Origin: Blastococcus atacamensis
Lineage (GTDB): Bacteria > Actinomycetota > Actinomycetes > Mycobacteriales > Geodermatophilaceae
Reading direction: 5' to 3'
Assembly (NCBI RefSeq): GCF_002938425.1
Contig: NZ_POQU01000002.1
Coordinates: forward strand, 1-64,000
DNA length: 64,000 nt
The notes beneath the pieces were generated by a model, which did not search any database, had not been told where the DNA came from, and saw only the letters and a program-made list of their open reading frames with translations. The position numbers and the translations under genes are program-made. Of the stretch, positions 1 through 64,000 are shown one piece after another (position 1 is the first letter of the stretch; every line of letters begins with the position of its first letter).

Positions 1-113
1 TATGACAGTCTCTTCATGTCTTAGTGTATTTTGCTGTGTTGTCATAGCTCAGCCCAACACCTGGACTTCTCCCTTCCCCTTCGTCGTCACCTTCACATGT
101 GTATAAGAGCCAG
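1..113. other. Non-genomic adapter sequence at contig end
   Basis: Positions 81-113 match the 33-base Nextera read-1 adapter at 28 of 33 positions. The last 19 (95-113, ACATGTGTATAAGAGCCAG) differ from the Tn5 mosaic end at two positions only. Base composition changes abruptly from AT-rich to about 75% GC right after base 113. Bases 1-80 resemble no gene; part of 10-34 loosely resembles a nanopore ligation adapter, which is inference. No biological feature should be called here. Confidence 0.85.
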
Positions 114-114
114 C

Positions 115-813
115 ACCCCTGCTCCGGGGACCCCGGCACCCGGCGTTCCGGCGCCCGGCGCTCCCGAGCCGGGCACCCCTGGCCCGACGACCCCGGCGCC
201 CACCGCACCCGCTCCGGGCACCCCCGAGCCGGGCGCCGAGACACCGGAGGGATCCGCGCCCGCCTCGCCGGCCGTCCCGGGCACGACGACCTACCCGGAG
301 GTGAGCGCCTTCCGGATCACGTCGCTGAGCCCGAACGTCGTCGACACCGCCGGCGGGACGCTCGTGACGGTGTCGGGCCTGGCCCTCCCGATCGCCCCGA
401 CGGTGCGCATCGGGCAGACCGCCACGGCCGACGTCGTGCAGAGCACGACGACGCGCCTGGTGTTCCGCGTCCCTGCCCGCGTGGCCGGTCCCTACGACGT
501 GTCGGTGTACGCCCAGGACGGCCGCTCGGCGGTGCTGTCCAACGCGCTCACCTACGTCGAGGAGGTCGGATCCGGCCCCGGGACCACCACTCCGGCCCCG
601 CCGGCACCGGAGGACGGCTCCTCCGGGCCGACCACCCCGGACACGCCGCCGGGCGGGACGTCCCCCGACGACACGAGCACTCCGCCCGCGGCCGCGCCCA
701 CAGTGCGCACCGGCTCCTCGGGCGAGCGCCTGGTCCGCTCCGACCGGTTCTCCGCGCTCGGCTCGATCTGGTCGCTGAACTGCTCGGCCAGCTGCACCGG
801 CGTCGCGATCTGA
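115..813 (+). CDS. Pro/Thr-rich IPT/TIG-domain surface protein, C-terminal part (5' truncated)
   Basis: The open frame enters from the adapter and ends at TGA 811-813, so the true start is missing. The first ~40 residues are a low-complexity Pro-Ala-Gly-Thr linker made of repeats such as TPAPG and APEPG. Next comes an IPT/TIG-like immunoglobulin fold (FRITSLSPNVVDTAGG... GPYDVSVYAQDG, residues ~62-150), then a second Pro/Gly/Thr linker. The tail has two cysteines (LNCSASCTG) that could form a disulfide. TIG domains occur in secreted and cell-surface proteins of Actinobacteria; the binding partner is unknown. A strong terminator follows at 852-892. Any N-terminal residues read from bases 31-113 are adapter translation. 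Confidence 0.7.
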   Translation, partial: TPAPGTPAPGVPAPGAPEPGTPGPTTPAPTAPAPGTPEPGAETPEGSAPASPAVPGTTTYPEVSAFRITSLSPNVVDTAGGTLVTVSGLALPIAPTVRIGQTATADVVQSTTTRLVFRVPARVAGPYDVSVYAQDGRSAVLSNALTYVEEVGSGPGTTTPAPPAPEDGSSGPTTPDTPPGGTSPDDTSTPPAAAPTVRTGSSGERLVRSDRFSALGSIWSLNCSASCTGVAI

Positions 814-851
814 CGCCCTTCCCGGCGCGGATCGACCGCGCCTCCTGAGCC

Positions 852-892
852 ACCGCGCCCCGTCCGGCTTCCCCATACGGACGGGGCGCGGT
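852..892. terminator. Strong intrinsic hairpin after the IPT/TIG gene
   Basis: Perfect 15-bp stem (852-866 with 878-892, ACCGCGCCCCGTCCG arm) with an 11-nt loop, 39 bases after the stop codon. No U-tract follows, as is common in high-GC actinobacteria. Confidence 0.8.
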
Positions 893-1311
893 GTCGTACC
901 CCGGATGGTTCCGGGCGCTCCCTGCTGCGCCCCGGCGCCCGCACCGCCCTCCGCTGTCCGGGGGTGCGAGCGCTCGTTCCCGGCGACGAGCTGCTCGTCT
1001 CCGCGGCCGATCCCCGCCGCCTCGTTCCGCGCCGAGGACCGCCGGCACGCCAGTGCCGGCGACGCGGTGGACGTCTCCTTCCGGTTGAACGTCTCCGTGC
1101 TCCCCGAGCAGCGGCAGAGCGAGGAGGCGTTCGTCCGATCGTCACCGCCGGGAGAGCCGGCATGGGCAGGCATTTCCCGCGCGGCCGGACCGACGCCGGA
1201 GAGCTCGCGGTCCACCGGGGATTCGTCCGGCAGTTCACGCGGTCCTGCGAGCCGGCGGCGAAGAGCGACCTCGAGGCGCGCAGCCGTCTGACGCCGTGAC
1301 CGGGCGCTCCC
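893..1311. other. Stretch without an assignable gene
   Basis: Several overlapping frames are open on both strands, but none gives a recognisable protein, a convincing ribosome binding site or consistent codon use. Together with the remnant downstream it looks like decayed coding sequence. Nothing else is visible in it. Confidence 0.4.
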
Positions 1312-1615
1312 GAGCTGACCGCGCTCGACGGCGCCCTCGACCGGGCGTTCGACGTCTCCGACGACTTGGTCCGCCAGTCGTCGGCGGCGCTGAGTTCCGC
1401 AGCGGAGGGCCGCTTCCACCGGAAGCTCCTCACCACCGGGCGGCCCCCGCCGTCGTCGTCCCGGAGGTCGAGGACCGGACCGACCGGACCGGCCGCGCCC
1501 CCGAGCGGGCCACCGCCCCGGTCGAGCAGCTCCGGCGGGTGTCACCCGGCTCTCGCGAATGGCGGAGAAGGAGCGGTCGGAGGCCATCGGCTTCCTGGCC
1601 GCCATGCGTCGCTGA
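1312..1615 (+). pseudogene. Remnant of a methyl-accepting-chemotaxis-like protein
   Basis: The frame from 1312 reads ELTALDGALDRAFDVSDDL, then VRQSSAALSSAAEGRFHRKL. This resembles the HAMP/linker-like stretch in actinobacterial chemoreceptors (LDRVFEVTGDLVR... SAAAEGRF). About 50 codons later the frame becomes low-complexity. A different frame (from 1559, shifted by one) gives MAEKERSEAIGFLAAMRR and a stop at 1613-1615, plausible as the end of the same protein. The hallmark MCP signalling hairpin is absent. I read it as a deleted, frameshifted gene remnant. The similarity is from memory of the family and is weak. Confidence 0.35.
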
Positions 1616-1667
1616 GCGGGGGCGACTGCCGCGGCGGCGGGGCCACGAGGTAGTGTCGTCGCCGTTC

Positions 1668-1738
1668 GCGGGTGTAGTTCAATGGTAGAACATCAGCTTC
1701 CCAAGCTGACAGTGCGAGTTCGATTCTCGTCACCCGCT
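1668..1738 (+). tRNA. tRNA-Gly, anticodon CCC
   Basis: A 71-nt cloverleaf. The 7-bp acceptor stem is GCGGGTG (1668-1674) with CACCCGC (1731-1737), discriminator T1738. The anticodon stem TCAGC/GCTGA encloses a 7-nt loop TTCCCAA with anticodon CCC at 1700-1702. The T-arm contains GTTCGATTC. No CCA is encoded. It reads GGG codons, frequent in this GC-rich genome. Confidence 0.97.
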
Positions 1739-1760
1739 CCGCCCCGCGCGGCCCCCCGGG

Positions 1761-3803
1761 TCAGCGCGGACTGATCGCCGCCTCGTCGTGGATCGTGCCG
1801 ACCGCGGCCAGCAGGACGTCCAGCACCTCGGCGGCCACCGGCCGGCTGAAGTGGTAGCCCTGCGCGATGTCGCAGCCCAGCTCCCGCAGCGCGGCCACGT
1901 GCTCGGGCTCCTCGACGCCCTCGGCGACGACGGTCATCCCCAGATTGTGGCCCAGGTCGACGGCGGTCCGCACCAGGACGGCGTCCTGCGCGCTGGTCGT
2001 CATGCCCAGCACGAACGACCGGTCGATCTTCAGCTCGTCCACGGGCAGCCGGCGCAGGTGGGCCATCGAGCTGTACCCGGTGCCGAAGTCGTCGATCGAC
2101 AGCCGCAGTCCCAGCTCGTGCAGGCGCTGGAGCACCTCCATGCAGCGGGTGGCGTCGGTCATGACGGCGCTCTCGGTGACCTCCAGGCGCAGCACGCGGG
2201 CCGGCACGCCGTGCTCGGCCAGCAGCCGCTCGACCAGGTCGGGCAGTCCGGCGTCGAGCAGGCACCGCGTGGACAGGTTCACCGCCACCGGCATCGGGTG
2301 ACCGGCGTCGATCCACCGCCGCGCCTGGGCCAGCGCGAGGCCCAGCACCCGCTCGGTGAGCCGCAGGATGATGCCCGTGCCCTCGGCCACCGGCACGAAC
2401 TCGGCCGGTGGGACGAGGCCCTGCGTGGGGTGCTGCCAGCGCAGGAGCGCCTCGACGCCCTCGATGCGCTCGCCGTCCAGGGTGTACTTGGGCTGGTAGT
2501 GCAGGAACAGCTCGTCGTCGCCCTCCAGCGCCCGGCGGAGGTCGCCGAGGACGGTGAGCCGCGAGGGCGCGGCCACGTGGTCGTCGGGGGCGAACACGAC
2601 GGCGCCGGCCTTGCGCTCCTTCGCCACGTACATGGCGATGTCGGCCGAGCGCAGCAGCTCGTCGCTGTCGGTGCCGTGCCACGGCGAGACGGCGATGCCC
2701 ACGCTGACCTCGACGTCCAGCGTGACACCGGCGACGTCGAAGGGGCGGTGCAGCGCCTCCCGGAGCCGCTCGGCGACGGCCTCGGCCTCGCCCACGCCGT
2801 CGACGGCGGGCAGCAGGACGGCGAACTCGTCGCCGCCGAACCGGGCCACCGTGTCGCCGTCGCGGAGGACGCCGGAGAGCCGGGGCGCCACCTGGCACAG
2901 CAGCGCGTCGCCGTAGGCATGGCCGAGGCTGTCGTTGATCTCCTTGAACCGGTCGAGGTCGACGAGCAGCACGGCGACCTCCGCCGTGGACCGGCTGGCC
3001 CCGGCCAGCGCCTGGTCGAGGCGGTCGCGCAGCAGGATGCGGTTGGGCAGGCCGGTCAGCGCGTCGTGGGTGGCGGCGTGCCGGTCCCGCTCGGCCGACG
3101 AGCGCAGCTCCTCGGTCTGGGCCTGCAGGCGCCGGGAGGCGCGGGAGACGACGCGGAACAGCGCCGCGTAGAAGACGGCGAGGCTGGCGGCGAGCACCAG
3201 GTCGAGGGTGCGCACGTCCTCCCGCACGGCCGTGCTCACGGGCGCGTAGGGCAGGTAGAGCTCGATGACGCCGTCGGGCCGGTCGGACCCCGCGTACTGC
3301 ACCGGCACGTAGACCTCGAGCAGCTCGGGTGCGGCATCGGCGGTGTCGGAGTCGTCGACCGAGTTCTCCAGCCCGGACACCACCTGGCCCCCGAGTGCCT
3401 GCCTGAGCTCGGCGGATTCCGACCGCGTGCCGATGATCGAATGGTCGTCGGAGTACACGATCGCGCCGGCGCGGTTGTAGATCTTGAGCTCGACGGGGTC
3501 GAGGTCGTCCAGCTGGCGGCCGGAGGCCTGCAGCTTGTCGCCCGCGGCGCGCACCGCGTTCTCCACCCGGGCCAGCCGGGCGACGTCGAAGCCCTCCTCG
3601 AGGTCCGCCCGGTCCAGCTGCGGCTGCAGTCCGAGCCGCACCGTCACGATCGCCGTCCACTCGGCCTGCTCGCGGGCACGATCGACGATGGCGTTGCTGA
3701 GCACGGAGCCGAGGACGACACCCAGACCGACCGTCAGCACCATGCTCAGCACGCCGAACCGCACCAGCAGTCCGGTGCCCCGCAAGCGGCCGAGAACGGT
3801 CAT
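1761..3803 (-). CDS. Membrane GGDEF-EAL protein (c-di-GMP turnover)
   Basis: 680 aa. An N-terminal membrane segment (~12-37), an extracytoplasmic sensor region and a second segment (~195-212) precede a GGDEF domain. Its motif FGGDEF (~322-326) is intact, with an RDGD inhibitory-site motif five residues upstream. An EAL domain follows, with EALLRW (~450), ESAVMTD and DDFGTGYSS, residues normally needed for Mg2+-dependent c-di-GMP hydrolysis. Both halves look catalytically competent, so it could make and degrade c-di-GMP, switched by the periplasmic sensor. ATG 3803 was chosen: GGAGGG sits directly upstream and the first membrane helix follows. It is divergent from the kinase at 4020. Confidence 0.9.
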   Translation of the reverse strand: MTVLGRLRGTGLLVRFGVLSMVLTVGLGVVLGSVLSNAIVDRAREQAEWTAIVTVRLGLQPQLDRADLEEGFDVARLARVENAVRAAGDKLQASGRQLDDLDPVELKIYNRAGAIVYSDDHSIIGTRSESAELRQALGGQVVSGLENSVDDSDTADAAPELLEVYVPVQYAGSDRPDGVIELYLPYAPVSTAVREDVRTLDLVLAASLAVFYAALFRVVSRASRRLQAQTEELRSSAERDRHAATHDALTGLPNRILLRDRLDQALAGASRSTAEVAVLLVDLDRFKEINDSLGHAYGDALLCQVAPRLSGVLRDGDTVARFGGDEFAVLLPAVDGVGEAEAVAERLREALHRPFDVAGVTLDVEVSVGIAVSPWHGTDSDELLRSADIAMYVAKERKAGAVVFAPDDHVAAPSRLTVLGDLRRALEGDDELFLHYQPKYTLDGERIEGVEALLRWQHPTQGLVPPAEFVPVAEGTGIILRLTERVLGLALAQARRWIDAGHPMPVAVNLSTRCLLDAGLPDLVERLLAEHGVPARVLRLEVTESAVMTDATRCMEVLQRLHELGLRLSIDDFGTGYSSMAHLRRLPVDELKIDRSFVLGMTTSAQDAVLVRTAVDLGHNLGMTVVAEGVEEPEHVAALRELGCDIAQGYHFSRPVAAEVLDVLLAAVGTIHDEAAISPR

Positions 3804-4006
3804 GCCCTCCGCATCGGACGGCGGGCGCGTCTCCTTGAGGCGGCACCCCGCCCTCCCCCCATCGGGGGAGCCGCCGCGAGGCGCGTGTGGGCCGCGCGGC
3901 ACGGGGAAGACGCACCGGTTCGCGTCCCGGGGTCTTTGGTCCCTGGGACGCCACCGGATCGCCCCCCACGATGAACGGAACGCTTCCGCCTCCGTGCCGA
4001 CGCTCC

Positions 4007-4012
4007 TACGGT
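4007..4012 (+). promoter_or_regulatory. -10 element of a leaderless promoter
   Basis: TACGGT lies 7 nt before the GTG start at 4020, so transcription would begin at or next to the start codon. There is no Shine-Dalgarno sequence, which fits. Confidence 0.55.
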
Positions 4013-4019
4013 TCGGGCC

Positions 4020-5513
4020 GTGCCCCCGCCCGCCCCACCGGGGTCCCCGGTGAACGACGACCCGCGACTGGACGGCGCGGTCGACGCCACGCTGGAACGG
4101 GTGGCGTCGACCGCCGTACGCCACCTGGCCGCCGCGTGCGCGGTGCTGACCGTGCACGGCCGACTCGGACCGGACCGGTCCGTCACCGTCGGCTCGCCGC
4201 CCGCCGTCGAGGCTGCCGCCGACCACACCCTCGTCCTCCCCGTCGGCGACGGCGGTCTCGCGACCCTCCGGCTGGAACGGGCACCCGACGCGGCCGCCTT
4301 CGCCCCCGCCGACCTCGCGACGGCCCGGGCGCTGTCGGCCGTCGCGGGTCCGGCGGTGGAGAACGCCCTGCTGCTCGAGCACGCCGGGCGATGCCGCGTG
4401 TGGGCACTGGCGGGCACCGCCATCGCCACCGCGCTGCTCTCGGGAACGCCGGCCGACCGGGTTCTGCGCGACGCCGCCGCGCGGGTCGCCGAGCTGGCCG
4501 CGGCCGACGCCGTGGGCGTGCTCGTGCCGGCGGGCGACGGGGACCGGACGCTGATGATCAGCGCGGCGGTGGGCGGTCCGACCGCAGCGGAGATGGAGGG
4601 CGTCCGCCTGCCGCTGGCCGAGACACGCCTGCACGAGGCGCACCGCTCCGGCGTCCCCCAGCTGATCGAGGACGCCGCCACCCCGCTGCCGGGCACCCAC
4701 CCGGCGGAGGTCGTCGGCGAGATCGCCCGGAACTACGGGCCGGCCCTGTACATCCCCCTCGGCGGGCCGTCGCCGCCGGCCACGCTCGCGGTGCTGCGCG
4801 CCGGGGGCCGACGGCCCTTCGATCCCCGCGTGCTCGAGCTGGCGGCAGCGTTCGCGACGCAGGCCACGGTCGCGATGGAGCTCGTGAGCAGCCAGGCGCG
4901 GGAGCGGGAGCTCCAGCTGCAGGCCGACCGGGACCGGATCGCGCGGGACCTGCACGACCACGTGGTGCAGCGCATCTTCGCCACCGCGCTGGCCCTGGAC
5001 CGGGTCGGGCGGTCCCTGGAGACCACGGCGCCCGGGGCAGCGGCCCGGATCGCGGAGCGGGTGGACGAGCTCGACGGGACGATCGCCCGCATCCGCGAGT
5101 CGATCTTCGAGCTGCACGGCGCGCAGGACGTCTCGTCGGCGGCCGTGCGTCGCCGGCTGGCCGAGGTCGTGCGCTCGGTGACCGAGGGGCACGGCGTGCG
5201 GCCGGCGCTCCGGGTCCGCAGCGAGGTCGAGGACCTGCCGTCGGACCTGGTGCCCGAACTGGTGGCGGTGGTCCGCGAGCTGGTGACCAACGTGGTGCGG
5301 CACGCCGCGGCGTCCCGCTTGACCGTGATGGTGGCGATCGCCGGTGGGATCCGCGTGGTGGTGACCGACGACGGCCGAGGGCTGCCACCGGTGACCGTGC
5401 GCAGCGGGCTGGCCAACCTCGCCGACCGGGCCGAGCGGCGCGGCGGCAGGCTCACGGTGTCCGCCGCACCGTCGGGCACCGAGATCGAGTGGGTGGTGCC
5501 GCTGAGGCGGTGA
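4020..5513 (+). CDS. GAF-domain sensor histidine kinase (DevS/NarX-like, HisKA_3)
   Basis: 497 aa, no membrane segment. Two GAF-like regions (~20-120 and ~140-290) lead to a HisKA_3 dimerisation helix with RDLHDHVVQ; the phospho-acceptor is His312. A HATPase_c domain follows (VRELVTNVVRH ~415, DDGRGLP ~450, C-terminal GxLxV strand). This architecture fits soluble DevS/NreB-type kinases that sense redox or gas ligands; the ligand cannot be told. GTG 4020 is favoured by the -10 element just upstream; GTG 4050 is an alternative. It ends three bases from the oppositely oriented response regulator, its likely partner. Confidence 0.88.
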   Translation: MPPPAPPGSPVNDDPRLDGAVDATLERVASTAVRHLAAACAVLTVHGRLGPDRSVTVGSPPAVEAAADHTLVLPVGDGGLATLRLERAPDAAAFAPADLATARALSAVAGPAVENALLLEHAGRCRVWALAGTAIATALLSGTPADRVLRDAAARVAELAAADAVGVLVPAGDGDRTLMISAAVGGPTAAEMEGVRLPLAETRLHEAHRSGVPQLIEDAATPLPGTHPAEVVGEIARNYGPALYIPLGGPSPPATLAVLRAGGRRPFDPRVLELAAAFATQATVAMELVSSQARERELQLQADRDRIARDLHDHVVQRIFATALALDRVGRSLETTAPGAAARIAERVDELDGTIARIRESIFELHGAQDVSSAAVRRRLAEVVRSVTEGHGVRPALRVRSEVEDLPSDLVPELVAVVRELVTNVVRHAAASRLTVMVAIAGGIRVVVTDDGRGLPPVTVRSGLANLADRAERRGGRLTVSAAPSGTEIEWVVPLRR

Positions 5514-5516
5514 GCC

Positions 5517-6179
5517 TCAGCGCCCGGGGGCGCGGGAGTCGCGCAGCTCGGTGGCCAGGATCGCCGCCTGGGTGCGCCGCTCGAGCCCCAGCTTGGCGAG
5601 CAGGTGGCTGGTGTAGTTCTTCACCGTCTTCTCGGCAAGGCCCATCCGCTCGCCGATCTGGCGGTTGGTCAGCCCCTCGCCGATGAGCCGCAGGACGATC
5701 CGCTCCTGGTCGGTGAGGCGGGCCAGGCGGTCGGTGCCCGGCCTGACCGCCGGCGCACGGACGCCGTCGGGGGCCAGGGTGCCGCCGGCCGCCACGGTGC
5801 GCACCGCCGTCACCAGGGCCGATCCGCGCACCTGCTTCAGCAGGAAGCCGGCGGCGCCGGCCTGCAGGGCGGCATCGCGGGCGTCCTGCTCGGCGTAGCT
5901 GGTGAGGACCAGGCAGGGCAGGCCCGGCACGCGGGCCCGCAGGTCCCGGCACAGTGTGGCGCCGTCCCCGTCGGGCAGCCGCATGTCCACGATGACGACG
6001 TCGGGCCGCACGGCCGGCACCCGGACGAGGGCCTCGGCCACCGTTCCGGCCTCCCCGGCGACGAAGATCGCGGGATCGTCCTCGAGGACTTCGGCCACTC
6101 CGCGCCGGACCACCTCGTGGTCGTCGACCAGGAAGACGCGGACCCCGGAGGACGGCTGCACGACCCCTCCTCCGCTCAT
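5517..6179 (-). CDS. NarL/FixJ-family response regulator
   Basis: 220 aa. The receiver domain (~13-130) has the acidic pair DD (19-20), phospho-acceptor Asp65 in VVIVDMRLPDGDG, the LTSY Thr/Ser and the conserved Lys in LLKQ. A LuxR-type HTH (~150-210) reads LTDQERIVLRLIGEGLTNRQ. It is the probable partner of the GAF kinase, with the unusual feature that the two genes converge with only three bases between them. ATG 6179 gives a normal N-terminus. Targets are unknown; the neighbouring polyketide synthase operon is transcribed in the same direction toward it, with 50 bases between. Confidence 0.9.
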   Translation of the reverse strand: MSGGGVVQPSSGVRVFLVDDHEVVRRGVAEVLEDDPAIFVAGEAGTVAEALVRVPAVRPDVVIVDMRLPDGDGATLCRDLRARVPGLPCLVLTSYAEQDARDAALQAGAAGFLLKQVRGSALVTAVRTVAAGGTLAPDGVRAPAVRPGTDRLARLTDQERIVLRLIGEGLTNRQIGERMGLAEKTVKNYTSHLLAKLGLERRTQAAILATELRDSRAPGR

Positions 6180-6229
6180 GTGATCCCCGCCACAGGGGAG
6201 CGTAGGGGGTGGTGGGACGCCGGGCAGCC

Positions 6230-7258
6230 TCAGGCGGGCAGCAGCAGGGCCGCGTAGAGGGTCAGGCCGGGCCCGAAGGCCATCGCCACGATCGGCCCGT
6301 CGACGTCGGCCAGCTCCTGCAGGACCAGCAGCACGGTGGCGGAGGAGCAGTTGCCGTGCTCGGCGAGCACCCGCCGCGAGGCGCCCACCTGGTCCTCGCG
6401 CAGGCCCAGCTCGTCGCGGACGACGTCGATGATCCGGGGACCGCCGGGGTGCACCGCCCACCCGGCGACGTCCTCCATCCGGAGCCCGGCGCCGGCCAGC
6501 AGCTCGTCGACCACCTCCCCCACGTGCCGGGAGAGCACGCCGGGCACCTTCGGGGAGAGCCCCATCCGGAAGCCGAGGTCGGTGACGTCCCAGGTCATGT
6601 GGTCGGCGGTGGACGCGTCGGTGCGCGCCACGATGCCGGCCAGGCTGTGCCCACGGGAGGCGCCCGGCTCCACCACGACGGCCGCGGCTGCGTCGGAGAA
6701 CAGCGCGTGCGCCACCACCTGCTCGAGGTCCCGCTGCGCCGGCTGCACGTGCAGGCTGGTCAGCTCGCAGCACAGCAGCACCGCCGGGCGGGAACGCGCC
6801 GTGACGAAGTCACCCACGGCCGCCAGCCCGGGGATCGCGGCGTAGCAGCCCATGTGCCCGACCAGCAGCCGCTGCAGACCCGGCGGCATGCCGAGGTCAC
6901 TGGCCAGCCGGATGTCCAGGCCCGGCGTCGCGTACCCGGTGCAGGTGGCGACCGCGAAGAGCCCGACGTCGCCGGGCGCGAGACCCGCCGAGTCCAGCGC
7001 GCCGGCCACGGCCTGCTTGCCCAGCGGCAGGGCCTCCTGGATGTAGCGGGCCATGCGGGCCCCGGTCCCCCAGTCGCTGAGGTCCTCGTCCATGGGGTTG
7101 GCCACGGCGTGCCGGCGCTGCACCCCGGCACCCATGAAGATGCGCTCCGCGGCGCGCACGCCCTCGTAGTGGCGGGCGAAGAACCCGTCCCACGCGGCTC
7201 GCTGGTCCAGGGTCGCCGGCAGCGCGGACGCCGCACCGGTGACGACTGCTGCGCTCAC
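6230..7258 (-). CDS. Type III polyketide synthase (chalcone/stilbene synthase family)
   Basis: 342 aa, complete. The catalytic triad is visible: Cys138 in GHMGCYA, His270 in WAVHPGGPR and Asn303 in EHGNCSSAT. The enzyme should condense malonyl-CoA units on an acyl-CoA starter. Actinobacterial relatives make alkylresorcinols/pyrones or tetrahydroxynaphthalene; the starter specificity cannot be read by eye. The methyltransferase at 7332-8039 lies upstream in the same direction, 72 bases away, suggesting a two-gene operon in which the polyketide is methylated. The start encodes MSAAVVTG. Confidence 0.92.
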   Translation of the reverse strand: MSAAVVTGAASALPATLDQRAAWDGFFARHYEGVRAAERIFMGAGVQRRHAVANPMDEDLSDWGTGARMARYIQEALPLGKQAVAGALDSAGLAPGDVGLFAVATCTGYATPGLDIRLASDLGMPPGLQRLLVGHMGCYAAIPGLAAVGDFVTARSRPAVLLCCELTSLHVQPAQRDLEQVVAHALFSDAAAAVVVEPGASRGHSLAGIVARTDASTADHMTWDVTDLGFRMGLSPKVPGVLSRHVGEVVDELLAGAGLRMEDVAGWAVHPGGPRIIDVVRDELGLREDQVGASRRVLAEHGNCSSATVLLVLQELADVDGPIVAMAFGPGLTLYAALLLPA

Positions 7259-7331
7259 GGGCGCCGCTCCGCGGCGGAGCTGCTCGGGGTCATCGTCCCG
7301 GCGGTACGTGCGCCCTCGCGCCGACGCTCCC

Positions 7332-8039
7332 TCACCGCTTACGCCCGTACCCGGCGAAGAGCACGGCGGTGGTCGGCAACCGCTTCATCCGCACGCTGCG
7401 CCGGCGCCCGCGTCGCCACGCGACGACGTCACGCACCGACGGCCGCAGGCCCACCAGCCGCAGGTCCAGCCCGAGCCGGTCGGCGGCCGCGAGCAGCTGT
7501 CGGCGGTCGACGAACAGGGCCGGGTCGTGGATGCCGGGCGGCGGCCCCCCTGGCAGCCGCTCGCCGATCCGGACGGCGACGAGGTCCGCCAGCCTGGTCG
7601 CGGCGATCGCGTCGATGACCAGGGTCCCGCCCGGCTTGAGCAGCCGGGCGGCCTCGGCGAGGACGGCGACGTCGTCGTCGACGTGCTCGAGGATCTCGCC
7701 GGCGACCACCACGTCGGCGCACCCGTCGACCAGCGGCACTGCCAGCACGGACCCCCGCACGGGGAGCACCCCGTGCCGCCGGGCGAGGGCCAGCCCGGCC
7801 AGGCCCAGGTCGACGCCGACGTGCCGGTAGCCCAGCCGGGCGGCGTGCGGGGCCATCAGCCCGCCGCCGCACGCGAGGTCCACCAGCAGCGAGCCGGCGC
7901 CCGCGGCCGGCGGGATGTGCTCGGCCCGCGAGTCCGCCAGCCAGCGCAGCATCGCGAAACCGTCGTTGCCCTCCCACCACTCGTCGACCAGGAGGTCGTA
8001 CTGAGCCGGGTCGTTGCGGGCCAGCGGCGGGGTCGGCAC
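7332..8039 (-). CDS. Class I SAM-dependent methyltransferase
   Basis: 235 aa. Motif I (LLVDLACGGGLMAPHAA, ~46-62) and the acidic end of strand 2 (VGVDLG) form the SAM site. AGEILEHVDDDVAVLAEAAR and LLKPGGTLVIDAI are typical of UbiG/UbiE-like methyltransferases. It is probably co-transcribed with the downstream type III polyketide synthase, so an O- or C-methylation of its product is the likeliest role (inference). The C-terminus is Arg-rich. It follows DUF3140 by six bases in the same direction and may share its transcript. Confidence 0.82.
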   Translation of the reverse strand: MPTPPLARNDPAQYDLLVDEWWEGNDGFAMLRWLADSRAEHIPPAAGAGSLLVDLACGGGLMAPHAARLGYRHVGVDLGLAGLALARRHGVLPVRGSVLAVPLVDGCADVVVAGEILEHVDDDVAVLAEAARLLKPGGTLVIDAIAATRLADLVAVRIGERLPGGPPPGIHDPALFVDRRQLLAAADRLGLDLRLVGLRPSVRDVVAWRRGRRRSVRMKRLPTTAVLFAGYGRKR

Positions 8040-8045
8040 GGGCGG

Positions 8046-8387
8046 CTAGCCCTTCTTCAGCGGGTCGTGGCCCCAGTTCATCAAGGAGTAGCGCCACTTG
8101 GAGGTCTCGACGTCCTCCGCCTTCGGCTCCTGGGCCAGGTGTCGCTGCACGTAGCCGTGCACCTTCCGCATGTGCGCCAGGTCGTCGTCGCTGAGGTCGT
8201 CCTTCTTCGTGCGCAGCAGCTCGATGATCCGACGACCGGACGCATGGCCGGTGGACTCTCCGCCGCCGTCCTTCTGCCCGACCGCCTGGGACTCGTCGGT
8301 CTCCAGCCACTCCTCCAGCTCGCCCGCGGTCATGTTGACCGCCTCGCCGAAGTCGCGCCTGATCTCGTCGGGGTCCTCGCCGGCCAT
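8046..8387 (-). CDS. DUF3140 family protein
   Basis: 113 aa, soluble. It carries the family's DPDEIRRDFGEAVNMTAGEL N-terminus and the TSKWRYSLMNWGHDP C-terminus. The function is unknown. A SigB/SigF-like promoter sits 30 bases upstream (8418-8443 on the minus strand), back to back with the promoter of the small acidic gene at 8523, which suggests general-stress induction. It is the first gene of a minus-strand run with the methyltransferase and polyketide synthase. Confidence 0.85.
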   Translation of the reverse strand: MAGEDPDEIRRDFGEAVNMTAGELEEWLETDESQAVGQKDGGGESTGHASGRRIIELLRTKKDDLSDDDLAHMRKVHGYVQRHLAQEPKAEDVETSKWRYSLMNWGHDPLKKG

Positions 8388-8417
8388 CGGTCCTCCGCTC
8401 GCGTCGTCCCCCCTCCC

Positions 8418-8443
8418 CTACCGCGCGGCGGCCCGCCGGAAAC
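8418..8443 (-). promoter_or_regulatory. SigB/SigF-like promoter of DUF3140
   Basis: Read on the minus strand: GTTTC (8443-8439), 15-nt spacer, CGGTAG (8423-8418). It fits the GNTT-N15-GGGTA pattern of actinobacterial stress sigma factors, with one mismatch in the first G of the -10. Confidence 0.5.
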
Positions 8444-8448
8444 CGCCC

Positions 8449-8459
8449 CAGGTGACCTG
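8449..8459. promoter_or_regulatory. CAGGTGACCTG palindrome between divergent stress-type promoters
   Basis: An 11-bp palindrome with one central base, 2 nt from the -35 of the rightward promoter (8461) and 5 nt from the -35 of the leftward one (8443). The same motif occurs at 12879-12889 next to another such promoter, and at 46069-46079. Likely a regulator site; the protein is unknown. Confidence 0.45.
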
Positions 8460-8460
8460 A

Positions 8461-8486
8461 GGTTCGCCACCGTGAGGACCGGGCAC
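8461..8486 (+). promoter_or_regulatory. SigB/SigF-like promoter of small acidic gene
   Basis: GGTTC (8461-8465), 15-nt spacer, GGGCAC (8481-8486), 36 nt before ATG 8523. Confidence 0.5.
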
Positions 8487-8522
8487 AGGATCCGAGATCC
8501 GTACCGACGAGGAGGAGCCGAC

Positions 8523-8678
8523 ATGAGCGAGTCCCATCGCACTCCCCGCAGCCCCGAACGCGCCGAGGGCGACCCCGCCGGCGAGGAGGGCGGCAGCGGC
8601 CGCACCCCGCACCCCGAGGAGCCGGCCGAGGGCCGGTCGGACGCCGCCGGCGGCGGCGCCGACACGCCGGACGCGTGA
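8523..8678 (+). CDS. Small hydrophilic acidic protein, unknown function
   Basis: 51 aa (MSESHRTPRSPERAEGD...), rich in Glu, Asp, Gly, Ser and Pro and predicted disordered. I do not recognise a family. Support for expression comes from GAGGAGGAG eight bases before the ATG, a stress-type promoter upstream and a perfect 13-bp terminator six bases after the stop. It resembles four other small acidic genes in this window. Confidence 0.6.
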   Translation: MSESHRTPRSPERAEGDPAGEEGGSGRTPHPEEPAEGRSDAAGGGADTPDA

Positions 8679-8683
8679 GCACC

Positions 8684-8714
8684 GGGTCCGGGACGCGCAC
8701 AGCGTCCCGGACCC
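8684..8714 (+). terminator. Intrinsic hairpin
   Basis: Perfect 13-bp stem (GGGTCCGGGACGC arm, 8684-8696 with 8702-8714) with a 5-nt loop, right after the small acidic gene. Confidence 0.8.
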
Positions 8715-8732
8715 CCGTCCGAGGGAGTGGCG

Positions 8733-8758
8733 GTTTCGCCGGGTCACCCGTCGGGCAC
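8733..8758 (+). promoter_or_regulatory. SigB/SigF-like promoter of the 44-aa gene
   Basis: GTTTC (8733-8737), 15-nt spacer, GGGCAC (8753-8758), exactly 10 nt before ATG 8769. The spacing is identical to that at 10158-10183. Confidence 0.5.
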
Positions 8759-8768
8759 GCTGCGGCAC

Positions 8769-8903
8769 ATGGATCAGAACGCCGACCAGCACCGCACCAG
8801 CGAGCCGACCGCCGGGCCCACGACCGAGGAGCCCCGCGTCGAGGCCGCAGCCCGCGCCGTCGCCCGCATGCTCGCCAACCCCCGGCGGACCCGGCGCACC
8901 TGA
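8769..8903 (+). CDS. Small protein, unknown function
   Basis: 44 aa (MDQNADQHRTSEPTAG... NPRRTRRT), hydrophilic with an Arg-rich tail. No family is recognised. No Shine-Dalgarno is visible, but a stress-type promoter ends 10 nt before the ATG, so the message could be near-leaderless. Without that promoter I would not call it. Confidence 0.45.
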   Translation: MDQNADQHRTSEPTAGPTTEEPRVEAAARAVARMLANPRRTRRT

Positions 8904-9045
8904 GGTGCAGTCGAACCGCTGAAGAACACGGTGCGTGACCACACCGACCCCAAGTAACACCGGAGCCCCGTTCAGCCCGGACGCCCCTCGTCACCCAGAG
9001 CGACCACGTCGGCGTGCCGCGAACTGCTCCGTCACGTACCGGTGC

Positions 9046-9684
9046 ATGCTCGCTGACGTGACCGCCGTACTGGACCTCGCCGCCGCCGACGACACCTCGG
9101 CGCCGGTCCGCCGGAGCCGCGCCGAGCGGCAGGCGATCGTGCTCGACACCGCCGAGCGGCTGTTCTCCAGCCGCAGCTCCCGCAGCGTCGGCATGGACGA
9201 GCTCGTCCGGGAGACCGGCCTGGGCAAGATGACGGTCTACCGGCTCTTCAAGAGCAAGGACGACCTCGTCGGCGCCTACCTCTCCCGCAAGGCGGCCACC
9301 GTGCTCGCGTTCATCGACGCCGAGCTCGCCCGGCTCGAGGGCGATCCGCGGGCGGCCCTGCTGTCCGTCGTGGACGCCGTGGAGCGCGACGTCACCCGCA
9401 CCGGTTTCCGCGGCTGCCCGTTCAACAACGTCAGCAGCGAGTACGACGACCCGCAGCACCCCGCCCGTAGCGCCGCCGCCGACTACAAGTTCGAGCTCTA
9501 CGGCCGCCTGGAGCGACTGGCCGAGGAGATCGTGCCCGGCGGTGGCGAGGACCTCGCCGCGCAGCTGCACCTGATCATCGACGGCATGTACCTCTCCGGC
9601 GGCCTCCTGGGCCCCGACGGCCCGGCCGCGCACGGCCGGCAGCTCGCCGAGAAGCTGATCGACGCGGCAGTCGCCGGGGCCTGA
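9046..9684 (+). CDS. TetR/AcrR-family transcriptional regulator
   Basis: 212 aa. The N-terminal HTH (~22-68) reads RQAIVLDTAERLFSSRSSRS... LVRETGLGKMTVYRLFKSKD. The C-terminal ligand domain contains FRGCPFNN, a cysteine/proline patch seen in AcrR-like members. ATG 9046 gives a normal arm before the HTH; GTG 9058 and GTG 8935 are alternatives. The ligand and targets are unknown. The double palindrome upstream of the FadE5-like gene at 10969 is a candidate target, on proximity only. Confidence 0.85.
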   Translation: MLADVTAVLDLAAADDTSAPVRRSRAERQAIVLDTAERLFSSRSSRSVGMDELVRETGLGKMTVYRLFKSKDDLVGAYLSRKAATVLAFIDAELARLEGDPRAALLSVVDAVERDVTRTGFRGCPFNNVSSEYDDPQHPARSAAADYKFELYGRLERLAEEIVPGGGEDLAAQLHLIIDGMYLSGGLLGPDGPAAHGRQLAEKLIDAAVAGA

Positions 9685-9721
9685 CCGGGCGCACGAACCG
9701 CCCGGCCCGCAGGATGGCCGG

Positions 9722-10147
9722 GTGACCAGCGACCGCACCCGCCCCGACCTCGACGACTCGACGGTCGAGGCGCTGGGCAAGCTCTCCGAGGCTTTGGAGA
9801 CCGTCGACCAGGCCCGCGGCTTCCTGTACGCCTTCCACCAGCTCACCGGCAAGGCCGACCGCCTGCTGCAGGAGTCGGCGGAGCTGTTCGAGCGGGCCGG
9901 CGCCACCGAGCTGGCCGCGGACCTCGACCGTGACCTGGTCGGGCGCAACGTCATCGCCGACCGGTGGACCTTCCAGATCGTCGAGGACTTCGACGAGAAC
10001 TACTGGGGCACGTTCCGCGCCTACGACGCACGGGCCCGCGACGAGCTCGCGGGCGGGGACCGGCACGTGTTCGAGGCCCGGATGAAGCAGCGCGAGCGCA
10101 CCGTCGGCCATCCGAACCACGAGGCCGGACCGGCCCTCTCGGAGTGA
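9722..10147 (+). CDS. Conserved hypothetical protein
   Basis: 141 aa, GTG start. It is predicted mostly alpha-helical and acidic (LDDSTVEALGKLSEALETVD, FLYAFHQLTGKADRLLQESA), then ENYWGTFRAYDARARDELAG. There is no signal peptide or membrane segment. I recall similar unannotated proteins in Actinobacteria but cannot name a family. It lies 37 bases after the TetR gene in the same direction, perhaps on its transcript. Confidence 0.7.
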   Translation: MTSDRTRPDLDDSTVEALGKLSEALETVDQARGFLYAFHQLTGKADRLLQESAELFERAGATELAADLDRDLVGRNVIADRWTFQIVEDFDENYWGTFRAYDARARDELAGGDRHVFEARMKQRERTVGHPNHEAGPALSE

Positions 10148-10157
10148 TCGGCGGGTC

Positions 10158-10183
10158 GTTTCCCCGGGCCCGGCACCGGGCAG
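10158..10183 (+). promoter_or_regulatory. SigB/SigF-like promoter
   Basis: GTTTC (10158-10162), 15-nt spacer, GGGCAG (10178-10183), exactly 10 nt before ATG 10194. Confidence 0.5.
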
Positions 10184-10193
10184 ACCTCCCCCC

Positions 10194-10364
10194 ATGACGA
10201 TGCCTGACGAGAACGGCCACGGCTCGGGCCGCGAGGCGGAGCCGCTGGGAGCCGAGAAGGCCCCGGGGGAGGACCGCGAGTCGCTGGGGGCGACCGAGGG
10301 TCCCGCCGACGGGATCGCGGGTCCGGCGTACCCGCCGGCCGGCACCGAGCCGGACGCCCGATGA
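10194..10364 (+). CDS. Small acidic protein translationally coupled to LapA-domain protein
   Basis: 56 aa (MTMPDENGHGSGREAEP... AGTEPDAR), Gly/Glu/Pro-rich and disordered. Its TGA stop overlaps the ATG of the membrane protein at 10361 (ATGA), typical of a coupled pair. There is no clear Shine-Dalgarno; a stress-type promoter sits 10 nt upstream. ATG 10200 is an alternative start. No family is recognised. Confidence 0.5.
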   Translation: MTMPDENGHGSGREAEPLGAEKAPGEDRESLGATEGPADGIAGPAYPPAGTEPDAR

Positions 10365-10762
10365 GCACCCCCGGTCCCGGGACGTCGGGTGACCCGCTGA
10401 GCGTCGGGCTGAACCCGCCGACGACCTCGACCCCCGCCGGCCCGTCCGGTACGGGGCCGGTCACGACGGGGCAGGAGACGACGCGGCCGGCCGAGAGCGG
10501 CCCCGGGCGCACGCCGGCGCCGACCCGGGAGCGGCACGCCGGCCGCACCATCGGCCGGTCCCTGGCCCTGGCCCTGCTGCTGTTCGTGACCGTGGTGCTC
10601 GTGCTGTTCGTCGTTTTCAACAACCAGACCGTGCCCATCAGCCTGGTCTTCGGCGACGTGGAGGCCCCGCTCGTCCTGGCTCTGCTCGTCGCCGCCGCGC
10701 TCGGTGGGCTGCTCGTGTGGCTGGCCGGCCTCGTGCGACGGGCACGCCGCCGCAACCGCTGA
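10361..10762 (+). CDS. LapA/DUF1049-type membrane protein
   Basis: 133 aa. A disordered Pro/Thr/Gly-rich N-terminus (~1-60) is followed by two membrane helices (ALALLLFVTVVLVLFVVF and LVLALLVAAALGGLLVWLAG). These flank the conserved NNQTVPISLVFGDVEAPL segment of the lipopolysaccharide-assembly-domain (LapA) family, then an Arg-rich cytoplasmic tail. In Gram-positives the family's role is undefined; the LPS-related name should not be taken literally. It is coupled to the small acidic gene and closed by a perfect terminator. Confidence 0.8.
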   Translation: MSTPGPGTSGDPLSVGLNPPTTSTPAGPSGTGPVTTGQETTRPAESGPGRTPAPTRERHAGRTIGRSLALALLLFVTVVLVLFVVFNNQTVPISLVFGDVEAPLVLALLVAAALGGLLVWLAGLVRRARRRNR

Positions 10763-10778
10763 TCCTCCGCTCGACTCC

Positions 10779-10812
10779 CGGGCCCGCACGCGCCGCCGCG
10801 CGTGCGGGCCCG
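10779..10812 (+). terminator. Intrinsic hairpin
   Basis: Perfect 14-bp stem (CGGGCCCGCACGCG, 10779-10792, with 10799-10812) with a 6-nt loop, 17 bases after the LapA-domain gene. Confidence 0.85.
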
Positions 10813-10889
10813 CGTCGTGCGCGACCCCTCCTCCCATCGGGGCACTTCTGACGCTCGAGGCGTGTCGGACCGACTGGGGCTTGCCGTTG

Positions 10890-10926
10890 TTACCCGTGAG
10901 TAATAGCGTTTGTTACCGGCGAGTAG
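10890..10926 (+). promoter_or_regulatory. Tandem operator upstream of the FadE5-like gene
   Basis: TTACCCGTGAGTAA (10890-10903) and TTACCGGCGAGTAG (10913-10926) are two near-identical, nearly palindromic 14-mers 23 bp apart, so they lie on one face of the helix. The form TTACYSGYGAGTAA resembles sites of TetR-type regulators of fatty-acid oxidation. The identity of the regulator is inference. Confidence 0.6.
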
Positions 10927-10968
10927 GAAGCGCCGTCCATCGGCATGCAGCACGGGAGCCCAGCGCAC

Positions 10969-12813
10969 ATGAGTCACTACACCGCGAACCTCCGGGACCT
11001 CGAGTTCAACCTCTTCGAGTTCCTGGACACCAAGGACAAGTTCGGCACCGGTCCGTTCGAGCAGATGGACGCCGACACCGCGCGCGGGATCCTGGGCGAG
11101 ATCCGCAAGCTCGCCGAGGGGCCGGTCGCGGCCTCCTTCGTCGATGCGGACCGCAACCCGCCGGTCTTCGACCCGGCGACGAACTCCGTGACGATCCCGG
11201 AGTCGTTCAAGAAGTCGTACAAGGCCGTCGAGGACGGCGAGTGGGCCCGCCTCGACCTGCCCGAGCACCTCGGTGGCTTCGGCGCACCGCACGCCCTGAC
11301 CTGGGGCGCCTTCGAGATGATCCTCGGCGCCAATCCGGCCGTGTTCATGTACGGCTCGGGCGCGGCGTTCGCGGCCATCCTCGACGAGCTCGGCACCCCC
11401 GACCAGAAGCGCATGGCCGAGCTGATGCTGGAGCACAAGTGGGGCGCCACGATGGTGCTCACCGAGCCCGACGCGGGTTCCGACGTCGGCGCCGGCACCA
11501 CCAAGGCCGTGCAGCAGCCCGACGGCTCCTGGCACATCACCGGCGTGAAGCGGTTCATCACCTCCGCCGAGCACGACATGAGCGACAACATCATCCACCT
11601 GGTGCTGGCCCGCCCCGAGGGCGCGAAGGCCGGCACCAAGGGCCTGTCGCTGTTCGTCGTCCCCAAGTTCCACGTGGACCTCGCGACGGGTGAGCTGGGC
11701 GAGCGCAACGGCGCCTACGTCACCAACGTCGAGAAGAAGATGGGCCTCAAGGTGTCCACCACCTGCGAGCTCACGTTCGGCGACGGCCCGGTGCCGGCGC
11801 AGGGCTGGCTCGTCGGCGAGGTGCACGACGGCATCGCCCAGATGTTCAAGGTCATCGAGCACGCCCGCATGTTCGTCGGGGCCAAGGCCATCGCCACGCT
11901 GTCCGCCGGCTACCAGGTCGCGCTGGACTACGCGAAGACCCGCGTGCAGGGCGCCGACCTGACGGCGACGTCGAAGGACGCGCCGCGGGTTCCCATCACC
12001 CACCACCCCGACGTCCGCCGGTCCCTGATGCGGCAGAAGGCCTACGCCGAGGGCATGCGGGCGCTGTACCTCTACACCGCGAGCTTCCGCGACCAGGTGA
12101 CCGAGGCCGAGGCCGCCGGTGCCGGCGACAGCGAGGAGGCGAAGCTCGCCGAGCGGGTCAACGACCTGCTGCTGCCGATCGTGAAGGGCTTCGGCTCCGA
12201 GCGGGCGACGGAGCTGCTGACCTCGGAGTCGCTGCAGACCCTGGGCGGCTCCGGCTTCCTGCAGGACTACCCGATCGAGCAGTACATCCGCGACTCCAAG
12301 ATCGACACCCTGTACGAGGGCACGACGGCGATCCAGGGCCAGGACTTCTTCTTCCGGAAGATCGTCAAGGACGGCGGCGTCGCCCTGACCTGGCTGGCCG
12401 AGCAGATCCAGGCGACGGTCGAGGGCGAGGTCGGCAACGGCCGGCTCAAGGAGGAGCGGGCGCTGCTCGGCGCCGCGCTGCAGGACGTCCAGGGCATGCT
12501 CGCCGCGATGTTCGGCCACCTGACGGCCGCCCAGGAGGACATGTCCTCGCTGTACAAGGTCGCGCAGAACACGAGCCGGCTGCTGCTGTCGACCGGCGAC
12601 CTGGTCACCGCGTGGCTGCTGGTCCGCCAGTCCGAGGTGGCCCTGGCCGCCCTGGCCGGCGACGTCAGCGAGAGGGACAAGCACTTCTACGAGGGCAAGC
12701 TGGCCGCCACCCGGTTCTTCGCCACCCAGGTGCTGCCCCGGCTGAGCTCCGAGCGAGCGATCGTCGAGAACACCGACAACGCCCTGATGGACGTCGACGA
12801 GGCCGCGTTCTGA
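10969..12813 (+). CDS. fadE5: FadE5-like acyl-CoA dehydrogenase
   Basis: 614 aa, longer than ordinary acyl-CoA dehydrogenases (~380-420), as in the FadE5 class. The N-terminus [18 protein letters not shown] and the RNPPVFDP motif are hallmarks of that class. Other features are the FAD/substrate signature TEPDAGSD and the presumed catalytic base Glu450 in [11 protein letters not shown]. The reaction is alpha,beta-dehydrogenation of saturated acyl-CoAs in beta-oxidation. ATG 10969 is preferred over 10945 because GGGAG lies nine bases upstream and the protein then starts as in the family. It stands alone behind the double operator at 10890-10926 and ends against repeat copy A. Confidence 0.92.
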
Positions 12814-12877
12814 GAGGACCACCCTTCCCCCCACGCCTCGCACGCTCGGCGCGGGCCCCTGAAGGGTGGCCGTTCCA
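12814..12877 (+). repeat. Gene-terminal palindromic element, copy A
   Basis: It starts at the base after the FadE5-like stop codon. Outer arms CCACCCTTC (12819-12827) and GAAGGGTGG (12861-12869) pair perfectly; the core reads CCTCGCACGCTCGGCGCGGG, and the element ends GGCCGTTCCA. One of seven copies, in the orientation of the preceding gene. Confidence 0.85.
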
Positions 12878-12878
12878 T

Positions 12879-12917
12879 CAGGTCACCTGGCCGTTTCCGG
12901 GCCGGAACCAGGGGCAT
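12879..12917 (+). promoter_or_regulatory. CAGGTCACCTG box plus SigB/SigF-like promoter
   Basis: CAGGTCACCTG (12879-12889) is followed three bases later by GTTTC (12893-12897), a 14-nt spacer and GGGCAT (12912-12917). The ATG is at 12952. The architecture matches that at 8449-8486; box-to-ATG distances are 73 and 74 bp. Confidence 0.5.
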
Positions 12918-12951
12918 GGCGGGAGGACGTCGACATTTCAGGAGGGATCCC

Positions 12952-13167
12952 ATGAGCGACCCACAGGGCAGCGACCGCATCCAGCAGGACGTCCCGACCG
13001 CGTCGGGCACCGGCGACAACGGCGACTCCTCGTCGTCCTTCGACGACGTGCCCCTCACCGCCGACGAGGCGATCGAGCGGGACGCCGCTCAGGGAGACGA
13101 CCTGCCGGCCCGCGCCGAGGGTGACATCGCTCGGGCCAGGCGTGCCGGCGCCTCGGGCGAGGTATGA
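12952..13167 (+). CDS. Small acidic protein, unknown function
   Basis: 71 aa (MSDPQGSDRIQQDVPTASG...), very acidic and Ser-rich in the middle (DNGDSSSSFDDVPLTADEA), predicted disordered. No family is recognised. The start is fixed by GGAGGGATCCC immediately before the ATG. It has a stress-type promoter and palindrome upstream and may be co-transcribed with the similar small gene 37 bases downstream. Confidence 0.65.
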   Translation: MSDPQGSDRIQQDVPTASGTGDNGDSSSSFDDVPLTADEAIERDAAQGDDLPARAEGDIARARRAGASGEV

Positions 13168-13204
13168 GCCCGGCGTCCGCGCGTCCTGCACCCCGAGGAG
13201 AACG

Positions 13205-13366
13205 ATGAGCGAGCCCACCGGCTACCGCGAGTCCCCCGACACGACCGACGGCCCCGTCGGCGAGGACTCGAACTCCGACGGTCCCGAAGGGAGCGCCACG
13301 CTCACCACCGACGGGGACGCCCAGGCCGACGACGGCGTCGTCCGCCCCGGGAACGCCCCGGACTAG
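13205..13366 (+). CDS. Small acidic protein, unknown function
   Basis: 53 aa (MSEPTGYRESPDTTDGPVG...), Asp/Gly/Ser/Thr-rich and disordered. GAGGAGAACG precedes the ATG. It probably shares the promoter of the gene at 12952 and ends before a bidirectional terminator. No family is recognised. Confidence 0.6.
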   Translation: MSEPTGYRESPDTTDGPVGEDSNSDGPEGSATLTTDGDAQADDGVVRPGNAPD

Positions 13367-13376
13367 AGGGGTCCCC

Positions 13377-13409
13377 CCTCGCCTCTCCCGCATGCTCGGG
13401 GAGGCGAGG
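13377..13409. terminator. Bidirectional hairpin between convergent genes
   Basis: A ~12-bp stem (CCTCGCCTC 13377-13385 with GAGGCGAGG 13401-13409, plus three inner pairs) between the small acidic gene and the MHS transporter. Confidence 0.7.
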
Positions 13410-13419
13410 AGGGTCTCCG

Positions 13420-14787
13420 TCAGACGCGCTCGGCGGCTCGGCCGCCCCCCGTCGGCACGACGGCGTGGTCGGCGGCCAGGTCGCGCGTCCGGGTCTCGCC
13501 GTAGGCCAGCACCGCGATCACCGTCACCACGGCGCAACCCAGCAGGTAGAGCGACACCCGCGTCGGGTTGGGATCCTCGAAGCTGCCGAGCAGCGCGAGC
13601 GCGATGAGCGGCGCGGGCGCCCCTGCCACCAGGGACGCCAGCTGCGAACCGATGCCCACGCCGGTGTAGCGCGACTTGGTGCCGAACAGCTCCGCGAAGA
13701 AGGCTGCCTGCGGGCCGTACATGGCGCCGTGGAACAGCAGTCCGCCGGTGATGGCGAAGACGCTCAGCCAGAAGCTGTCGGCGTCCAGCAGGCCGAACAG
13801 GGCGAAGGCCCAGACGCCGATGCCGACGGCGCCGAAGAGGTAGACCGGCCGGCGGCCGACCCGGTCCGACAGCGCGCCCCACAGCGGGATCGTCACCAGG
13901 TGCACGGCCGAGGCGATCACCAGCGCGTTGAGGGTGAACGACGAGCTCGCCCCCTGCGCATTGATCAGGTACGACAGGCTGAAGGCCGTGAGCAGGTAGA
14001 ACGAGACGTTCTCCGCGATCCGGGCGCCCATGGCGACCAGGACCTCGCGCTTGTAGTGGGCGAGCACGGTGAGGATCGGGGCCTTCTCGGCCACACCGGT
14101 CTGCGCGGCCTTCTCCGCGGCCACCCGCTGCGCCTCCAGGAACACCGGTGACTCGCTCACCGCCAGCCGGACGAACATGCCGACGATGATCAGCACGGCG
14201 GACAGCAGGAACGGGATCCGCCAGCCCCAGTCCCGGAACGCCTCGTCGGACTGGAACGCCGCCAGCAGGGCGAGCACGCCGGTGGCGAGCAGGTTGCCCG
14301 CCGGTGCACCCGCCTGCGGCCAGGACGACCAGAAGCCGCGGTTCTCCGGCCTGCCGTGCTCGGAGACCAGCAGGACGGCGCCACCCCACTCACCGCCGAG
14401 GGCGAATCCCTGGATCAGGCGCAGCGTCACCAGCAGCAGCGGTGCGAGGACGCCCACCGTGCCGAACGTGGGCAGCAGGCCGATCGCAAAGGTCGCCCCG
14501 CCCATCATCAGCAGCGAGATGACCAGCAGCTTCTTGCGCCCGATCCGGTCGCCGAAGTGCCCGAAGACCAGCGCGCCGATCGGCCGGGCGGCGAAGCCCA
14601 CGGCGTAGGTGCCGAAGGACAGCAGCGTGCCGGCGAAATCCGACTGCTCGGGGAAGAACAGCGACGGGAACACCAGGGCGGCGGCGGAGCCGTACAGGAA
14701 GAAGTCGTACCACTCGACCGTCGTTCCGATGACGCTCGCGCCCACGACGCGGCCGAAACCGGCCCTGGGCTTCGCAGGTGCGGACAT
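13420..14787 (-). CDS. MHS-family MFS transporter (metabolite:H+ symporter)
   Basis: 455 aa with about 12 membrane segments. The MHS signature is clear: IGTTVEWYDFFLYGSAAAL near the N-terminus, ARPIGALVFGHFGDRIGRKK in the loop 2-3 region and RLIQGFALGGEWGGAVLL. The family imports carboxylates, betaines or shikimate-like acids with protons. Being divergent from a 3-hydroxybutyrate dehydrogenase suggests uptake of 3-hydroxybutyrate or a related acid (inference). GAGGAGGGG before ATG 14787 sets the start. Confidence 0.9.
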   Translation of the reverse strand: MSAPAKPRAGFGRVVGASVIGTTVEWYDFFLYGSAAALVFPSLFFPEQSDFAGTLLSFGTYAVGFAARPIGALVFGHFGDRIGRKKLLVISLLMMGGATFAIGLLPTFGTVGVLAPLLLVTLRLIQGFALGGEWGGAVLLVSEHGRPENRGFWSSWPQAGAPAGNLLATGVLALLAAFQSDEAFRDWGWRIPFLLSAVLIIVGMFVRLAVSESPVFLEAQRVAAEKAAQTGVAEKAPILTVLAHYKREVLVAMGARIAENVSFYLLTAFSLSYLINAQGASSSFTLNALVIASAVHLVTIPLWGALSDRVGRRPVYLFGAVGIGVWAFALFGLLDADSFWLSVFAITGGLLFHGAMYGPQAAFFAELFGTKSRYTGVGIGSQLASLVAGAPAPLIALALLGSFEDPNPTRVSLYLLGCAVVTVIAVLAYGETRTRDLAADHAVVPTGGGRAAERV

Positions 14788-15024
14788 GGACCCCTCCTCG
14801 GGTTGTGTGATGCCGGTCATGGACGCTAGGACCGCCTCCGTCCCGGGTCCATGTGCCGGGCCGCCCCGATCGCCCGGCCGAGGGTGTGGCCACCGCCCAT
14901 GACCACCGGGGCGCGGGGCGGGCTCCTTCCCGACCGCAGACCCCAGGCATCGGTGTGGCGGAGCACCACGGAACCGTCGTCCGCTGTGTGGCGTGCAACC
15001 GTGGGGGACGTCGCACGATCGGCC

Positions 15025-15030
15025 TAGCGT
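15025..15030 (+). promoter_or_regulatory. -10 element of a leaderless promoter
   Basis: TAGCGT, 7 nt before ATG 15038. The 14788-15037 spacer between this gene and the transporter also carries three TGTGGC words that could belong to a shared operator. Confidence 0.45.
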
Positions 15031-15037
15031 CGCGTCC

Positions 15038-15793
15038 ATGGCGGTCAACGGTTCCCTGGTCGGACGGCGCGCACTGATCACGGGTGGGGCGTCGGGCATC
15101 GGCCGCGCCTGCGCCGTCCGGCTCGCGGCGGAGGGCGCCTCGGTCGTCGTCGCGGACCGGGACGCCGCCGCCGCCGAAGCGGTCGCCGCCGAGGTGGGGG
15201 GCGCCGCGCTCGCCGTCGACCTCGCCGACCTCGATGCCGTGGACCGCATCGATCCGGCCGTCGACATCCTGGTGAACAACGCCGGGCTGCAGCACGTCGC
15301 CCCGCTGCACGAGTTCCCGGTCGACCGGTTCTCCTACATCCTGCGGCTGATGCTCGAGGCCCCTTTCCGGCTGGCCCGGGTGACGCTCCCGCACATGTAC
15401 GCGCAGGGCTGGGGCCGCGTCGTCAACATCAGCTCCGTGCACGGCCTCCGCGCCTCGCCCTACAAGTCGGCCTACGTGACGGCCAAGCACGGCCTGGAGG
15501 GCCTGTCCAAGGTGATCGCGCTGGAGGGCGCCGAGCACGGCGTCACGTCCAACTGCGTGAACCCCGCCTACGTCCGGACGCCGCTGGTCGAGGGCCAGAT
15601 CGCCGACCAGGCCCGGGCGCACGGCCTCTCGGAGGACCAGGTGGTCGGGCAGGTGATGCTCGCGCCGGCGGCGGTCAAGCGGCTCATCGAGCCCGCCGAG
15701 GTCGCCGACGCGGTGGCCTGGCTGTGCTCGCCGGCGGCGGCGTCGGTCACCGGCACCTCGCTGGTGATGGACGGCGGGTGGAGCGCACATTGA
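15038..15793 (+). CDS. bdhA: 3-hydroxybutyrate dehydrogenase (SDR family)
   Basis: 251 aa. Nucleotide motif TGGASGIG (15-22), NNAG (80-83) and catalytic Ser133, Tyr146 and Lys150 are present. The stretch NNAGLQHVAPLHEFPVDRF with SSVHGLRASPYKSAYVTAKH and the C-terminal TGTSLVMDGGW closely follow the BdhA pattern rather than generic SDRs. It interconverts 3-hydroxybutyrate and acetoacetate with NAD+. The acetoacetate could be activated by the acetoacetate-CoA ligase elsewhere in this window (58251-60233). It is followed by repeat copy B and a PucR-type regulator. Confidence 0.88.
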   Translation: MAVNGSLVGRRALITGGASGIGRACAVRLAAEGASVVVADRDAAAAEAVAAEVGGAALAVDLADLDAVDRIDPAVDILVNNAGLQHVAPLHEFPVDRFSYILRLMLEAPFRLARVTLPHMYAQGWGRVVNISSVHGLRASPYKSAYVTAKHGLEGLSKVIALEGAEHGVTSNCVNPAYVRTPLVEGQIADQARAHGLSEDQVVGQVMLAPAAVKRLIEPAEVADAVAWLCSPAAASVTGTSLVMDGGWSAH

Positions 15794-15794
15794 C

Positions 15795-15851
15795 GAAGGG
15801 CCCCCTGCTCCCCAGCACTCGCAAGCTCGCGGCGGGCCCCTACAGGGGGCC
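15795..15851 (+). repeat. Gene-terminal palindromic element, copy B
   Basis: It begins two bases after the bdhA stop. Outer arms GGCCCCCTG (15799-15807) and CAGGGGGCC (15843-15851) pair perfectly; the core is CACTCGCAAGCTCGCGGCGGG. It occupies most of the gap to the next ATG at 15865. Confidence 0.85.
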
Positions 15852-15864
15852 GACGTCCGCGACA

Positions 15865-17751
15865 ATGCCCGACGTGACCTGGGCCGCCGAGTACTTCGAG
15901 CTGCTGCTCGAGGACGCCGCCGCCATCGAGTACGAGCGCCCGCTGGTGCGCGCCCGCGCCGCGGGTGCGGCCGGGGAGGAGCTGGCCGAGCTGGAGCGGG
16001 CCAAGCTGCTGGCGCTGCAGGTGCGCGAGGCGTTCGCGGCGCGTCGTCGTCGCGAGTCGGAGCTGTCCGCCCTGTTCGACACCGCCAACGACCTGGCCGC
16101 GCTGCGAGGCGTGGACTCCGTGCTCACCGCGATCGTCCGGCGGGCGCGGTCGCTGCTGGGCACCGATGTCTCCTACCTGACCCTGCACGACCCCGTCGCG
16201 GGCGACACCTACATGCGGGTCACGGACGGCTCGGTGTCCGCCCGCTTCCAGTCCCTCCGCCTGCAGATGGGCGCGGGCCTGGGCGGGCTGGTGGCCCAGT
16301 CGGCGGCGCCGTACGCCACCGCCAGCTACTTCGCCGACGCCCGGTTCCGCCACACCGACGAGATCAACGACGGCGTCCTGGAGGAGGGGCTGGTCGCGAT
16401 CCTCGGGGTCCCGCTCATCCGCGGGTCGCAGGTGATCGGCGTGCTGTTCGCCGCCGACCGGACGGAGCGGACCTTCGACCGCTCCGAGGTGTCGCTGCTC
16501 GGCTCGCTGGCCGCGCACGCCGCCATCGCGCTGGACAACGCCCGGCTGCTCGAGGAGACGCGGTCGGCGCTCGACGAGCTGTCGGCCGCCAGCCGCGAAC
16601 TGCGCGCGCACTCCGCGATGGTCGAGCGCGCGGCCGGCGCGCACGACCGGTTCATCGACGTCGTCCTGCGGGGCGGCGGGGTGGAGGACGTCGCGGCGGC
16701 GGTCACCGAGGCGCTGGGCGGGAGCATCACGGTGCTGGACGAGGACGGTCGGGTGACGCCGGCCGACGTGGCCGCCGAGCTCCCCCCGGACCCGGCCGGC
16801 GCCCTCACGCTGGCCCGCTCGACCGGCCGCACCGTGCGGGACGGCAGCTGGTGGACCGCCGCGGTGACCGTCGACAGCGAGCTGCTGGGCGGGCTGGTGC
16901 TGCACCGGGAGGAGGAGCTCTCCGAGGGCGACCAGCGCATCCTCGAGCGGGCGGCGCTGGTCACGGCGCTGCTGCTGCTGATCCGGCGGACGGCCGGTGA
17001 GGCGGAGAACCGCGTCCGCGGCGAGCTGCTGGAGGAACTGCTCAGCGGGAGCATGCGCGACCCCGACGGCATCCGGGAGCGCGCCCGGCGGCTGGGCGCC
17101 GACCTGGACCGCCCGCACGCGGTCGTCGTCGCCCGCGTGGAACCCCGGTGCCGCCCCCGGGCGCTCGCGGCCGCCACCCACCTGGCCGCGACGCGCGGCG
17201 GGCTCGCCGGCACGCACGAGGGCAGCGTCGTCGTGTGCCTGCCCGATCTGACGCCCGGGGCGGCCGCGTCCACCGTGCGCTCCGACCTCGCCAACGCCGG
17301 CGCCGGCCCGGTGACCGCCGGAGGCGCGGGCCCGGCGCGGGGCCCGGGGGCCGTGGCGTCGGCGCACGCGGAGGCGGCCCGCTGCGCGGCCACGCTGGTG
17401 GCACTGGGCCGCGGCGGCACCTCGGCGAGCGCGGCGGAGCTCGGGTTCTTCGGCCTGCTGCTCGGCGAGGGGCGGGACGTGCGCGGTTTCGTCGACGCCA
17501 CGCTCGCACCGGTGCTGGAGTACGACGTCCGGCGGGGCACCGATCTGGAGGGCACGCTGCAAGCGTTCTTCGACGCCGGCAACTCCCCCGCCCGTGCGGC
17601 CGACGTGCTGCGCGTCCACGTCAACACCGTGACCCAGCGGTTGGAGCGGGTGGGTCGGCTGCTCGGCAAGGACTGGTCCTCCCCCGCCCGCGCCCTGGAG
17701 ATCCAGCTGGCCCTGCGCCTGCACCGGCTCACCGACGCCGTCCCCGGGTAG
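15865..17751 (+). CDS. GAF plus PucR/CdaR-type HTH regulator
   Basis: 628 aa. A helical N-terminus (~1-60) leads to a GAF domain (~65-220; FDTANDLAALRGVDSVLTAI, GVPLIRGSQVIGVLFAADR). A central CdaR-like region follows, and at the C-terminus (~555-620) the PucR HTH: FFDAGNSPARAADVLRVHVN, TVTQRLERVGRLLG. Such proteins control catabolic operons in Actinobacteria. Its place behind bdhA and the divergent MHS transporter makes it their likely regulator. ATG 15865 lies just after repeat copy B; there is no good Shine-Dalgarno. Confidence 0.85.
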   Translation: MPDVTWAAEYFELLLEDAAAIEYERPLVRARAAGAAGEELAELERAKLLALQVREAFAARRRRESELSALFDTANDLAALRGVDSVLTAIVRRARSLLGTDVSYLTLHDPVAGDTYMRVTDGSVSARFQSLRLQMGAGLGGLVAQSAAPYATASYFADARFRHTDEINDGVLEEGLVAILGVPLIRGSQVIGVLFAADRTERTFDRSEVSLLGSLAAHAAIALDNARLLEETRSALDELSAASRELRAHSAMVERAAGAHDRFIDVVLRGGGVEDVAAAVTEALGGSITVLDEDGRVTPADVAAELPPDPAGALTLARSTGRTVRDGSWWTAAVTVDSELLGGLVLHREEELSEGDQRILERAALVTALLLLIRRTAGEAENRVRGELLEELLSGSMRDPDGIRERARRLGADLDRPHAVVVARVEPRCRPRALAAATHLAATRGGLAGTHEGSVVVCLPDLTPGAAASTVRSDLANAGAGPVTAGGAGPARGPGAVASAHAEAARCAATLVALGRGGTSASAAELGFFGLLLGEGRDVRGFVDATLAPVLEYDVRRGTDLEGTLQAFFDAGNSPARAADVLRVHVNTVTQRLERVGRLLGKDWSSPARALEIQLALRLHRLTDAVPG

Positions 17752-17754
17752 CGC

Positions 17755-17810
17755 GAGGACCCCGCCCTCCCCACGCTTCGCAGGCTCAGGGCGGGCCCCG
17801 GGACGGGGCC
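17755..17810 (+). repeat. Gene-terminal palindromic element, copy C
   Basis: It begins three bases after the regulator's TAG. Imperfect outer arms GGACCCCGCCC and GGGACGGGGCC surround ACGCTTCGCAGGCTCAGGGC. The more diverged of the copies. Confidence 0.75.
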
Positions 17811-17823
17811 TTAGCCTGGTCCG

Positions 17824-18696
17824 GTGCCGTCCCCGCCGACCTCTGCCGTGCTCGGGCGCGAGGAGTGGACCGCACGCGCCGCCGCGCACGAGGCGCGGAT
17901 CGACCGGTGGACCGAGCCGCACCGGGAGCGCCGGCGCCGCGGGGAGTCGCACCCGGTCCTGGACTTCCTCTTCAGCTACTACTCGCAAGCCCCCGGCCGG
18001 CTGCGCCGCTGGCACCCCGGTCCGGGAACGCAGCTGGCCGGGCCCGCACCGCACGCGGACTGGCGCTGGTACGCCGCCGACGGCGCGACGGTCCACCTCG
18101 ACGCCGAGGCCTACGTCGCCGACCGCGGCGACACAGTCCGCTTCGTCCGGGGGCTGCTGGCCGCCACCGCCTCCCGTCCGGCGTTCAGCGGCTGCTTCGG
18201 GCTGCACGAGTGGGCGATGGTCTACCGGGACACCCGGACCCGGCACGCCGTCCCGCTGCGGCTGGGCCGGGAGGGCACCGACGCGGTGGTCGAGGCGCAC
18301 CCGATCCGGTGCACCCACTTCGACGCCTTCCGGTTCTTCACGCCCCAGGCGGTGGGGCGCAACCGGCTGCAACCCACCCGGGAGTCGCAGGCCGACCTCG
18401 AGCAGCCGGGCTGCCTGCACGCCGGCATGGACCTCTACAAGTGGGCCTACAAGCTCAGCCCCGCCGCTCCGGGCGATCTGGTCGCCGACTGCTTCGAGCT
18501 CGCGGTCGAGATCCGGGAGCTGGACATGCGCGCCTCGCCGTACGACCTGCGCGCGCACGGGTACGAGCCGGTGGCGATCGAGACGCCGGAGGGCAAGGCG
18601 GCCTATGTCGCCGCGCAGCGCGGGTTCGCCGAGCGCGGCGCCGTCCTCAGGGCCCGGCTCGTCGACCTCTGCGACCAGCTGCTCGGCGCGTCCTAG
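17824..18696 (+). CDS. Conserved protein, often labelled 3-methyladenine DNA glycosylase
   Basis: 290 aa, GTG start with a TAGCCT -10 six bases upstream, so probably leaderless. The sequence (HPVLDFLFSYYSQAPGRLRR, GCFGLHEWAMVYRD, HFDAFRFFTPQAVGRN, GCLHAGMDLYKWAYKL) matches an actinobacterial family commonly annotated as 3-methyladenine DNA glycosylase. I see no helix-hairpin-helix/Asp or AAG-type signature, so the name is not supported by visible catalytic residues. It is convergent with the liv operon. Confidence 0.7.
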   Translation: MPSPPTSAVLGREEWTARAAAHEARIDRWTEPHRERRRRGESHPVLDFLFSYYSQAPGRLRRWHPGPGTQLAGPAPHADWRWYAADGATVHLDAEAYVADRGDTVRFVRGLLAATASRPAFSGCFGLHEWAMVYRDTRTRHAVPLRLGREGTDAVVEAHPIRCTHFDAFRFFTPQAVGRNRLQPTRESQADLEQPGCLHAGMDLYKWAYKLSPAAPGDLVADCFELAVEIRELDMRASPYDLRAHGYEPVAIETPEGKAAYVAAQRGFAERGAVLRARLVDLCDQLLGAS

Positions 18697-18705
18697 CTCA
18701 CCATT

Positions 18706-18768
18706 CCGGGTCCCGGCTCGCCGTCGACCGTGAGCCAGGACCCGGGATGATCAGGTCTCCTGATCATC
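18706..18768. repeat. Hairpin plus GATCAGG palindrome (second repeat family)
   Basis: A 13-bp stem with one mismatch (CCGGGTCC-c-GGCTC, 18706-18719, with 18732-18745) is followed at once by GATGATCAGG-tct-CCTGATCATC (18746-18768). TGAGCCAGGACCC and the GATCAGG palindrome recur at 46111-46145. Here it lies between convergent genes and can act as a bidirectional terminator. Confidence 0.75.
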
Positions 18769-18775
18769 AGCGCCC

Positions 18776-19909
18776 TCACACGCCGTCGCGGGGGTTCGCG
18801 CCGCCGAGGCCCGCGCCCACCTGCTCGCGCAGCTGCTCGACCACCCGGCCCGGCGCGGGCCCTCCGCCGCCCGACCGGCGCCCGGCACGCCGCTCCCGCA
18901 GCCGGTCGACGAGCCCGGCGATGCCGCCCGGCACGAAGAAGACGACGAGGATGAACAGCGTCCCGAGCAGGAACAGCGGCTCCGACAGCGGCACCCGGAG
19001 CCAGCCGGGCAGGTCCTGCACCGCCGGGGAGTTCGCCAGGTCGGTGAGCCGGCTGTCGAGGTAGGTGTAGAGCACGCCACCCACGACGGCGCCCCAGCGG
19101 CTGCCCGCACCACCCAGCACCACCATGACCAGCAGGCCCAGCGTGAAGTCCGACGTCGTGGTGCGGGGCGTCGACCCGCCGAGCAGCAGCAGGTGGGTGA
19201 TGCCGCCGAGCGCGGCGAGCAGCCCGGCGATCACGAAGACCAGCAGCTTGAAGCGGTAGGGCTGCAGGCCGAGCACCTCGACCCGGCCCTCGTTCTCGCG
19301 GATGGCCTGCCAGACCTTGCCGGCCCGCGAGCCGGTCACCCAGGTGACGACGACGTAGACCAGCACCAGGTAGGCCAGCGCCAGCCAGTAGAGGTTGACC
19401 GTGTTGAGGACGCCGACGAAGGCGTCGGGCACCTGGTCACGATCGAGCGCGAGGCCTTCCTCGCCACCCGTGAGGCCGCCCGGGTCCTGCAGCACGATGA
19501 TCGACCCGACCTGCGCGGTCGCCAGCGTGACCATCGAGAACGCGATGCCCGACACCCGCAGGGCCACCGCGCCCACCAGCAGCGGGAGCACGATGCCGAC
19601 CGCCGTGGTCAGCGCCAGGGCAGCGCCCAGGCCCCAGCCCAGCTCGGTCAGCGCCAGGTTCGCGGCGTACGTGCCGGCGGCGAAGTAGAGCGCGTGGCCG
19701 AACGACAGCAGCCCGGTGAACCCGAACAGCAGGTCGTAGGAGAGCGCGACGCCGCCGAAGATCAGGCACAGCGCGAGCAGCTGCAGCGTGCCCGGGCTGT
19801 TGAGGACGCCGTCGAAGAGCCCGGGCAGCTGGAGGGTGGAGTAGGGCAGCACCGCCAGGACGGCGAAGACGACCAGCGGCACCAACCGCCGCAGGGAAAT
19901 CCGGTTCAT
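18776..19909 (-). CDS. livM: Branched-chain amino-acid ABC permease LivM
   Basis: 377 aa, about ten membrane segments. LivM signatures include YDLLFGFTGLLSFGHALYFA and the EAA-like loop VWQAIRENEGRVEVLGLQPY. The C-terminal ~45 residues are a charged Gly/Arg-rich extension. It forms the membrane channel with LivH. Last gene of the liv operon, ten bases after livH. Confidence 0.9.
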   Translation of the reverse strand: MNRISLRRLVPLVVFAVLAVLPYSTLQLPGLFDGVLNSPGTLQLLALCLIFGGVALSYDLLFGFTGLLSFGHALYFAAGTYAANLALTELGWGLGAALALTTAVGIVLPLLVGAVALRVSGIAFSMVTLATAQVGSIIVLQDPGGLTGGEEGLALDRDQVPDAFVGVLNTVNLYWLALAYLVLVYVVVTWVTGSRAGKVWQAIRENEGRVEVLGLQPYRFKLLVFVIAGLLAALGGITHLLLLGGSTPRTTTSDFTLGLLVMVVLGGAGSRWGAVVGGVLYTYLDSRLTDLANSPAVQDLPGWLRVPLSEPLFLLGTLFILVVFFVPGGIAGLVDRLRERRAGRRSGGGGPAPGRVVEQLREQVGAGLGGANPRDGV

Positions 19910-19919
19910 GACGCCTTCC

Positions 19920-20804
19920 TCATGCCAGCCGAGCCGTCAGCCCGCTGGGGCGCGCCAGCAGGACGGCGGCGAGCAGCAGCACGACCGACAGGTCGCCCAC
20001 CCCGCTGGCCGCGTAGTAGTTGGCGAACTGCTGGACCAACCCGACCAGCACCGCGGCCACCGCGGTTCCGGTGATGGAGCTCATCCCGCCGATCACGACG
20101 ACGATGAACGCGAAGATCAGCAACGAGGTGCCCTGCCCCGGCGAGATCGAGCCGAGGTAGATACCGCCGAGGGCACCGGCCAGCGCGGCGAACGCACCAC
20201 CGATGGCGAAGACCAGCGTGAACGCACGGCGGACGTCGATGCCGAGCGCGGTGACCATCGACCGGTTCTCCACGCCGGCCCGGATGATCAGGCCGAACCG
20301 GGTGAACCGCAGGAAGGCCAGCACCGCGACCAGGACGACGACGGCGCTCCCGATCAGGAGGAAGCGGTCGTTGGGCACGTTGGCGCCCAGGACCGACGTG
20401 GTGCGCTGGGTCCACTCCGGCCGCGGGAAGGGGTGCGGATCCGCGCCCCACGTGGCCCGGACCAGCGCGACCAGCGCCAGGCTGAGCCCGACGGTGACCA
20501 GCACCTGCTCGATGTGCCGTTCGTAGAGCGGTCGGATGAGCGCGAGCTCGATCAGGGCCGCGACGGCGGTGCCGACCGCCACCCCGAAGACGACGGCCAG
20601 CACGAAGCCCCAGCCGGTGGAACCGGCGCCGGGCAGGTGGTCCGAGGCCCACCAGGTGCCGTAGGCACCGATGGTGAGGAAGGCGCCGTGGGCGAAGTTC
20701 AGCACCCCCATGAGGCCGAAGATCAGCGACAGCCCGGAGGCGACGAGGAAGTACAGGGCGGCGAGCCCCAGACCGGTGATGGTCAGCAGGACGACGGTGG
20801 ACAT
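19920..20804 (-). CDS. livH: Branched-chain amino-acid ABC permease LivH
   Basis: 294 aa, about eight membrane segments. The LivH motif GLSLIFGLMGVLNFAHGAF lies near the N-terminus, and RAGVENRSMVTALGIDVRRA is the coupling loop contacting the ATPases. Its start codon shares one base with the livF stop, so the genes are translationally coupled. Confidence 0.92.
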   Translation of the reverse strand: MSTVVLLTITGLGLAALYFLVASGLSLIFGLMGVLNFAHGAFLTIGAYGTWWASDHLPGAGSTGWGFVLAVVFGVAVGTAVAALIELALIRPLYERHIEQVLVTVGLSLALVALVRATWGADPHPFPRPEWTQRTTSVLGANVPNDRFLLIGSAVVVLVAVLAFLRFTRFGLIIRAGVENRSMVTALGIDVRRAFTLVFAIGGAFAALAGALGGIYLGSISPGQGTSLLIFAFIVVVIGGMSSITGTAVAAVLVGLVQQFANYYAASGVGDLSVVLLLAAVLLARPSGLTARLA

Positions 20805-21547
20805 CAGGCGTGCCCTCCCGTCGTCGCCACGCCCAGCAGCTCGCGCGTGCGATCGGCGTCGGCCATCAGCTCGGGGGCCGGGCCGCTCCAGGCGATCCGG
20901 CCCTGGTCGACGACGATGGCGTCGTCGGCCATCCGCCGGACGACGGTCAGGTTCTGCTCGACGAGCAGGATCGTCACCTCCTCGGCCGCACGGGCCAGCA
21001 CCTCGGCCACCTCGGCGACCAGCAGCGGTGCCAGCCCCTTCGTCGGCTCGTCGATGAGCAGCAGCTGGTTGTCGTTGAGCAGCAGCCGGGCGATGGCCAC
21101 CATCTGCTGCTGACCGCCGGACAGCGTTCCGGCCAGCTGGCGGCTGCGCTGCTTGAGCTCGGGGAAGAGCTCGTAGACCCGGTCGTGGTGGTGGGGGGAG
21201 TTCCGCCGCTCGGCGAGGGTGAGGTTCTCCGCGACGGTGAGCCCGCCGAAGACCTCCCGGTCCTCGGGGGCGTAGCCGATGCCGTGGCGCACGATCTCGT
21301 GCGTCCGGCGGCCGGACAGCCGCTGGTTGCGCCCGTCGGAGCCGGTGAACTCGATGGTCCCGGTGGAAGGCACGAGGCCGAGGACGGCCTTGACGGTGGT
21401 GGTCTTGCCGGCACCGTTGCGGCCGAGCAGCGCGGTCACGCCACCCCGCCGGACGGTCAGGTCGACGCCCTGCAGGATGTGGCTGCCCGACAGCCGCACG
21501 TGCACGTCGGACATCCGGAGCAGGGGTGGCGTCACGGTCCCGCTCAC
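20804..21547 (-). CDS. livF: Branched-chain amino-acid ABC ATPase LivF
   Basis: 247 aa. Walker A GRNGAGKTT, Q-loop region GYAPEDREVFGGLTVAENL, signature LSGGQQQ, Walker B LLLIDEPTKGLAP and the H-region are present. PEDREVFGGLTV is typical of LivF rather than LivG. It overlaps livG by 4 bp. Confidence 0.92.
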   Translation of the reverse strand: MSGTVTPPLLRMSDVHVRLSGSHILQGVDLTVRRGGVTALLGRNGAGKTTTVKAVLGLVPSTGTIEFTGSDGRNQRLSGRRTHEIVRHGIGYAPEDREVFGGLTVAENLTLAERRNSPHHHDRVYELFPELKQRSRQLAGTLSGGQQQMVAIARLLLNDNQLLLIDEPTKGLAPLLVAEVAEVLARAAEEVTILLVEQNLTVVRRMADDAIVVDQGRIAWSGPAPELMADADRTRELLGVATTGGHA

Positions 21548-22341
21548 AGCTCCTCCCCCAGGTAGGCCTGCTGCACCGCGGGGTCGCTCGTCACGCGGGC
21601 GGGGGTGTCCAGGGCCAGCAGCCGGCCGTGGTGCATGACCGCGACCCGGTCGGCCAGACCCAGCAGCACGTCCATGTGGTGCTCGACCATCAGCACCGTC
21701 TTGCCCTCCTCGCGGTGCACGCCGGCGATGACCTCGGTGAGCCCGGCGACGTCCTCGATGCTGACGCCGGCCATGGGCTCGTCCAGCAGCACGATCGCGG
21801 GGTCGGTCGCCAGGAGGATGGCCAGCTCGAGCTTGCGCTTGTCGCCGTGCGACAGCGCCCCGGCCAGCCCCTCGCCACGCCGCGCCAGACCGACCCGCTC
21901 CAGCGACCGGGCCGCCACGTCGTGGGCGGCGTCGCGGTCGCGGACGCGCTGCCAGGGCCGCAGGCTGCCGCCCAGCTTGGCCTGCGCGGCCAGCCGGACG
22001 TTCTCCCGCACGGTGAGCCCGGCGAAGACCGAGGACGCCTGGAAGGTCCGCCCCATCCCGCGGCGGGCCCGGGCGGAGGGACTCGCGCCGGTGACGTCGG
22101 TGCCGTCGAGCCGGACGGTGCCCCCGGTCGCGGGCAGCAGCCCGGACAGCAGGTTGAACAGCGACGTCTTGCCGGCCCCGTTGGGTCCGATGACGGCGAC
22201 GAACTCACCGCGAGCGACGTCGAAGGAGACGTCGTCGACGATGACCGCCCCGCCGATGGCGCAGGTGAGGCCGGCGACCTGCAGCACCGGCGCGCCCGCC
22301 AGAGGGCTGGCGGCCGGTGCCGGCTGGGTGCTCATGGGCAC
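21544..22341 (-). CDS. livG: Branched-chain amino-acid ABC ATPase LivG
   Basis: 265 aa. Walker A GPNGAGKTS, LSHGDKRKLELAILL signature region and Walker B VLLDEPMAGVS; the GMGRTFQ stretch is the LivG hallmark. Two starts are possible: GTG 22341, with GGAG five bases upstream, or ATG 22335, spacing eleven. The former is listed. Confidence 0.9.
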   Translation of the reverse strand: MPMSTQPAPAASPLAGAPVLQVAGLTCAIGGAVIVDDVSFDVARGEFVAVIGPNGAGKTSLFNLLSGLLPATGGTVRLDGTDVTGASPSARARRGMGRTFQASSVFAGLTVRENVRLAAQAKLGGSLRPWQRVRDRDAAHDVAARSLERVGLARRGEGLAGALSHGDKRKLELAILLATDPAIVLLDEPMAGVSIEDVAGLTEVIAGVHREEGKTVLMVEHHMDVLLGLADRVAVMHHGRLLALDTPARVTSDPAVQQAYLGEEL

Positions 22342-22354
22342 GCTGGCTCCGGGT

Positions 22355-23581
22355 TCAGGAACCGGACGCGACCGGCGGGGCGGTCGTCTCGGCGTCCAGC
22401 GTCTCGACGAGGACCGGCACCAGCTCGCCGTCCTTCTCCTCCAGGCGGGCCTGGAACATCGGCTGCAGCAGCGCGTGGTCCTCCTCGCGGACGGTCAGCT
22501 CGCCCTTGACACCGTCGAAGGTCCAGCCCTCCAGGGCGTCGACCATCGCCGCGACGTCGTCGCCGCCCTCCTGGATGGCGCGGACGATCATCTGCGCGGT
22601 GGTGAAGCCGTCGGGGGTGAAGAGGTCGACCTCGCCCCCGTCGGCCTCGACCCGCTCGGCCATCGCCTTGCTGACGTCGTTGTCGACCGCCTCGGCGAAG
22701 AAGTGCGACAGGTAGTCGATGCCGGTCGCCGAGGCGCCGAAGGTCGGGTACGAGGCACGGATGTCGAGGCCGGTGACGACGGTCGAGGACTCGAGCACGC
22801 CCTGCTGCCCCATCGCCTGCCACATGGCCGGCGCCGTCTCGCCGGCCCAGGCCACGAAGACCAGGTCCGCCCCGGCGTCGCGGGCCTGCGACGCGAACGG
22901 GGTGAGGTCGGTCGCCGACGCGGGCACCAGCAGCGGGGTCACGGTCGCCCCGCCCTTCGTGCCGAGGACCGCGGTGACGGCGGCGACGTTGGCCTGGCCG
23001 AAGGCGCTGTCCTGGGCGACGACGAGGACGTTCTTGCCGGCCGGCTCCCCGATGAACGACTGCGCGGTCAGGATGTCCTGGTAGGTCTGGCGTCCGGACC
23101 GGAACGTGTTGTCGTTCAGCCCGGTCACCGCGTCGGTCGCGGCCGGCCCCGAGATGAAGAGGACGTCGTTCTGGTCGGCGAGCGGGGCGACCTGCGTGGC
23201 GACGCCGGAGGAGGTGGAGCCCGCGAGGACCTTCACGCCCTGCCCGATCAGGTCGGTGGCCTCGGCGACGGCCTTGGCCGGGTCGCCGGCGTCGTCCCGC
23301 TCGATGACCTCGATCTTCCGGCCGTCGACCTCGCCGGTGCCGTCGGTGGCGTAGTCGAGACCGGCCTCGAAGCCCTGCAGGTACTGGGCGCCGTACGTGG
23401 CCAGAGGGCCGGACTTGGAGTAGACGAGCCCGACCTGGACGGGTGCGCCGTCCTCGCCGGAGGCGCCGCCCCCCGAACTGGACGCGGTCGGACTGCCGCA
23501 GGCGCTGAGGGCGAGGACGCCGGCCGCCGCCACCGCCAGGGTGGCGGACCGGGACCGGGACCGGGAAGGGGTGCGGGACAT
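22355..23581 (-). CDS. Branched-chain amino-acid/amide ABC substrate-binding lipoprotein
   Basis: 408 aa. A lipoprotein signal with Arg/Ser-rich n-region, hydrophobic ATLAVAAAGVLA and lipobox LSAC (Cys28) is followed by a Ser/Gly linker. The periplasmic-binding type 1 fold (Leu/Ile/Val-binding family) begins VQVGLVYSKSGPLATYGAQY. GAGGAGATCGCC fixes ATG 23581. First gene of the five-gene liv operon, with 13 bases to livG. The true ligand (branched-chain amino acid, amide or another small molecule) is not determined by sequence. Confidence 0.9.
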   Translation of the reverse strand: MSRTPSRSRSRSATLAVAAAGVLALSACGSPTASSSGGGASGEDGAPVQVGLVYSKSGPLATYGAQYLQGFEAGLDYATDGTGEVDGRKIEVIERDDAGDPAKAVAEATDLIGQGVKVLAGSTSSGVATQVAPLADQNDVLFISGPAATDAVTGLNDNTFRSGRQTYQDILTAQSFIGEPAGKNVLVVAQDSAFGQANVAAVTAVLGTKGGATVTPLLVPASATDLTPFASQARDAGADLVFVAWAGETAPAMWQAMGQQGVLESSTVVTGLDIRASYPTFGASATGIDYLSHFFAEAVDNDVSKAMAERVEADGGEVDLFTPDGFTTAQMIVRAIQEGGDDVAAMVDALEGWTFDGVKGELTVREEDHALLQPMFQARLEEKDGELVPVLVETLDAETTAPPVASGS

Positions 23582-23783
23582 GGCGATCTCCTCGGGATGT
23601 GCGTCAGTGCACAGTGGGCTGCACCACACCGTAGGGAGCCGGTGATCACGTGCCCATGTGGGTGCCTGCCACACCCTGCGGTCGATCTATGGGTTCAGCC
23701 CACGGACCGAGGCGCCGACGGGGCGCAGGGAGGGGCCGCGCGCCCCCGAACCCGCCCGCCACGCGGCCCCGTAGGGTGCCGAC

Positions 23784-24617
23784 GTGAGCTCCCCGGGCGA
23801 CGACCGCTGGATCCGGCTCGACGGCACGGCCAACACCCGCGACCTCGGTGGCCTGCCCACCGCGGACGGTGGCCGGACGATGTCCGGGCGGATCCTGCGC
23901 AGCGACAACCTGCAGACCCTCAGCCCGGACGACGTCCGGCGGCTGGTCGGCGAGCTCGGCCTGCGGCAGGTGATCGATCTGCGCACGACGGCGGAGGTCC
24001 TGCTGGAGGGGCGCGGGCCGCTGCGCGATGTGCCCGAGGTCGCGCACCGGCACTTCACCCTGCTTCCGGAGCGCGGCTCCCACACCGACGTCTTCGCGGT
24101 GGAGGAGGACGACGCCCCGGTCGACCTGCCGGCCGGCTGGATGGAGTCCCTCCTCCCCCGCCAGGTCGCCGCGCACGACGAGGGCGAGCCTCCGGCCGTG
24201 CGCTCGTACCTGGGCTACCTCGGGCAGCGCGGCGACAACGTCGTCGCGGCGCTGCGGGCCATCGCGCACAGCGGGCCCGGTGCCTCGGTCGTGCACTGCG
24301 CCGCCGGCAAGGACCGCACCGGCGTGGTCTGCGCGCTCTCCCTGGCCGTCGCCGGCGTTCCGCACGACGAGATCGTGGCCGACTACGCGATGACCGCCCA
24401 GGTGATCGACGGCGTCGTCGCGCGGCTCGCGGCTTCACCCACCTATGCCGACGACATGGTCAGCCGCGACGTCGCCAGCCACACGCCCCGGGCCGAGACC
24501 ATGGACCGGGTGCTCACCCTGCTCGACGAGCGCTTCGGCGGGCCGCTGGGCTGGCTGACCACCCACGGGTTCGGCCCCGAGGAGCAGGCCGCACTGAGGG
24601 CCCGCCTTCGCGCCTGA
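23784..24617 (+). CDS. Tyrosine-protein phosphatase, PtpB-like
   Basis: 277 aa. The P-loop HCAAGKDRTGVV (nucleophile Cys172, Arg178) with the Lys after Gly is diagnostic of the MptpB/PtpB class, which also accepts phosphoinositides. The N-terminal TANTRDLGGLPTADG... RILRSDNL motif belongs to the same family. There is no signal peptide. GTG start; TAGGGT lies six bases upstream, consistent with a leaderless transcript. It ends 12 bases from the convergent diguanylate cyclase. Confidence 0.9.
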   Translation: MSSPGDDRWIRLDGTANTRDLGGLPTADGGRTMSGRILRSDNLQTLSPDDVRRLVGELGLRQVIDLRTTAEVLLEGRGPLRDVPEVAHRHFTLLPERGSHTDVFAVEEDDAPVDLPAGWMESLLPRQVAAHDEGEPPAVRSYLGYLGQRGDNVVAALRAIAHSGPGASVVHCAAGKDRTGVVCALSLAVAGVPHDEIVADYAMTAQVIDGVVARLAASPTYADDMVSRDVASHTPRAETMDRVLTLLDERFGGPLGWLTTHGFGPEEQAALRARLRA

Positions 24618-24628
24618 AACGCCCCGTC

Positions 24629-26728
24629 CTACCGGCCCTCTTGCAGGGTCCCGCCGCGAGCTTGCGAGTGGCGGGGGGCAAGAGGGTCCTTCTGCTGCTT
24701 GTCGCGGTACATCGCGGCGTCGGCTTCGCGGAGCAGCTCGTCGGCGCTGCGGGGTCCGCCGGCCGCCAGGACCGCGACACCGACGCTGGTCCCGACGTCG
24801 ACCGGGTGCCCGTCCAGCCGGAACGGCTCGCTGAAGCAGCCGGAGACCCGGTCGGCCAGGCGCCGGGCGTCCGCGGCGTCGAGGAGGTCGGGCAGGACCA
24901 CGGCGAACTCGTCGCCGCTCAGCCGCGCCACGGTGTCCCCCGGGCGCACGACGGCGCTCAGGCGCGCGGCGACCTGACGGAGGAGCTCGTCGCCGGCCGC
25001 ATGACCGAGGGTGTCGTTGACGCCCTTGAACCGGTCCAGGTCGCAGAACAGCACGCCCAGGTGGCCGTCGGCTCCCGTGCCGGCCAGCGTGGTCTCCAGC
25101 CGCTCGAGGAACAGCACCCGGTTCGGCAGGCCGGTCAGCGCGTCGTGCGTGGCCTGGTGCCGCACCGTTTCCAGGAGCCGCGCCTTCTGCAGCGCGGTGG
25201 AGGCCTGGTCGCCCACACCACGCAGCCGGGCGAGGACGTCGCCGCCCAATTCGGCGGGAGCCTCCCCCGCCTCCCAGCTGGCGGTGGCCACACCCAGGAA
25301 GGTGCTGCCGGCCAGCAGCGGCACGGCGACGACGTCGGCGACGTCGATCTCGGTCATGAACTGCCGCAGGCCAGGGCTGCTGGTCGCGATGTTGAGGATC
25401 CGCGGCTCTCGGTCGGTGAGCATGCCCACGAGCTCGGGGGTGTCCTCGGGACGCAGCGGCGTCTGGAGGAAGTGCTCCCGCTGGACCGGCTCGAGGCGCG
25501 CCGAGGACCGCCCCTGGAGCTGGCCGAGCACCGGATCCCAGAGCATGACCGAGGCGCTGCTGCACCCGACGACGCGGGGAAGCGTCCCGGCGACGATCTC
25601 GGAGACGGTGCAGGCGTCGGACGCGGCGGCGAGTTCGTGCGCCAGGCCGAGCAGCGCACCGGCCCGATCGGCCTCCAGGCGAGCGTCCTGCAGGGCGATG
25701 AGCAGGTCCAGGGCGGCGGCGGCATGGCCCGCGTACGCCGCGAGCATCGCCTCCTCGTCGGCCATGGAGCCGTCCCCGGCGGGATAGATCGCAGCCAGCC
25801 GGCCGTGCCGGCGGCGTGCGGAGGCGACGTCGACCACGACCGCCGTGGAGCCGAGGTCCTCCCCGGCGAGAAGCCGGCCGGCGAGCTCGTCGAGCTCGGT
25901 CGAGGGGATGCCCGCGGCGTGGACGAGCGGCGGTCCGCCGTCCGGCGCGCCGACCACGAGCAGGTGGGCGGGGGCGAGGACCGCCTCCCCGGCCCGGGCC
26001 ACGATGCGGTGCAGCACGGTGTCGAGGTCGTCGCTGCCGACCAGCTCACCGGCTGCCGACTGCAGGGTGCGCAGCTGGCCGCGCAGGGCGTTGAGCTCCG
26101 GGTCGACGGCGGCGGCATCCCGCCGGCGCGGACGGAACCACCGGGGCCGGCGCTCCCAGGTGATGCCGTACTGGCAGCTGCGGCCGCCGTCGGCCTGGCA
26201 GCGGGCCGAGGTGATGACGCCCGGCGGCAGCCCGAAGATCATCGGGATGGCGGTGGCGAGACCGCGGGCGTAGGCGCAGTCGAGGGCGGAGTGGTCGTAC
26301 CCCTCGCGCAGCCGCAACGCCATCGTCGCGGACGTCGCGGACGTCTCCACCACCGCCATGGTGGAGACGGTGGTGAACTTGGTGGTAGTCCGCGGCAGGC
26401 TGCGGAAGACCTGGCGGGGGGTGCCCAGCGCGCGGAGGACCAGCACCAGGGAGTGGGCCAGCCCGCTGCGCATCGCGGCCGCGCCGATGTCGAACATGGT
26501 GTCGGGGTCGCCGAGCACCTCGGTCGTCGCCTCGAACAGCCGGACGCGGGTGTCGTAGCTCCACCAGCGGGTCTGGTCCTCGAGCTCGGCGGACACGTGC
26601 TCCAGGCCGGCGCGACGCAGGACCTCGGCCACCGCCTCGTCGCCGCCGTGCCGCCGCACGTACCTGAGCACGCCGGCGGTGGTCGCGCCCGACGTCTCAC
26701 GCGCCTCCTCGCGCGGAACCGCGTTCAT
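24629..26728 (-). CDS. Sensor diguanylate cyclase (V4R-like sensor, GAF, GGDEF), paralog 1
   Basis: 699 aa, soluble. The N-terminal ~190 residues form a ligand-sensor domain ending CQADGGRSCQYGITW, like the Cys-containing end of V4R/heme-NO-type sensors (inference). Two GAF-like regions follow (~215-365 and ~370-520), then a GGDEF domain with LSGDEF (~604) and an RPGD inhibitory-site motif five residues before. SGDEF is an accepted active variant. The last ~20 codons (KDPLAPRHSQ... QEGR) are encoded by repeat copy D, so the native C-terminus was replaced. Paralog of the gene 105 bases upstream. Confidence 0.88.
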   Translation of the reverse strand: MNAVPREEARETSGATTAGVLRYVRRHGGDEAVAEVLRRAGLEHVSAELEDQTRWWSYDTRVRLFEATTEVLGDPDTMFDIGAAAMRSGLAHSLVLVLRALGTPRQVFRSLPRTTTKFTTVSTMAVVETSATSATMALRLREGYDHSALDCAYARGLATAIPMIFGLPPGVITSARCQADGGRSCQYGITWERRPRWFRPRRRDAAAVDPELNALRGQLRTLQSAAGELVGSDDLDTVLHRIVARAGEAVLAPAHLLVVGAPDGGPPLVHAAGIPSTELDELAGRLLAGEDLGSTAVVVDVASARRRHGRLAAIYPAGDGSMADEEAMLAAYAGHAAAALDLLIALQDARLEADRAGALLGLAHELAAASDACTVSEIVAGTLPRVVGCSSASVMLWDPVLGQLQGRSSARLEPVQREHFLQTPLRPEDTPELVGMLTDREPRILNIATSSPGLRQFMTEIDVADVVAVPLLAGSTFLGVATASWEAGEAPAELGGDVLARLRGVGDQASTALQKARLLETVRHQATHDALTGLPNRVLFLERLETTLAGTGADGHLGVLFCDLDRFKGVNDTLGHAAGDELLRQVAARLSAVVRPGDTVARLSGDEFAVVLPDLLDAADARRLADRVSGCFSEPFRLDGHPVDVGTSVGVAVLAAGGPRSADELLREADAAMYRDKQQKDPLAPRHSQARGGTLQEGR
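24632..24691 (-). repeat. Gene-terminal palindromic element, copy D (inside a CDS end)
   Basis: In minus orientation it runs from AAGGACC (24691-24685) to GAGGGCC (24640-24634), with core CACTCGCAAGCTCGCGGCGGG. It lies wholly inside the 3' end of the diguanylate cyclase gene and supplies its final codons up to the TAG at 24629. Confidence 0.88.
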
Positions 26729-26833
26729 CCGACACCATCCCCCCGGAGCTGCTCAGCCCTCTCCCTGCAGCATCGGCAGCACCGCGGCAACCTTGAGCGG
26801 TCCTACCCCGTACCGGTGAAGCTCCGGCGCAGG

Positions 26834-28882
26834 TCAGCCACGCGCCGGGGCGCGGCGTCGGTGCTTGTGGCGGTACATCGCGACGTCGGCACGGCGGAGC
26901 AGCTGCTCGGCGGTGGTCGACTCCTCGTCGAGGACGGCGACGCCGGTGCTGGTGCCGACGCTGACCTCGGTGCCCTCGAGACGGAACGGTTCGTCGAAGC
27001 AGGCCGCCACGCGTGCGGCGAGGCCGTCGGCGTCCGCCGGCGACTCCAGGCCGGGGAGCAGGATCGCGAACTCGTCACCGCTGAGCCTGCCCACGGTGTC
27101 ACCAGGACGCACCGCGGACCGCAGTCGTGCCGAGACCTGCCGCAGGAGCTCGTCGCCGGCGGCATGACCCAGGGTGTCGTTGACCTGCTTGAAGCGGTCG
27201 AGGTCGCAGAACAGGACCCCGAGATGGGCCCGAGGGTGCGCGTCGGGAATCGCGGCGGTGAGCCGGTCGAGGAACAGCGCGCGGTTGGGCAGGCCGGTCA
27301 GCGAGTCGTGGGTGGCCTGGTGCCGGACGGTGTACAGCAGGCGCGCTTTCTGCAGCGCGGTCGTGGCCTGGTCCCCCACGCCGCGCAGCCGGGCCAGCAC
27401 CTCGCCGTCGAGCCCGGGCGGGGCCTCCCCGCGGCGCCAACCGGCGGTCGCGGCCCCCAGGAAAGCGCCGTCGGCGATCAGCGGCACCGCCACGAGCTCG
27501 GTGGTGCCGAGGCCCTCGAGAAGCCGGCGCAGCACCGGGCTGCTGGTCTCGCTCCGCAGCACCTGCGGCTCACGGCTGGTCAGCATGCCCACGAGCTCGG
27601 GCACGTCCTCGGCACGCAGCGGGGTGGCCTGCAGCAGCTCGTGCGCCGCGGCACCGAGGCCGACCGAGGAGTGCGAGCGGAGCGAGGCGGTGGCGGCGTC
27701 CCACATCAGGATGCCCGCCGAGGTGCACCCGACGATCTCGGGCAGCGCACCGGTCACGAGCTCGGCGACCTCGGCGGCATCGGTCGTCGCGGCGAGCTCG
27801 TGCGCGAGGTGGAGCAGCGCCCCCGCGCGGGCCGCCTCGGTCCGCGCCTTCTCGAGGGCGATGATCAGGTCCAGCGCGGCCGCGGCATGTCCCGCGTAGG
27901 CCGCCAGCATGGCGGACTCGTCACCCACGGCCTCGTCGCCGGCCCGGTAGATGGCAGCCAGGCGGCCGTGCGTCCGGCGGGCCGAGACGACGTCGACCAC
28001 GACGGCGTCGGGGCCGATGTCGCCGTCGGCGAGCAGCGCCTGCGCCAACGCGGGAAGCTGATCGGGTGCCAGGCCGGCGCCGTGCACCAGCGGGGCGCCG
28101 CCATCGGGCGCATGTACGGCGAGCAGGTAGGCGGGGGCCAGCACGGCCTCGGCCGCACGGGCGACGATGCGCTGTAGGACGGTGTCGACGTCGTCGCTGG
28201 CGACCAGGTCCGTGGCCGCGGACTGCAGGATCTGCAGCTGGCCGCGCAGGGCGAGCAGCTCCGGATCGACGACCGCATCCGCGCGGCGGCGCCAGGGCAG
28301 CCGGGAGCGACGGTTCCAGGTCAGGTGGTAGACGCAGGCCGGGTGGCCGTCGGACTGGCACTCGTCGTGGACGATCTCCGCGGAGGGCAGCGTGAAGGCT
28401 TGGGGAACCTGGGTCAGCAGGCCCTGGGTGTAGTCGCAGTCCAGGCGGGAGTGCGGGTAGCCGTCGTGCAGCCGGTAGCGGATGGTCGCCGACGTCGCAC
28501 CGGCCTCGAGGATCTCCATCGTCGAGGTGGTGCTGAACTTCTGCACCACACGGGGCAGCTGGCGGAAGACCTGCCGCGGCGTTCCCAGCGAGCGCAGTAG
28601 GATGACCAGCGAGTGCGCCAGTCCGGTGCGCAGCACGGCGGCGCCGACGTCGAACATGGCCCGGGGATCGCCGAGAACCTCGGTGGCGGCCCGGAAGAGC
28701 GCGATGCGGGTGTCGTAGCTCCACCAGCGCGACTGGTCGCCGAGCTCGCTCGCGGTCGCCTCGACCCCGGCCCGGCGGAGGAGCTCGTCGACCGCCTTGT
28801 CGCCTCCGCGCCCGTGGACGTAGCGCAGCAGGCCGCCGGTCGTGGCGCCGGACGTCTCACGTCCTTCGCTGGCCTGTCTCAT
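26834..28882 (-). CDS. Sensor diguanylate cyclase (V4R-like sensor, GAF, GGDEF), paralog 2
   Basis: 682 aa with the same architecture as the gene at 24629: sensor domain with WWSYDTRIALFRAATEVLGD and terminal CQSDGHPACVYHLTW, two GAF-like regions, GGDEF domain with LSGDEF (~601) and RPGD. The paralogs align over their full length, so this is a tandem duplication. This copy ends HKHRRRAPARG, without repeat-derived codons. GAGAGGACGCG precedes ATG 28882. It should convert two GTP to c-di-GMP in response to an unknown ligand. Confidence 0.9.
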   Translation of the reverse strand: MRQASEGRETSGATTGGLLRYVHGRGGDKAVDELLRRAGVEATASELGDQSRWWSYDTRIALFRAATEVLGDPRAMFDVGAAVLRTGLAHSLVILLRSLGTPRQVFRQLPRVVQKFSTTSTMEILEAGATSATIRYRLHDGYPHSRLDCDYTQGLLTQVPQAFTLPSAEIVHDECQSDGHPACVYHLTWNRRSRLPWRRRADAVVDPELLALRGQLQILQSAATDLVASDDVDTVLQRIVARAAEAVLAPAYLLAVHAPDGGAPLVHGAGLAPDQLPALAQALLADGDIGPDAVVVDVVSARRTHGRLAAIYRAGDEAVGDESAMLAAYAGHAAAALDLIIALEKARTEAARAGALLHLAHELAATTDAAEVAELVTGALPEIVGCTSAGILMWDAATASLRSHSSVGLGAAAHELLQATPLRAEDVPELVGMLTSREPQVLRSETSSPVLRRLLEGLGTTELVAVPLIADGAFLGAATAGWRRGEAPPGLDGEVLARLRGVGDQATTALQKARLLYTVRHQATHDSLTGLPNRALFLDRLTAAIPDAHPRAHLGVLFCDLDRFKQVNDTLGHAAGDELLRQVSARLRSAVRPGDTVGRLSGDEFAILLPGLESPADADGLAARVAACFDEPFRLEGTEVSVGTSTGVAVLDEESTTAEQLLRRADVAMYRHKHRRRAPARG

Positions 28883-29107
28883 CGCGTCCTCTCCGCGCCC
28901 CGGACCGTGCCGCGATTCGCGGGCGCCGGAGCGCCCGGGTTCCTCGGCGGGTGCACATCCTTCGATCGGCGCCCTCCCGGCCGGACCTGAGCCGTGGACC
29001 CTCCTTGGAGTGAGCCTCGACCGGACGACGGCGAGTACGGGTCGTGTGCGCTCGGCTACACAATGCCAGCCGAAACGGGCAGACAACAGGTGTCCCCCGA
29101 ACGCATG

Positions 29108-29138
29108 CGACCCCGGTCTCAGCATGAGACCGGGGTCG
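29108..29138. terminator. Intrinsic hairpin
   Basis: Perfect 13-bp stem (CGACCCCGGTCTC, 29108-29120, with 29126-29138) with a 5-nt loop, downstream of the small gene ending at 29171. The rest of 28883-29107 holds no gene; it is the leader of the diguanylate cyclase pair. Confidence 0.8.
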
Positions 29139-29170
29139 GGATGTCGCGGGCCGCGCGTGGCGGCCTGAGC

Positions 29171-29320
29171 TCAGCGGCTGAAGAAGTGGCCGCTGTTCGC
29201 CATCGTCAGGAGCTCGTCGCGCATCGCGGGGCTGCTGGTGCGCGAGAGCGCCTTGTCGAGCGCCCGCCGCGTACGCGCCACCTGCCGGCGCTCCCGCCAG
29301 ACCGTCGTCACGCTGCTCAT
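29171..29320 (-). CDS. Small basic protein, unknown function
   Basis: 49 aa (MSSVTTVWRERRQVARTRRA... MANSGHFFSR), Arg-rich and predicted helical; no family recognised. AAAGAGGCAG lies 5-14 bases before the ATG, and a terminator follows the stop. Its ~120-bp leader is unusually AT-rich for this genome and contains an inverted repeat at 29407-29436. Confidence 0.55.
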   Translation of the reverse strand: MSSVTTVWRERRQVARTRRALDKALSRTSSPAMRDELLTMANSGHFFSR

Positions 29321-29406
29321 CGCTACTGCCTCTTTCGTCGTGTTGGTGACCCTGCTGCCGTAGTAACGCAGGTGTTCACCACTGTAATCCGACGAAACGT
29401 AGGTGT

Positions 29407-29436
29407 GGTTGAGACATGGCCGAAGGTTTCTCAACC
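29407..29436. promoter_or_regulatory. Inverted repeat in an AT-rich leader
   Basis: GGTTGAGA (29407-29414) and TCTCAACC (29429-29436) pair perfectly across 14 nt. It sits ~90 bases upstream of the small basic gene (minus strand). It could be an operator; the half-site spacing of ~1.5-2 turns is compatible with a dimeric regulator. Confidence 0.35.
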
Positions 29437-29480
29437 GTCGGAGTGAGAGTGGTCACCCAGGCACGCTCAGCAACCACGAC

Positions 29481-29510
29481 GGCGCCCATCCCGACTTCGG
29501 GATGGGCGCC
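29481..29510. terminator. Intrinsic hairpin
   Basis: 14-bp perfect stem (GGCGCCCATCCCGA, 29481-29494, with 29497-29510), tight loop. It lies between the SRPBCC gene plus repeat copy E and the small gene upstream region. Confidence 0.75.
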
Positions 29511-29520
29511 GTACGCAACT

Positions 29521-29612
29521 GCCTGGAACGGCCCCCGGGGGCGAGGGCCTGGAACGGCCCCCTTGCAGGGACCCACCGCGAGCCTGCGAGCGGTGGGGGC
29601 CAGGGGGTCCTT
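29521..29612 (-). repeat. Gene-terminal palindromic element, copy E with duplicated tail
   Basis: In minus orientation AAGGACC starts at the base after the SRPBCC stop codon (29612) and the element ends GGCCGTTCCAGGC at 29547. The tail GCCTGGAACGGCCCCC is then repeated (29547-29562 and 29521-29536, 26-bp period). Confidence 0.88.
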
Positions 29613-30080
29613 CTACTGCTGGTCGGGGCGGGAGACCTCGCCGCGCCAGGCACCGGTCTCGGCGCCGCGGCTCTCGATGAACTCCTTGAACTTCTTGGCG
29701 TCCGCCTTGATCTGGCGGTCGTCGAAGCCCAGCGCGGCACCGGCCTTCTCGACGAGGCCCTCGGGCTCCCAGTCGATCTGGATCATCACCCGGGTCTTGG
29801 TGTCGTCGAGCCGGTGGAACGTGACGACGCCGGCGTGCTTGGCCTCACCGCTGGTGCTGGTCCAGGCCACCCGCTCCTCGGGGTGCTGCTCGGTGATCTC
29901 GGCGTCGAACTCGCGCTTGACGCCGTCGATGTTGGTCACCCAGTGGGTGTGGGTCTCGTCGATCTGGGTGATGCTCTCGACCCCGCCCATGAACTGGGGG
30001 AAGGACTCGAACTGCGTCCACTGGTCGTAGACGGCGCGGATCGGGACGTCGACGTCGACGGACTCCTGCACGGTGGCCAC
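29613..30080 (-). CDS. SRPBCC-family (polyketide cyclase/START-like) protein
   Basis: 155 aa. The helix-grip fold pattern is clear: VDVDVPIRAVYDQWTQFESF, PQFMGGVESITQID, ERVAWTSTSGEAKHAGVVTF, HRLDDTKTRVMIQIDWEPEG. Such coenzyme-Q-binding/cyclase-like proteins bind hydrophobic ligands; many actinobacterial members are of unknown role. A SigB/SigF-like promoter (30123-30148) and proximity to other stress-type genes suggest stress induction. The stop codon is immediately followed by repeat copy E. Confidence 0.85.
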   Translation of the reverse strand: MATVQESVDVDVPIRAVYDQWTQFESFPQFMGGVESITQIDETHTHWVTNIDGVKREFDAEITEQHPEERVAWTSTSGEAKHAGVVTFHRLDDTKTRVMIQIDWEPEGLVEKAGAALGFDDRQIKADAKKFKEFIESRGAETGAWRGEVSRPDQQ

Positions 30081-30122
30081 TGCTTCTCAGCTCCTCGGAT
30101 CGCTTTTTCGGTCGCGCACCGC

Positions 30123-30148
30123 CTACCCCGGCCGCACCGGGACGACAC
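30123..30148 (-). promoter_or_regulatory. SigB/SigF-like promoter of the SRPBCC gene
   Basis: On the minus strand: GTGTC (30148-30144), 15-nt spacer, GGGTAG (30128-30123), 42 nt before ATG 30080. Confidence 0.5.
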
Positions 30149-30162
30149 GTCGAAGGGGCAGG

Positions 30163-31323
30163 TCAGCGCAGCGCGGCCGCCACACTTCCCCGGACCGGGT
30201 GGTTACGCAGCAGGAGTGCCTGCGCCAGGTGGTAGGCGTCGGGCTGCCCGTCCCAGGTCTCTGAGGTGACCTCCCCGGACGGCGCCAGCTCGTGGTGCCA
30301 GCTGCCGGTGACGGGGTCGGCGAAGCGGGCCTCCCCGTGCGCCCACCAGCGGTCGGCCGACTCCTGGAACCGCGCGTCGCCGGTGACGCGCGCCAGCACC
30401 TCGGCCGCCGCGACCGCCTCGCACAGCACCCAGTGCATGCGGGCACGCACGACCGGGCGGTCCTGCCAGTCCAGCGTGTAGGGGAACCCCTCGCCGCCGT
30501 CGGCCGCCCAGCCCCGCCCCGCGGCCGCGTCGAAGAGCGCGACGGCGTCGGGGAGCAGCCAGTCCGGGGGCGCGTCGAGGACCGAGCGCAGGTGCAGGGC
30601 GAGTCGCGCCCACTCGAACTGGTGCCCGATGGTCACCCCGTACGGACGGAAGGGGTCGGCCGGCCGGTCGCGGTTGTGCTCGGGCAGCGGTGTCCATGCG
30701 GCATCGAAGTGCTCGGGCAGCCGCCAGTCGGCCTCCCGCGCCCAGCCGTGCACGACCCGTTCCACGCTCCGCAGCGCCTGGCCGCGCAGCCGGTCGGCCA
30801 GAGCCGGGTCGGCCACCGCGTCCGCCGCCGCGAGGGTCGCCTCGACGCCGTGCATGTTGGCGTTGGCGCCGCGGTAGCCGTCCAGCTGCGTCCAGCCGGC
30901 GTCCCACTCCTCGACGGCGAGCCCGGCGTCGTCGTCCCAGAACCGCTGCTGCCAGACCTCCAGGGCCTCGCCGAGCAGCTCGTCCCCCAGGCCGGCGACC
31001 GCAGCGGTGGAGCCGGCGAGCACGACGAAGGCGTGCACGTAGGCGGCCTTCGTTCCGTCCGCGGTGCTCGACCGCCAGCCGCCGTGCTCGGCGTCGTGCA
31101 ACGGCCCTCCCCGCAGCGCTGAGACGCCGTGCGCCGCGAGCTCCTCGGCTCCCGGCTTCCCGAGCAGGTGCGCCAGGCCGAACACGTGCGTCATCCGGGC
31201 GACGATCCAGGTCTCGACCGGGCGCCCGGGCAGCACCGTCCCGTCCGCGCCGAGGTAGCCGAAGCCGCCTCCGGCCAGCCGGGAGCGGGCGGCGAACGCG
31301 AGCAGCCGGTCGAGGTCGGTCAC
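30163..31323 (-). CDS. AGE-family (N-acylglucosamine 2-epimerase/mannose isomerase-type) sugar isomerase
   Basis: 386 aa, alpha/alpha-barrel family. Conserved segments: WIVARMTHVFGLAHLLG, GANANMHGVEATLAAADA, GVTIGHQFEWARLALHL and RMHWVLCEAVAAAEVL. The His residues in GANANMHG, GHQFEW and RMHW are the family's catalytic/substrate positions. AGE proteins include mannose isomerases, cellobiose epimerases and sulfoquinovose isomerases; the substrate cannot be told. It follows a small membrane protein gene by nine bases. Confidence 0.88.
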   Translation of the reverse strand: MTDLDRLLAFAARSRLAGGGFGYLGADGTVLPGRPVETWIVARMTHVFGLAHLLGKPGAEELAAHGVSALRGGPLHDAEHGGWRSSTADGTKAAYVHAFVVLAGSTAAVAGLGDELLGEALEVWQQRFWDDDAGLAVEEWDAGWTQLDGYRGANANMHGVEATLAAADAVADPALADRLRGQALRSVERVVHGWAREADWRLPEHFDAAWTPLPEHNRDRPADPFRPYGVTIGHQFEWARLALHLRSVLDAPPDWLLPDAVALFDAAAGRGWAADGGEGFPYTLDWQDRPVVRARMHWVLCEAVAAAEVLARVTGDARFQESADRWWAHGEARFADPVTGSWHHELAPSGEVTSETWDGQPDAYHLAQALLLRNHPVRGSVAAALR

Positions 31324-31332
31324 ACCGAGAGG

Positions 31333-31707
31333 CTAGGAGGTCGACCGGCGAGCTGCCGAGACCGCGAGCGACAGCCGGGTGATCGCCGCGGCCAGCACCA
31401 CCAGCCCGACCAGCCGCGCGAGACCGGCCCCGATGTTCGCCCCCTCCTGACCGGCGGTGAGCGCGTCGATCAGCGCGAGCACCACGGTCACCCCCAGCAC
31501 GAGCGCACCGGTCCGCCGCCCGGCGGGGTCCTGCCCCCGGAGGAGCAGGACCGCGCCGACGACGGCGGAGACGTAGGCGACCGCCTGGATCCACCACGGC
31601 AGGACGCCGGGGTCGGATGCGGGCCGGGAACCGCCCACCGCGATCGAGACCCCGGTCAGCACGACGAACAGCAGCAGTGCCACGAGCGCCGGTGCCCTGC
31701 GGTCCAC
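31333..31707 (-). CDS. Small four-helix membrane protein, unknown function
   Basis: 124 aa with four predicted membrane helices (~8-26, 40-56, 65-82, 93-116) and a basic C-terminus. No family is recognised. GGAGG five bases before GTG 31707 sets the start and makes it separate from the upstream bkdC end, 26 bases away. It may be co-transcribed with the AGE-family gene. Confidence 0.7.
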   Translation of the reverse strand: MDRRAPALVALLLFVVLTGVSIAVGGSRPASDPGVLPWWIQAVAYVSAVVGAVLLLRGQDPAGRRTGALVLGVTVVLALIDALTAGQEGANIGAGLARLVGLVVLAAAITRLSLAVSAARRSTS

Positions 31708-31733
31708 GGTCGCCTCCTGCGGGTGGTCGGGAA

Positions 31734-33194
31734 TCAGTACGCCAGCGCGCTCGCCGGATCCTGCAGGAGCGCACCGACGTCGGCAAGGACGCGCGACCCG
31801 AGCTCGCCGTCGATGATCCGGTGGTCGAAGGAGAGCGCGAGGGTGGTGACCTGACGCGGCTTCACCTTGCCCTTGTGCACCCACGGCATCTCGCGGACCG
31901 CGCCGAACGCCAGGATCGCCGCCTCGCCCGGGTTGAGGATGGGCGTGCCGGTGTCGACGCCGAAGACCCCCACGTTGGTGATCGTGAGCGTGCCGCCGGC
32001 CATGTCGCCCGGCTGCGTCCTCCCGGCCCGGGCGGTCTCGGTGAGCTCGCCCAGGGCCGCGGCGAGCTCGGCCAGCGGGAGCCGGCCGGCGTCCTTGATG
32101 TTCGGCACGACGAGACCGCGCGGGGTCGCCGCGGCGATGCCCAGGTTCACCTGGCCGTGCACGACGATCTCCTGGGCCGCCTCGTCCCAGCTGCTGTTCA
32201 CCATCGGGTGCCGCTGCGCCGCGAGCAGCAGTGCCTTCGCGACGAACAGCAGCGGGCTCACCTTGACGCCGGCGAACTCCGGCCGGGCGGCCAGCCGGGT
32301 CCGCAGCTTCATCATCCGCGTGACGTCGACGGTCAGGAACTCGGTGACGTGCGGCGCGGTGAAGGCGCTGGACACCATCGCCGCCGCCGTGTGCTTGCGG
32401 ACGCCCTTGATCGGGATCCGCTGCCTGGCGGCACCGTCGGTCGCCGGGACCGCCGGCGCCACGGGGACCGACCGTGCGGCGATCGCGGCGTCCACGTCGG
32501 CCCGGGTGATGCAGCCCCCGGTGCCCGAGCCGGTGATCGCGGCGAGGTCGACGCCGAGGTCCTTGGCGTACTTGCGCACCGGCGGCTTGGCCAGCGGACG
32601 GGGTCCGCGCCGGCCGGGTGCCGCCTCGCGCGCGGGTGCGGCGGCCTCACTGAGCGCGGCCGCCTCGGCCTGCCGGCCCACCTCCAGGCCACCGTGCCGC
32701 ACCGGCTTGCTGCGCATGTCCGGCGCGGTGGCCAGCAACGGCGGAGCGTCGTCGGTGACCGGCGGCGGGACCGGGGTGGTGCCGGCCGGCTCCACCGGCG
32801 CCCGGCGCGGACGGCGCCGCGCCTCGGTGCTGCGCGGGCCGTAGCCGACCAGCACGGCGGTGCGGCCGTTGGCGTTGGTCTCCCCGATCAGCCCGGAGCC
32901 CGTGGCCTCGGGAGCGGCCGCCGCGTCGGGGGTGCCTCCGTCGCCGGTGTCGATGGTGATGATCGGCGCGCCGACGTCGACCATCGTGCCGGCGTCGAAG
33001 AGCAGCTCGACGACGGTGCCGGCGAAGGGTGAGGGCAGCTCGACGGCCGCCTTCGCCGTCTCCACCTCGCACAGCGGCTGGTTGACGGTGACCGTGTCGC
33101 CGACGGCGACCAGCCACTGGAGGATCTCGCCCTCGGTGAGCCCCTCACCGACGTCGGGGAGCTTGAACTGCCGGAGCGTAGGTGCCTGCGTCAT
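31734..33194 (-). CDS. bkdC: Branched-chain 2-oxoacid dehydrogenase E2 (lipoamide acyltransferase)
   Basis: 486 aa. One lipoyl domain (lipoyl Lys48 in ETAKAAVELP), a Pro/Ala/Arg-rich linker, a peripheral-subunit-binding domain (PPVRKYAKDLGVDLAAITGS, ~205-245) and a catalytic domain ending SFDHRIIDG with active-site His and Asp. Lipoyl E2 transfers the acyl group to CoA. It lies three bases after bkdB. Mycobacterial BkdABC has the same order. The E3 subunit is not in this window. Confidence 0.92.
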   Translation of the reverse strand: MTQAPTLRQFKLPDVGEGLTEGEILQWLVAVGDTVTVNQPLCEVETAKAAVELPSPFAGTVVELLFDAGTMVDVGAPIITIDTGDGGTPDAAAAPEATGSGLIGETNANGRTAVLVGYGPRSTEARRRPRRAPVEPAGTTPVPPPVTDDAPPLLATAPDMRSKPVRHGGLEVGRQAEAAALSEAAAPAREAAPGRRGPRPLAKPPVRKYAKDLGVDLAAITGSGTGGCITRADVDAAIAARSVPVAPAVPATDGAARQRIPIKGVRKHTAAAMVSSAFTAPHVTEFLTVDVTRMMKLRTRLAARPEFAGVKVSPLLFVAKALLLAAQRHPMVNSSWDEAAQEIVVHGQVNLGIAAATPRGLVVPNIKDAGRLPLAELAAALGELTETARAGRTQPGDMAGGTLTITNVGVFGVDTGTPILNPGEAAILAFGAVREMPWVHKGKVKPRQVTTLALSFDHRIIDGELGSRVLADVGALLQDPASALAY

Positions 33195-33197
33195 GGC

Positions 33198-34178
33198 TCA
33201 GAACCCCATCGATCGGTCGACGGCGTCGAGCACGCGGTCGAGGTCGGGGAGGTACTCCTCCTCGAGCTTGGAGGGCGGGTACGGGGTGTCGTACCCGCCG
33301 ACCCGCAGCACGGGGGCCTCGAGGGAGTGGAAGCAGGTCTCGGTGATGCGGGCGGCGATCTCCGATCCGAGGCCGAGGGTGGTCGGCGCCTCGTGGACGA
33401 CGATGCAGCGGCCGGTGCGGCGGACGGACTCCACCACCGGGTCCAGGTCCAGCGGCGAGACGGTGCGCAGGTCGATGACCTCCAGCGAGCGCCCCTCCTC
33501 CGCTGCCGCTTCGGCGGCCTGCAGCGCCGTCTTCACCATGGGGCCGTAGGCCAGCACCGTGACGTCGTCGCCGCCGCGGACCACGCGGGAGCCGAACAGC
33601 GGGTCGGGCGTGGCGTCGAGGTGGACCTCGGCCTTCTCCCAGTACCGGCGCTTGGGCTCGAGGAAGACGACCGGGTCGGGGTGCGCGATCGCCTGCTGGA
33701 TGCCCCAGTACGCGTCGACGGGGTTGCTGACCGCGACGACCTTGAGGCCCGCGGTGTGGGCGAAGTACGCCTCGGGGCTCTCGCTGTGGTGCTCGACCGC
33801 GCCGATTCCGCCGCCGAACGGGATCCGGATGACGATCGGCATCGGCATGGTGCCCTTGGAGCGGGCGTGGATCTTCGCGACCTGCGTGACGATCTGGTTG
33901 TAGGCGGGGAAGACGAAGCCGTCGAACTGGATCTCGCAGACCGGGCGGTAGCCGCGCATGGCCAGGCCGACGGCGGTGCCGAGGATGCCGGCCTCGGCGA
34001 GCGGGGTGTCCACGACGCGGGCCTCGCCGAAGTCCTTCTGCAGACCGTCGGTGATCCGGAAGACCCCGCCGAGCTTGCCGATGTCCTCGCCCATGAGCAC
34101 GACCTTCGCGTCGTCCTCCATGGCCCGGCGGAGCCCCAGGTTGAGCGCCTTGCCGATGGTCAGCGTCTCGGTGCTCAT
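33198..34178 (-). CDS. bkdB: Branched-chain 2-oxoacid dehydrogenase E1 beta subunit
   Basis: 326 aa. Typical E1 beta: LGLRRAMEDDAKVVLMGEDIG, DTPLAEAGILGTAVGLAMRG, RIPFGGGIGAVEHHSESPEA, DLRTVSPLDLDPVVESVRRT. Forms the alpha2beta2 decarboxylase with BkdA. The ATG shares its A with the bkdA TGA (TGATG), so translation is coupled. Confidence 0.93.
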   Translation of the reverse strand: MSTETLTIGKALNLGLRRAMEDDAKVVLMGEDIGKLGGVFRITDGLQKDFGEARVVDTPLAEAGILGTAVGLAMRGYRPVCEIQFDGFVFPAYNQIVTQVAKIHARSKGTMPMPIVIRIPFGGGIGAVEHHSESPEAYFAHTAGLKVVAVSNPVDAYWGIQQAIAHPDPVVFLEPKRRYWEKAEVHLDATPDPLFGSRVVRGGDDVTVLAYGPMVKTALQAAEAAAEEGRSLEVIDLRTVSPLDLDPVVESVRRTGRCIVVHEAPTTLGLGSEIAARITETCFHSLEAPVLRVGGYDTPYPPSKLEEEYLPDLDRVLDAVDRSMGF

Positions 34179-35323
34179 CAGTGCTCGCCTCCCTCGAAGC
34201 TCGCGCGGTAGGCCACGAACTCCTCGCGCTGGGCGGCGAGGTGCGGGGTCTGCTCGGCGTAGACGTGGTCGAACATCTCGGTGGGTGCGGGGTCGGGCAT
34301 CTCCACGGTGCCCTGCCGGATGCGCGCCGCGAGCTCGTCGGCCTCCACCTCCACCGCGTCGAAGAACTGCGCGTCGGCCGCACCGCTGCGCGACAGGTAG
34401 GCCTTGAGCCTGGCGATGGGGTCGCGCAGCTTCCACTCCTCCAGCTCGTCGGCAAGCCGGTAGCGGGTGGGGTCGTCAGAGGTGGTGTGCGCACCCATCC
34501 GGTAGGTGAACGCCTCGATGAAGGTGGGGCCCTGCCCCTCGCGTGCGGCCTGCAGGGCGGCCCGGGTCACCGCCAGGACGGCGAGGACGTCGTTGCCGTC
34601 GACCCGCACGCCGGGGAAACCGAAGCCCGCGGCCCGCTGGTACAGCGGCACCCGCGTCTGACGCTCCAGCGGCACGCTGATCGCGTACTGGTTGTTCTGG
34701 CAGAAGAAGACGACCGGCGCGGAGAAGCTCGCCGCCCAGATCATCGCCTCGTTGACCTCGCCCTGGCTGGTCGCGCCGTCGCCCAGGAAGGCCAGCACGG
34801 CCTGCTCGGCGCCGTCGCGCTGCACGCCCATGGCGTAGCCGGTGGCGTGCAGGCACTGGGCGCCGATGACGATCGTGTACAGGTTGAACCGGGTGGCGAC
34901 CGGGTCCCAGCCGCCGTTGTCGACGCCGCGGAACAGGCTCATGACGTGCAGGGGGTCCACCCCGCGGGCCCAGGCGACGCCGTGCTCGCGGTAGGTCGGG
35001 AAGGCCATGTCGCCCTCGGCCAGGGCACGGCCGGCACCGACCTGGGCGGCCTCCTGGCCGAGCAGCGAGGCCCAGATGCCGAGTTCGCCCTGACGCTGCA
35101 GCGCGGTGGCCTCGGCGTCCCACCGGCGGACCATCACCAGGTCGCGGTAGAGGCCGCGCAGCTCCTCGTCGCTGATGTCGAGGGAGTAGAGGGGGTGCTC
35201 GACCCGGTCGCCCTCGGGCGTGAGCAGCTGGACGGTGTCGATGCCCCCGTCGAGCGGCAGATGGGGAGCGGCGGCCCCCGGGACCGGATCGACCATCTCG
35301 GTGGTCAAGGACTTCGCTGTCAC
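34178..35323 (-). CDS. bkdA: Branched-chain 2-oxoacid dehydrogenase E1 alpha subunit
   Basis: 381 aa. The thiamine-diphosphate motif GDGATSQGEVNEAMIWAASF...NN and the phosphorylation-loop-like YRMGAHTTSDDPTRYR fit branched-chain/pyruvate E1 alpha. Decarboxylates the 2-oxoacids of Leu, Ile and Val. GTG start preceded by GAGGAGCGACCC. First gene of bkdABC, divergent from an Lrp regulator, which supports the branched-chain assignment over pyruvate dehydrogenase. Confidence 0.92.
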   Translation of the reverse strand: MTAKSLTTEMVDPVPGAAAPHLPLDGGIDTVQLLTPEGDRVEHPLYSLDISDEELRGLYRDLVMVRRWDAEATALQRQGELGIWASLLGQEAAQVGAGRALAEGDMAFPTYREHGVAWARGVDPLHVMSLFRGVDNGGWDPVATRFNLYTIVIGAQCLHATGYAMGVQRDGAEQAVLAFLGDGATSQGEVNEAMIWAASFSAPVVFFCQNNQYAISVPLERQTRVPLYQRAAGFGFPGVRVDGNDVLAVLAVTRAALQAAREGQGPTFIEAFTYRMGAHTTSDDPTRYRLADELEEWKLRDPIARLKAYLSRSGAADAQFFDAVEVEADELAARIRQGTVEMPDPAPTEMFDHVYAEQTPHLAAQREEFVAYRASFEGGEH

Positions 35324-35454
35324 GGGTCGCTCCTCGCCTCGGCCACCCCGCCGGGGTCGCCGGCGTCGCGGTGGTGCTCGACGTCCCGCCGGGTGTGGCG
35401 GTCCTCACACATCCTGACACGGGTTGATGCCTCCGCAAAAGCCCCGATGGGAGC

Positions 35455-35534
35455 CCATCTGCACAAGGGATGATCGGTGACTTGAGCAGATCGGCTACCC
35501 ATCACGGCATATCGCGTGCAAACTGCTCAGATGG
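35455..35534. promoter_or_regulatory. Candidate Lrp/BkdR operator between bkdA and its regulator
   Basis: Two nested inverted repeats: CCATCTG (35455-35461) with CAGATGG (35528-35534), and TGAGCAG (35483-35489) with CTGCTCA (35523-35529), the latter 40 bp apart centre to centre, about four turns. Lrp-type octamers bind such phased arrays. The right half overlaps the regulator start, suggesting autoregulation. Confidence 0.4.
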
Positions 35535-36010
35535 CCGAGATCGATGCCACGGATGCCCGGTTGCTGCTCGCCCTGACCCAGGACCCCCGTGCGAGTGTGA
35601 TGGCCCTGTCCCAGCAGCTGGGGCTGGCACGCAACACCGTGCAGACCCGGCTGGCGCGGCTGGAGGCCGATGGGGCGCTGGCGCCGCTGGACCAGCGGGT
35701 GCGGCCGGAGTTCCTCGGCTACCGGCTGGGCGCCTACATGTCGGTGCAGGTCGCGCAGCGAGGCCTCGCCGAGGTCAGCGACGCGCTCGCCCAGCTGCCG
35801 GAGGTCCTGGAGGTCACCGGGCTCTCCGGGGCCACGGATCTGCTGGTGCACGTGGTGGCCACCGACGCCGACCACCTGTGGCGGATCACCGAGGCCGTCC
35901 TGGCGATCCCGGGCATCCAACGGGTGGACACCGCTCTGGCGATGCGCCGGTTCGTCGACCGCCGGGTGGCCCCGCTCCTCGAGCGCACGGCCGGGCCCGC
36001 CGCGGACTGA
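35531..36010 (+). CDS. bkdR: Lrp/AsnC-family regulator (BkdR-like)
   Basis: 159 aa from ATG 35531. The AsnC-type HTH (MAEIDATDARLLLALTQDPR, VMALSQQLGLARNTVQTRLA) is followed by the RAM ligand domain (EVTGLSGATDLLVHVVATDA). Lrp proteins sense amino acids. Placement divergent from bkdABC is that of mycobacterial BkdR, so it likely controls that operon in response to branched-chain amino acids. GTG 35516 would add five residues; the listed start gives the usual short arm before the HTH. Confidence 0.87.
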   Translation: MAEIDATDARLLLALTQDPRASVMALSQQLGLARNTVQTRLARLEADGALAPLDQRVRPEFLGYRLGAYMSVQVAQRGLAEVSDALAQLPEVLEVTGLSGATDLLVHVVATDADHLWRITEAVLAIPGIQRVDTALAMRRFVDRRVAPLLERTAGPAAD

Positions 36011-36059
36011 CCCGTTCCGGGTTCCGGCATCGGGACGGCGTGTCGCCGTAGGGTGCGCC

Positions 36060-36387
36060 GTGCCCAGACCCCGGCCGCGCCGCGCCGCGCCCCTGCTCGT
36101 CGCCCTGCTGGGCGGCCCGCTCGTGCTGGCAGGCTGCGCCCCCGAGATGGTCGACGGCACGATCGAGCCCTTCACGGCGGCCGGCGGCGAAGTGGTCTCG
36201 GAGAAGCCGCGCGCCGGTGGCGAGTTCGACTGCGTAACCCTGACCGTGCCCTCGGACCACGTCGCCCCGTGTGACCGAGTTCGGCGCCGGCCCGGCGACG
36301 ATGGAGGTCCGGCTGCCCTTCGCCATGATCGAGCTGGAGGACGACGGCGACCTCGACGGCATCTTCCGCGGCGAGCCCATCCGCTGA
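36060..36387 (+). pseudogene. Frameshifted small lipoprotein
   Basis: From GTG 36060 the frame encodes a lipoprotein signal with lipobox LVLAGC, then EMVDGTIEPFTAAGGEVVSE... TVPSDHVAP. At ~36270 a one-base shift is needed to continue in the frame VTEFGAGPATMEVRLPFAMI... GIFRGEPIR with stop 36385-36387. Reading GCCCCGGTGACC instead of GCCCCGTGTGACC would restore a single ~108-aa protein. Either a real +1 frameshift or a sequencing error. A TAGGGT -10 lies five bases upstream. Function unknown. Confidence 0.6.
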
Positions 36388-36395
36388 GGACGGCG

Positions 36396-36646
36396 TCAGC
36401 GCGGGCGGCGCGCCCGCACCGGCCCGCGGGCGGTGCCGACGTCCACCACCGCACCGCCCTGGGTCACCTCGACCCGACCGGCGGCCGCGGCCGGCCGGCC
36501 GCGGCCCGGGCGTCGGGCATCAGGTCTCGCCAGCCCTGCGGATCGACCGCGCGCGCGGCCTCCGACGGGCAGATGGAGGAGTCGGCGCTGCGCCGGTCGA
36601 GCAGCTCGTCGATCGCCCGCTCCAGCCGCGCCCCGACGTCGTCCAC
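36396..36646 (-). pseudogene. Frameshifted DUF3253 protein
   Basis: From GTG 36646: VDDVGARLERAIDELLDRRS then ADSSICPSEAARAVDPQGWR, the conserved DUF3253 N-terminal half, up to LMPDARAAA. The expected continuation AAGRVEVTQGGAVVDVGTAR, GPVRARRP is present but one base out of frame. The break falls in a run of GGCC/CCGG/CGCG (~36485-36497), error-prone for any sequencer. Without the shift the gene would be ~83 codons, normal for the family. Function unknown. Confidence 0.65.
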
Positions 36647-36685
36647 CCGGCCAGCCTGACCGGCCCGCCCGGCCGCCGCCAGCCG

Positions 36686-36710
36686 GTGTGCCTGCGGGCC
36701 GGATGGGTAG
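36686..36710 (+). promoter_or_regulatory. SigB/SigF-like promoter
   Basis: GTGTG (36686-36690), 14-nt spacer, GGGTAG (36705-36710), exactly 10 nt before ATG 36721, the same -10 to ATG distance as at 8753 and 10178. A housekeeping -10 TAGTGT (36708-36713) overlaps it. Confidence 0.45.
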
Positions 36711-36720
36711 TGTCGCCCGC

Positions 36721-37236
36721 ATGACGCGGACACCGCTCGGCGTGAGCGGCAAGGGCAGGCGCGGCATCAGCACGCTCGGTTGGGCGCTGCGGGGCGCGGC
36801 CGCGGGGGCCGCCGGGAGCACGGCGCTCAACGCCGTCACCTACCTGGACATGGCCGTGCGCGGTCGCGGGAGCAGCTCCACCCCGGAGGACACGGTGGAG
36901 CGGCTGGCCGGGACCGCGCATCTGCCGATCCCCGGCGACGAGCAGACGCGGGAGAACCGGGTGGAGGGGCTGGGTCCGCTGATCGGCCTGGTGGCCGGCG
37001 TCGGCGTCGGGACCCTGGGTGGCCTCGCCCGGGCGTCGGGCTACCTGTCGGCCAAGCCGGTCGGCATCACGCTGACCACCCTGGGCGTGCTCGTGGCGGC
37101 GAACGGGCCGATGACGGCGCTGGGCGTCACCGATCCGCGCACCTGGTCGGCCAAGGACTGGATCTCCGACCTCGTGCCGCACCTGGTCTACGGCATCGTC
37201 GTGAAGAACACGATCGACGCGTTCGACAGGCCCTGA
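36721..37236 (+). CDS. Conserved hypothetical protein with hydrophobic segments
   Basis: 171 aa. A Gly/Ala-rich region (LGWALRGAAAGAAGSTALNA) and a hydrophobic core (GPLIGLVAGVGVGTLGGLAR, VGITLTTLGVLVAANGPMTA) suggest membrane association with three or so weak helices. WSAKDWISDLVPHLVYGIVV near the end looks conserved. I recall similar actinobacterial proteins of unknown function. Expression is probably leaderless or near-leaderless; a stress-type promoter ends 10 nt before the ATG. Confidence 0.7.
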   Translation: MTRTPLGVSGKGRRGISTLGWALRGAAAGAAGSTALNAVTYLDMAVRGRGSSSTPEDTVERLAGTAHLPIPGDEQTRENRVEGLGPLIGLVAGVGVGTLGGLARASGYLSAKPVGITLTTLGVLVAANGPMTALGVTDPRTWSAKDWISDLVPHLVYGIVVKNTIDAFDRP

Positions 37237-37266
37237 TCGGCGGGGTCGCAGGGCAGACTCGTCGCC

Positions 37267-37890
37267 GTGGAGGAGATCACCAGCGAGGAGCAGCTCCGCG
37301 CGCTGCTCGGGAAGCCCGTCCCGGCGGCCCTGGCCAAGGAGCGGACGGCGCTCACCGACCTCGACCGGGACTGGCTGGCCGCCTCGCCGTTCTGCCTGGT
37401 CGCGACCAGCGGCGCCGACGGCAGCTGCGACGTCTCCCCCAAGGGCGATCCGCCCGGCTCCACCCTGGTGCTCGACGAGCACACGATCGCCATCCCCGAA
37501 CGGTCCGGGAACCGCCGCGCCGACGGGTACCGCAATGTCCTGGCCAATCCGCACGTCGGGCTGATCTTCCTGCTTCCCGGGCGCACCGACACGCTGCGGA
37601 TCAACGGCCGGGCGCGCCTGGTCACCGAGCCGGCGCTGCTCGACCGCATGGTGGTGAAGGGGCATCGCCCGGTGCTGGCCGTCGTCGTCGACGTCGACCA
37701 GGTCTTCCACCACTGCGGCAAGGCGTTCCTGCGCTCGCAGCTGTGGGACCCGGAGAGCTGGGCGCCGGACGCCGTGCCGTCGCGCGCACGGATCGCGCAC
37801 GCCCTCGAACGCAAGCACGAGCCGCTCGAGGAGCTGGAGCGCTACTACACCGACGCCACCTACTCCGCGGGGCTGTACCCCACGACCTGA
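37267..37890 (+). CDS. Pyridoxamine 5'-phosphate oxidase-like FMN-binding protein
   Basis: 207 aa, split beta-barrel. Segments [57 protein letters not shown] and [13 protein letters not shown] match the DR2398-type PPOX subfamily. These proteins bind FMN and usually act as flavin reductases or general redox proteins; a role in vitamin B6 synthesis is unlikely. GTG start. A long-looped hairpin follows the stop. Confidence 0.85.
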
Positions 37891-37893
37891 CCG

Positions 37894-37952
37894 GGCATGG
37901 GAAGCGATACACCCGGTCTGGCCGCGAAAACAGGTGCATGGCTTCCCATGCC
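37894..37952. terminator. Long-looped hairpin between convergent genes
   Basis: GGCATGGGAAGC (37894-37905) pairs perfectly with GCTTCCCATGCC (37941-37952) around a 35-nt loop, between the PPOX-like gene and the serine hydrolase ending at 37961. Confidence 0.6.
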
Positions 37953-37960
37953 AGGGTTCC

Positions 37961-39283
37961 TCAGCGCCAGCCGCCCTCGTCCACGCCACCGGGAACCGGG
38001 GCGGCCGGGTCGTAGGGCGTGCGGGTGAGGATGAAGGTGTCCAGGTCCAGGTGGTCCTCGGCGATGCGCAGCGTCTCGCCCGCGTAGTAGCCGTCGAGCC
38101 CGAGCCAGGTGCCGTCGTCGCGGCGGGTGAACCGGCTGGCCCGCCCCGGCCGGCCCGGCAGCGGTCCCAGGTGCAGCAGACCGCCGGCCACCGCCCGCAG
38201 CACGAGCGGCGACGGGCCCCAGAACCAGACGCCGAGGGCGCCCAGCGGCACCGGAGCGGGCGACGGCGTCCACGCCTCGACGATCCGCGGCTCGGCGGCC
38301 CGCAGGTCGGCCAGCAGCCCGAACACCAGCGGATCGACCCCGCTGGTGGCGTTGGCCAGCGAGACCGCACCCGTCTGCTCGTCGCGGTCGACGAACACGC
38401 CCGCGAGGAAGCCGGGCATGGAACCGCCGTGGCCCACCAGCGTCCGGCCGTCCACCCGCATCACCTGCAGGCCCAGGCCGTAGGCCGACCAGCCGGGGGC
38501 CGAGGAGTCCACGCCGGCCGGGACCGTCATCTCCTCCAGCGTCGCGGGGTCCAGGACGTCGGCGGTGTCGCCCAACAGGAACGCGGCGAAGCGGCCGAGG
38601 TCGGCCAGCGTCGCCCACAGCTGCCCGGCGGCGGCCATGACACCGGCGTGGTGCTCCGGCTCGGGGAGGACGACGTCGGCCCACGGGTGCACGGCCAGCC
38701 CGTTCGCCGCCCGGCCGCTGGGCCGCGGGGTGGTGCGGTCCATGCCCAGCGGGGCCAGCACCTCGGTGGTGACGGCGTCCTCCCACGACGTGCCGCGCAG
38801 GCGGGCGACCAGCTCGCCCAGCAGACCGAATCCGAGGTTGGAGTAGTGGAACCGCCGGGCCGCGCCGAGGACGACGTCGGAGGCGGCCAGGCCCAGGTCG
38901 TCGAGCGAGCCGCCCGGGGTGCGCTCCCACCAGCCGCCGGGGCTCTCGGCCGAGGCACCGGCCAGGTGGGAGAGCAGCTGCCCGATGGTGCGGTCGCCCA
39001 AGGGCGTGCCGGACAGGTGCCGGTCCAGCGGGTCGTCCAGCCCGACCAGGCCCTCGTCGCGCAGCCGCATCACCACGACCGCCGTCACCGTCTTGCTGAT
39101 CGAGCCGAGCCGGTACTGGACGTCGGTGTGCGGCTCCGCGACGTCGCCGCGTCCGGCCGACCAGGCGAGACCGCCGTCCCGGACCACCCCGGCGACCAGG
39201 CTGGGAGCGCGTCCGTCGCGCTGGACGCGCGCGGTGCGGGCGAGCAGGAGGCGGGCGGTCGAAGGCAGCACGGGCTCGGGCAC
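37961..39283 (-). CDS. Serine hydrolase, beta-lactamase class C/DD-peptidase family
   Basis: 440 aa. Active-site SxxK (Ser61-Ile-Ser-Lys64 in [11 protein letters not shown]), YxN ([10 protein letters not shown], ~147) and HGG ([10 protein letters not shown]) are all present. No signal peptide is visible, so it is probably a cytoplasmic esterase/peptidase-like member; a C-terminal ~100-residue beta domain follows. GTG 39283 has TACGGT seven bases upstream and no Shine-Dalgarno, so a leaderless start is likely. Confidence 0.87.
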
Positions 39284-39313
39284 GACGCCGACCGTATCGA
39301 CCGGTCCCGCGGG

Positions 39314-39640
39314 TCAGGAGGCGGGCACCGGCTCCGGGGCCGGGAGCGCACCGGTGCGCGTGGCCCAGCGGTCGAACCAGATGGTGGCCAGCGGGGGCAC
39401 CGAGGCGGCCAGGGCCAGGAACGTGGTCCGGTGGTCCCACCGCAGCACCCGCCAGGCCACCACGGTGACCACCAGGTAGAGCATGAAGACCCCGCCGTGC
39501 ACCGGGCCGAACATCTGCACCCCCCGCTCGGAGTCGCCGAGCACGTACTTCACGAACATGCCGCCGAGGAGCAGGAGCCAGGAGCCCGCCTCGGCGAGCG
39601 CGACGGCACGGAAGAGCATGGCGACGGCGGGCGGCTTCAC
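39314..39640 (-). CDS. DUF3817 membrane protein
   Basis: 108 aa with three predicted membrane helices. The family pattern is visible: [40 protein letters not shown] (conserved GPxHG), [20 protein letters not shown] 39640 is listed; ATG 39619 is possible. Function unknown. Ends 30 bases before the serine hydrolase start, probably sharing a transcript. Confidence 0.82.
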
Positions 39641-39646
39641 CCCTTC

Positions 39647-40257
39647 ATGGTCCCCGATGCGGCGGCCGGCGCGGAGGTGGGCCTGCTCACCAGCCGGTCA
39701 CCGGATGGCAGGGTCGCGGACGTGCGGGGACTGGCGCGGCGGGAGTTCTGCCTCGCGTTCCTGCGCCGGATGGCCGACGTCCGGCCCGATCTGGTCGCCG
39801 ACGCCCTCCCGCGGCTGGGCGCGACCCGCGCCGAGGCACACGCCGCCCACACCCGGTGGCAAGCCCTGCAGCACTCGCCGCGGGCACCACGGGGCTCGCC
39901 CTGCGCTCCGCCGCGCTCGGGCCCCCGGAGGAACTGGAGGACCGCCGCTTCGGCGACCTCGACGTGCAGGTGCGCCGGTGGCCGTGCCGCCGCGGCCGCA
40001 CCTGTGGTGGTGGAAGGACCCCGTCCCTCTCACGCCTCGCAAGCTCGGCGCGAGCCTCCGGACGGGGCCGGCCCGTGCCGCCCCCTGCCGCCGGCCACCT
40101 GCTCGTCTGGGAGCACGTGCTCGACGACGTGATCGCCGTTCCGGAGGCGCGCAGCGTCGATCCCGGAGTGGTGACGCGCTGGGAGGTGCGCCTGCCCGGC
40201 GGGGTGACGACGACGTTCGTCTGGGGCCTGCTCCAGCGCGTCAGCGGGCCCGGCTGA
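39647..40257 (+). pseudogene. Broken hypothetical gene carrying repeat copy F
   Basis: One frame from ATG 39647 reads [60 protein letters not shown]. The coding pattern then moves to another frame ([28 protein letters not shown]), is interrupted by the 56-bp repeat copy F, and resumes as [40 protein letters not shown] ending TGA 40257. At least one frameshift plus an inserted repeat are needed to join them. No family is recognised. The start is uncertain (GTG 39677 possible). It could also be two small damaged genes. Confidence 0.5.
40014..40069 (+). repeat. Gene-terminal palindromic element, copy F
   Basis: AAGGACCCCGTCCC (40014) ... GGACGGGGCC (40060-40069) with core CACGCCTCGCAAGCTCGGCG. 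Unlike the other copies it is not directly behind a clear stop codon; it sits inside the broken gene at 39647-40257. Confidence 0.85.
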
Positions 40258-40260
40258 ACG

Positions 40261-40297
40261 CCGGAGCCCCGGACGCGGGAGGCGTCCGGGGCTCCGG
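40261..40297. terminator. Bidirectional intrinsic hairpin
   Basis: Perfect 16-bp stem (CCGGAGCCCCGGACGC, 40261-40276, with 40282-40297), 5-nt loop, between the broken gene and the NlpC/P60 gene. Confidence 0.88.
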
Positions 40298-40313
40298 GGT
40301 TCGAACGGGTGCC

Positions 40314-41402
40314 TCAGCCGGCGATGCGGCGCGCCCCGCTGAAGCCGCGCATCGAGTCGACGCTGCCGATCTTGACGACGTCACCGGAGGTCGGTGCGTG
40401 CACCATCTGGCCGTTGCCGATGTAGATGCCCACGTGGCTCACCGGGCGGTAGAAGAACACCAGGTCACCGGGCTGCAGCTGGTCGCGGGACACGGCCTGG
40501 CCCATGCCCGACTGGCCGCGGCTGGAGTGCGGGAGGCTGATGCCGGCGGCGCGGAAGGCGTACTGCGTGAGGCCGGAGCAGTCGAAGGCGTTGGGCCCGC
40601 CGGCCGCCCACACGTAGGGCTTGCCACGCTGGGCGAGGGCGGCGTTGACGGCGACCTGGGCTGCCTGGCTGTTCGCGACCACCGGGGCGCTGGGAGCCGG
40701 CGCCGACCGGTCGTCGCGGCTGGCGCGCGCGCCGTCGGCCCGCTCCTCGCCGGCTGCCTCGTCGGTGTGCGACGACTCGGCGACGGCGGCGCGGCGCTCC
40801 TCGGCGCTGAGCTGGTTGAACTGCGCCTTGAACTCGTCGATCTGCTTCTGCAGGTCGGCCTGCTGGGCGGCGACCGCGTCGAAGGTGGCCTGTGCGTCGG
40901 TGGCGGCCTTCGTCGCGGTGGCCTGCGCCTGGGCGGCGGCGACGTTCGCCGCGGCGGCCCGCTCGACGAGACCGGTCTGGTGGCCGGCGATGGTCTGCAG
41001 GGTGGTCACCCGCGACACGAACTCGTCGGCCGACTCGCTCATCATCATGGCCTGGAAGGAGCCCATGCTCTCGCCGGTGTAGGCGGTGCGGGCGACGCTG
41101 CGCACGGACTGCTGTGCGGCGGCCAGCTCGGCGGTGGCCTTCTCCAGCTGGGCGCCGGCGGCGACCGCGGCGGCCTGCTGGGCGGCCAGGGTGTCCCGGG
41201 CCTGGTTGAACTCCTCGGTCACGATCTCGAGCGCGTGGCCGCGCTCGGCGACCATCCGAGCCGCGTCGGCCGACGACGTCGGGGCGCCCGGCTCGGCGGA
41301 GGCCGGCGCGGAGGCGAGCAGGATGCCGACGGTGCCGACGAGAGCGATGCCGGCCCGGCGCAGGGCGGTGCGGCGGGCGGACGTGCGCAGGGGGGACGCC
41401 AT
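40314..41402 (-). CDS. Secreted NlpC/P60 peptidoglycan hydrolase (RipA-like)
   Basis: 362 aa. Signal peptide (~1-36, ALRRAGIALVGTVGILLASA, cleavage near PASA). A long Ala/Gln-rich coiled coil (~45-215) is followed by a charged linker and a C-terminal NlpC/P60 domain. Catalytic Cys lies in NAFDCSGLTQYAF; His in VSHVGIYIGNGQMVHAP. It should cleave D-Glu-meso-DAP stem-peptide bonds during cell separation, the coiled coil probably mediating autoinhibition or partner binding as in RipA. ATG 41402 starts a standard signal peptide. The upstream MtrA-like boxes match known control of ripA-type genes. Confidence 0.9.
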   Translation of the reverse strand: MASPLRTSARRTALRRAGIALVGTVGILLASAPASAEPGAPTSSADAARMVAERGHALEIVTEEFNQARDTLAAQQAAAVAAGAQLEKATAELAAAQQSVRSVARTAYTGESMGSFQAMMMSESADEFVSRVTTLQTIAGHQTGLVERAAAANVAAAQAQATATKAATDAQATFDAVAAQQADLQKQIDEFKAQFNQLSAEERRAAVAESSHTDEAAGEERADGARASRDDRSAPAPSAPVVANSQAAQVAVNAALAQRGKPYVWAAGGPNAFDCSGLTQYAFRAAGISLPHSSRGQSGMGQAVSRDQLQPGDLVFFYRPVSHVGIYIGNGQMVHAPTSGDVVKIGSVDSMRGFSGARRIAG

Positions 41403-41580
41403 GGTGCGGCGGCTCTCCGATCTCGTAGTGCAGGAGTACCCGGGCGAGGCGGACTGGTCCGTCTCGCCGGGACGCCGTGCTGTGGTGGCCGGGAGCATCC
41501 CGCGCAACTGCGGTGGATCGGCTCTCGACGTCCGGAGGCCGCCAGCCGGGAAGTGACTGACCGCCTTCGCGGATGCACTC

Positions 41581-41610
41581 ACCGTAGGGGCCGTGACCGC
41601 GCCGTGACAA
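41581..41610 (-). promoter_or_regulatory. Promoter with MtrA-like direct repeats, upstream of the NlpC/P60 gene
   Basis: On the minus strand: -35 TTGTCA (41610-41605), 18-nt spacer, -10 TACGGT (41586-41581). Two GTCACGGCS direct repeats (GTCAC at 41608-41604 and 41597-41593) are 11 bp apart and overlap the -35 and spacer. They resemble MtrA boxes (GTCACAGCG-like) known at ripA. The leader to the ATG is ~170 nt; no riboswitch is recognised in it. No gene is seen in 41403-41729. Confidence 0.5.
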
Positions 41611-41729
41611 TGCTTCAAAGCACATTTGTGTAATTCGCTGTGCGCGCTGAGTCACAAGTGGGCTACGTCGTCGGGCAGCGCTGCGGGCGCCGCCGTTTCG
41701 GCCCGGCGCCTGAGGACCACTACCGGTAC

Positions 41730-41903
41730 ATGGACCTCCGCAAGCCCCTGCTCCTCCTCGCGCTCGTCGGTTCGCTGGTCGCCTGCGGCGACAACAGCGA
41801 CCTGCAGCGCGGGGAGACGAACTGCGACTCGACCGCCGACCAGGCCAACAACCCGCACGACGCCAGCTGCGAGGAGACCGGCGTCAACGACGACGTCGAG
41901 TGA
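41730..41903 (+). CDS. Small lipoprotein
   Basis: 57 aa. MDLRKPLLLLALVGSLVACG is a lipoprotein signal (lipobox LVAC, Cys19). The mature part is short and acidic with two further cysteines (NCDSTADQ, ASCEETG) that may be disulfide-bonded. No family is recognised and no Shine-Dalgarno is visible. Confidence 0.65.
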   Translation: MDLRKPLLLLALVGSLVACGDNSDLQRGETNCDSTADQANNPHDASCEETGVNDDVE

Positions 41904-41913
41904 CCGCTCCCCG

Positions 41914-42773
41914 TTGAGCCCCTCCGGACGAGGACCGCGGGCCGCGCTCGCCGCCGTCCTCTCGGGGATCCGGACCGGCCTCGCCGGCCGGGACCTCGCC
42001 CTCCTGGCCGCCGGGCTGACCTTCTACGCCGGTATCGCGATCGTTCCGCTGCTTGTGCTGGCCCTGGGACTGACCGCGTGGCTCACCTCCGCCGTGCGGG
42101 TCGAGGAGCTGGGACGCCGCCTCGCCGAGCTGCTCCCCGGCGAGCTCGGGGCGCCGGACGCCGTGGCCCGGCTGGTGGAGCCGGCGTGGGGCTGAGCCCG
42201 CTGGGCGCGGTGCTGGCCCTGGTGCCCATGTCGCTGTACGGCGAGGGGCTGCGGCGGGCCCTGCTGCGCTTCAGCACCCGCACGAAGGGCATGACCGGCT
42301 GGCGGGGCCGCCTCGCCTCGCTGCCCCTGCTGCTCCTCACCCCCGTGCTGCTCTACCCGCTGCTGCTGGTCGCGGCCGCGATGGCCGACCTCGCCGAGCG
42401 CGGCGGGCTCGCCGGCACCCTCGGCCAGCTGGCGGTGGGCTTCTACTCCTTGCTCGCGGCGCTCACCCTGCCGATCGCCTTCGGGTTCCGGGTCGTCGCC
42501 GGCGTCCCGCTGCACCTCCCCGCCCTCGTGATGGGCGCGCTGTTCACCGCCGCCTGCCTGCCGGGGTTCCTGCAGGGTTTCGTGCTGTTCCTGTCCCTGC
42601 CGCTGGACCTCGGTGCACCGGCCGGGGGGCTGGACGTCGTCGGCGGCGTCGTCGCCGTGGGGCTGTGGCTCTTCCTGCTGCACCTGGTCCTGGTGATCGG
42701 CTGGCTCGCCACCCGGTCCCTCGACGAGTTCCTGACCGGCCCGGCCGATGTGCCCGCGGCATCGGGACGGTAG
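41914..42773 (+). pseudogene. Frameshifted YihY/virulence factor BrkB-like membrane protein
   Basis: First frame: LAGRDLALLAAGLTFYAGIA IVPLLVLALGLTAWL ... DAVARLVE, then a stop at 42193. The continuation GVGLSPLGAVLALVPMSLYG then EGLRRALLRF and three more hydrophobic segments lies in another frame to 42773. One extra G at ~42181 (GTGGAGGCCGGCGTG for GTGGAGCCGGCGTG) restores the family sequence VEAGVGLSPLGA exactly. So a single-base deletion, real or artefactual, is the cause. The start is unclear: TTG 41914 is in frame; GTG 41900 would need a second shift. Confidence 0.75.
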
Positions 42774-42782
42774 GAACGGGAC

Positions 42783-43793
42783 ATGCCCGACTCGATGCTG
42801 GCCGGCCGGCTCAACGTGCGCACCCGCGAGTTCGTCGTCAAGGAGGTGCCCAAGCCGGCACCTGGCCCGGGCGAGGTGCTGATCAAGGTGGCCGCCGCCG
42901 GCATCTGCCTGTCCGACGTGCACCTCATCGAGGGCCAGCTCTCCCCGCTCTTCCTGGCCGGGGACGAGGTGACCCTCGGCCACGAGGTCGCCGGCACCGT
43001 GGCCGAGCCGGGCGACGGCGTCGTCGGCTGGGCCGAGGGGCAGCGGGTGCTGCTGCAGGCCGGTGAGCTCAAGGGCGACTGGGTGCACACCCGCGGCGTG
43101 GACTACGACGGCGGCTGGGCCGAGTACGCGCTGGCGACGGTCGACACGCTCGTCCCCGTGCCCGACGACCTGCCGCTGGAGCAGGCCTGCATCGTGCCCG
43201 ACGCCGTCTCGACGCCGTGGGCCTCCATCGTGCGGACCGCGCAGGTGCGGCCCGCCCAGCCGGTGGGGGTCTGGGGCATCGGCGGGCTGGGCGCACACGC
43301 CGTTCAGCTGCTCCGCCTCGCCGGCGCGGCTCCGATCATCGCCGTCGACCCGGTGCCCGCCGCCCGGCAGCGCGCGCTGGATTTCGGCGCCGACCTGGCG
43401 CTGGACCCCACCGACGACATCGCCACCCAGGTCCGCGGGCTGACCGGTGGGGCGGGTCTCGCGTACGCCTTCGACTTCGCCGGCGTCGAGGCCGTGCGCG
43501 AGCAGGCGGTGCGCTGCCTGGAACGCGACGGCGCGCTGGTGCTCGTGGGCCTGACCGACCAGCCGCTGAGCATCCGCAACGGCACCCAGTTCAGCTACTT
43601 CGGCCAGCGGATCCTGGGGCACTACGGCTCCGAGCCCGCGCACGTCGTCGAGCTGGTGAACCTGATCCGCCACCGGAGGCTGGACCTCTCCCGGTCGATC
43701 TCCGGCACCCTGCCGCTGGCCGATGCGGCCGAGGGCGTGGAGCGGCTCGCGCACAAGCAGGGCGACCCGATCCGGCTGGTCCTCACGCCCTGA
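42783..43793 (+). CDS. Zinc-type alcohol dehydrogenase-like (MDR) oxidoreductase
   Basis: 336 aa. GroES-like N-terminal half with catalytic-zinc ligands Cys in GICLSDVH and His-Glu in LGHEVAGTV; Rossmann half with GIGGLGAHAVQLLRLAGAAP. The four-cysteine structural-zinc loop of ordinary ADHs is missing: the equivalent region is LLQAGELKGDWVHTRGVDYD. It should oxidise an alcohol or reduce a carbonyl with NAD(P); the substrate is unknown. ATG ten bases after the YihY-like stop; a TAGGAA -10 overlaps that stop. Confidence 0.87.
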   Translation: MPDSMLAGRLNVRTREFVVKEVPKPAPGPGEVLIKVAAAGICLSDVHLIEGQLSPLFLAGDEVTLGHEVAGTVAEPGDGVVGWAEGQRVLLQAGELKGDWVHTRGVDYDGGWAEYALATVDTLVPVPDDLPLEQACIVPDAVSTPWASIVRTAQVRPAQPVGVWGIGGLGAHAVQLLRLAGAAPIIAVDPVPAARQRALDFGADLALDPTDDIATQVRGLTGGAGLAYAFDFAGVEAVREQAVRCLERDGALVLVGLTDQPLSIRNGTQFSYFGQRILGHYGSEPAHVVELVNLIRHRRLDLSRSISGTLPLADAAEGVERLAHKQGDPIRLVLTP

Positions 43794-43841
43794 CCGGCCG
43801 ACCCCTTGCGGGGAGATGCGGGTACGGGCCAGCCTGCCCGC

Positions 43842-44071
43842 ATGGGAACCGTCCGGTCCGCCGTGCTGCTCGGCGCCGCACTGGGCGTCCTGGCCGGGTG
43901 CGCACCGGCCGGCGCCGGGGACGGCGCACGGGTGGGGACGGCGTCGGGCTAGGGCTGGATCCCGCCGTCGCCGGGAACGCCGACGCGACGGCACTCGAGC
44001 GGCTGGGCGTCACCAGCCGGTTCCCGCTCTTCCCGGAGTCCCTCTCCGCGCCGGTGCCCGCCGCCGGCTGA
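43842..44071 (+). pseudogene. Frameshifted small lipoprotein
   Basis: ATG 43842 starts MGTVRSAVLLGAALGVLAGC, a clear lipoprotein signal, and then stops at TAG after RVGTASG. A one-base shift near 43932 (a G run) opens GDGVGLGLDPAVAGNADATA LERLGVTSRFPLFPESLSAP to TGA 44071. Joined, a ~75-aa lipoprotein. Genuine decay or a homopolymer error cannot be separated here. Alternatively the 36-residue product is all that is made. Confidence 0.5.
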
Positions 44072-44073
44072 GC

Positions 44074-44739
44074 TCAGGGGCGGTCGCCGGGCTCCACGAT
44101 GTGCACGTCCACCGCCCGGAACTGGCCCGGCGTCGCGAGCAGCACCGCCTTGGTCGGCTCCCCCACGTCGAGGAACGACTCCCGGCGGAGCGCGGCGAGC
44201 GGGCGCAGCCTCGGATCGCCCAGCACGTCGTCCACGAGCCCACGGTCGCCACCGGGGAACAGCGCCGTGAGCCCGTCCAGGTGCGGCGTGAGCACCCGGA
44301 CGGCGGTCTCGACCGCGTGGTCGACGACGGCGTCGGTCTGGTTGGACCGCCGGCGCGCGAAGCGCTGCTGCGACCAGCCCCCGGCCGCCGTCCGGCCCTG
44401 CACCTGCCGCGCGTCGACCTTGGACACGACGAGCTGCGCGCCGTCGAAGACCCCCACCGCCCAGCGGCCGCGGCGGATCAGCAGCACGGCGGCGCGATGA
44501 TCACGCTGGGCCGCCGCGGTGAAGCTCCCGATCAGCGGAGCCTGCGGAGTCCAGCCGAAGGGCGCCCGCAGCGTGACCGCGGTGGTGTCGGCGCAGGTGA
44601 GGGACAGCCCGTCGTCCTCCGCTCGCACCTCGGTGAACGCCCCGTGCCGGGTGGCGACGCCGTCCAGCCAGCGGCCCAGCCGCTCCGGGGCCACCCCGAG
44701 CCGCCGCCCGCCGCCGGCGGCCGGCCGTGGCCGGGTCAC
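44074..44739 (-). CDS. acVLRF1-type peptidyl-tRNA hydrolase
   Basis: 221 aa. RTAAGGWSQQRFARRRSNQ (~117-135) is the release-factor-like loop of the Vms1/ANKZF1 (VLRF1) superfamily, actinobacterial branch. The Gln pair takes the place of the GGQ glutamine that hydrolyses peptidyl-tRNA. Known members act in ribosome-associated quality control, freeing nascent chains on stalled large subunits. Lies four bases after the MFS gene and is probably co-transcribed. Confidence 0.8.
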   Translation of the reverse strand: MTRPRPAAGGGRRLGVAPERLGRWLDGVATRHGAFTEVRAEDDGLSLTCADTTAVTLRAPFGWTPQAPLIGSFTAAAQRDHRAAVLLIRRGRWAVGVFDGAQLVVSKVDARQVQGRTAAGGWSQQRFARRRSNQTDAVVDHAVETAVRVLTPHLDGLTALFPGGDRGLVDDVLGDPRLRPLAALRRESFLDVGEPTKAVLLATPGQFRAVDVHIVEPGDRP

Positions 44740-44743
44740 CCGA

Positions 44744-45958
44744 TCAGCCGGCCAGGGCCGGCTCGGGTGCGTGCTCGGCGGGCACGCGCAGCAGCCCCTG
44801 GAACAGCAGGACGACGACGGTGGCGACGCCGGCGGCCACGGTGGCGACGAGGAACGCGGCGTTGGCCCCCCAGACGTCGACGATCTTCCCCGCCGCGGAG
44901 GCGCCCAGGGCGACCCCGAGGCCGAGCGCCGTGCCGATCCAGGTGAAGGCCTCGGTGACCGCCGAGCGCGGCACGAGGAGCTCGGCGAGGGTGAACGAGC
45001 TGATCAGCGACGGCGAGACGGCGAGCCCGGCGACGACGACGAACGGCAGCATCACCCAGAGGTTCTCCACCAGCAGCAGCGGCACGGTGAGCACGGTCAG
45101 CACGACCAGGACGATGCCGAGCCTCCGGCGCAGCGGCGTCCGCCAGTGCACGACGCCCCAGCCGATACCGCTGGCCATGGAACCCACCGCCAGCCCGGCG
45201 ATCAGCAGCCCGGACGTCGACTTGGCGTCGACCTGCTCGGCGAAGGCGACCAGGGCGATCTCCAGCGTGCCGAGGATGGCCCCCACGGCGGCGCCGACGA
45301 CGAAGAGGACCCGCAGACCGCGGGTGCGGATGGCCGAGGGCCCCTGGCGGCTGACGTGCCCGTGCGGCTCGGGCTCGGTGCGGCGCTGCGCCGCGAACAG
45401 CAGGCTGCCCACCGTCGCCAGGGCGAAGGCGGTGACGACACCGGACGTCGAGTGCCCGGTGGTGGAGAGGAAGGTGACGAGCACCGGGCCGACGATGAAG
45501 GCGAACTCGTCGACGACGGACTCCATCGCCAGCGCGGTGGGCAATCGGTGGCTGCCGCGCAGCAGGTGGGTCCAGCGCACCCGGATCATCGAGGACACCG
45601 GCGGGATGCACGCCCCGGCGAAGCCCGCGGTGACGAAGACGATCCACAGCGGCCAGTCCCCGCGCACCGACGCCAGGAACAGCGCGCCGGAGATCACGAA
45701 GACCAGCAGGACCGGGAACAGCACCTTGCGCTGCCCGTGGGTGTCGGCCCAGCGGCCGAACAGGGGGCCGGCGATCGCGGTGGTGACCGCGCCGACGGCC
45801 GCGACGGCACCGCCGAGGCCGTAGGAGCCGGTCTCGTCGGCGACCAGCAGCACGCAGCCCAGCCCGACCATCGACAGGGGCAGCCGGCCGACGAACGCGG
45901 CCAGCACCATCGGCAGGGCATGCGGAGTCCGCAGGACCTGCAGGTAGGGGTTGGCCAC
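44744..45958 (-). CDS. MFS transporter
   Basis: 404 aa from GTG 45958, about 12 membrane segments. Loop 2-3 motif FGRWADTHGQRKVLFPVLLV is the MFS A-motif (GxxxDxxGRRK-like). GGAGG 11 bases upstream supports the start; GTG codons further upstream would only extend it. Substrate unknown, drug-efflux-like by appearance. Its leader contains the palindromes of the second repeat family. Confidence 0.83.
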   Translation of the reverse strand: MANPYLQVLRTPHALPMVLAAFVGRLPLSMVGLGCVLLVADETGSYGLGGAVAAVGAVTTAIAGPLFGRWADTHGQRKVLFPVLLVFVISGALFLASVRGDWPLWIVFVTAGFAGACIPPVSSMIRVRWTHLLRGSHRLPTALAMESVVDEFAFIVGPVLVTFLSTTGHSTSGVVTAFALATVGSLLFAAQRRTEPEPHGHVSRQGPSAIRTRGLRVLFVVGAAVGAILGTLEIALVAFAEQVDAKSTSGLLIAGLAVGSMASGIGWGVVHWRTPLRRRLGIVLVVLTVLTVPLLLVENLWVMLPFVVVAGLAVSPSLISSFTLAELLVPRSAVTEAFTWIGTALGLGVALGASAAGKIVDVWGANAAFLVATVAAGVATVVVLLFQGLLRVPAEHAPEPALAG

Positions 45959-46062
45959 GAGTGGGCAAGCCTCCGTCACACGTAGTGGGGCAGCCGCCAC
46001 GCTAACCGACACCGGTCGGTCCTGCGCCGCGCCGCCTCGCGTCACGCCGCTGATGCCGCGTC

Positions 46063-46145
46063 GACGATCAGGTCACCTGATCGTCAAGGCTCCTGGCTCA
46101 CGACCGGTGCTGAGCCAGGACCCAGAAGGATCAGGTCTCCTGATC
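46063..46145. repeat. Three successive palindromes (second repeat family)
   Basis: GACGATCAGGT-c-ACCTGATCGTC (46063-46085); stem TCCTGGCTCA/TGAGCCAGGA (46091-46100 with 46111-46120); then GATCAGG-tct-CCTGATC (46129-46145). The last two parts recur at 18732-18768. Located between pckG and the downstream MFS gene, so partly a pckG terminator. 46046-46062 and 46146-46218 hold nothing recognisable. Confidence 0.75.
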
Positions 46146-46218
46146 ATCAGAGGCGTGCAGCGGGGGACGGGCGACGAGGGCCCGGACCGCGGGTGCGGTC
46201 CGGGCCCCGGTGGCCTGC

Positions 46219-46280
46219 TGGAACGGCCACCCTCAGGGGCCCGCGCCGAGCGTGCGGGGCGTGGGGGGAGGGTGGTCCTT
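46219..46280 (-). repeat. Gene-terminal palindromic element, copy G
   Basis: In minus orientation AAGGACC starts two bases after the pckG stop (46280); arms CCACCCTC and GAGGGTGG, core CCCGCACGCTCGGCGCGGG, tail GGCCGTTCCA ending at 46219. Confidence 0.88.
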
Positions 46281-46282
46281 CG

Positions 46283-48097
<1,815 letters not shown>

Positions 48098-48303
48098 GGC
48101 GTCTCCATCCTCATGGGTTGCCGGAGCGGAATCGTGCCCCGGCGGTGGTGCCTACGAGTCAGCGACCGCGACTGCGGCCGACCTCGGGATCGGGCCAGGG
48201 TACAAGCGCGGACACACTGCTGTAACTGCGACAAATGTTACGTATAGGACGTCTACTCCTCAGCTCGGAAGACCCTGGTCAGGGGCGTTGTTCGACACAT
48301 CTC

Positions 48304-49467
48304 GTGAACTCTTCCCCCGTACTCGAACCGTTCCGTCTCCGTGGCGTCACCCTCCGCAACCGGCTCGCGGTGGCGCCGATGTGCCAGTACTGCGTCACCG
48401 ACGGCGTCGTCGGCGACTACCACCTCGTCCACCTGGGCCGATTCGCCCTCGGTGGCTTCGGCCTGGTCATGGTGGAGGCCACCGGGGTCACCCCGGAGGG
48501 CCGGATCAGCCCCGGGGACGTCGGTCTGTGGAACGACGAGCAGGTTCCCGGCCTGGCCCGGGTGGCCGCTTTCCTCCGCGAGCACGGGAGCGTTCCGGCC
48601 ATCCAGCTGGCCCACGCCGGCGGCAAGGCGAACACGTTGCGCCCCTGGGATGGCTCCGGCCAGGTGACGCCGGAGAACGCCCGCCCGGGTGACGTGCCGT
48701 GGACCCCGGTCTCGCCCAGCGGGGTGCCGATGGGCGAGGGCTGGAACGCACCGCACCCGCTGACCGTCCAGGAGATGGCGGAGGTCCGCGAGGCCTTCGT
48801 CGCGGCCGCCCGGCGCGCGCTGACCGCCGGCTTCCAGGTGGCCGAGGTGCACGCGGCGCACGGATACCTGCTCAACCAGTTCCTCTCCCCGTTGACCAAT
48901 CTGCGCGAGGACGAGTACGGCGGCTCCCTGGAGAACCGGATGCGGTTCCCCCTCGAGGTGGTCGAGGCCGTCCGGGCCGCCTGGCCGGAGGACCTTCCGC
49001 TGGTCGTGCGGGTCTCCGCCGTCGACGCCACGACCGAGGGGACGACGCTGGAGGACACCATCGCCTTCGCGCGGGAGCTGAAGGCGCGCGGCGTGGACGC
49101 CGTCGACGTCTCCGGGGGCGGCATCGGGTCGGGGTGGGAGCACCCGATCGGCTACGGCTACCAGGTGCCGTACGCCGCGGCGATCCGCGAGCAGGCCGGC
49201 ATCCCGACCATGGCCGTCGGGCTCGTGGTGGACGCCCGCCAGGCCGAGGCGATCGTGGCCGAAGGCGCCGCGGACCTGGTCGCGGTGGCGCGGGAGGCGC
49301 AGGACGACCCGAACTTCGCCGTGCACGCCGCCCGCGAGCTCACCGAGGGGTCCTACGACGCCTATCCCGTGCAGGCCGGGCCGCGGCTGGCCTCGCGGGA
49401 GCGGCTGCTGGACCGGCTCGGCCCGTGGGCCGGCCCGAGCCCGGTGCAGGTCGTCCAGCCCGCCTGA
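48304..49467 (+). CDS. NADH:flavin oxidoreductase, YqjM-type Old Yellow Enzyme
   Basis: 387 aa. VAPMCQYCVTDGVVGDYHLV contains the YqjM-type regulatory Cys next to FMN. EVHAAHGYLLNQFLSP has the two His that bind substrate and the Tyr. EYGGSLENRMRFPLEVVEAV is the OYE signature. It should reduce alpha,beta-unsaturated carbonyls with NAD(P)H. GTG 48304 is preferred over an upstream in-frame GTG/ATG because homology begins right after it. Convergent with the broken SRPBCC gene. Confidence 0.9.
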   Translation: MNSSPVLEPFRLRGVTLRNRLAVAPMCQYCVTDGVVGDYHLVHLGRFALGGFGLVMVEATGVTPEGRISPGDVGLWNDEQVPGLARVAAFLREHGSVPAIQLAHAGGKANTLRPWDGSGQVTPENARPGDVPWTPVSPSGVPMGEGWNAPHPLTVQEMAEVREAFVAAARRALTAGFQVAEVHAAHGYLLNQFLSPLTNLREDEYGGSLENRMRFPLEVVEAVRAAWPEDLPLVVRVSAVDATTEGTTLEDTIAFARELKARGVDAVDVSGGGIGSGWEHPIGYGYQVPYAAAIREQAGIPTMAVGLVVDARQAEAIVAEGAADLVAVAREAQDDPNFAVHAARELTEGSYDAYPVQAGPRLASRERLLDRLGPWAGPSPVQVVQPA

Positions 49468-49471
49468 GAGA

Positions 49472-49975
49472 TCAGGTCCGGTACCCCGGTCCGGCTGCGG
49501 CCCAGAAGGTGTCCCAGTCGGCCGGGGCCGGACCGCCGGTCCCGACGGCGTCGAGCTCGTCGAGGTACCAGTGCCAGCCGCCGGCGTAGTCGGCTGCGGC
49601 CGCCTCCGCCGGGAAGAGCTGGACGAAGCGCAGGACGGTGCGTCCGCCCTCCTCGCGGAGGTCGAGGTCGATCCGCCCCGGCTCGCCGTCGGCCTGCGGC
49701 CAGAGGACGACGAGGCGGTGCGGCGGGTCGCACACCTCGATCGTCACGGGCTAAGCCGCCGGCTCCTGCTCGTGGGTCATCGTGAGCGTGCCGGTGACGC
49801 CTCCCCGCCGCTCCCCCTCGAAGGTCCCGATCCACCGAACCAGCCGGTCGGGCTCGGTGAGGGCGGACCAGACGCCGTCGATCGGGTCGGGCCAGGAACG
49901 GCGGAACTCCAGCCGCTGCCGCCCGTCCGGCTCGGTCGTGACGGTGCCGCGCCGGGTCTCCAGGTCCTCCCTCAT
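49472..49975 (-). pseudogene. SRPBCC (AHSA1-type) gene interrupted by an in-frame amber codon
   Basis: ATG 49975 (after GGAGGGGCCC) encodes MREDLETRRGTVTTEPDGRQ, SWPDPIDGVWSALTEPDRLV, GTLTMTHEQEPAA, then TAG at 49753-49751. The same frame continues PVTIEVCDPPHRLVVLWPQA to RYT... stop 49472 with typical AHSA1 features (GWHWYLDELDAV). Only one codon separates the halves, so a single nonsense change (for example GAG or CAG to TAG) inactivated a ~167-aa protein. The second half could be reinitiated at GTG 49747. Confidence 0.75.
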
Positions 49976-50117
49976 GGGCCCCTCCGTTCCTCCGCGCCCG
50001 CCTGCCGCGAGCGATCTCGGTGTCCAGGGCATCCAGGCGCTGCGCCCACAGGTCGCGGTAGGGCTCCAGCCACTCGTCGAGCTCGCGCAGCGGCGCGGGG
50101 TCCAGCACGTTACGCAT
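49976..50117 (-). pseudogene. C-terminal remnant of an ArsR-family regulator
   Basis: RNVLDPAPLRELDEWLEPYR, DLWAQRLDALDTEIARGRRA is the usual C-terminal tail of ArsR regulators paired with AHSA1/SRPBCC genes. The winged-helix part is missing upstream. In intact pairs the ArsR stop overlaps the SRPBCC ATG (ATGA); here that TGA is out of frame, so the remnant also carries a frameshift. Confidence 0.5.
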
Positions 50118-50126
50118 GCGTCGAGG

Positions 50127-50151
50127 GGTTCGCGCCCGCGGCATCGGGATA
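50127..50151 (+). promoter_or_regulatory. SigB/SigF-like promoter
   Basis: GGTTC (50127-50131), 14-nt spacer, GGGATA (50146-50151), 10 nt before ATG 50162; the Shine-Dalgarno AGGAGG overlaps the -10 end. Confidence 0.35.
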
Positions 50152-50161
50152 GGAGGTCGCC

Positions 50162-50380
50162 ATGACCGTCACCGATCCCGACACCCCGGACCCGCTCAAC
50201 GACCCCCGCACCACCCAGGCCGACCCGGGGGCCTACGGAGAGGGCGCCGACCTGGCCTCGACCGTGGACGACCCGGCGGCGACCGGAGAGGACGAGCTGG
50301 CCACGAGCCAGACACTCTCGGACGAGGCCGGCGGGGGCGACGTCACCGGCGGGGCGTTCTCCGAAGGATCATCGACCTGA
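50162..50380 (+). CDS. Small acidic protein, unknown function
   Basis: 72 aa (MTVTDPDTPDPLNDPRTTQA... GGAFSEGSST), strongly acidic, Gly/Thr-rich, disordered. AGGAGGTCGCC before the ATG is one of the best ribosome sites in the window. Similar in composition to the small genes at 8523, 10194, 12952 and 13205. No family is recognised. Confidence 0.65.
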   Translation: MTVTDPDTPDPLNDPRTTQADPGAYGEGADLASTVDDPAATGEDELATSQTLSDEAGGGDVTGGAFSEGSST

Positions 50381-50382
50381 CT

Positions 50383-50409
50383 GTGTGACGGACCGGTCCT
50401 CTCGGGTAT
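50383..50409 (+). promoter_or_regulatory. SigB/SigF-like promoter
   Basis: GTGTG (50383-50387), 16-nt spacer, GGGTAT (50404-50409), 39 nt before ATG 50449. The -10 is the canonical stress-sigma form. Confidence 0.5.
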
Positions 50410-50448
50410 GTGGTCGGCGACCATGCTCGCAGCAACCGAGGAGGACCC

Positions 50449-50691
50449 ATGGCCACCGGTGAGACCGGCTTCGAGGACGTCTACTACGACCTCATCTCCG
50501 TGCAGTATCACTCGCTCAAGGCGGGGCACGACTACGGCCAGTACGTCCGCGACGCCGAGAACGCCGGCCTGGACGACGTCGCGCAGTTCTTCCGCAAGGT
50601 GATGAAGCAGGACTCCAAGCGGGCCGCGAAGTGCCACGAGTTCCTCGGCCGCCTGCAGGGGACCAGCCAGGCGGGCCCGGCCGCGCAGTAG
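50449..50691 (+). CDS. Small helical protein, ferritin-like in pattern
   Basis: 80 aa (ATGETGFEDVYYDLISVQYH, SLKAGHDYGQYVRDAENAGL, DDVAQFFRKVMKQDSKRAAK, CHEFLGRLQG). Helical, with spaced Tyr, His, Glu and Cys-His that recall half a ferritin/rubrerythrin bundle, but no complete ExxH pair can be assigned. GAGGAGGACCC precedes the ATG. Driven by a stress-type promoter. Function unknown. Confidence 0.7.
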   Translation: MATGETGFEDVYYDLISVQYHSLKAGHDYGQYVRDAENAGLDDVAQFFRKVMKQDSKRAAKCHEFLGRLQGTSQAGPAAQ

Positions 50692-50700
50692 CGGGGCAGG

Positions 50701-51672
50701 ATGGCCGGCGTGATCAGGACTGCACTGACCCGCCGGTTCGACCTGGGGACGCCGGTCATCGGTGCGCCGATGGCCGGCGTCGCCGGCGGTGCGCTCGCCG
50801 CCGCCGTCTCCCGCGCCGGCGGCCTGGGGATGATCGGCATCGCCGGCAATCACACGGCGGAGTTCGTCACCGCGCAGTGCGCGATCCCCGCGTCCGCCGG
50901 CCTGCCCTTCGGCGTGGGCCTCATGGCCTGGGTACTCGACGACCGGCCCGACCTGCTCCAGGCGACGATCGCCGCGCGGCCCGCGCTGGTCTCGGTGTCC
51001 TTCGGCGACCCCGGCCCCTACGTCGCTCCGCTGCACGACGCCGGCATCGCCGTCGCCGTCCAGGTGAACACCGTGGCCGACGTGCACCGCGCCGAGGCGG
51101 CCGGCGCGGACGTGATCGTGGCGCAGGGCAGCGAGGCCGGCGGGCACACCGGGCACCGCGCGACCTTGCCGCTGCTGCAGGAGGTCCTCACGCTCACCGA
51201 CCTGCCGGTCGTGGCGGCCGGCGGGATCGCGACCGGGCGCGGGATGGCGGCCGTGCTCGCGGCCGGTGCCGCCGGGGTGTGGATCGGAACGCCGCTGCTG
51301 GCCTGCCCGGAGGGGCTCAACTCCCCCACCGCCCGCGCCCGCGTGCAAGCCGCGGCCGGCGAGGAGACGGTGCTGACCCGCGCCTTCGACGTCGCCCAGC
51401 GGCTGGCGTGGCCGTCGCGCTGGCCGGGCCGGGCGCTGGTGAACGAGTTCAGCCGCACCTGGCACGGCCGCGAGGAGGAGCTGGCGCGCGACGACGTCGC
51501 CTCGCAGCGGGTCGTGGACGCCCGGCGGAGCGATGACCTGGACCAGGCTCCGGTCTACGCGGGCGAGTCGGTGGGGCTGGTGACCGCCGAGCGGTCGGCG
51601 ACCGACGTCGTCCGCGACCTGACGGCCGGGGCGGAGCGGGCGCTACGGGCGGTGCCGGACCTGCTGGCCTGA
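50701..51672 (+). CDS. Nitronate monooxygenase-family FMN enzyme
   Basis: 323 aa, TIM-barrel. GTPVIGAPMAGVAGGALAAA, VIVAQGSEAGGHTGHRATLP and VVAAGGIATGRGMAAVLAAG are the phosphate/FMN-binding and active-site segments of the NMO/2-nitropropane dioxygenase family. Oxidises alkyl nitronates or acts as an enoyl reductase-like enzyme; substrate unknown. Starts nine bases after the preceding stop. Confidence 0.88.
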   Translation: MAGVIRTALTRRFDLGTPVIGAPMAGVAGGALAAAVSRAGGLGMIGIAGNHTAEFVTAQCAIPASAGLPFGVGLMAWVLDDRPDLLQATIAARPALVSVSFGDPGPYVAPLHDAGIAVAVQVNTVADVHRAEAAGADVIVAQGSEAGGHTGHRATLPLLQEVLTLTDLPVVAAGGIATGRGMAAVLAAGAAGVWIGTPLLACPEGLNSPTARARVQAAAGEETVLTRAFDVAQRLAWPSRWPGRALVNEFSRTWHGREEELARDDVASQRVVDARRSDDLDQAPVYAGESVGLVTAERSATDVVRDLTAGAERALRAVPDLLA

Positions 51673-51683
51673 GCCGCCGTGGG

Positions 51684-52376
51684 TCAGACGGCGCAGCTGT
51701 CGTCGGTGCAGCCTTCGGCGGCCGGCACCGAGATCAGCGGGTTCGCGTCGGCCCAGGCACGCTCCAGCACGGAGAGCAGCAGCTCGGCGGGCTGGGCGCC
51801 CGCGGCGCCGTACTTGCGGTCGACCACGAAGAAGGGGACGCCGGTCGCGCCGAGCGACTGCGCGGTGGCGGAGTCCTGGTTCACGGCCGCGCGGTAGCGG
51901 CGGTCGGTGAGCACCTCGCGGGCCTCGGTCTCGTCCAGGCCCACCTCGGCGCCGAGCGCCACCAGGGAGTCGACGTCGAAGACGCTGCGCGACTCCTCGA
52001 AGTGGGCGTGCAGCAGCCGCTCCTTGAGCCGGCCCTGCACGCCGCGCTCGGCGGCGAGGTGCAGCAGCTCGTGGGCCAGCGAGGTGTTGCCACTGATGCC
52101 GTTGGCCAGGTCGTACTGCAGGCCTTCTGCGGCGGCGACGCCCTCGAGCTGGCTCATGTTCTGGCGCATCGCGTCCTCGCTCTGGCCGTACTTGCGGGCC
52201 AGGGCGGGCAGCGTCGCGTGCGTCTCGCCCTCGGGAATGGACGGGTCGAGCTGGAAGGAGCGCCACACGATCTCGACCTGGTCGCGGTGCGGGAACTGCT
52301 CCAGCGCCGTCTCGAGCCGGCGCTTGCCGACGTAGCACCACGGACAGACGACGTCGGACCACACCTCTACGCGCAT
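51684..52376 (-). CDS. DsbA-family oxidoreductase, FrnE type
   Basis: 230 aa, cytoplasmic. CPWC motif (residues 11-14, VVCPWCYVGKRRLE) and a late GVPFFVVDRKYGAAGAQP with the cis-Pro. C-terminal CTDDSC is a second Cys pair as in FrnE proteins. Expected dithiol-disulfide exchange on cytoplasmic proteins. Convergent with the NMO gene, 11 bases apart. Confidence 0.9.
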   Translation of the reverse strand: MRVEVWSDVVCPWCYVGKRRLETALEQFPHRDQVEIVWRSFQLDPSIPEGETHATLPALARKYGQSEDAMRQNMSQLEGVAAAEGLQYDLANGISGNTSLAHELLHLAAERGVQGRLKERLLHAHFEESRSVFDVDSLVALGAEVGLDETEAREVLTDRRYRAAVNQDSATAQSLGATGVPFFVVDRKYGAAGAQPAELLLSVLERAWADANPLISVPAAEGCTDDSCAV

Positions 52377-52416
52377 GCCCGGCTCAACCTGACCACGCCC
52401 TCGGCCATTCCGGGGG

Positions 52417-53424
52417 TCACCCGTCGGCGGGATGCACCTCTGCGCGCGCCCGGCCGTCGCCGGGCGTGGGGTCGAGGAAGACGTACCGGACGCCCGAGTG
52501 ACGGGCGACCAGCCGGCGCTCCGCCTCGTCGGAGGCGCGCTCGATGTCGGCCACCGTGGCGGAGTCCTCGAAGTCGACCTTGGCCGAGACGATGAGCTGG
52601 CCGGGGCCGATCACGGTGGTGAGCATGAACGGGACGTCGGTGATCTGCGGCAGGGCCACGATCTCGGCCTTGAGTTCCTCCTGCAACCGCGGCGAGATCG
52701 ACTGCCCGATCAGCAGCGAGACGTTGGCGCGGCCCAGGGACCCGGCCACGAACAGCAGCAGGACGCCGATGGCGATGGCCGCAACGCCGTCCCACACCGG
52801 GTCACCGGTGAGGTGCTCCATGCCGAGCCCGGCGGCGGCGAGCACGAGCCCGACGAGCGCCGCCGTGTCTTCGAAGGTGACCGCCTTGACGGTGGTGTCG
52901 CTGGTCTCGGCGAGGTAGCGGCGCGGCGTCGTCCCCCACTTGTGGGCCTCGTTGCGCACCTGGCGCACGGCCTTGAGCCAGGACGCGCCCTCCAGCACGA
53001 ACGAGACGGCGAGGACGATGTAGGCGATGGTCGGGGAGCCCTGCTCCTCGCCGCCGCGGATGGTGCTGACGCCCTGCCAGATCGAGAACCCGGCGCCGAG
53101 GCTGAAGGTGGCCAGGCAGGCCAGCAGCGCCCAGAAGTAGGTCTCCCGCCCGTAGCCGACCGGATGGCGGGCGTCGGGGGCCTTGGTGCCGCGCTTGAGC
53201 GCGATGAACAGCAGCACCTCGGTGATCGTGTCGGCCAGCGAGTGCGCGGCCTCCGACAGCATCGCCGACGAATGGCTGATCAGGCCGCCGACCAGCTTCG
53301 CGATCGCGATGCCCAGGTTGGCCAGACCGGCGATGACGACCGTCCCGGTCGACTCGCTCTCCCCACCGCTGTCGCCCGCGTCCTTCGCGAGAACGTGAGC
53401 GGGAGCGGGGGCCGGTTGGGTCAT
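52417..53424 (-). CDS. Cation diffusion facilitator (CDF) metal transporter
   Basis: 335 aa, six membrane helices. Motifs SEAAHSLADTITEVLLFIAL, ARHPVGYGRETYFWALLACL and TFEDTAALVGLVLAAAGLGM provide the His/Asp metal site and match the SLC30A9/FieF-like branch. The C-terminal domain (~235-330) is the cytoplasmic metal-sensing fold. Exports divalent metals such as Zn or Fe; ion not determined. The ATG is four bases from the FKBP terminator hairpin, whose 3' arm contains its only GGGG ribosome site. Confidence 0.88.
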   Translation of the reverse strand: MTQPAPAPAHVLAKDAGDSGGESESTGTVVIAGLANLGIAIAKLVGGLISHSSAMLSEAAHSLADTITEVLLFIALKRGTKAPDARHPVGYGRETYFWALLACLATFSLGAGFSIWQGVSTIRGGEEQGSPTIAYIVLAVSFVLEGASWLKAVRQVRNEAHKWGTTPRRYLAETSDTTVKAVTFEDTAALVGLVLAAAGLGMEHLTGDPVWDGVAAIAIGVLLLFVAGSLGRANVSLLIGQSISPRLQEELKAEIVALPQITDVPFMLTTVIGPGQLIVSAKVDFEDSATVADIERASDEAERRLVARHSGVRYVFLDPTPGDGRARAEVHPADG

Positions 53425-53428
53425 GCAA

Positions 53429-53454
53429 CCCCGGTGCCCGGAAGGGCACCGGGG
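53429..53454 (-). terminator. Tetraloop hairpin between FKBP and CDF genes
   Basis: Perfect 11-bp stem (CCCCGGTGCCC, 53429-53439, with 53444-53454) and 4-nt loop, 15 bases after the FKBP stop. Also masks the putative ribosome site of the CDF gene. Confidence 0.75.
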
Positions 53455-53468
53455 CATGCCTGGTGGGA

Positions 53469-53846
53469 CTACCGGACGCCCATGAGGTCGACGACGAAGA
53501 CCAGCGTCGCGCCGGGCTTGATGACGCCGCCCGCGCCACGCTCGCCGTAGGCCTTGTGCGCCGGGATGGTGAGCCGGCGACGACCGCCGACCTTCATGCC
53601 GACGATGCCCTCGTCCCAGCCCTGGATGACCATGCCGACGCCCACGCGGAACTCCAGGGGGTCGCCCCGGTCCCAGGACGCATCGAACTGCTCGCCACCG
53701 TCGTGCGTCACGCCCACGTAGTGCGCGCTGACCAGGTCGCCGGACTTGGCCTCCTGCCCCTCGCCCACGACGAGGTCCTCGATCACCAGGTCGTCGGGCG
53801 CGGGCCCGGTCGGCGGCTCGACGTCCGGTCGGCTCAGCTCGGCCAC
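53469..53846 (-). CDS. FKBP-type peptidyl-prolyl isomerase
   Basis: 125 aa, single FKBP domain: GDLVSAHYVGVTHDGGEQFD, SWDRGDPLEFRVGVGMVIQG, WDEGIVGMKVGGRRRLTIPA, YGERGAGGVIKPGATLVFVV. Active-site aromatic and Asp residues are conserved. No signal peptide, so a cytoplasmic folding helper. GTG 53846 chosen for GGGAGGGAG upstream. Confidence 0.93.
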   Translation of the reverse strand: MAELSRPDVEPPTGPAPDDLVIEDLVVGEGQEAKSGDLVSAHYVGVTHDGGEQFDASWDRGDPLEFRVGVGMVIQGWDEGIVGMKVGGRRRLTIPAHKAYGERGAGGVIKPGATLVFVVDLMGVR

Positions 53847-53967
53847 GGTTCTCCCTCCCGCGCCGGGGCGGTCCCGGCGCCGTCTGCCCCCATCCAAGCA
53901 GCGGCTGGACCCGGGGGCTCCTCGACGGGGACGTGCGGCCGCGCCCCCGGCGTGCTGGGGTGGGCGC

Positions 53968-55677
53968 ATGGCTGTCGAAGAAGCGTCGTGGTGGACCCGA
54001 GCCGTCGTCTACCAGGTCTATCCGCGCTCGTTCTCCGACTCCGACGGCGACGGGATCGGCGACCTCGGCGGGATCCTGCAGCGGCTGGACCACCTGGCCG
54101 ACCTGGGCGTCGACGTCCTGTGGCTCTCGCCGATCTATCCCTCGCCGCAGGCCGACAACGGCTACGACATCAGCGACTACCGGGACATCGACCCGCTCTT
54201 CGGCTCGCTGGCGCAGCTGGACGAGCTGATCGAGGCGCTGCACGCGCGCGGGATGAAGCTGCTCATGGACCTGGTCGTCAACCACACCAGCGACGCGCAC
54301 CCCTGGTTCCTCGACGCCCGGTCGTCGAAGGACTCCGCCAAGCGCGACTGGTACTGGTGGCGCCCGCCGCGGCCCGGGTTCGCCGCCGGGGAGCCGGGCG
54401 CGGAGCCGACCAACTGGCAGTCCTTCTTCTCCGGGCCGGTCTGGGAGCTCGACGAGGCGTCCGGCGAGTACTACCTGCACCTGTTCGACCGGCGGCAGCC
54501 CGACCTGAACTGGGAGAACCCGCAGGTCCGGGCAGCGGTGCACGAGATGATGCGCTGGTGGCTCGACCGCGGGGTCGACGGCTTCCGCATGGACGTCATC
54601 AACATGCTCAGCAAGGACGTCGGCCCGCACGGCGAGCTGCACGACGGACCCCCGCTGCCCGGATCGGCCTTGGGAGACGGCTCGGCGTCCTATCTCTGCG
54701 GCCCGCGGATCCACGAGTTCCTCGCCGAGATGCACCGCGAGGTGTTCGCCGGACGAGACGGAACGTTCCTCACCGTCGGCGAGATGCCCGGCGTGACCGT
54801 CGAGCAGGCCCGGCTGTTCACCGACCCCGCCCGCGCCGAGGTGGACATGGTGTTCCAGTTCGAGCACATGGACCTGGACCGCGGGACGTCGAAGTGGGAC
54901 GTGCGCCCGCTGCGCATGCGGGACCTCAAGGCCTCGTTCGGGCGCTGGCAGACGGGCCTGGCCGACGTCGGGTGGAACTCTCTCTACTGGGACAACCACG
55001 ACCAGCCGCGCGCTGTCTCCCGCTTCGGCGACGACTCCCCGGAGTTCCGGCGCGACTCGGCGACCTGCCTGGCCACACTGCTGCACCTGCACCGCGGAAC
55101 GCCCTACGTCTACCAGGGCGAGGAGATCGGGATGGCGAACTTCCCGTTCCGCTCGCTCGAGGAGTTCCGGGACGTCGAGTCGCTCAACCACCACGTGCAG
55201 GCCATGTCGGCCGGGGCGGATCCGGCGTCCGTGTTGGCGGCGCTGCGGACGATGAGCCGGGACAACGCGCGCACCCCGGTGCAGTGGGACGCCTCGCCGC
55301 ACGCCGGGTTCACCACCGGGACGCCGTGGCTGCCGGTCAACCCTGATCACACCGAGTGGAACGTCGCCGCGCAGCGGGAGGACGGGGCCTCCGTCCTCGC
55401 CCACTACCGGCGGCTGATCGCCCTGCGCCATGACCTGCCCGTGGTGGCGCTGGGCGATTTCACGATGCTGCTGCCCGACTCCGACGAGGTGTACGCGTTC
55501 ACCCGCTCCCTGGACGGCGAGACGCTCCTCGTCGTCTGCAACCTCTCGCGGACGACGCACCGGCTGGCCGAGCTGCTGCCCGAGGCGCCCGCGGCGGAGC
55601 TGGTGCTGGGCAACCTCGCCGACGACGACCCGGCGGAGCTCCGACCCTGGGAGGCCCGCGTCCTGCGGCTCGCCTGA
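53968..55677 (+). CDS. GH13 alpha-glucosidase (oligo-1,6-glucosidase-like)
   Basis: 569 aa. Catalytic residues: nucleophile Asp209 in GFRMDVINM, acid/base Glu272 in TVGEMPG, Asp345 in NHDQPR. Region I is DLVVNHTS. Val210 right after the nucleophile favours alpha-1,6 (isomaltose) over alpha-1,4 (maltose) substrates in GH13_31 enzymes. Intracellular, releasing glucose from oligosaccharides or trehalose-like disaccharides. ATG 53968 starts MAVEEASWWTRAVVYQVYPR, the family N-terminus. Confidence 0.93.
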   Translation: MAVEEASWWTRAVVYQVYPRSFSDSDGDGIGDLGGILQRLDHLADLGVDVLWLSPIYPSPQADNGYDISDYRDIDPLFGSLAQLDELIEALHARGMKLLMDLVVNHTSDAHPWFLDARSSKDSAKRDWYWWRPPRPGFAAGEPGAEPTNWQSFFSGPVWELDEASGEYYLHLFDRRQPDLNWENPQVRAAVHEMMRWWLDRGVDGFRMDVINMLSKDVGPHGELHDGPPLPGSALGDGSASYLCGPRIHEFLAEMHREVFAGRDGTFLTVGEMPGVTVEQARLFTDPARAEVDMVFQFEHMDLDRGTSKWDVRPLRMRDLKASFGRWQTGLADVGWNSLYWDNHDQPRAVSRFGDDSPEFRRDSATCLATLLHLHRGTPYVYQGEEIGMANFPFRSLEEFRDVESLNHHVQAMSAGADPASVLAALRTMSRDNARTPVQWDASPHAGFTTGTPWLPVNPDHTEWNVAAQREDGASVLAHYRRLIALRHDLPVVALGDFTMLLPDSDEVYAFTRSLDGETLLVVCNLSRTTHRLAELLPEAPAAELVLGNLADDDPAELRPWEARVLRLA

Positions 55678-55752
55678 CGCCGGCCGCGGCGATGCCCTTG
55701 TGGCGGCATTGCGCGCCGCAGAATGTCTCTCCCAGGGATAGTGCCGCGACGC

Positions 55753-55783
55753 TTGACCCTCGACCCGGTCGAGGCCCGACGGT
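55753..55783 (+). promoter_or_regulatory. MerR-type promoter/operator
   Basis: -35 TTGACC (55753-55758), 19-nt spacer, -10 GACGGT (55778-55783). The spacer holds a perfect palindrome CCTCGACC-c-GGTCGAGG (55758-55774). Long spacer plus centred palindrome is the classic MerR/SoxR arrangement. The MerR-fusion gene starts 20 bases downstream. Confidence 0.75.
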
Positions 55784-55802
55784 GCTGGACGTGGAGGAGC
55801 GC

Positions 55803-56807
55803 ATGCGGGGGATCGGCCAGATGGCGCGCGACAGCGGCCTGACGGTGAGCGCCCTGCGGTTCTACGACGGCGCCGGCGTGCTCGTGCCGGCACACGTTGA
55901 CCCGTGGACGAACTACCGCTGGTACGGAGACGACCAGGTCGTCGTCGCGCGGTTGCTCGCCCGGCTGCGACGGGTGGGTCTGCCGCTCGCCGAGATCAGC
56001 CGGGTGCTCGAGCACCGGAACGACCTCGCCGTCGTCGACGCCGTGCTGGAGGCGCACCTGAGGCGTCTCGAGGACGGCCTGGCCGATGCCCGCCGTGAGC
56101 TCCTCTCCGCCCGTTCCCTACTGGTTCAGGAGAGCCCGATGACCTCGATCGCCACCACCGCCCCCGCGCTGCTCGCGGCCCTGCGCGCCGTCCGCTTCGC
56201 CGTCGGCACCGACCCGGAGCTGCCGATGCTCACCGGCGTCCTCCTCGACGCCGACCCCGATGCCGTGCGGGTGGTTGCCACCGACCGCTACCGGCTGGTC
56301 GTGCGGCAGCTGCCCGGCGCGGTGCTCGACGGAGCTCGGATCAGCGTGATCGTGCCGGTCGCCCTGGTCGACGAGCTGCTGAGCAGCACGGCGAGCGGTC
56401 CGGTGACCGTGCGCGTTGACGGGGACGACGTCGTCGTGCAGGGGTCGGACCTCGCGCTGCGGGGCCGCCGGGTGGACGCCGACTTCCCCGACTACCGGCC
56501 ACTGGTCCGCGAGCCGGGCAGCGCGCAGATGGAGCTCGACGTCGCCCGCTTCCGCGACGAGCTCGCCGCCGCGCCCACCCGCGCGGTGCCGACGGGACCC
56601 GACGGCGCGGAGGAGACCGCGACCGTGCTCACCCTGGGCGAGGTCGAAGTGGGCGTGAACCGCGAGTTCCTGCTGCAGGCGCTCGACGCCGACGACGCCG
56701 GCCAGCTCGTGCTGGACCTCGACGGGCCGCTCGCGCCGCTGGCCATCCGCGACCCCAGCCGCCCCGGCGACGTCAGTCTGCTGATGCCCATCCGCCTCCC
56801 CGCCTGA
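55803..56807 (+). CDS. MerR-family regulator fused to DNA polymerase III beta-clamp-like domains
   Basis: 334 aa. Residues 1-75 are a MerR HTH (MRGIGQMARDSGLTVSALRF, GDDQVVVARLLARLRRVGLP), followed by the coiled-coil helix (~75-105). From ~122 to the end the protein resembles DnaN domains 2 and 3: LPMLTGVLLDADPDAVRVVA, TDRYRLVVRQLPG, DADFPDYRPLV, and the C-terminal VSLLMPIRLP. Domain 1 of the clamp is absent. It cannot be a normal processivity clamp; the clamp fold probably serves as a sensing or protein-binding module. GGAGGAGCGC fixes ATG 55803. A MerR-type operator upstream implies autoregulation. Confidence 0.88.
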   Translation: MRGIGQMARDSGLTVSALRFYDGAGVLVPAHVDPWTNYRWYGDDQVVVARLLARLRRVGLPLAEISRVLEHRNDLAVVDAVLEAHLRRLEDGLADARRELLSARSLLVQESPMTSIATTAPALLAALRAVRFAVGTDPELPMLTGVLLDADPDAVRVVATDRYRLVVRQLPGAVLDGARISVIVPVALVDELLSSTASGPVTVRVDGDDVVVQGSDLALRGRRVDADFPDYRPLVREPGSAQMELDVARFRDELAAAPTRAVPTGPDGAEETATVLTLGEVEVGVNREFLLQALDADDAGQLVLDLDGPLAPLAIRDPSRPGDVSLLMPIRLPA

Positions 56808-56822
56808 CGATTGCGGGGTGCG

Positions 56823-58094
56823 TCAGGAGAGCGGAGAGCGGGGCAACAGGCGGTCGCTGATGATCCGCTTCTGGATCTCGCTGGTGCCCTCGAAGATCGT
56901 GGTGAGGCGGGCGTCGCGCCAGTGCCGCTCCACCTGCCGCTCGGTGGTGTAGCCGTTGCCGCCGTGCAGCTGCATGGCCTGGTTGGTCACCCGGATCGAC
57001 ATCTCGGTGGCCTCGAGCTTCACCATCGAGGCCTCCTTGTGCACCGGGAGCCCGAGGTCGAGCAGGTGGGCGACCTGCCGGTAGAACGCCCGGGACTGCT
57101 CGATCTGCGACGCCATCTCGGCGATGTTGAACCGCAGCGCCTGGAAGTCCGCGATCGGGTGGCCGAACTGCTCGCGCTCCTGGAGGTACCGGATCGAGTC
57201 CTCCAGCGCCGCGCGGGCGAGCCCGACCGCCCGGGCGGCGGTGTGCACGCGCGCGGTGTTGAGGAACTTCTGCGCCTCGGCGAAGCCCGCCTGCTTGGCC
57301 GCCTCACCCTCGGCGTCGCTCTCCTCGCGGGCGGCCCGGGCCTCGTCGATGACGTTCTCGCGCGGGATGCGGACGCCGTCGAAGGTGAGGTCCCAGGTGA
57401 GGAAGCCGTGGTAGCCGATCTTGTCGATCGGGTGCCCGGACAGCCCCTCCGGGAACGAGCCGCGCTCCTTCTCGAGCAGCAGGTTGATCAGGCCGGCCGA
57501 GCGGGACTCCCCGGGCTCCGGATCGCGCTCACGCACGAGGACCTGGATGAAGTCGGCGGCCTTCGCGTTGCCGCACCAGCGCTTGTGCCCGGTGACGACC
57601 CACTCGTCGCCGTCCAGGACGGCGCGGGTGGAGACCCCGGCCAGGTCGGACCCGGCGTCGGGCTCGGACAGCGCGATCGCGCCGATCCACTCACCGCGCG
57701 CGCTGCGGCCCAGCAGCTCGTGCCGGCGGTCGGCGTCGGGCACGGCGGTGCCCAGCCCCTGGGAGCGGGCCAGGATGCTGGCCGTCGACATCCAGGCGCG
57801 GGCCAGCTCCTCGCTGACCATGCAGTACTCGAACACGCCCAGCCCGAGGCCGCCCTGCTCGGCGGGCACCGTGATGCCGAAGTAGCCGAGCTCGGCCAGC
57901 CGGGACAGCAGCGACGCCGGGATCTCGCCCTTCTGCGGGTCCAGCTCGTCGGCGACCGGGAGGACCTCGTCCATGGCGAACCGGCGGGCCTGCTCCTGGA
58001 GCTTCTCCCGCTCGGGGGTGTGCCACGGCGGCAGCAGCGCCGGCGGCTGCGGCTCCCAGATCTCGTTCTCGGTCTCGTCCGAGCTCGACGTCAT
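56823..58094 (-). CDS. Acyl-CoA dehydrogenase
   Basis: 423 aa. FAD-binding SEPDAGSDLAG and VTGHKRWCGNA; catalytic Glu in TTIFEGTSEIQKRIISDRLL; FGHPIADFQALRFNIAEMAS of the C-terminal bundle. Canonical-length member for beta-oxidation or branched-chain acyl-CoA oxidation (downstream of bkd products). It has an N-terminal ~30-residue extension. Substrate range not determinable. Convergent with the MerR fusion, 15 bases apart. Confidence 0.92.
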   Translation of the reverse strand: MTSSSDETENEIWEPQPPALLPPWHTPEREKLQEQARRFAMDEVLPVADELDPQKGEIPASLLSRLAELGYFGITVPAEQGGLGLGVFEYCMVSEELARAWMSTASILARSQGLGTAVPDADRRHELLGRSARGEWIGAIALSEPDAGSDLAGVSTRAVLDGDEWVVTGHKRWCGNAKAADFIQVLVRERDPEPGESRSAGLINLLLEKERGSFPEGLSGHPIDKIGYHGFLTWDLTFDGVRIPRENVIDEARAAREESDAEGEAAKQAGFAEAQKFLNTARVHTAARAVGLARAALEDSIRYLQEREQFGHPIADFQALRFNIAEMASQIEQSRAFYRQVAHLLDLGLPVHKEASMVKLEATEMSIRVTNQAMQLHGGNGYTTERQVERHWRDARLTTIFEGTSEIQKRIISDRLLPRSPLS

Positions 58095-58250
58095 CGTCGG
58101 GTCTCCACTCGCTCGCGGCGGATGATCGCACTCACCTTGGCGACTGGACCTTCCCGCCGCACGTCGTCGTCACCCGTCCGGTGAGCAGGCTCACCCCGGT
58201 CGCTGAGCCGGACCGGCCGACGGAGAACCGCGCCGTGGCGCGGCTCCACG

Positions 58251-60233
58251 TCAGCCGGTGCTGGTCGAGCCGCGCCCCTGGGCGAGGCGGATGAAGTGCT
58301 CGACCAGCGCGGCGTCGTCGACGGTGCCGGTGTTGACGGCCTTCGCCGGGTCCACGCCCTGGAACAGCCGCTTGAGCGGCACCTCCAGCCGCTTGCCGGT
58401 GCGGGTATGCGGCACGCCGGGCACGGCGATCACCTCGTCGGGCACGTGCCGCGGGCTCGCCTGCTCCCGGATCGCCGAGCGCAGGCGGGCCACCAGGTCG
58501 TCGGTCAGCTCCTCCTCCGGCGCGAGCTGCACGAACAGCGGCATCCAGTAGCCGCCGTCGGAGAGCTCGACGCCGAGGACGACGCAGTCGACCACCTCGG
58601 GGAAGGCCTCCACGGCGGCGTAGATGTCGGCGGTGCCCATGCGCACGCCGCCGCGGTTGAGCGTGGAGTCGGAGCGGCCGGTGATGATGCAGGTGCCACG
58701 CTCGGTGATCTCCAACCAGTCGCCGTGCCGCCAGACGCCGGGCCACGGCTCGAAGTAGGCCGCCCGGTACCGCGCGCCATCGGGGTCGTTCCAGAAGTAC
58801 AGCGGCATCGAGGGCATCGGCTCGGTCACGACCAGCTCGCCGAGCTCGCCGGTCACCGGCTCGCCGTCGTCGTTCCACGAGGCCACGGCCACCCCGAGGT
58901 TGGGCCGCTGCAGTTCGCCCGCCGTCACCGGCAGCAGCGGGCTGGACCCGATGAAGCCGGTCGCGACGTCGGTGCCGCCGGATGCCGAGGTCAGCTGCAG
59001 GTCCGTGCCGACGGCGTCGTAGACCCAGGAGTAGGTCGCGACCGGAAGCGGCGAGCCGGTGCAGCCGAGGACGCGGATCGAGGAGAGGTCGTGGTCCTCG
59101 CCCGGCCGGACCCCGGCCTTCTGCACCGCGGCGAGGTAGCCGGGGCTGGTGCCCAGGTGCGTGAGGCGGAGTTTCGCGGCGAGGGCGAACTGCGCGTCGA
59201 CCACCGGGTAGGCCGGCGCCCCGTCGTGGACGACGGCCGTGGCGCCCGACAGCAGCGAGGACACCACGACGTTCCACATCATCCAGGCGGTCGAGGTGTA
59301 CCAGTAGAAGCGGTCGCCGGGGCTCAGATCGCTGTGCAAGGTGCCCGACTTGCGCTGCTCCAGCACCACGCCGCCGTGACCGTGCACGATCCCCTTCGGC
59401 AGCCCCGTCGTGCCCGAGGAATAGAGGATCCACAGCGGGTGGTCGAAGGGCGTCGGCTCGAACACCGGCTCCTGCTCGTCGGCCACGGCCTCGGCCCACG
59501 GGAGCGCACCGTCGGGCACGTCGTCCGGGAAGAGCCGGGGGACGGCGATCGTCGTCCGCACCGTCGGCAGCGCGGCCCGGAGCTCCGCCACGACGTCCCG
59601 CCGGTCGTGCGCCCGCCCGTTGAACCGGTAGCCGTCGACGGCGACCAGCACCGTGGGCTCGATCTGGGCGAACCGATCCAGGACCGCGCGGGTGCCGAAG
59701 TCCGGCGCGCAGGCCGACCACACCGCGCCGATCGAGGCCGCGCCTAGGAACGCGACGATCGCCTCGGGCACGTTGGGCAGGTAGCCGACCACCCGATCAC
59801 CGGAGCGGACGCCCAGCCGGCGCAGCGTCGCGGCGAAGGCGCCCACCTGCCCGCGCAGCGTCGCCCAGGAGATCTCCCGCGGCTCGCAGTCCTCCGCGAC
59901 CGCGATGACCGCGGGATAGGCGTCGGTGGCCGAGCGGAGCGCCTGCTCGGCGTAGTTCACCGTCGTCCCGGGGAACCAGACCGCTCCCGGCATGCTCCGG
60001 TCGGGCAGCACCCGGTCGTCGGGGACATCGGGCAGCACGCCCGTCCAGGTCGCGAGGTCGCCCCAGAACTGGTCGAGGTTCTCCACCGACCAGCGCCACA
60101 GGGCGTCGTAGTCGGGAGGATCGCCGAAGGAGACGCCGCGGCGCTCCTCCACCCAGCGGGCGAAGGTCGCCATCCGGGTGTGCCGCATGCGGTCGGGGTC
60201 CGGTCGCCAGAGCTCCTCGGGGGTCTCGCTCAC
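58251..60233 (-). CDS. aacS: Acetoacetate-CoA ligase
   Basis: 660 aa, acyl-adenylate family. N-terminal ETPEELWRPDPDRMRHTRMA and FPGTTVNYAEQALR are typical of acetoacetyl-CoA synthetases. AMP-binding motif ILYSSGTTGLPKGIVHGHGG; GRSDSTLNRGGVRMGTADIY and PHTRTGKRLEVPLKRLFQG at the C-terminus with the catalytic Lys. Activates acetoacetate with ATP and CoA. With the 3-hydroxybutyrate dehydrogenase at 15038 it completes ketone-body use. GTG 60233 chosen; upstream codons lack homology. Confidence 0.93.
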   Translation of the reverse strand: MSETPEELWRPDPDRMRHTRMATFARWVEERRGVSFGDPPDYDALWRWSVENLDQFWGDLATWTGVLPDVPDDRVLPDRSMPGAVWFPGTTVNYAEQALRSATDAYPAVIAVAEDCEPREISWATLRGQVGAFAATLRRLGVRSGDRVVGYLPNVPEAIVAFLGAASIGAVWSACAPDFGTRAVLDRFAQIEPTVLVAVDGYRFNGRAHDRRDVVAELRAALPTVRTTIAVPRLFPDDVPDGALPWAEAVADEQEPVFEPTPFDHPLWILYSSGTTGLPKGIVHGHGGVVLEQRKSGTLHSDLSPGDRFYWYTSTAWMMWNVVVSSLLSGATAVVHDGAPAYPVVDAQFALAAKLRLTHLGTSPGYLAAVQKAGVRPGEDHDLSSIRVLGCTGSPLPVATYSWVYDAVGTDLQLTSASGGTDVATGFIGSSPLLPVTAGELQRPNLGVAVASWNDDGEPVTGELGELVVTEPMPSMPLYFWNDPDGARYRAAYFEPWPGVWRHGDWLEITERGTCIITGRSDSTLNRGGVRMGTADIYAAVEAFPEVVDCVVLGVELSDGGYWMPLFVQLAPEEELTDDLVARLRSAIREQASPRHVPDEVIAVPGVPHTRTGKRLEVPLKRLFQGVDPAKAVNTGTVDDAALVEHFIRLAQGRGSTSTG

Positions 60234-60295
60234 CCCCGCACCATGCCATCCTCTGTCCGCGCCGACCACGCCGTCCCGACCCCCGAGGAGCGCCC

Positions 60296-60700
60296 GTGTC
60301 GCCCGAACACGCCGACGAGCGCAACGTGCTCGGCGGCCCGCTGGAGCCGTGCGGCACCGATCCGGTCACCGGCTTCTACCGCGACGGGCACTGCAGCACC
60401 GGCCCCGACGACGTCGGCCGGCACACCGTCTGCGCCGTCGTCTCCGCGGAATTCCTCGCGATGCAGCGGGAACTGGGCAACGACCTGTCCACCCCACGGC
60501 CGGAGTACGGCTTTCCGGGACTGCGGCCGGGCGACCGCTGGTGCGTCGTCGCCGTCCGCTGGCTGCAGGCCTACCAGGCGGGGGTCGCCTCGGGTGTCGT
60601 GCTCGCCGCCACGAACGCCCGCTCGCTGGAGATCGTGCCGATGGAAGCGCTCCGGCAGCACGCCGTCGACGTCCCCGACGACATCCGCGGCCTGGAATGA
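60296..60700 (+). CDS. DUF2237 family protein
   Basis: 134 aa. NVLGGPLEPCGTDPVTGFYR, DGHCSTGPDDVGRHTVCAVV, PGLRPGDRWCVVAVRWLQAY, APRVVLAATN-like tail: the compact DUF2237 fold with conserved Cys in PCG and HCST. Function unknown. GAGGAG eight bases before GTG 60296. Confidence 0.9.
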   Translation: MSPEHADERNVLGGPLEPCGTDPVTGFYRDGHCSTGPDDVGRHTVCAVVSAEFLAMQRELGNDLSTPRPEYGFPGLRPGDRWCVVAVRWLQAYQAGVASGVVLAATNARSLEIVPMEALRQHAVDVPDDIRGLE

Positions 60701-60728
60701 ACGCCGCACGGGAGGCGCTGCCGCCGGC

Positions 60729-61223
60729 ATGAGTGACCTCCTCGACGTCCCCGTGACCACCCTCCAGGGCGAGCCGACGACGTTCGGCGCGCTCACCGGC
60801 GGTCGCCCCGCCCTCGTGGTCAACGTGGCCAGCAAGTGCGGGCTCACCCCGCAGTACACGGCGCTCGAGGCGCTGCACGAGGAGTACGGCAGCCGCGGCT
60901 TCACCGTCGTCGGCGTGCCCTGCAACCAGTTCATGGGTCAGGAGCCGGGCACCGCGGAGGAGATCGAGCAGTTCTGCTCGGCGACCTACGGCGTCACGTT
61001 CCCGATGACTGAGAAGGTCGACGTCAACGGCGCGGACGCCCATCCGCTGTTCCAGCAGCTCACCGCCGTCCCCGACCTGGACGGCGCCGCGGGTGATGTC
61101 TCCTGGAACTTCGAGAAGTGGGTCGTCTCGGGCTCGGGTGACGTGGTGGCCCGCTTCCGGCCGCGGACGCTGCCCGACGCTCCCGAGGTGCGCGCCGCGA
61201 TCGAGTCGGTCCTCCCCGCCTGA
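60729..61223 (+). CDS. Glutathione peroxidase-family thiol peroxidase
   Basis: 164 aa. Peroxidatic Cys in NVASKCGLTPQYTALE, the Gln in CNQFMGQEPG and Trp in VSWNFEKW form the catalytic set; Cys, not selenocysteine. In mycothiol-containing actinobacteria such enzymes use thioredoxin. Reduces hydrogen or organic peroxides. 28 bases after the DUF2237 gene, likely same transcript. Confidence 0.92.
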   Translation: MSDLLDVPVTTLQGEPTTFGALTGGRPALVVNVASKCGLTPQYTALEALHEEYGSRGFTVVGVPCNQFMGQEPGTAEEIEQFCSATYGVTFPMTEKVDVNGADAHPLFQQLTAVPDLDGAAGDVSWNFEKWVVSGSGDVVARFRPRTLPDAPEVRAAIESVLPA

Positions 61224-61264
61224 CACGGGGGGCGAGGGCGAGGCACCCGGCCTACCGTCGGGCC

Positions 61265-61984
61265 ATGAGCGACGCCGACCTCCGCTTCTGGTTCGACCCG
61301 GTCTGCCCCTTCGCCTGGATGACCAGCAAGTGGGTCCGCATGGTGAGCGAGCAGCGGCAGTACGCCGTCGAGTGGCGGTTCATCTCGCTGCGGCTGCTCA
61401 ACGCGCACATCGACTACGACGCGCACTTCCCGCCCGAGTACGAGGCCGGGCACACCTCGGGGCTCCGCCTGCTGCGGGTCGCCGCCCGCGTCCGGGCCGA
61501 GCACGGCCCCGAGGCCGTCGGCCCCCTGTACGCCGCGCTGGGCGGGCAGATCTTCGAGACGGCGAACGAGCCCGGTCACGAGGTCCGCCGCGGCACCCGC
61601 GATTTCCTCGAGCCGCTGCTCGCCGACCTGGGGCTCCCGACCGACCTCGCCGCAGCCCTGGACGACGACTCCTGGGATGCCCAGATCCAGGCGGAGACCG
61701 ACGAGGCGCTGGCCCTGACCGGCAAGGACGTCGGGACGCCGATCCTGCAGTTCCGCCCGCCGGACGGCGTCGCCTTCTTCGGCCCGGTGATCAGCCGGCT
61801 GCCCGCCGAGGCCGAGGCGGTGCAGCTGTGGGACCACGTGATCGGGCTGGCCTCGTTCCCCGGGTTCGCCGAGCTCAAGCGCAGCCTGCGCGAGCGGCCG
61901 CAGCTGGTCGGGTTCGGCTGGCGGCCGGAGGAGCAGCAGGCCCAGGAGGACTGGCACGGCGGCAGCCGGCGGCAGAAGAAGTGA
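61265..61984 (+). CDS. DsbA-family protein, mycothiol-dependent nitroreductase (Rv2466c)-like
   Basis: 239 aa. FWFDPVCPFAWMTSKWVRMV aligns with the Rv2466c start, but the CPWC redox motif is CPFA here, so only one active-site Cys remains. VGTPILQFRPPDGVAFFGPV holds the cis-Pro. Likely a mono-thiol mycothiol-linked oxidoreductase. TACCGT six bases before the ATG suggests a leaderless transcript. Confidence 0.85.
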   Translation: MSDADLRFWFDPVCPFAWMTSKWVRMVSEQRQYAVEWRFISLRLLNAHIDYDAHFPPEYEAGHTSGLRLLRVAARVRAEHGPEAVGPLYAALGGQIFETANEPGHEVRRGTRDFLEPLLADLGLPTDLAAALDDDSWDAQIQAETDEALALTGKDVGTPILQFRPPDGVAFFGPVISRLPAEAEAVQLWDHVIGLASFPGFAELKRSLRERPQLVGFGWRPEEQQAQEDWHGGSRRQKK

Positions 61985-62016
61985 CGGCGCCGGTGGAGAC
62001 CCCTCCTCGGTGGAGG

Positions 62017-62035
62017 TAAGGTAAGCCTTATCTGA
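62017..62035. promoter_or_regulatory. IdeR/DtxR-like iron box
   Basis: TAAGGTAAGCCTTATCTGA matches the 19-bp DtxR/IdeR consensus at 14 positions (GGT-AGCC core). It lies 31 bases before the siderophore permease start, in the expected place for iron-dependent repression. Confidence 0.8.
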
Positions 62036-62066
62036 CCTGCACCACCGTCCGTTCCGGGAGCTGCTC

Positions 62067-63122
62067 GTGGCCACCACGGTCGACGTCCCGGTCCGGGACG
62101 CAGCCCGCCCGCCCGCGCGCTCCCCGGGCGGCCGGCGGCTGGCCACCCTGCTCGTCCTGCTCGTGCTGGTCGTCGCGGCCGCGCTGGCCAGCATCGCCGT
62201 CGGCACCCGGTCCATCGGCCTGGGCGAGGTGTGGCGGTCGCTGCTCGACAGCGACCTGGCCACCGAGGAAGCGGTGATCGTCCGCCAGCTCCGGGTCCCG
62301 CGGACCGTGCTCGGCCTGCTGGTGGGGCTGGCGCTGGGCCTCGCGGGCGCGCTGATGCAGGGCCACACCCGCAACCCCCTCGGCGACCCCGGCCTGCTCG
62401 GCATCACCGCCGGCGCCAGCCTCGCCGTCGTCCTGGCCATCTCGGTGCTGGGGCTGAGCTCGCCGTCGGGCTACGTCTGGTTCGCCTTCGCCGGCGCCCT
62501 GGCCGGCACCGTGCTGGTCTACGCGATCGGCTCGGCCGGCCGCGGCGCGGCCACCCCGCTCACCCTCGCCCTGGCCGGCGCGGCGCTGTCGGCGCTGTTC
62601 TTCGCCCTGGTCCGGGCCATCCTGGTCAGCGACCAGCAGACCCTGGACAGCTTCCGGTTCTGGGTCGTGGGCTCCCTGGCGGGCCGCGGCGCCGAGGTCG
62701 CCTGGCAGGTGGGCCCGTTCATCGCCGCCGGCCTGGTGCTCGCGCTGGCCAACGCGCCGGCGCTGAACCTGCTGGGCCTGGGCGAGGACGTCGCCCGCGG
62801 TCTGGGCCAGCGGATCTGGCTGGCCCGCGTCGGCGGCCTGGGCGCCATCACGCTGCTGTGCGGCGCGGCCACCGCGGCCTGCGGGCCCATCGCGTTCGTC
62901 GGCCTCGTGGTGCCGCACATCGTGCGGGCGCTCACCGGCCCCGACCACCGGTGGCTCCTGCCGTGCTCGGGCCTGCTCGGCGCCGCGCTGCTGCTGGGCG
63001 CGGACGTGATCGGCCGGGTGGTCGCCCGGCCGGCCGAGCTGCAGGTCGGCATCGTCCTGGCGCTGCTCGGCGCACCCTTCTTCATCGCCCTCGTGCGCCG
63101 GACCCGGGCGGCCGGGCTGTGA
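62067..63122 (+). CDS. FecCD-family iron-siderophore ABC permease
   Basis: 351 aa, about nine to ten membrane helices. VRQLRVPRTVLGLLVGLALG, GALMQGHTRNPLGDPGLLGI and CGPIAFVGLVVPHIVRALTG are the FecCD/BtuC signatures (helix-2 motif and coupling loop). Imports ferric siderophores with a partner permease, ATPase and binding protein. GTG start with GGGAG upstream and an iron box in front. Overlaps the next gene by 4 bp. Confidence 0.93.
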   Translation: MATTVDVPVRDAARPPARSPGGRRLATLLVLLVLVVAAALASIAVGTRSIGLGEVWRSLLDSDLATEEAVIVRQLRVPRTVLGLLVGLALGLAGALMQGHTRNPLGDPGLLGITAGASLAVVLAISVLGLSSPSGYVWFAFAGALAGTVLVYAIGSAGRGAATPLTLALAGAALSALFFALVRAILVSDQQTLDSFRFWVVGSLAGRGAEVAWQVGPFIAAGLVLALANAPALNLLGLGEDVARGLGQRIWLARVGGLGAITLLCGAATAACGPIAFVGLVVPHIVRALTGPDHRWLLPCSGLLGAALLLGADVIGRVVARPAELQVGIVLALLGAPFFIALVRRTRAAGL

Positions 63123-64000
63123 CCGCCGTGACCCAGGTGCGCGGCGGTCGGGCGGTGCGCGTCGGCCCGGTGTCGGCGTCGCTGCGCTGGCGCGACGCTG
63201 CGGTGCCGGTGCTCGCCTTCGCCGCCCTGGTGATCCTGTCCGCGGTCAGCATGGGTCGCGGCGACTTCCCCCTCGCCGTGCCCGACGTCCTGCGCACCCT
63301 GGTCGGCCTCGGGAAGGGGCCGCAGGAGTTCATCGTCCTGGAGCTGCGCGCCCCGCGGGTCGTCGTCGGCGTGCTGGTCGGGCTGGCGTTCGGCGTGGCC
63401 GGCGCGCTCTTCCAGACCTTCGCCCGCAACCCGCTGGCCTCCCCCGACACGCTGGGCATCACCACCGGCGCCTCCGCCGGGGCGGTGGCCGCCATCGTCC
63501 TGACCGGCGGGACGTCGACCGGCGCGGTCCTCGGCGGGCTGGGCATCCCGGTGGCGGCGCTGCTGGGGGCATTGCTGTCCGGGCTGCTGCTCTTCGCGCT
63601 CACCTGGCGGGCCGGCGTCGACGGGTACCGGCTCGTGCTGGTCGGCATCGCCCTCTGGTCGATCGGCACGGCGCTGGTCGACTGGCTGCTCACCAATGCC
63701 GAGATCTACGACGCGGCGTCGGCCTACGTCTGGATCACCGGCTCGCTCAACGCCCGCACCTGGGACCACGCGCTCCCGCTCGCGCTGGCGCTCGCCGTGC
63801 TGCTGCCCCTCGCGCTGGCCGCCACCCGCACGCTGGCGGTGATGCAGTTCGGCGACGACACCGCCCGCGGGCTCGGGGTGCGGCTGTCCGGCGCGCAGGC
63901 CGCCGTCGTCCTGATCGCGGTGGGGCTGGTGGCCTTCGCCGTCTCCGCCGCCGGGCCGATCGCGTTCGTCGCGCTGATCGTCCCGCAGGTCGCCGTGCGG
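63119..64000 (+). CDS. FecCD-family iron-siderophore ABC permease, second subunit (3' truncated by window)
   Basis: 294 codons present; the frame is open at the window end. GTG 63119 overlaps the first permease stop (GTGA). LRAPRVVVGVLVGLAFGVAG, ALFQTFARNPLASPDTLGIT and AAGPIAFVALIVPQVAVR match the family. Forms a heterodimeric channel with the upstream permease; the ATPase is expected just beyond the window. Confidence 0.93.
   Translation, partial: MTAVTQVRGGRAVRVGPVSASLRWRDAAVPVLAFAALVILSAVSMGRGDFPLAVPDVLRTLVGLGKGPQEFIVLELRAPRVVVGVLVGLAFGVAGALFQTFARNPLASPDTLGITTGASAGAVAAIVLTGGTSTGAVLGGLGIPVAALLGALLSGLLLFALTWRAGVDGYRLVLVGIALWSIGTALVDWLLTNAEIYDAASAYVWITGSLNARTWDHALPLALALAVLLPLALAATRTLAVMQFGDDTARGLGVRLSGAQAAVVLIAVGLVAFAVSAAGPIAFVALIVPQVAVR

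Follow-up and report, generated by a model that had tools for sequence, protein, structure and literature searches.

In the window (the whole stretch of 64,000 nucleotides analysed here) an uninterrupted open reading frame of 334 residues, 55803-56807 on the forward strand, joins a MerR-type DNA-binding domain to part of a sliding clamp. All features of the gene given below are on the same strand. Residues 1-70 (55803..56012) are the MerR winged-helix domain, with residues 4-70 matching Pfam MerR_1 at 3.1e-12, above its cut-off. There follows a long helix in the AlphaFold2 model, residues 75-107 (56025..56123), which by analogy with the MerR family would be the coiled coil of a dimer. Clamp domain II, at about residues 119-240 (56157..56522), contains the sequence FPDYR and the pocket motif ATDRYRL (56277-56297), and a shortened clamp domain III, at about residues 241-332 (56523..56798), contains the C-terminal pocket motif LLMPIRL (56778-56798). 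Each DnaN subunit has three clamp domains; the MerR-clamp protein has II and III and lacks I. A preliminary description of this DNA had read a clear N-terminal MerR helix-turn-helix and the second and third clamp domains only, and both readings stand.

The profile search that it proposed for the C-terminal part gave a match of residues 125-230 to DNA_pol3_beta_2 at 9e-16, one of residues 275-331 to DNA_pol3_beta_3 at just 0.04, under its cut-off, and, for the fusion protein, one to the NCBIfam dnaN model TIGR00663 at 1.4e-24, under the equivalog cut-off. A sequence search of the PDB behaved alike, with strong alignment for domain II and weak, low-scoring alignment for domain III that reaches the C-terminal LLMPIRL. 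Structure prediction, which had been proposed there for the dimer, favours the clamp fold for both domains of the single chain. The AlphaFold2 monomer model, built from 61 sequences, has a mean pLDDT of 89.8, and residues 109-332 of this single chain superpose on residues 121-366 of the E. coli clamp (DnaN) with Z 24.0 and an rmsd of 2.7 over 216 residues; for the M. smegmatis clamp with a bound natural product (5ah2) the values are Z 22.9 and 2.5 over 211 residues. The first clamp strand in the model is residues 114-119. An alignment with actinobacterial DnaN shows a 5-residue gap in the fusion, in the first helix of domain III, near what we take to be the ring-closing dimer interface. From its sequence we infer that the two-domain clamp part forms no ring.

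The neighbouring genes, named from reading their open frames, would encode a GH13 enzyme, an FKBP-like protein and an acyl-CoA dehydrogenase, and no biosynthetic cluster was recognised among the neighbouring frames. Gene context was rejected as a clue to function, since, of the 71 named loci compared, neighbour matches of >40% identity recur in only 5 (L052 and L055-L058: three titled Blastococcus, one Geodermatophilus, plus L055). The record of L055 is titled Bacillus sp. AZ43 and flagged unverified; its gene and neighbourhood are Blastococcus-like, and the organism name looks wrong.

The fusion is not confined to this strain. Among 97 related genomes it is present (E <1e-100) in 12 of the 23 from the same genus, counting the window's own, and in 2 further genomes of the family; elsewhere in the order there are relatives at about 50% identity as well as divergent members. 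A sample of the class has the gene in 12 of 246 genomes at E <1e-30, and in Micromonospora it is near-universal (58 of 61). The best 80 of 548 MerR-like relatives include members from Actinacidiphila and other genera, and full-length ones exist in Blastococcus, Geodermatophilus, Pseudonocardia, Streptomyces, Kitasatospora and Micromonospora; as full-length relatives occur in several genera, the fusion is not a product of chance. For comparison 104 genes were collected, of which 9 duplicates and 1 broken gene were set aside to leave 94 (the window's among them; 71 of the loci are named). A literature search of open-licence PMC papers found no description of a MerR-DnaN fusion.

MerR promoters carry a dyad operator in an over-long spacer of 19-20 bp. 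The promoter of the MerR-clamp gene has a dyad in just such a spacer. Its -35 element is TTGACC (55753..55758; 92 of 94 relatives have TTGAC here), the spacer is 19 bp (55759-55777) and the -10 element is GACGGT (55778..55783; mostly CAGAGT or CAGGAT in relatives). The operator, 55758..55774, consists of 8-bp half-sites, CCTCGACC and GGTCGAGG, around one base, and its first base overlaps the -35; the dyad letters in the spacer are CTCGACC-C-GGTCGAG. TTGAC, a 19-bp spacer and a -10 of the form nAnnnT occur together in 92 of 94 relatives (L058 and L071 are the exceptions), and in 70 of these 92 the half-sites are symmetrical at 6 or 7 of 7 positions. The predicted operator lies inside 55740-55800, the region for which a footprint had been suggested; the operator itself, and the regulon, had been overlooked. 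An operator at the gene's own promoter is the sequence signal expected of autoregulation, in which the fusion protein would bind the DNA and activate the promoter.

In 87 of the 92 the first in-frame start is 6-8 nt behind the -10, so the mRNA is probably leaderless, here with GTG at 55791..55793, 7 nt behind the -10, as the first codon of the full-length protein. The open frame earlier placed at 55803-56807 is real, but its start is more likely 12 nt further upstream.

Within the frame there is a second start signal, at 56139, which had also escaped notice. The Shine-Dalgarno sequence AGGAG (56128..56132) is followed after 6 nt by ATG, the codon of Met 113, at the boundary of the clamp part; initiation there would give a clamp-only product of 222 aa (56139..56807, stop included). 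In the 94 genes the codon in this column is ATG in 72, GTG in 15, TTG in 2; the remaining 5 have another codon or none. An ATG or GTG with a Shine-Dalgarno sequence at the clamp boundary is found in 86 of the 93 genes that have the column, which ranks first among 349 alignment columns; the outer start comes second (57%) and the next internal column stands at 30%. Mean anti-Shine-Dalgarno pairing energy is also strongest at this column (only the low end of the ranking was used, since some columns close to the gene start apparently lacked any upstream stretch). Of the 16 genes with Val at this position, 15 encode it by GTG, against a GTG usage of 48% (p 1.4e-4, relatedness not corrected). From these signals we conclude that the gene would also make a clamp-only protein by internal initiation, like tipA and albA.

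In Micromonospora the internal start is kept in 32 of 58 genes and lost in the other 26, by about 3 losses on the tree. The 26 genes without it retain nearly all pocket residues. Since the protein is kept through these losses, the linker residues at the internal start are dispensable for it, and since 26 of 58 genes do without the start, a free clamp part acting as a decoy is not always needed.

The review PMC11139829 gives 18 residues of the clamp pocket, which it treats as a general protein-binding site. The 18 were mapped onto the fusion through the PDB-search alignment. Across 89 relatives their mean entropy is 0.67 bits, compared with 1.56 for the remainder of the clamp part, a value equalled in 2 of 100,000 permutations. 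Their identity to five actinobacterial DnaNs, taken over 17 relatives, is 67%, compared with 23% elsewhere (0 of 100,000 permutations). Retained among the 89 relatives are T172 (83), G174 as R (88), R176 (88), P242 (88), M362 (89) and P363 (89). The place of Arg365, a contact of mycoplanecin (PMC10817943), is R in 76. The window protein departs from the E. coli pocket list at two places, R152, where it has L as do the five DnaNs compared, and R246, where it has P (R in 79 of 89 relatives). Five divergent members of the family retain fewer pocket residues. A survey of this kind had been called for in the preliminary description, and by it the peptide and griselimycin pocket is the conserved surface. 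On DnaN griselimycin binds between domains II and III, just the portion that the fusion retains, and mycobacterial resistance to it arises via dnaN amplification (PMC5694481, PMC8765428).

In the window's own genome the sole exact operator is that of the MerR-clamp gene's promoter. With up to 3 mismatches there are seven further matches; one (L130, 3 mismatches) is the same dyad on the opposite strand, and the other six, with 2-3 mismatches, all lie inside long open frames. A regulon in this genome was rejected, weakly, on account of that position inside long frames, common in GC-rich DNA. Even allowing up to 3 mismatches, no operator lies at dnaN in the window's genome, and two other Blastococcus have none there. 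The exact operator is present in 4 of the 246 class genomes, each among the 12 carriers of the gene and each time directly upstream of it; the backward sequence, as a control, gave zero matches in the same 246.

At up to 1 mismatch in the 97 related genomes, 18 of 26 operator sites are at the gene. The remaining 8 comprise 3 orphan sites in Blastococcus, 2 Micromonospora targets (L160, L161) and 3 others (L154, L155, L159). The gene is absent from three Blastococcus genomes in which the operator remains (L139 1501-1521, L142 1501-1521, L140 ~1501-1642); the leftover operator, in one of the three with a mismatch, adjoins a putative alpha/beta hydrolase gene, and a MerR fragment survives in one of these genomes (G005; L140). 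The orphan operators of G020 and G006 were considered as other targets and dropped, the sequence downstream being read as deletion scars. [Blastococcus G011 has a second MerR-clamp paralogue, L036 2482-3495 on the reverse strand, which is 32% identical; its operator is a variant one, and it lacks the internal start. A divergent MerR-clamp subfamily (L025, L026, L027, L028), with promoters starting TTGACCTTC and no internal start led by a Shine-Dalgarno sequence, may sense something else.]

The 15 sites in Streptomyces, in 15 of 61 genomes, are all before the fusion gene, one copy being degraded. Streptomyces genome G435 has a fragmented fusion copy behind a weakened operator (L302).

It is in Micromonospora that the operator extends to other genes. 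At up to 1 mismatch 59 of 61 genomes contain it, against 0 for the control: fusion and operator occur together in 58, operator alone in 1 and neither in 2. The one with operator alone, G385, has two operator sites, the fusion not being found in it at 1e-30. The shared sequence and this co-occurrence suggest that the fusion protein, not another MerR, uses the Micromonospora sites. Genes downstream were classed by tblastn, the sites at the fusion gene itself being included only in part. MFS exporters are the commonest extra targets, in 33 of 61 genomes (exporter A in 26, exporter B in 7). The operator precedes the gene for a TPR-like protein in 19 of 61 genomes (L160 1539-2045; 158-168 aa, with Pfam TPR matches below cut-off), dnaN in 15 and the gene of a YunG-family protein in 10 (L249 1043-1483, reverse strand; by tblastn and Pfam, as for the TPR-like protein). 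Five of the 97 site copies (95 distinct) fit no target class.

The dnaN site is 688-714 bp upstream of the dnaN ATG and oriented to dnaN in all 15 genomes, and in L223 it is located between dnaA and dnaN. There, at 2502-2532, a MerR-type promoter stands in the dnaA-dnaN origin region with DnaA-box-like motifs downstream, and induction of it would send transcription through oriC. From the sites, the Micromonospora fusion protein is probably also wired to dnaN and to MFS exporters.

With gene classes from an earlier script and by eye, before the tblastn reassignment, Micromonospora genomes with the internal start have a dnaN site in 14 of 32 and any MFS site in 10 of 32, and those without it have 1 of 26 and 22 of 26. 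The idea that exporter sites replace the lost internal start was taken as a hint only, as about 3 losses on the tree leave independent-pair tests powerless.

Our reading, to which we give a probability of about 0.6, is that the gene is a self-inducing sensor and sponge for compounds of the clamp pocket such as the griselimycins. The ligand is suggested by the pocket and, outside the window's genome, by the regulon. The full-length dimer would sit on the spacer dyad of its own promoter and keep that promoter weak. An inhibitor of the griselimycin type would lodge in the regulator between its two clamp domains, II and III, and the ligand-bound dimer would distort the DNA and so switch the promoter on. 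From the resulting leaderless mRNA the outer start would yield more full-length regulator, and the internal start, with its Shine-Dalgarno sequence, would yield the free two-domain clamp, unable to form a ring. The free clamp part would bind the drug and so shield the cell's own DnaN. In Micromonospora the regulator would also raise dnaN, giving more target, and MFS exporters.

A ligand of the clamp pocket is favoured because the pocket is conserved and the Micromonospora operator stands before MFS exporters and dnaN, and the exporters in the regulon point to a small molecule rather than a protein. Decoy clamp, dnaN and exporters together make up the regulon one would expect of a response to griselimycin-like drugs. 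The preliminary description had thought of a MerR protein with the clamp fold as its sensor; fold, promoter and family lend this support, with sensing itself inferred. Among the triggers it had named, a ligand in the pocket gains from the conserved pocket and the MFS and dnaN sites, whereas replication stress found no support here.

The clamp part might instead sense or trap a protein (a clamp-binding toxin, a phage inhibitor or partners freed in replication stress), with the decoy shielding DnaN; this we consider unlikely, though the pocket is the clamps' general protein-binding site (PMC11139829), the toxin SocB targets a similar site of DnaN (PMC5694481) and dnaN is targeted in 15 of 61 Micromonospora genomes. 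The complex of a clamp with phage Gp168 (7evp) is also among the fold matches, merely as a clamp structure. MFS exporters, found behind the operator in 33 of 61 genomes, would however be useless against a protein, and the near-universal presence of the gene in Micromonospora (58 of 61) also weighs against one. The exporters would suit a general multidrug sensor on the clamp fold, its pocket taking unrelated hydrophobic compounds, and versatile pockets are frequent in such sensors (PMC7762955). Pocket residues so like those of DnaN (67% against 23% identity) would be needless for a free multidrug pocket, however, and dnaN itself is targeted in some genomes, which makes this distinctly improbable.

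A regulator of replication, in which the Micromonospora operator in the dnaA-dnaN origin region would tune transcription of dnaN and the origin to clamp supply, is less probable again. In its favour are the 15 genomes whose operator lies 688-714 bp ahead of the dnaN ATG, with DnaA-box-like motifs in the interval; against it, such a site is present in just 15 of 61 Micromonospora and in neither the window's genome nor two other Blastococcus, exporters are misfits among its targets and the gene has been deleted in three Blastococcus genomes. That the clamp part is a structural relic of the fold and the internal start merely a conserved methionine is scarcely credible. Nothing speaks for it directly; against it, Val in that column is almost always encoded by GTG, the Shine-Dalgarno sequence tracks the start codon, and clades that lost the start retain the protein with nearly all of its pocket residues.

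Griselimycins and mycoplanecins, which act on DnaN, are leads for anti-tuberculosis drugs. If the sensor-and-sponge reading is true, natural products that bind the clamp pocket would be common in soil and sustain a defence in nearly all Micromonospora and part of Streptomyces. An inducible decoy-and-efflux response in actinomycetes would be an environmental reservoir of resistance to clamp ligands, the regulator would be a ready biosensor for discovering clamp inhibitors, and it would be a clean case of a regulator evolved through copying a drug target. The role of MerR proteins with DnaN domains would become a testable question. That this is a new class of antibiotic-inducible resistance (a sensor copied from the target, a free decoy by internal initiation, and dnaN and efflux joining in some lineages) we hold with slightly less assurance than the reading itself, though still as the better bet.

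Among known systems DnaN itself, the beta sliding clamp, has the same peptide pocket and the same fold in domains II and III; the fusion differs in lacking domain I, in its shortened domain III and in not being expected to form a ring. GriR and MypR, the clamps by which griselimycin and mycoplanecin producers resist their own products, are likewise second clamp-derived proteins tied to clamp-inhibitor antibiotics in the account of PMC10817943. However, they are DnaN genes of biosynthetic clusters, whereas the gene described here joins two clamp domains to a regulator, and the incomplete clamp does not amount to the complete second DnaN that characterises GriR and MypR. TipAL/TipAS of Streptomyces lividans, described in PMC7762955, is an autoregulated MerR gene with a second start that gives a free drug-binding domain. 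TipAS (PF07739) binds thiopeptides covalently; as a TipAS domain is absent among the 6 Pfam families matching the fusion at E <=1, the fusion is not of the TipA class. AlbA, of Klebsiella oxytoca albicidin resistance, is alike in its MerR helix-turn-helix and in a promoter with a 19-bp spacer and two 8-base half-sites around one base (PMC10189885). It is alike also in its long and short in-frame products from one gene, with the drug-binding domain serving as a self-regulatory sponge (PMC10189885 and PMC6078987); in the MerR-clamp gene the short form and its sponge role are predicted. AlbA's drug domain consists of tandem TipAS-like helical domains, whereas in the MerR-clamp protein its place is taken by the copied fold of a known antibiotic target. 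What is new relative to TipA and AlbA is that sensor and decoy derive from a drug's target.
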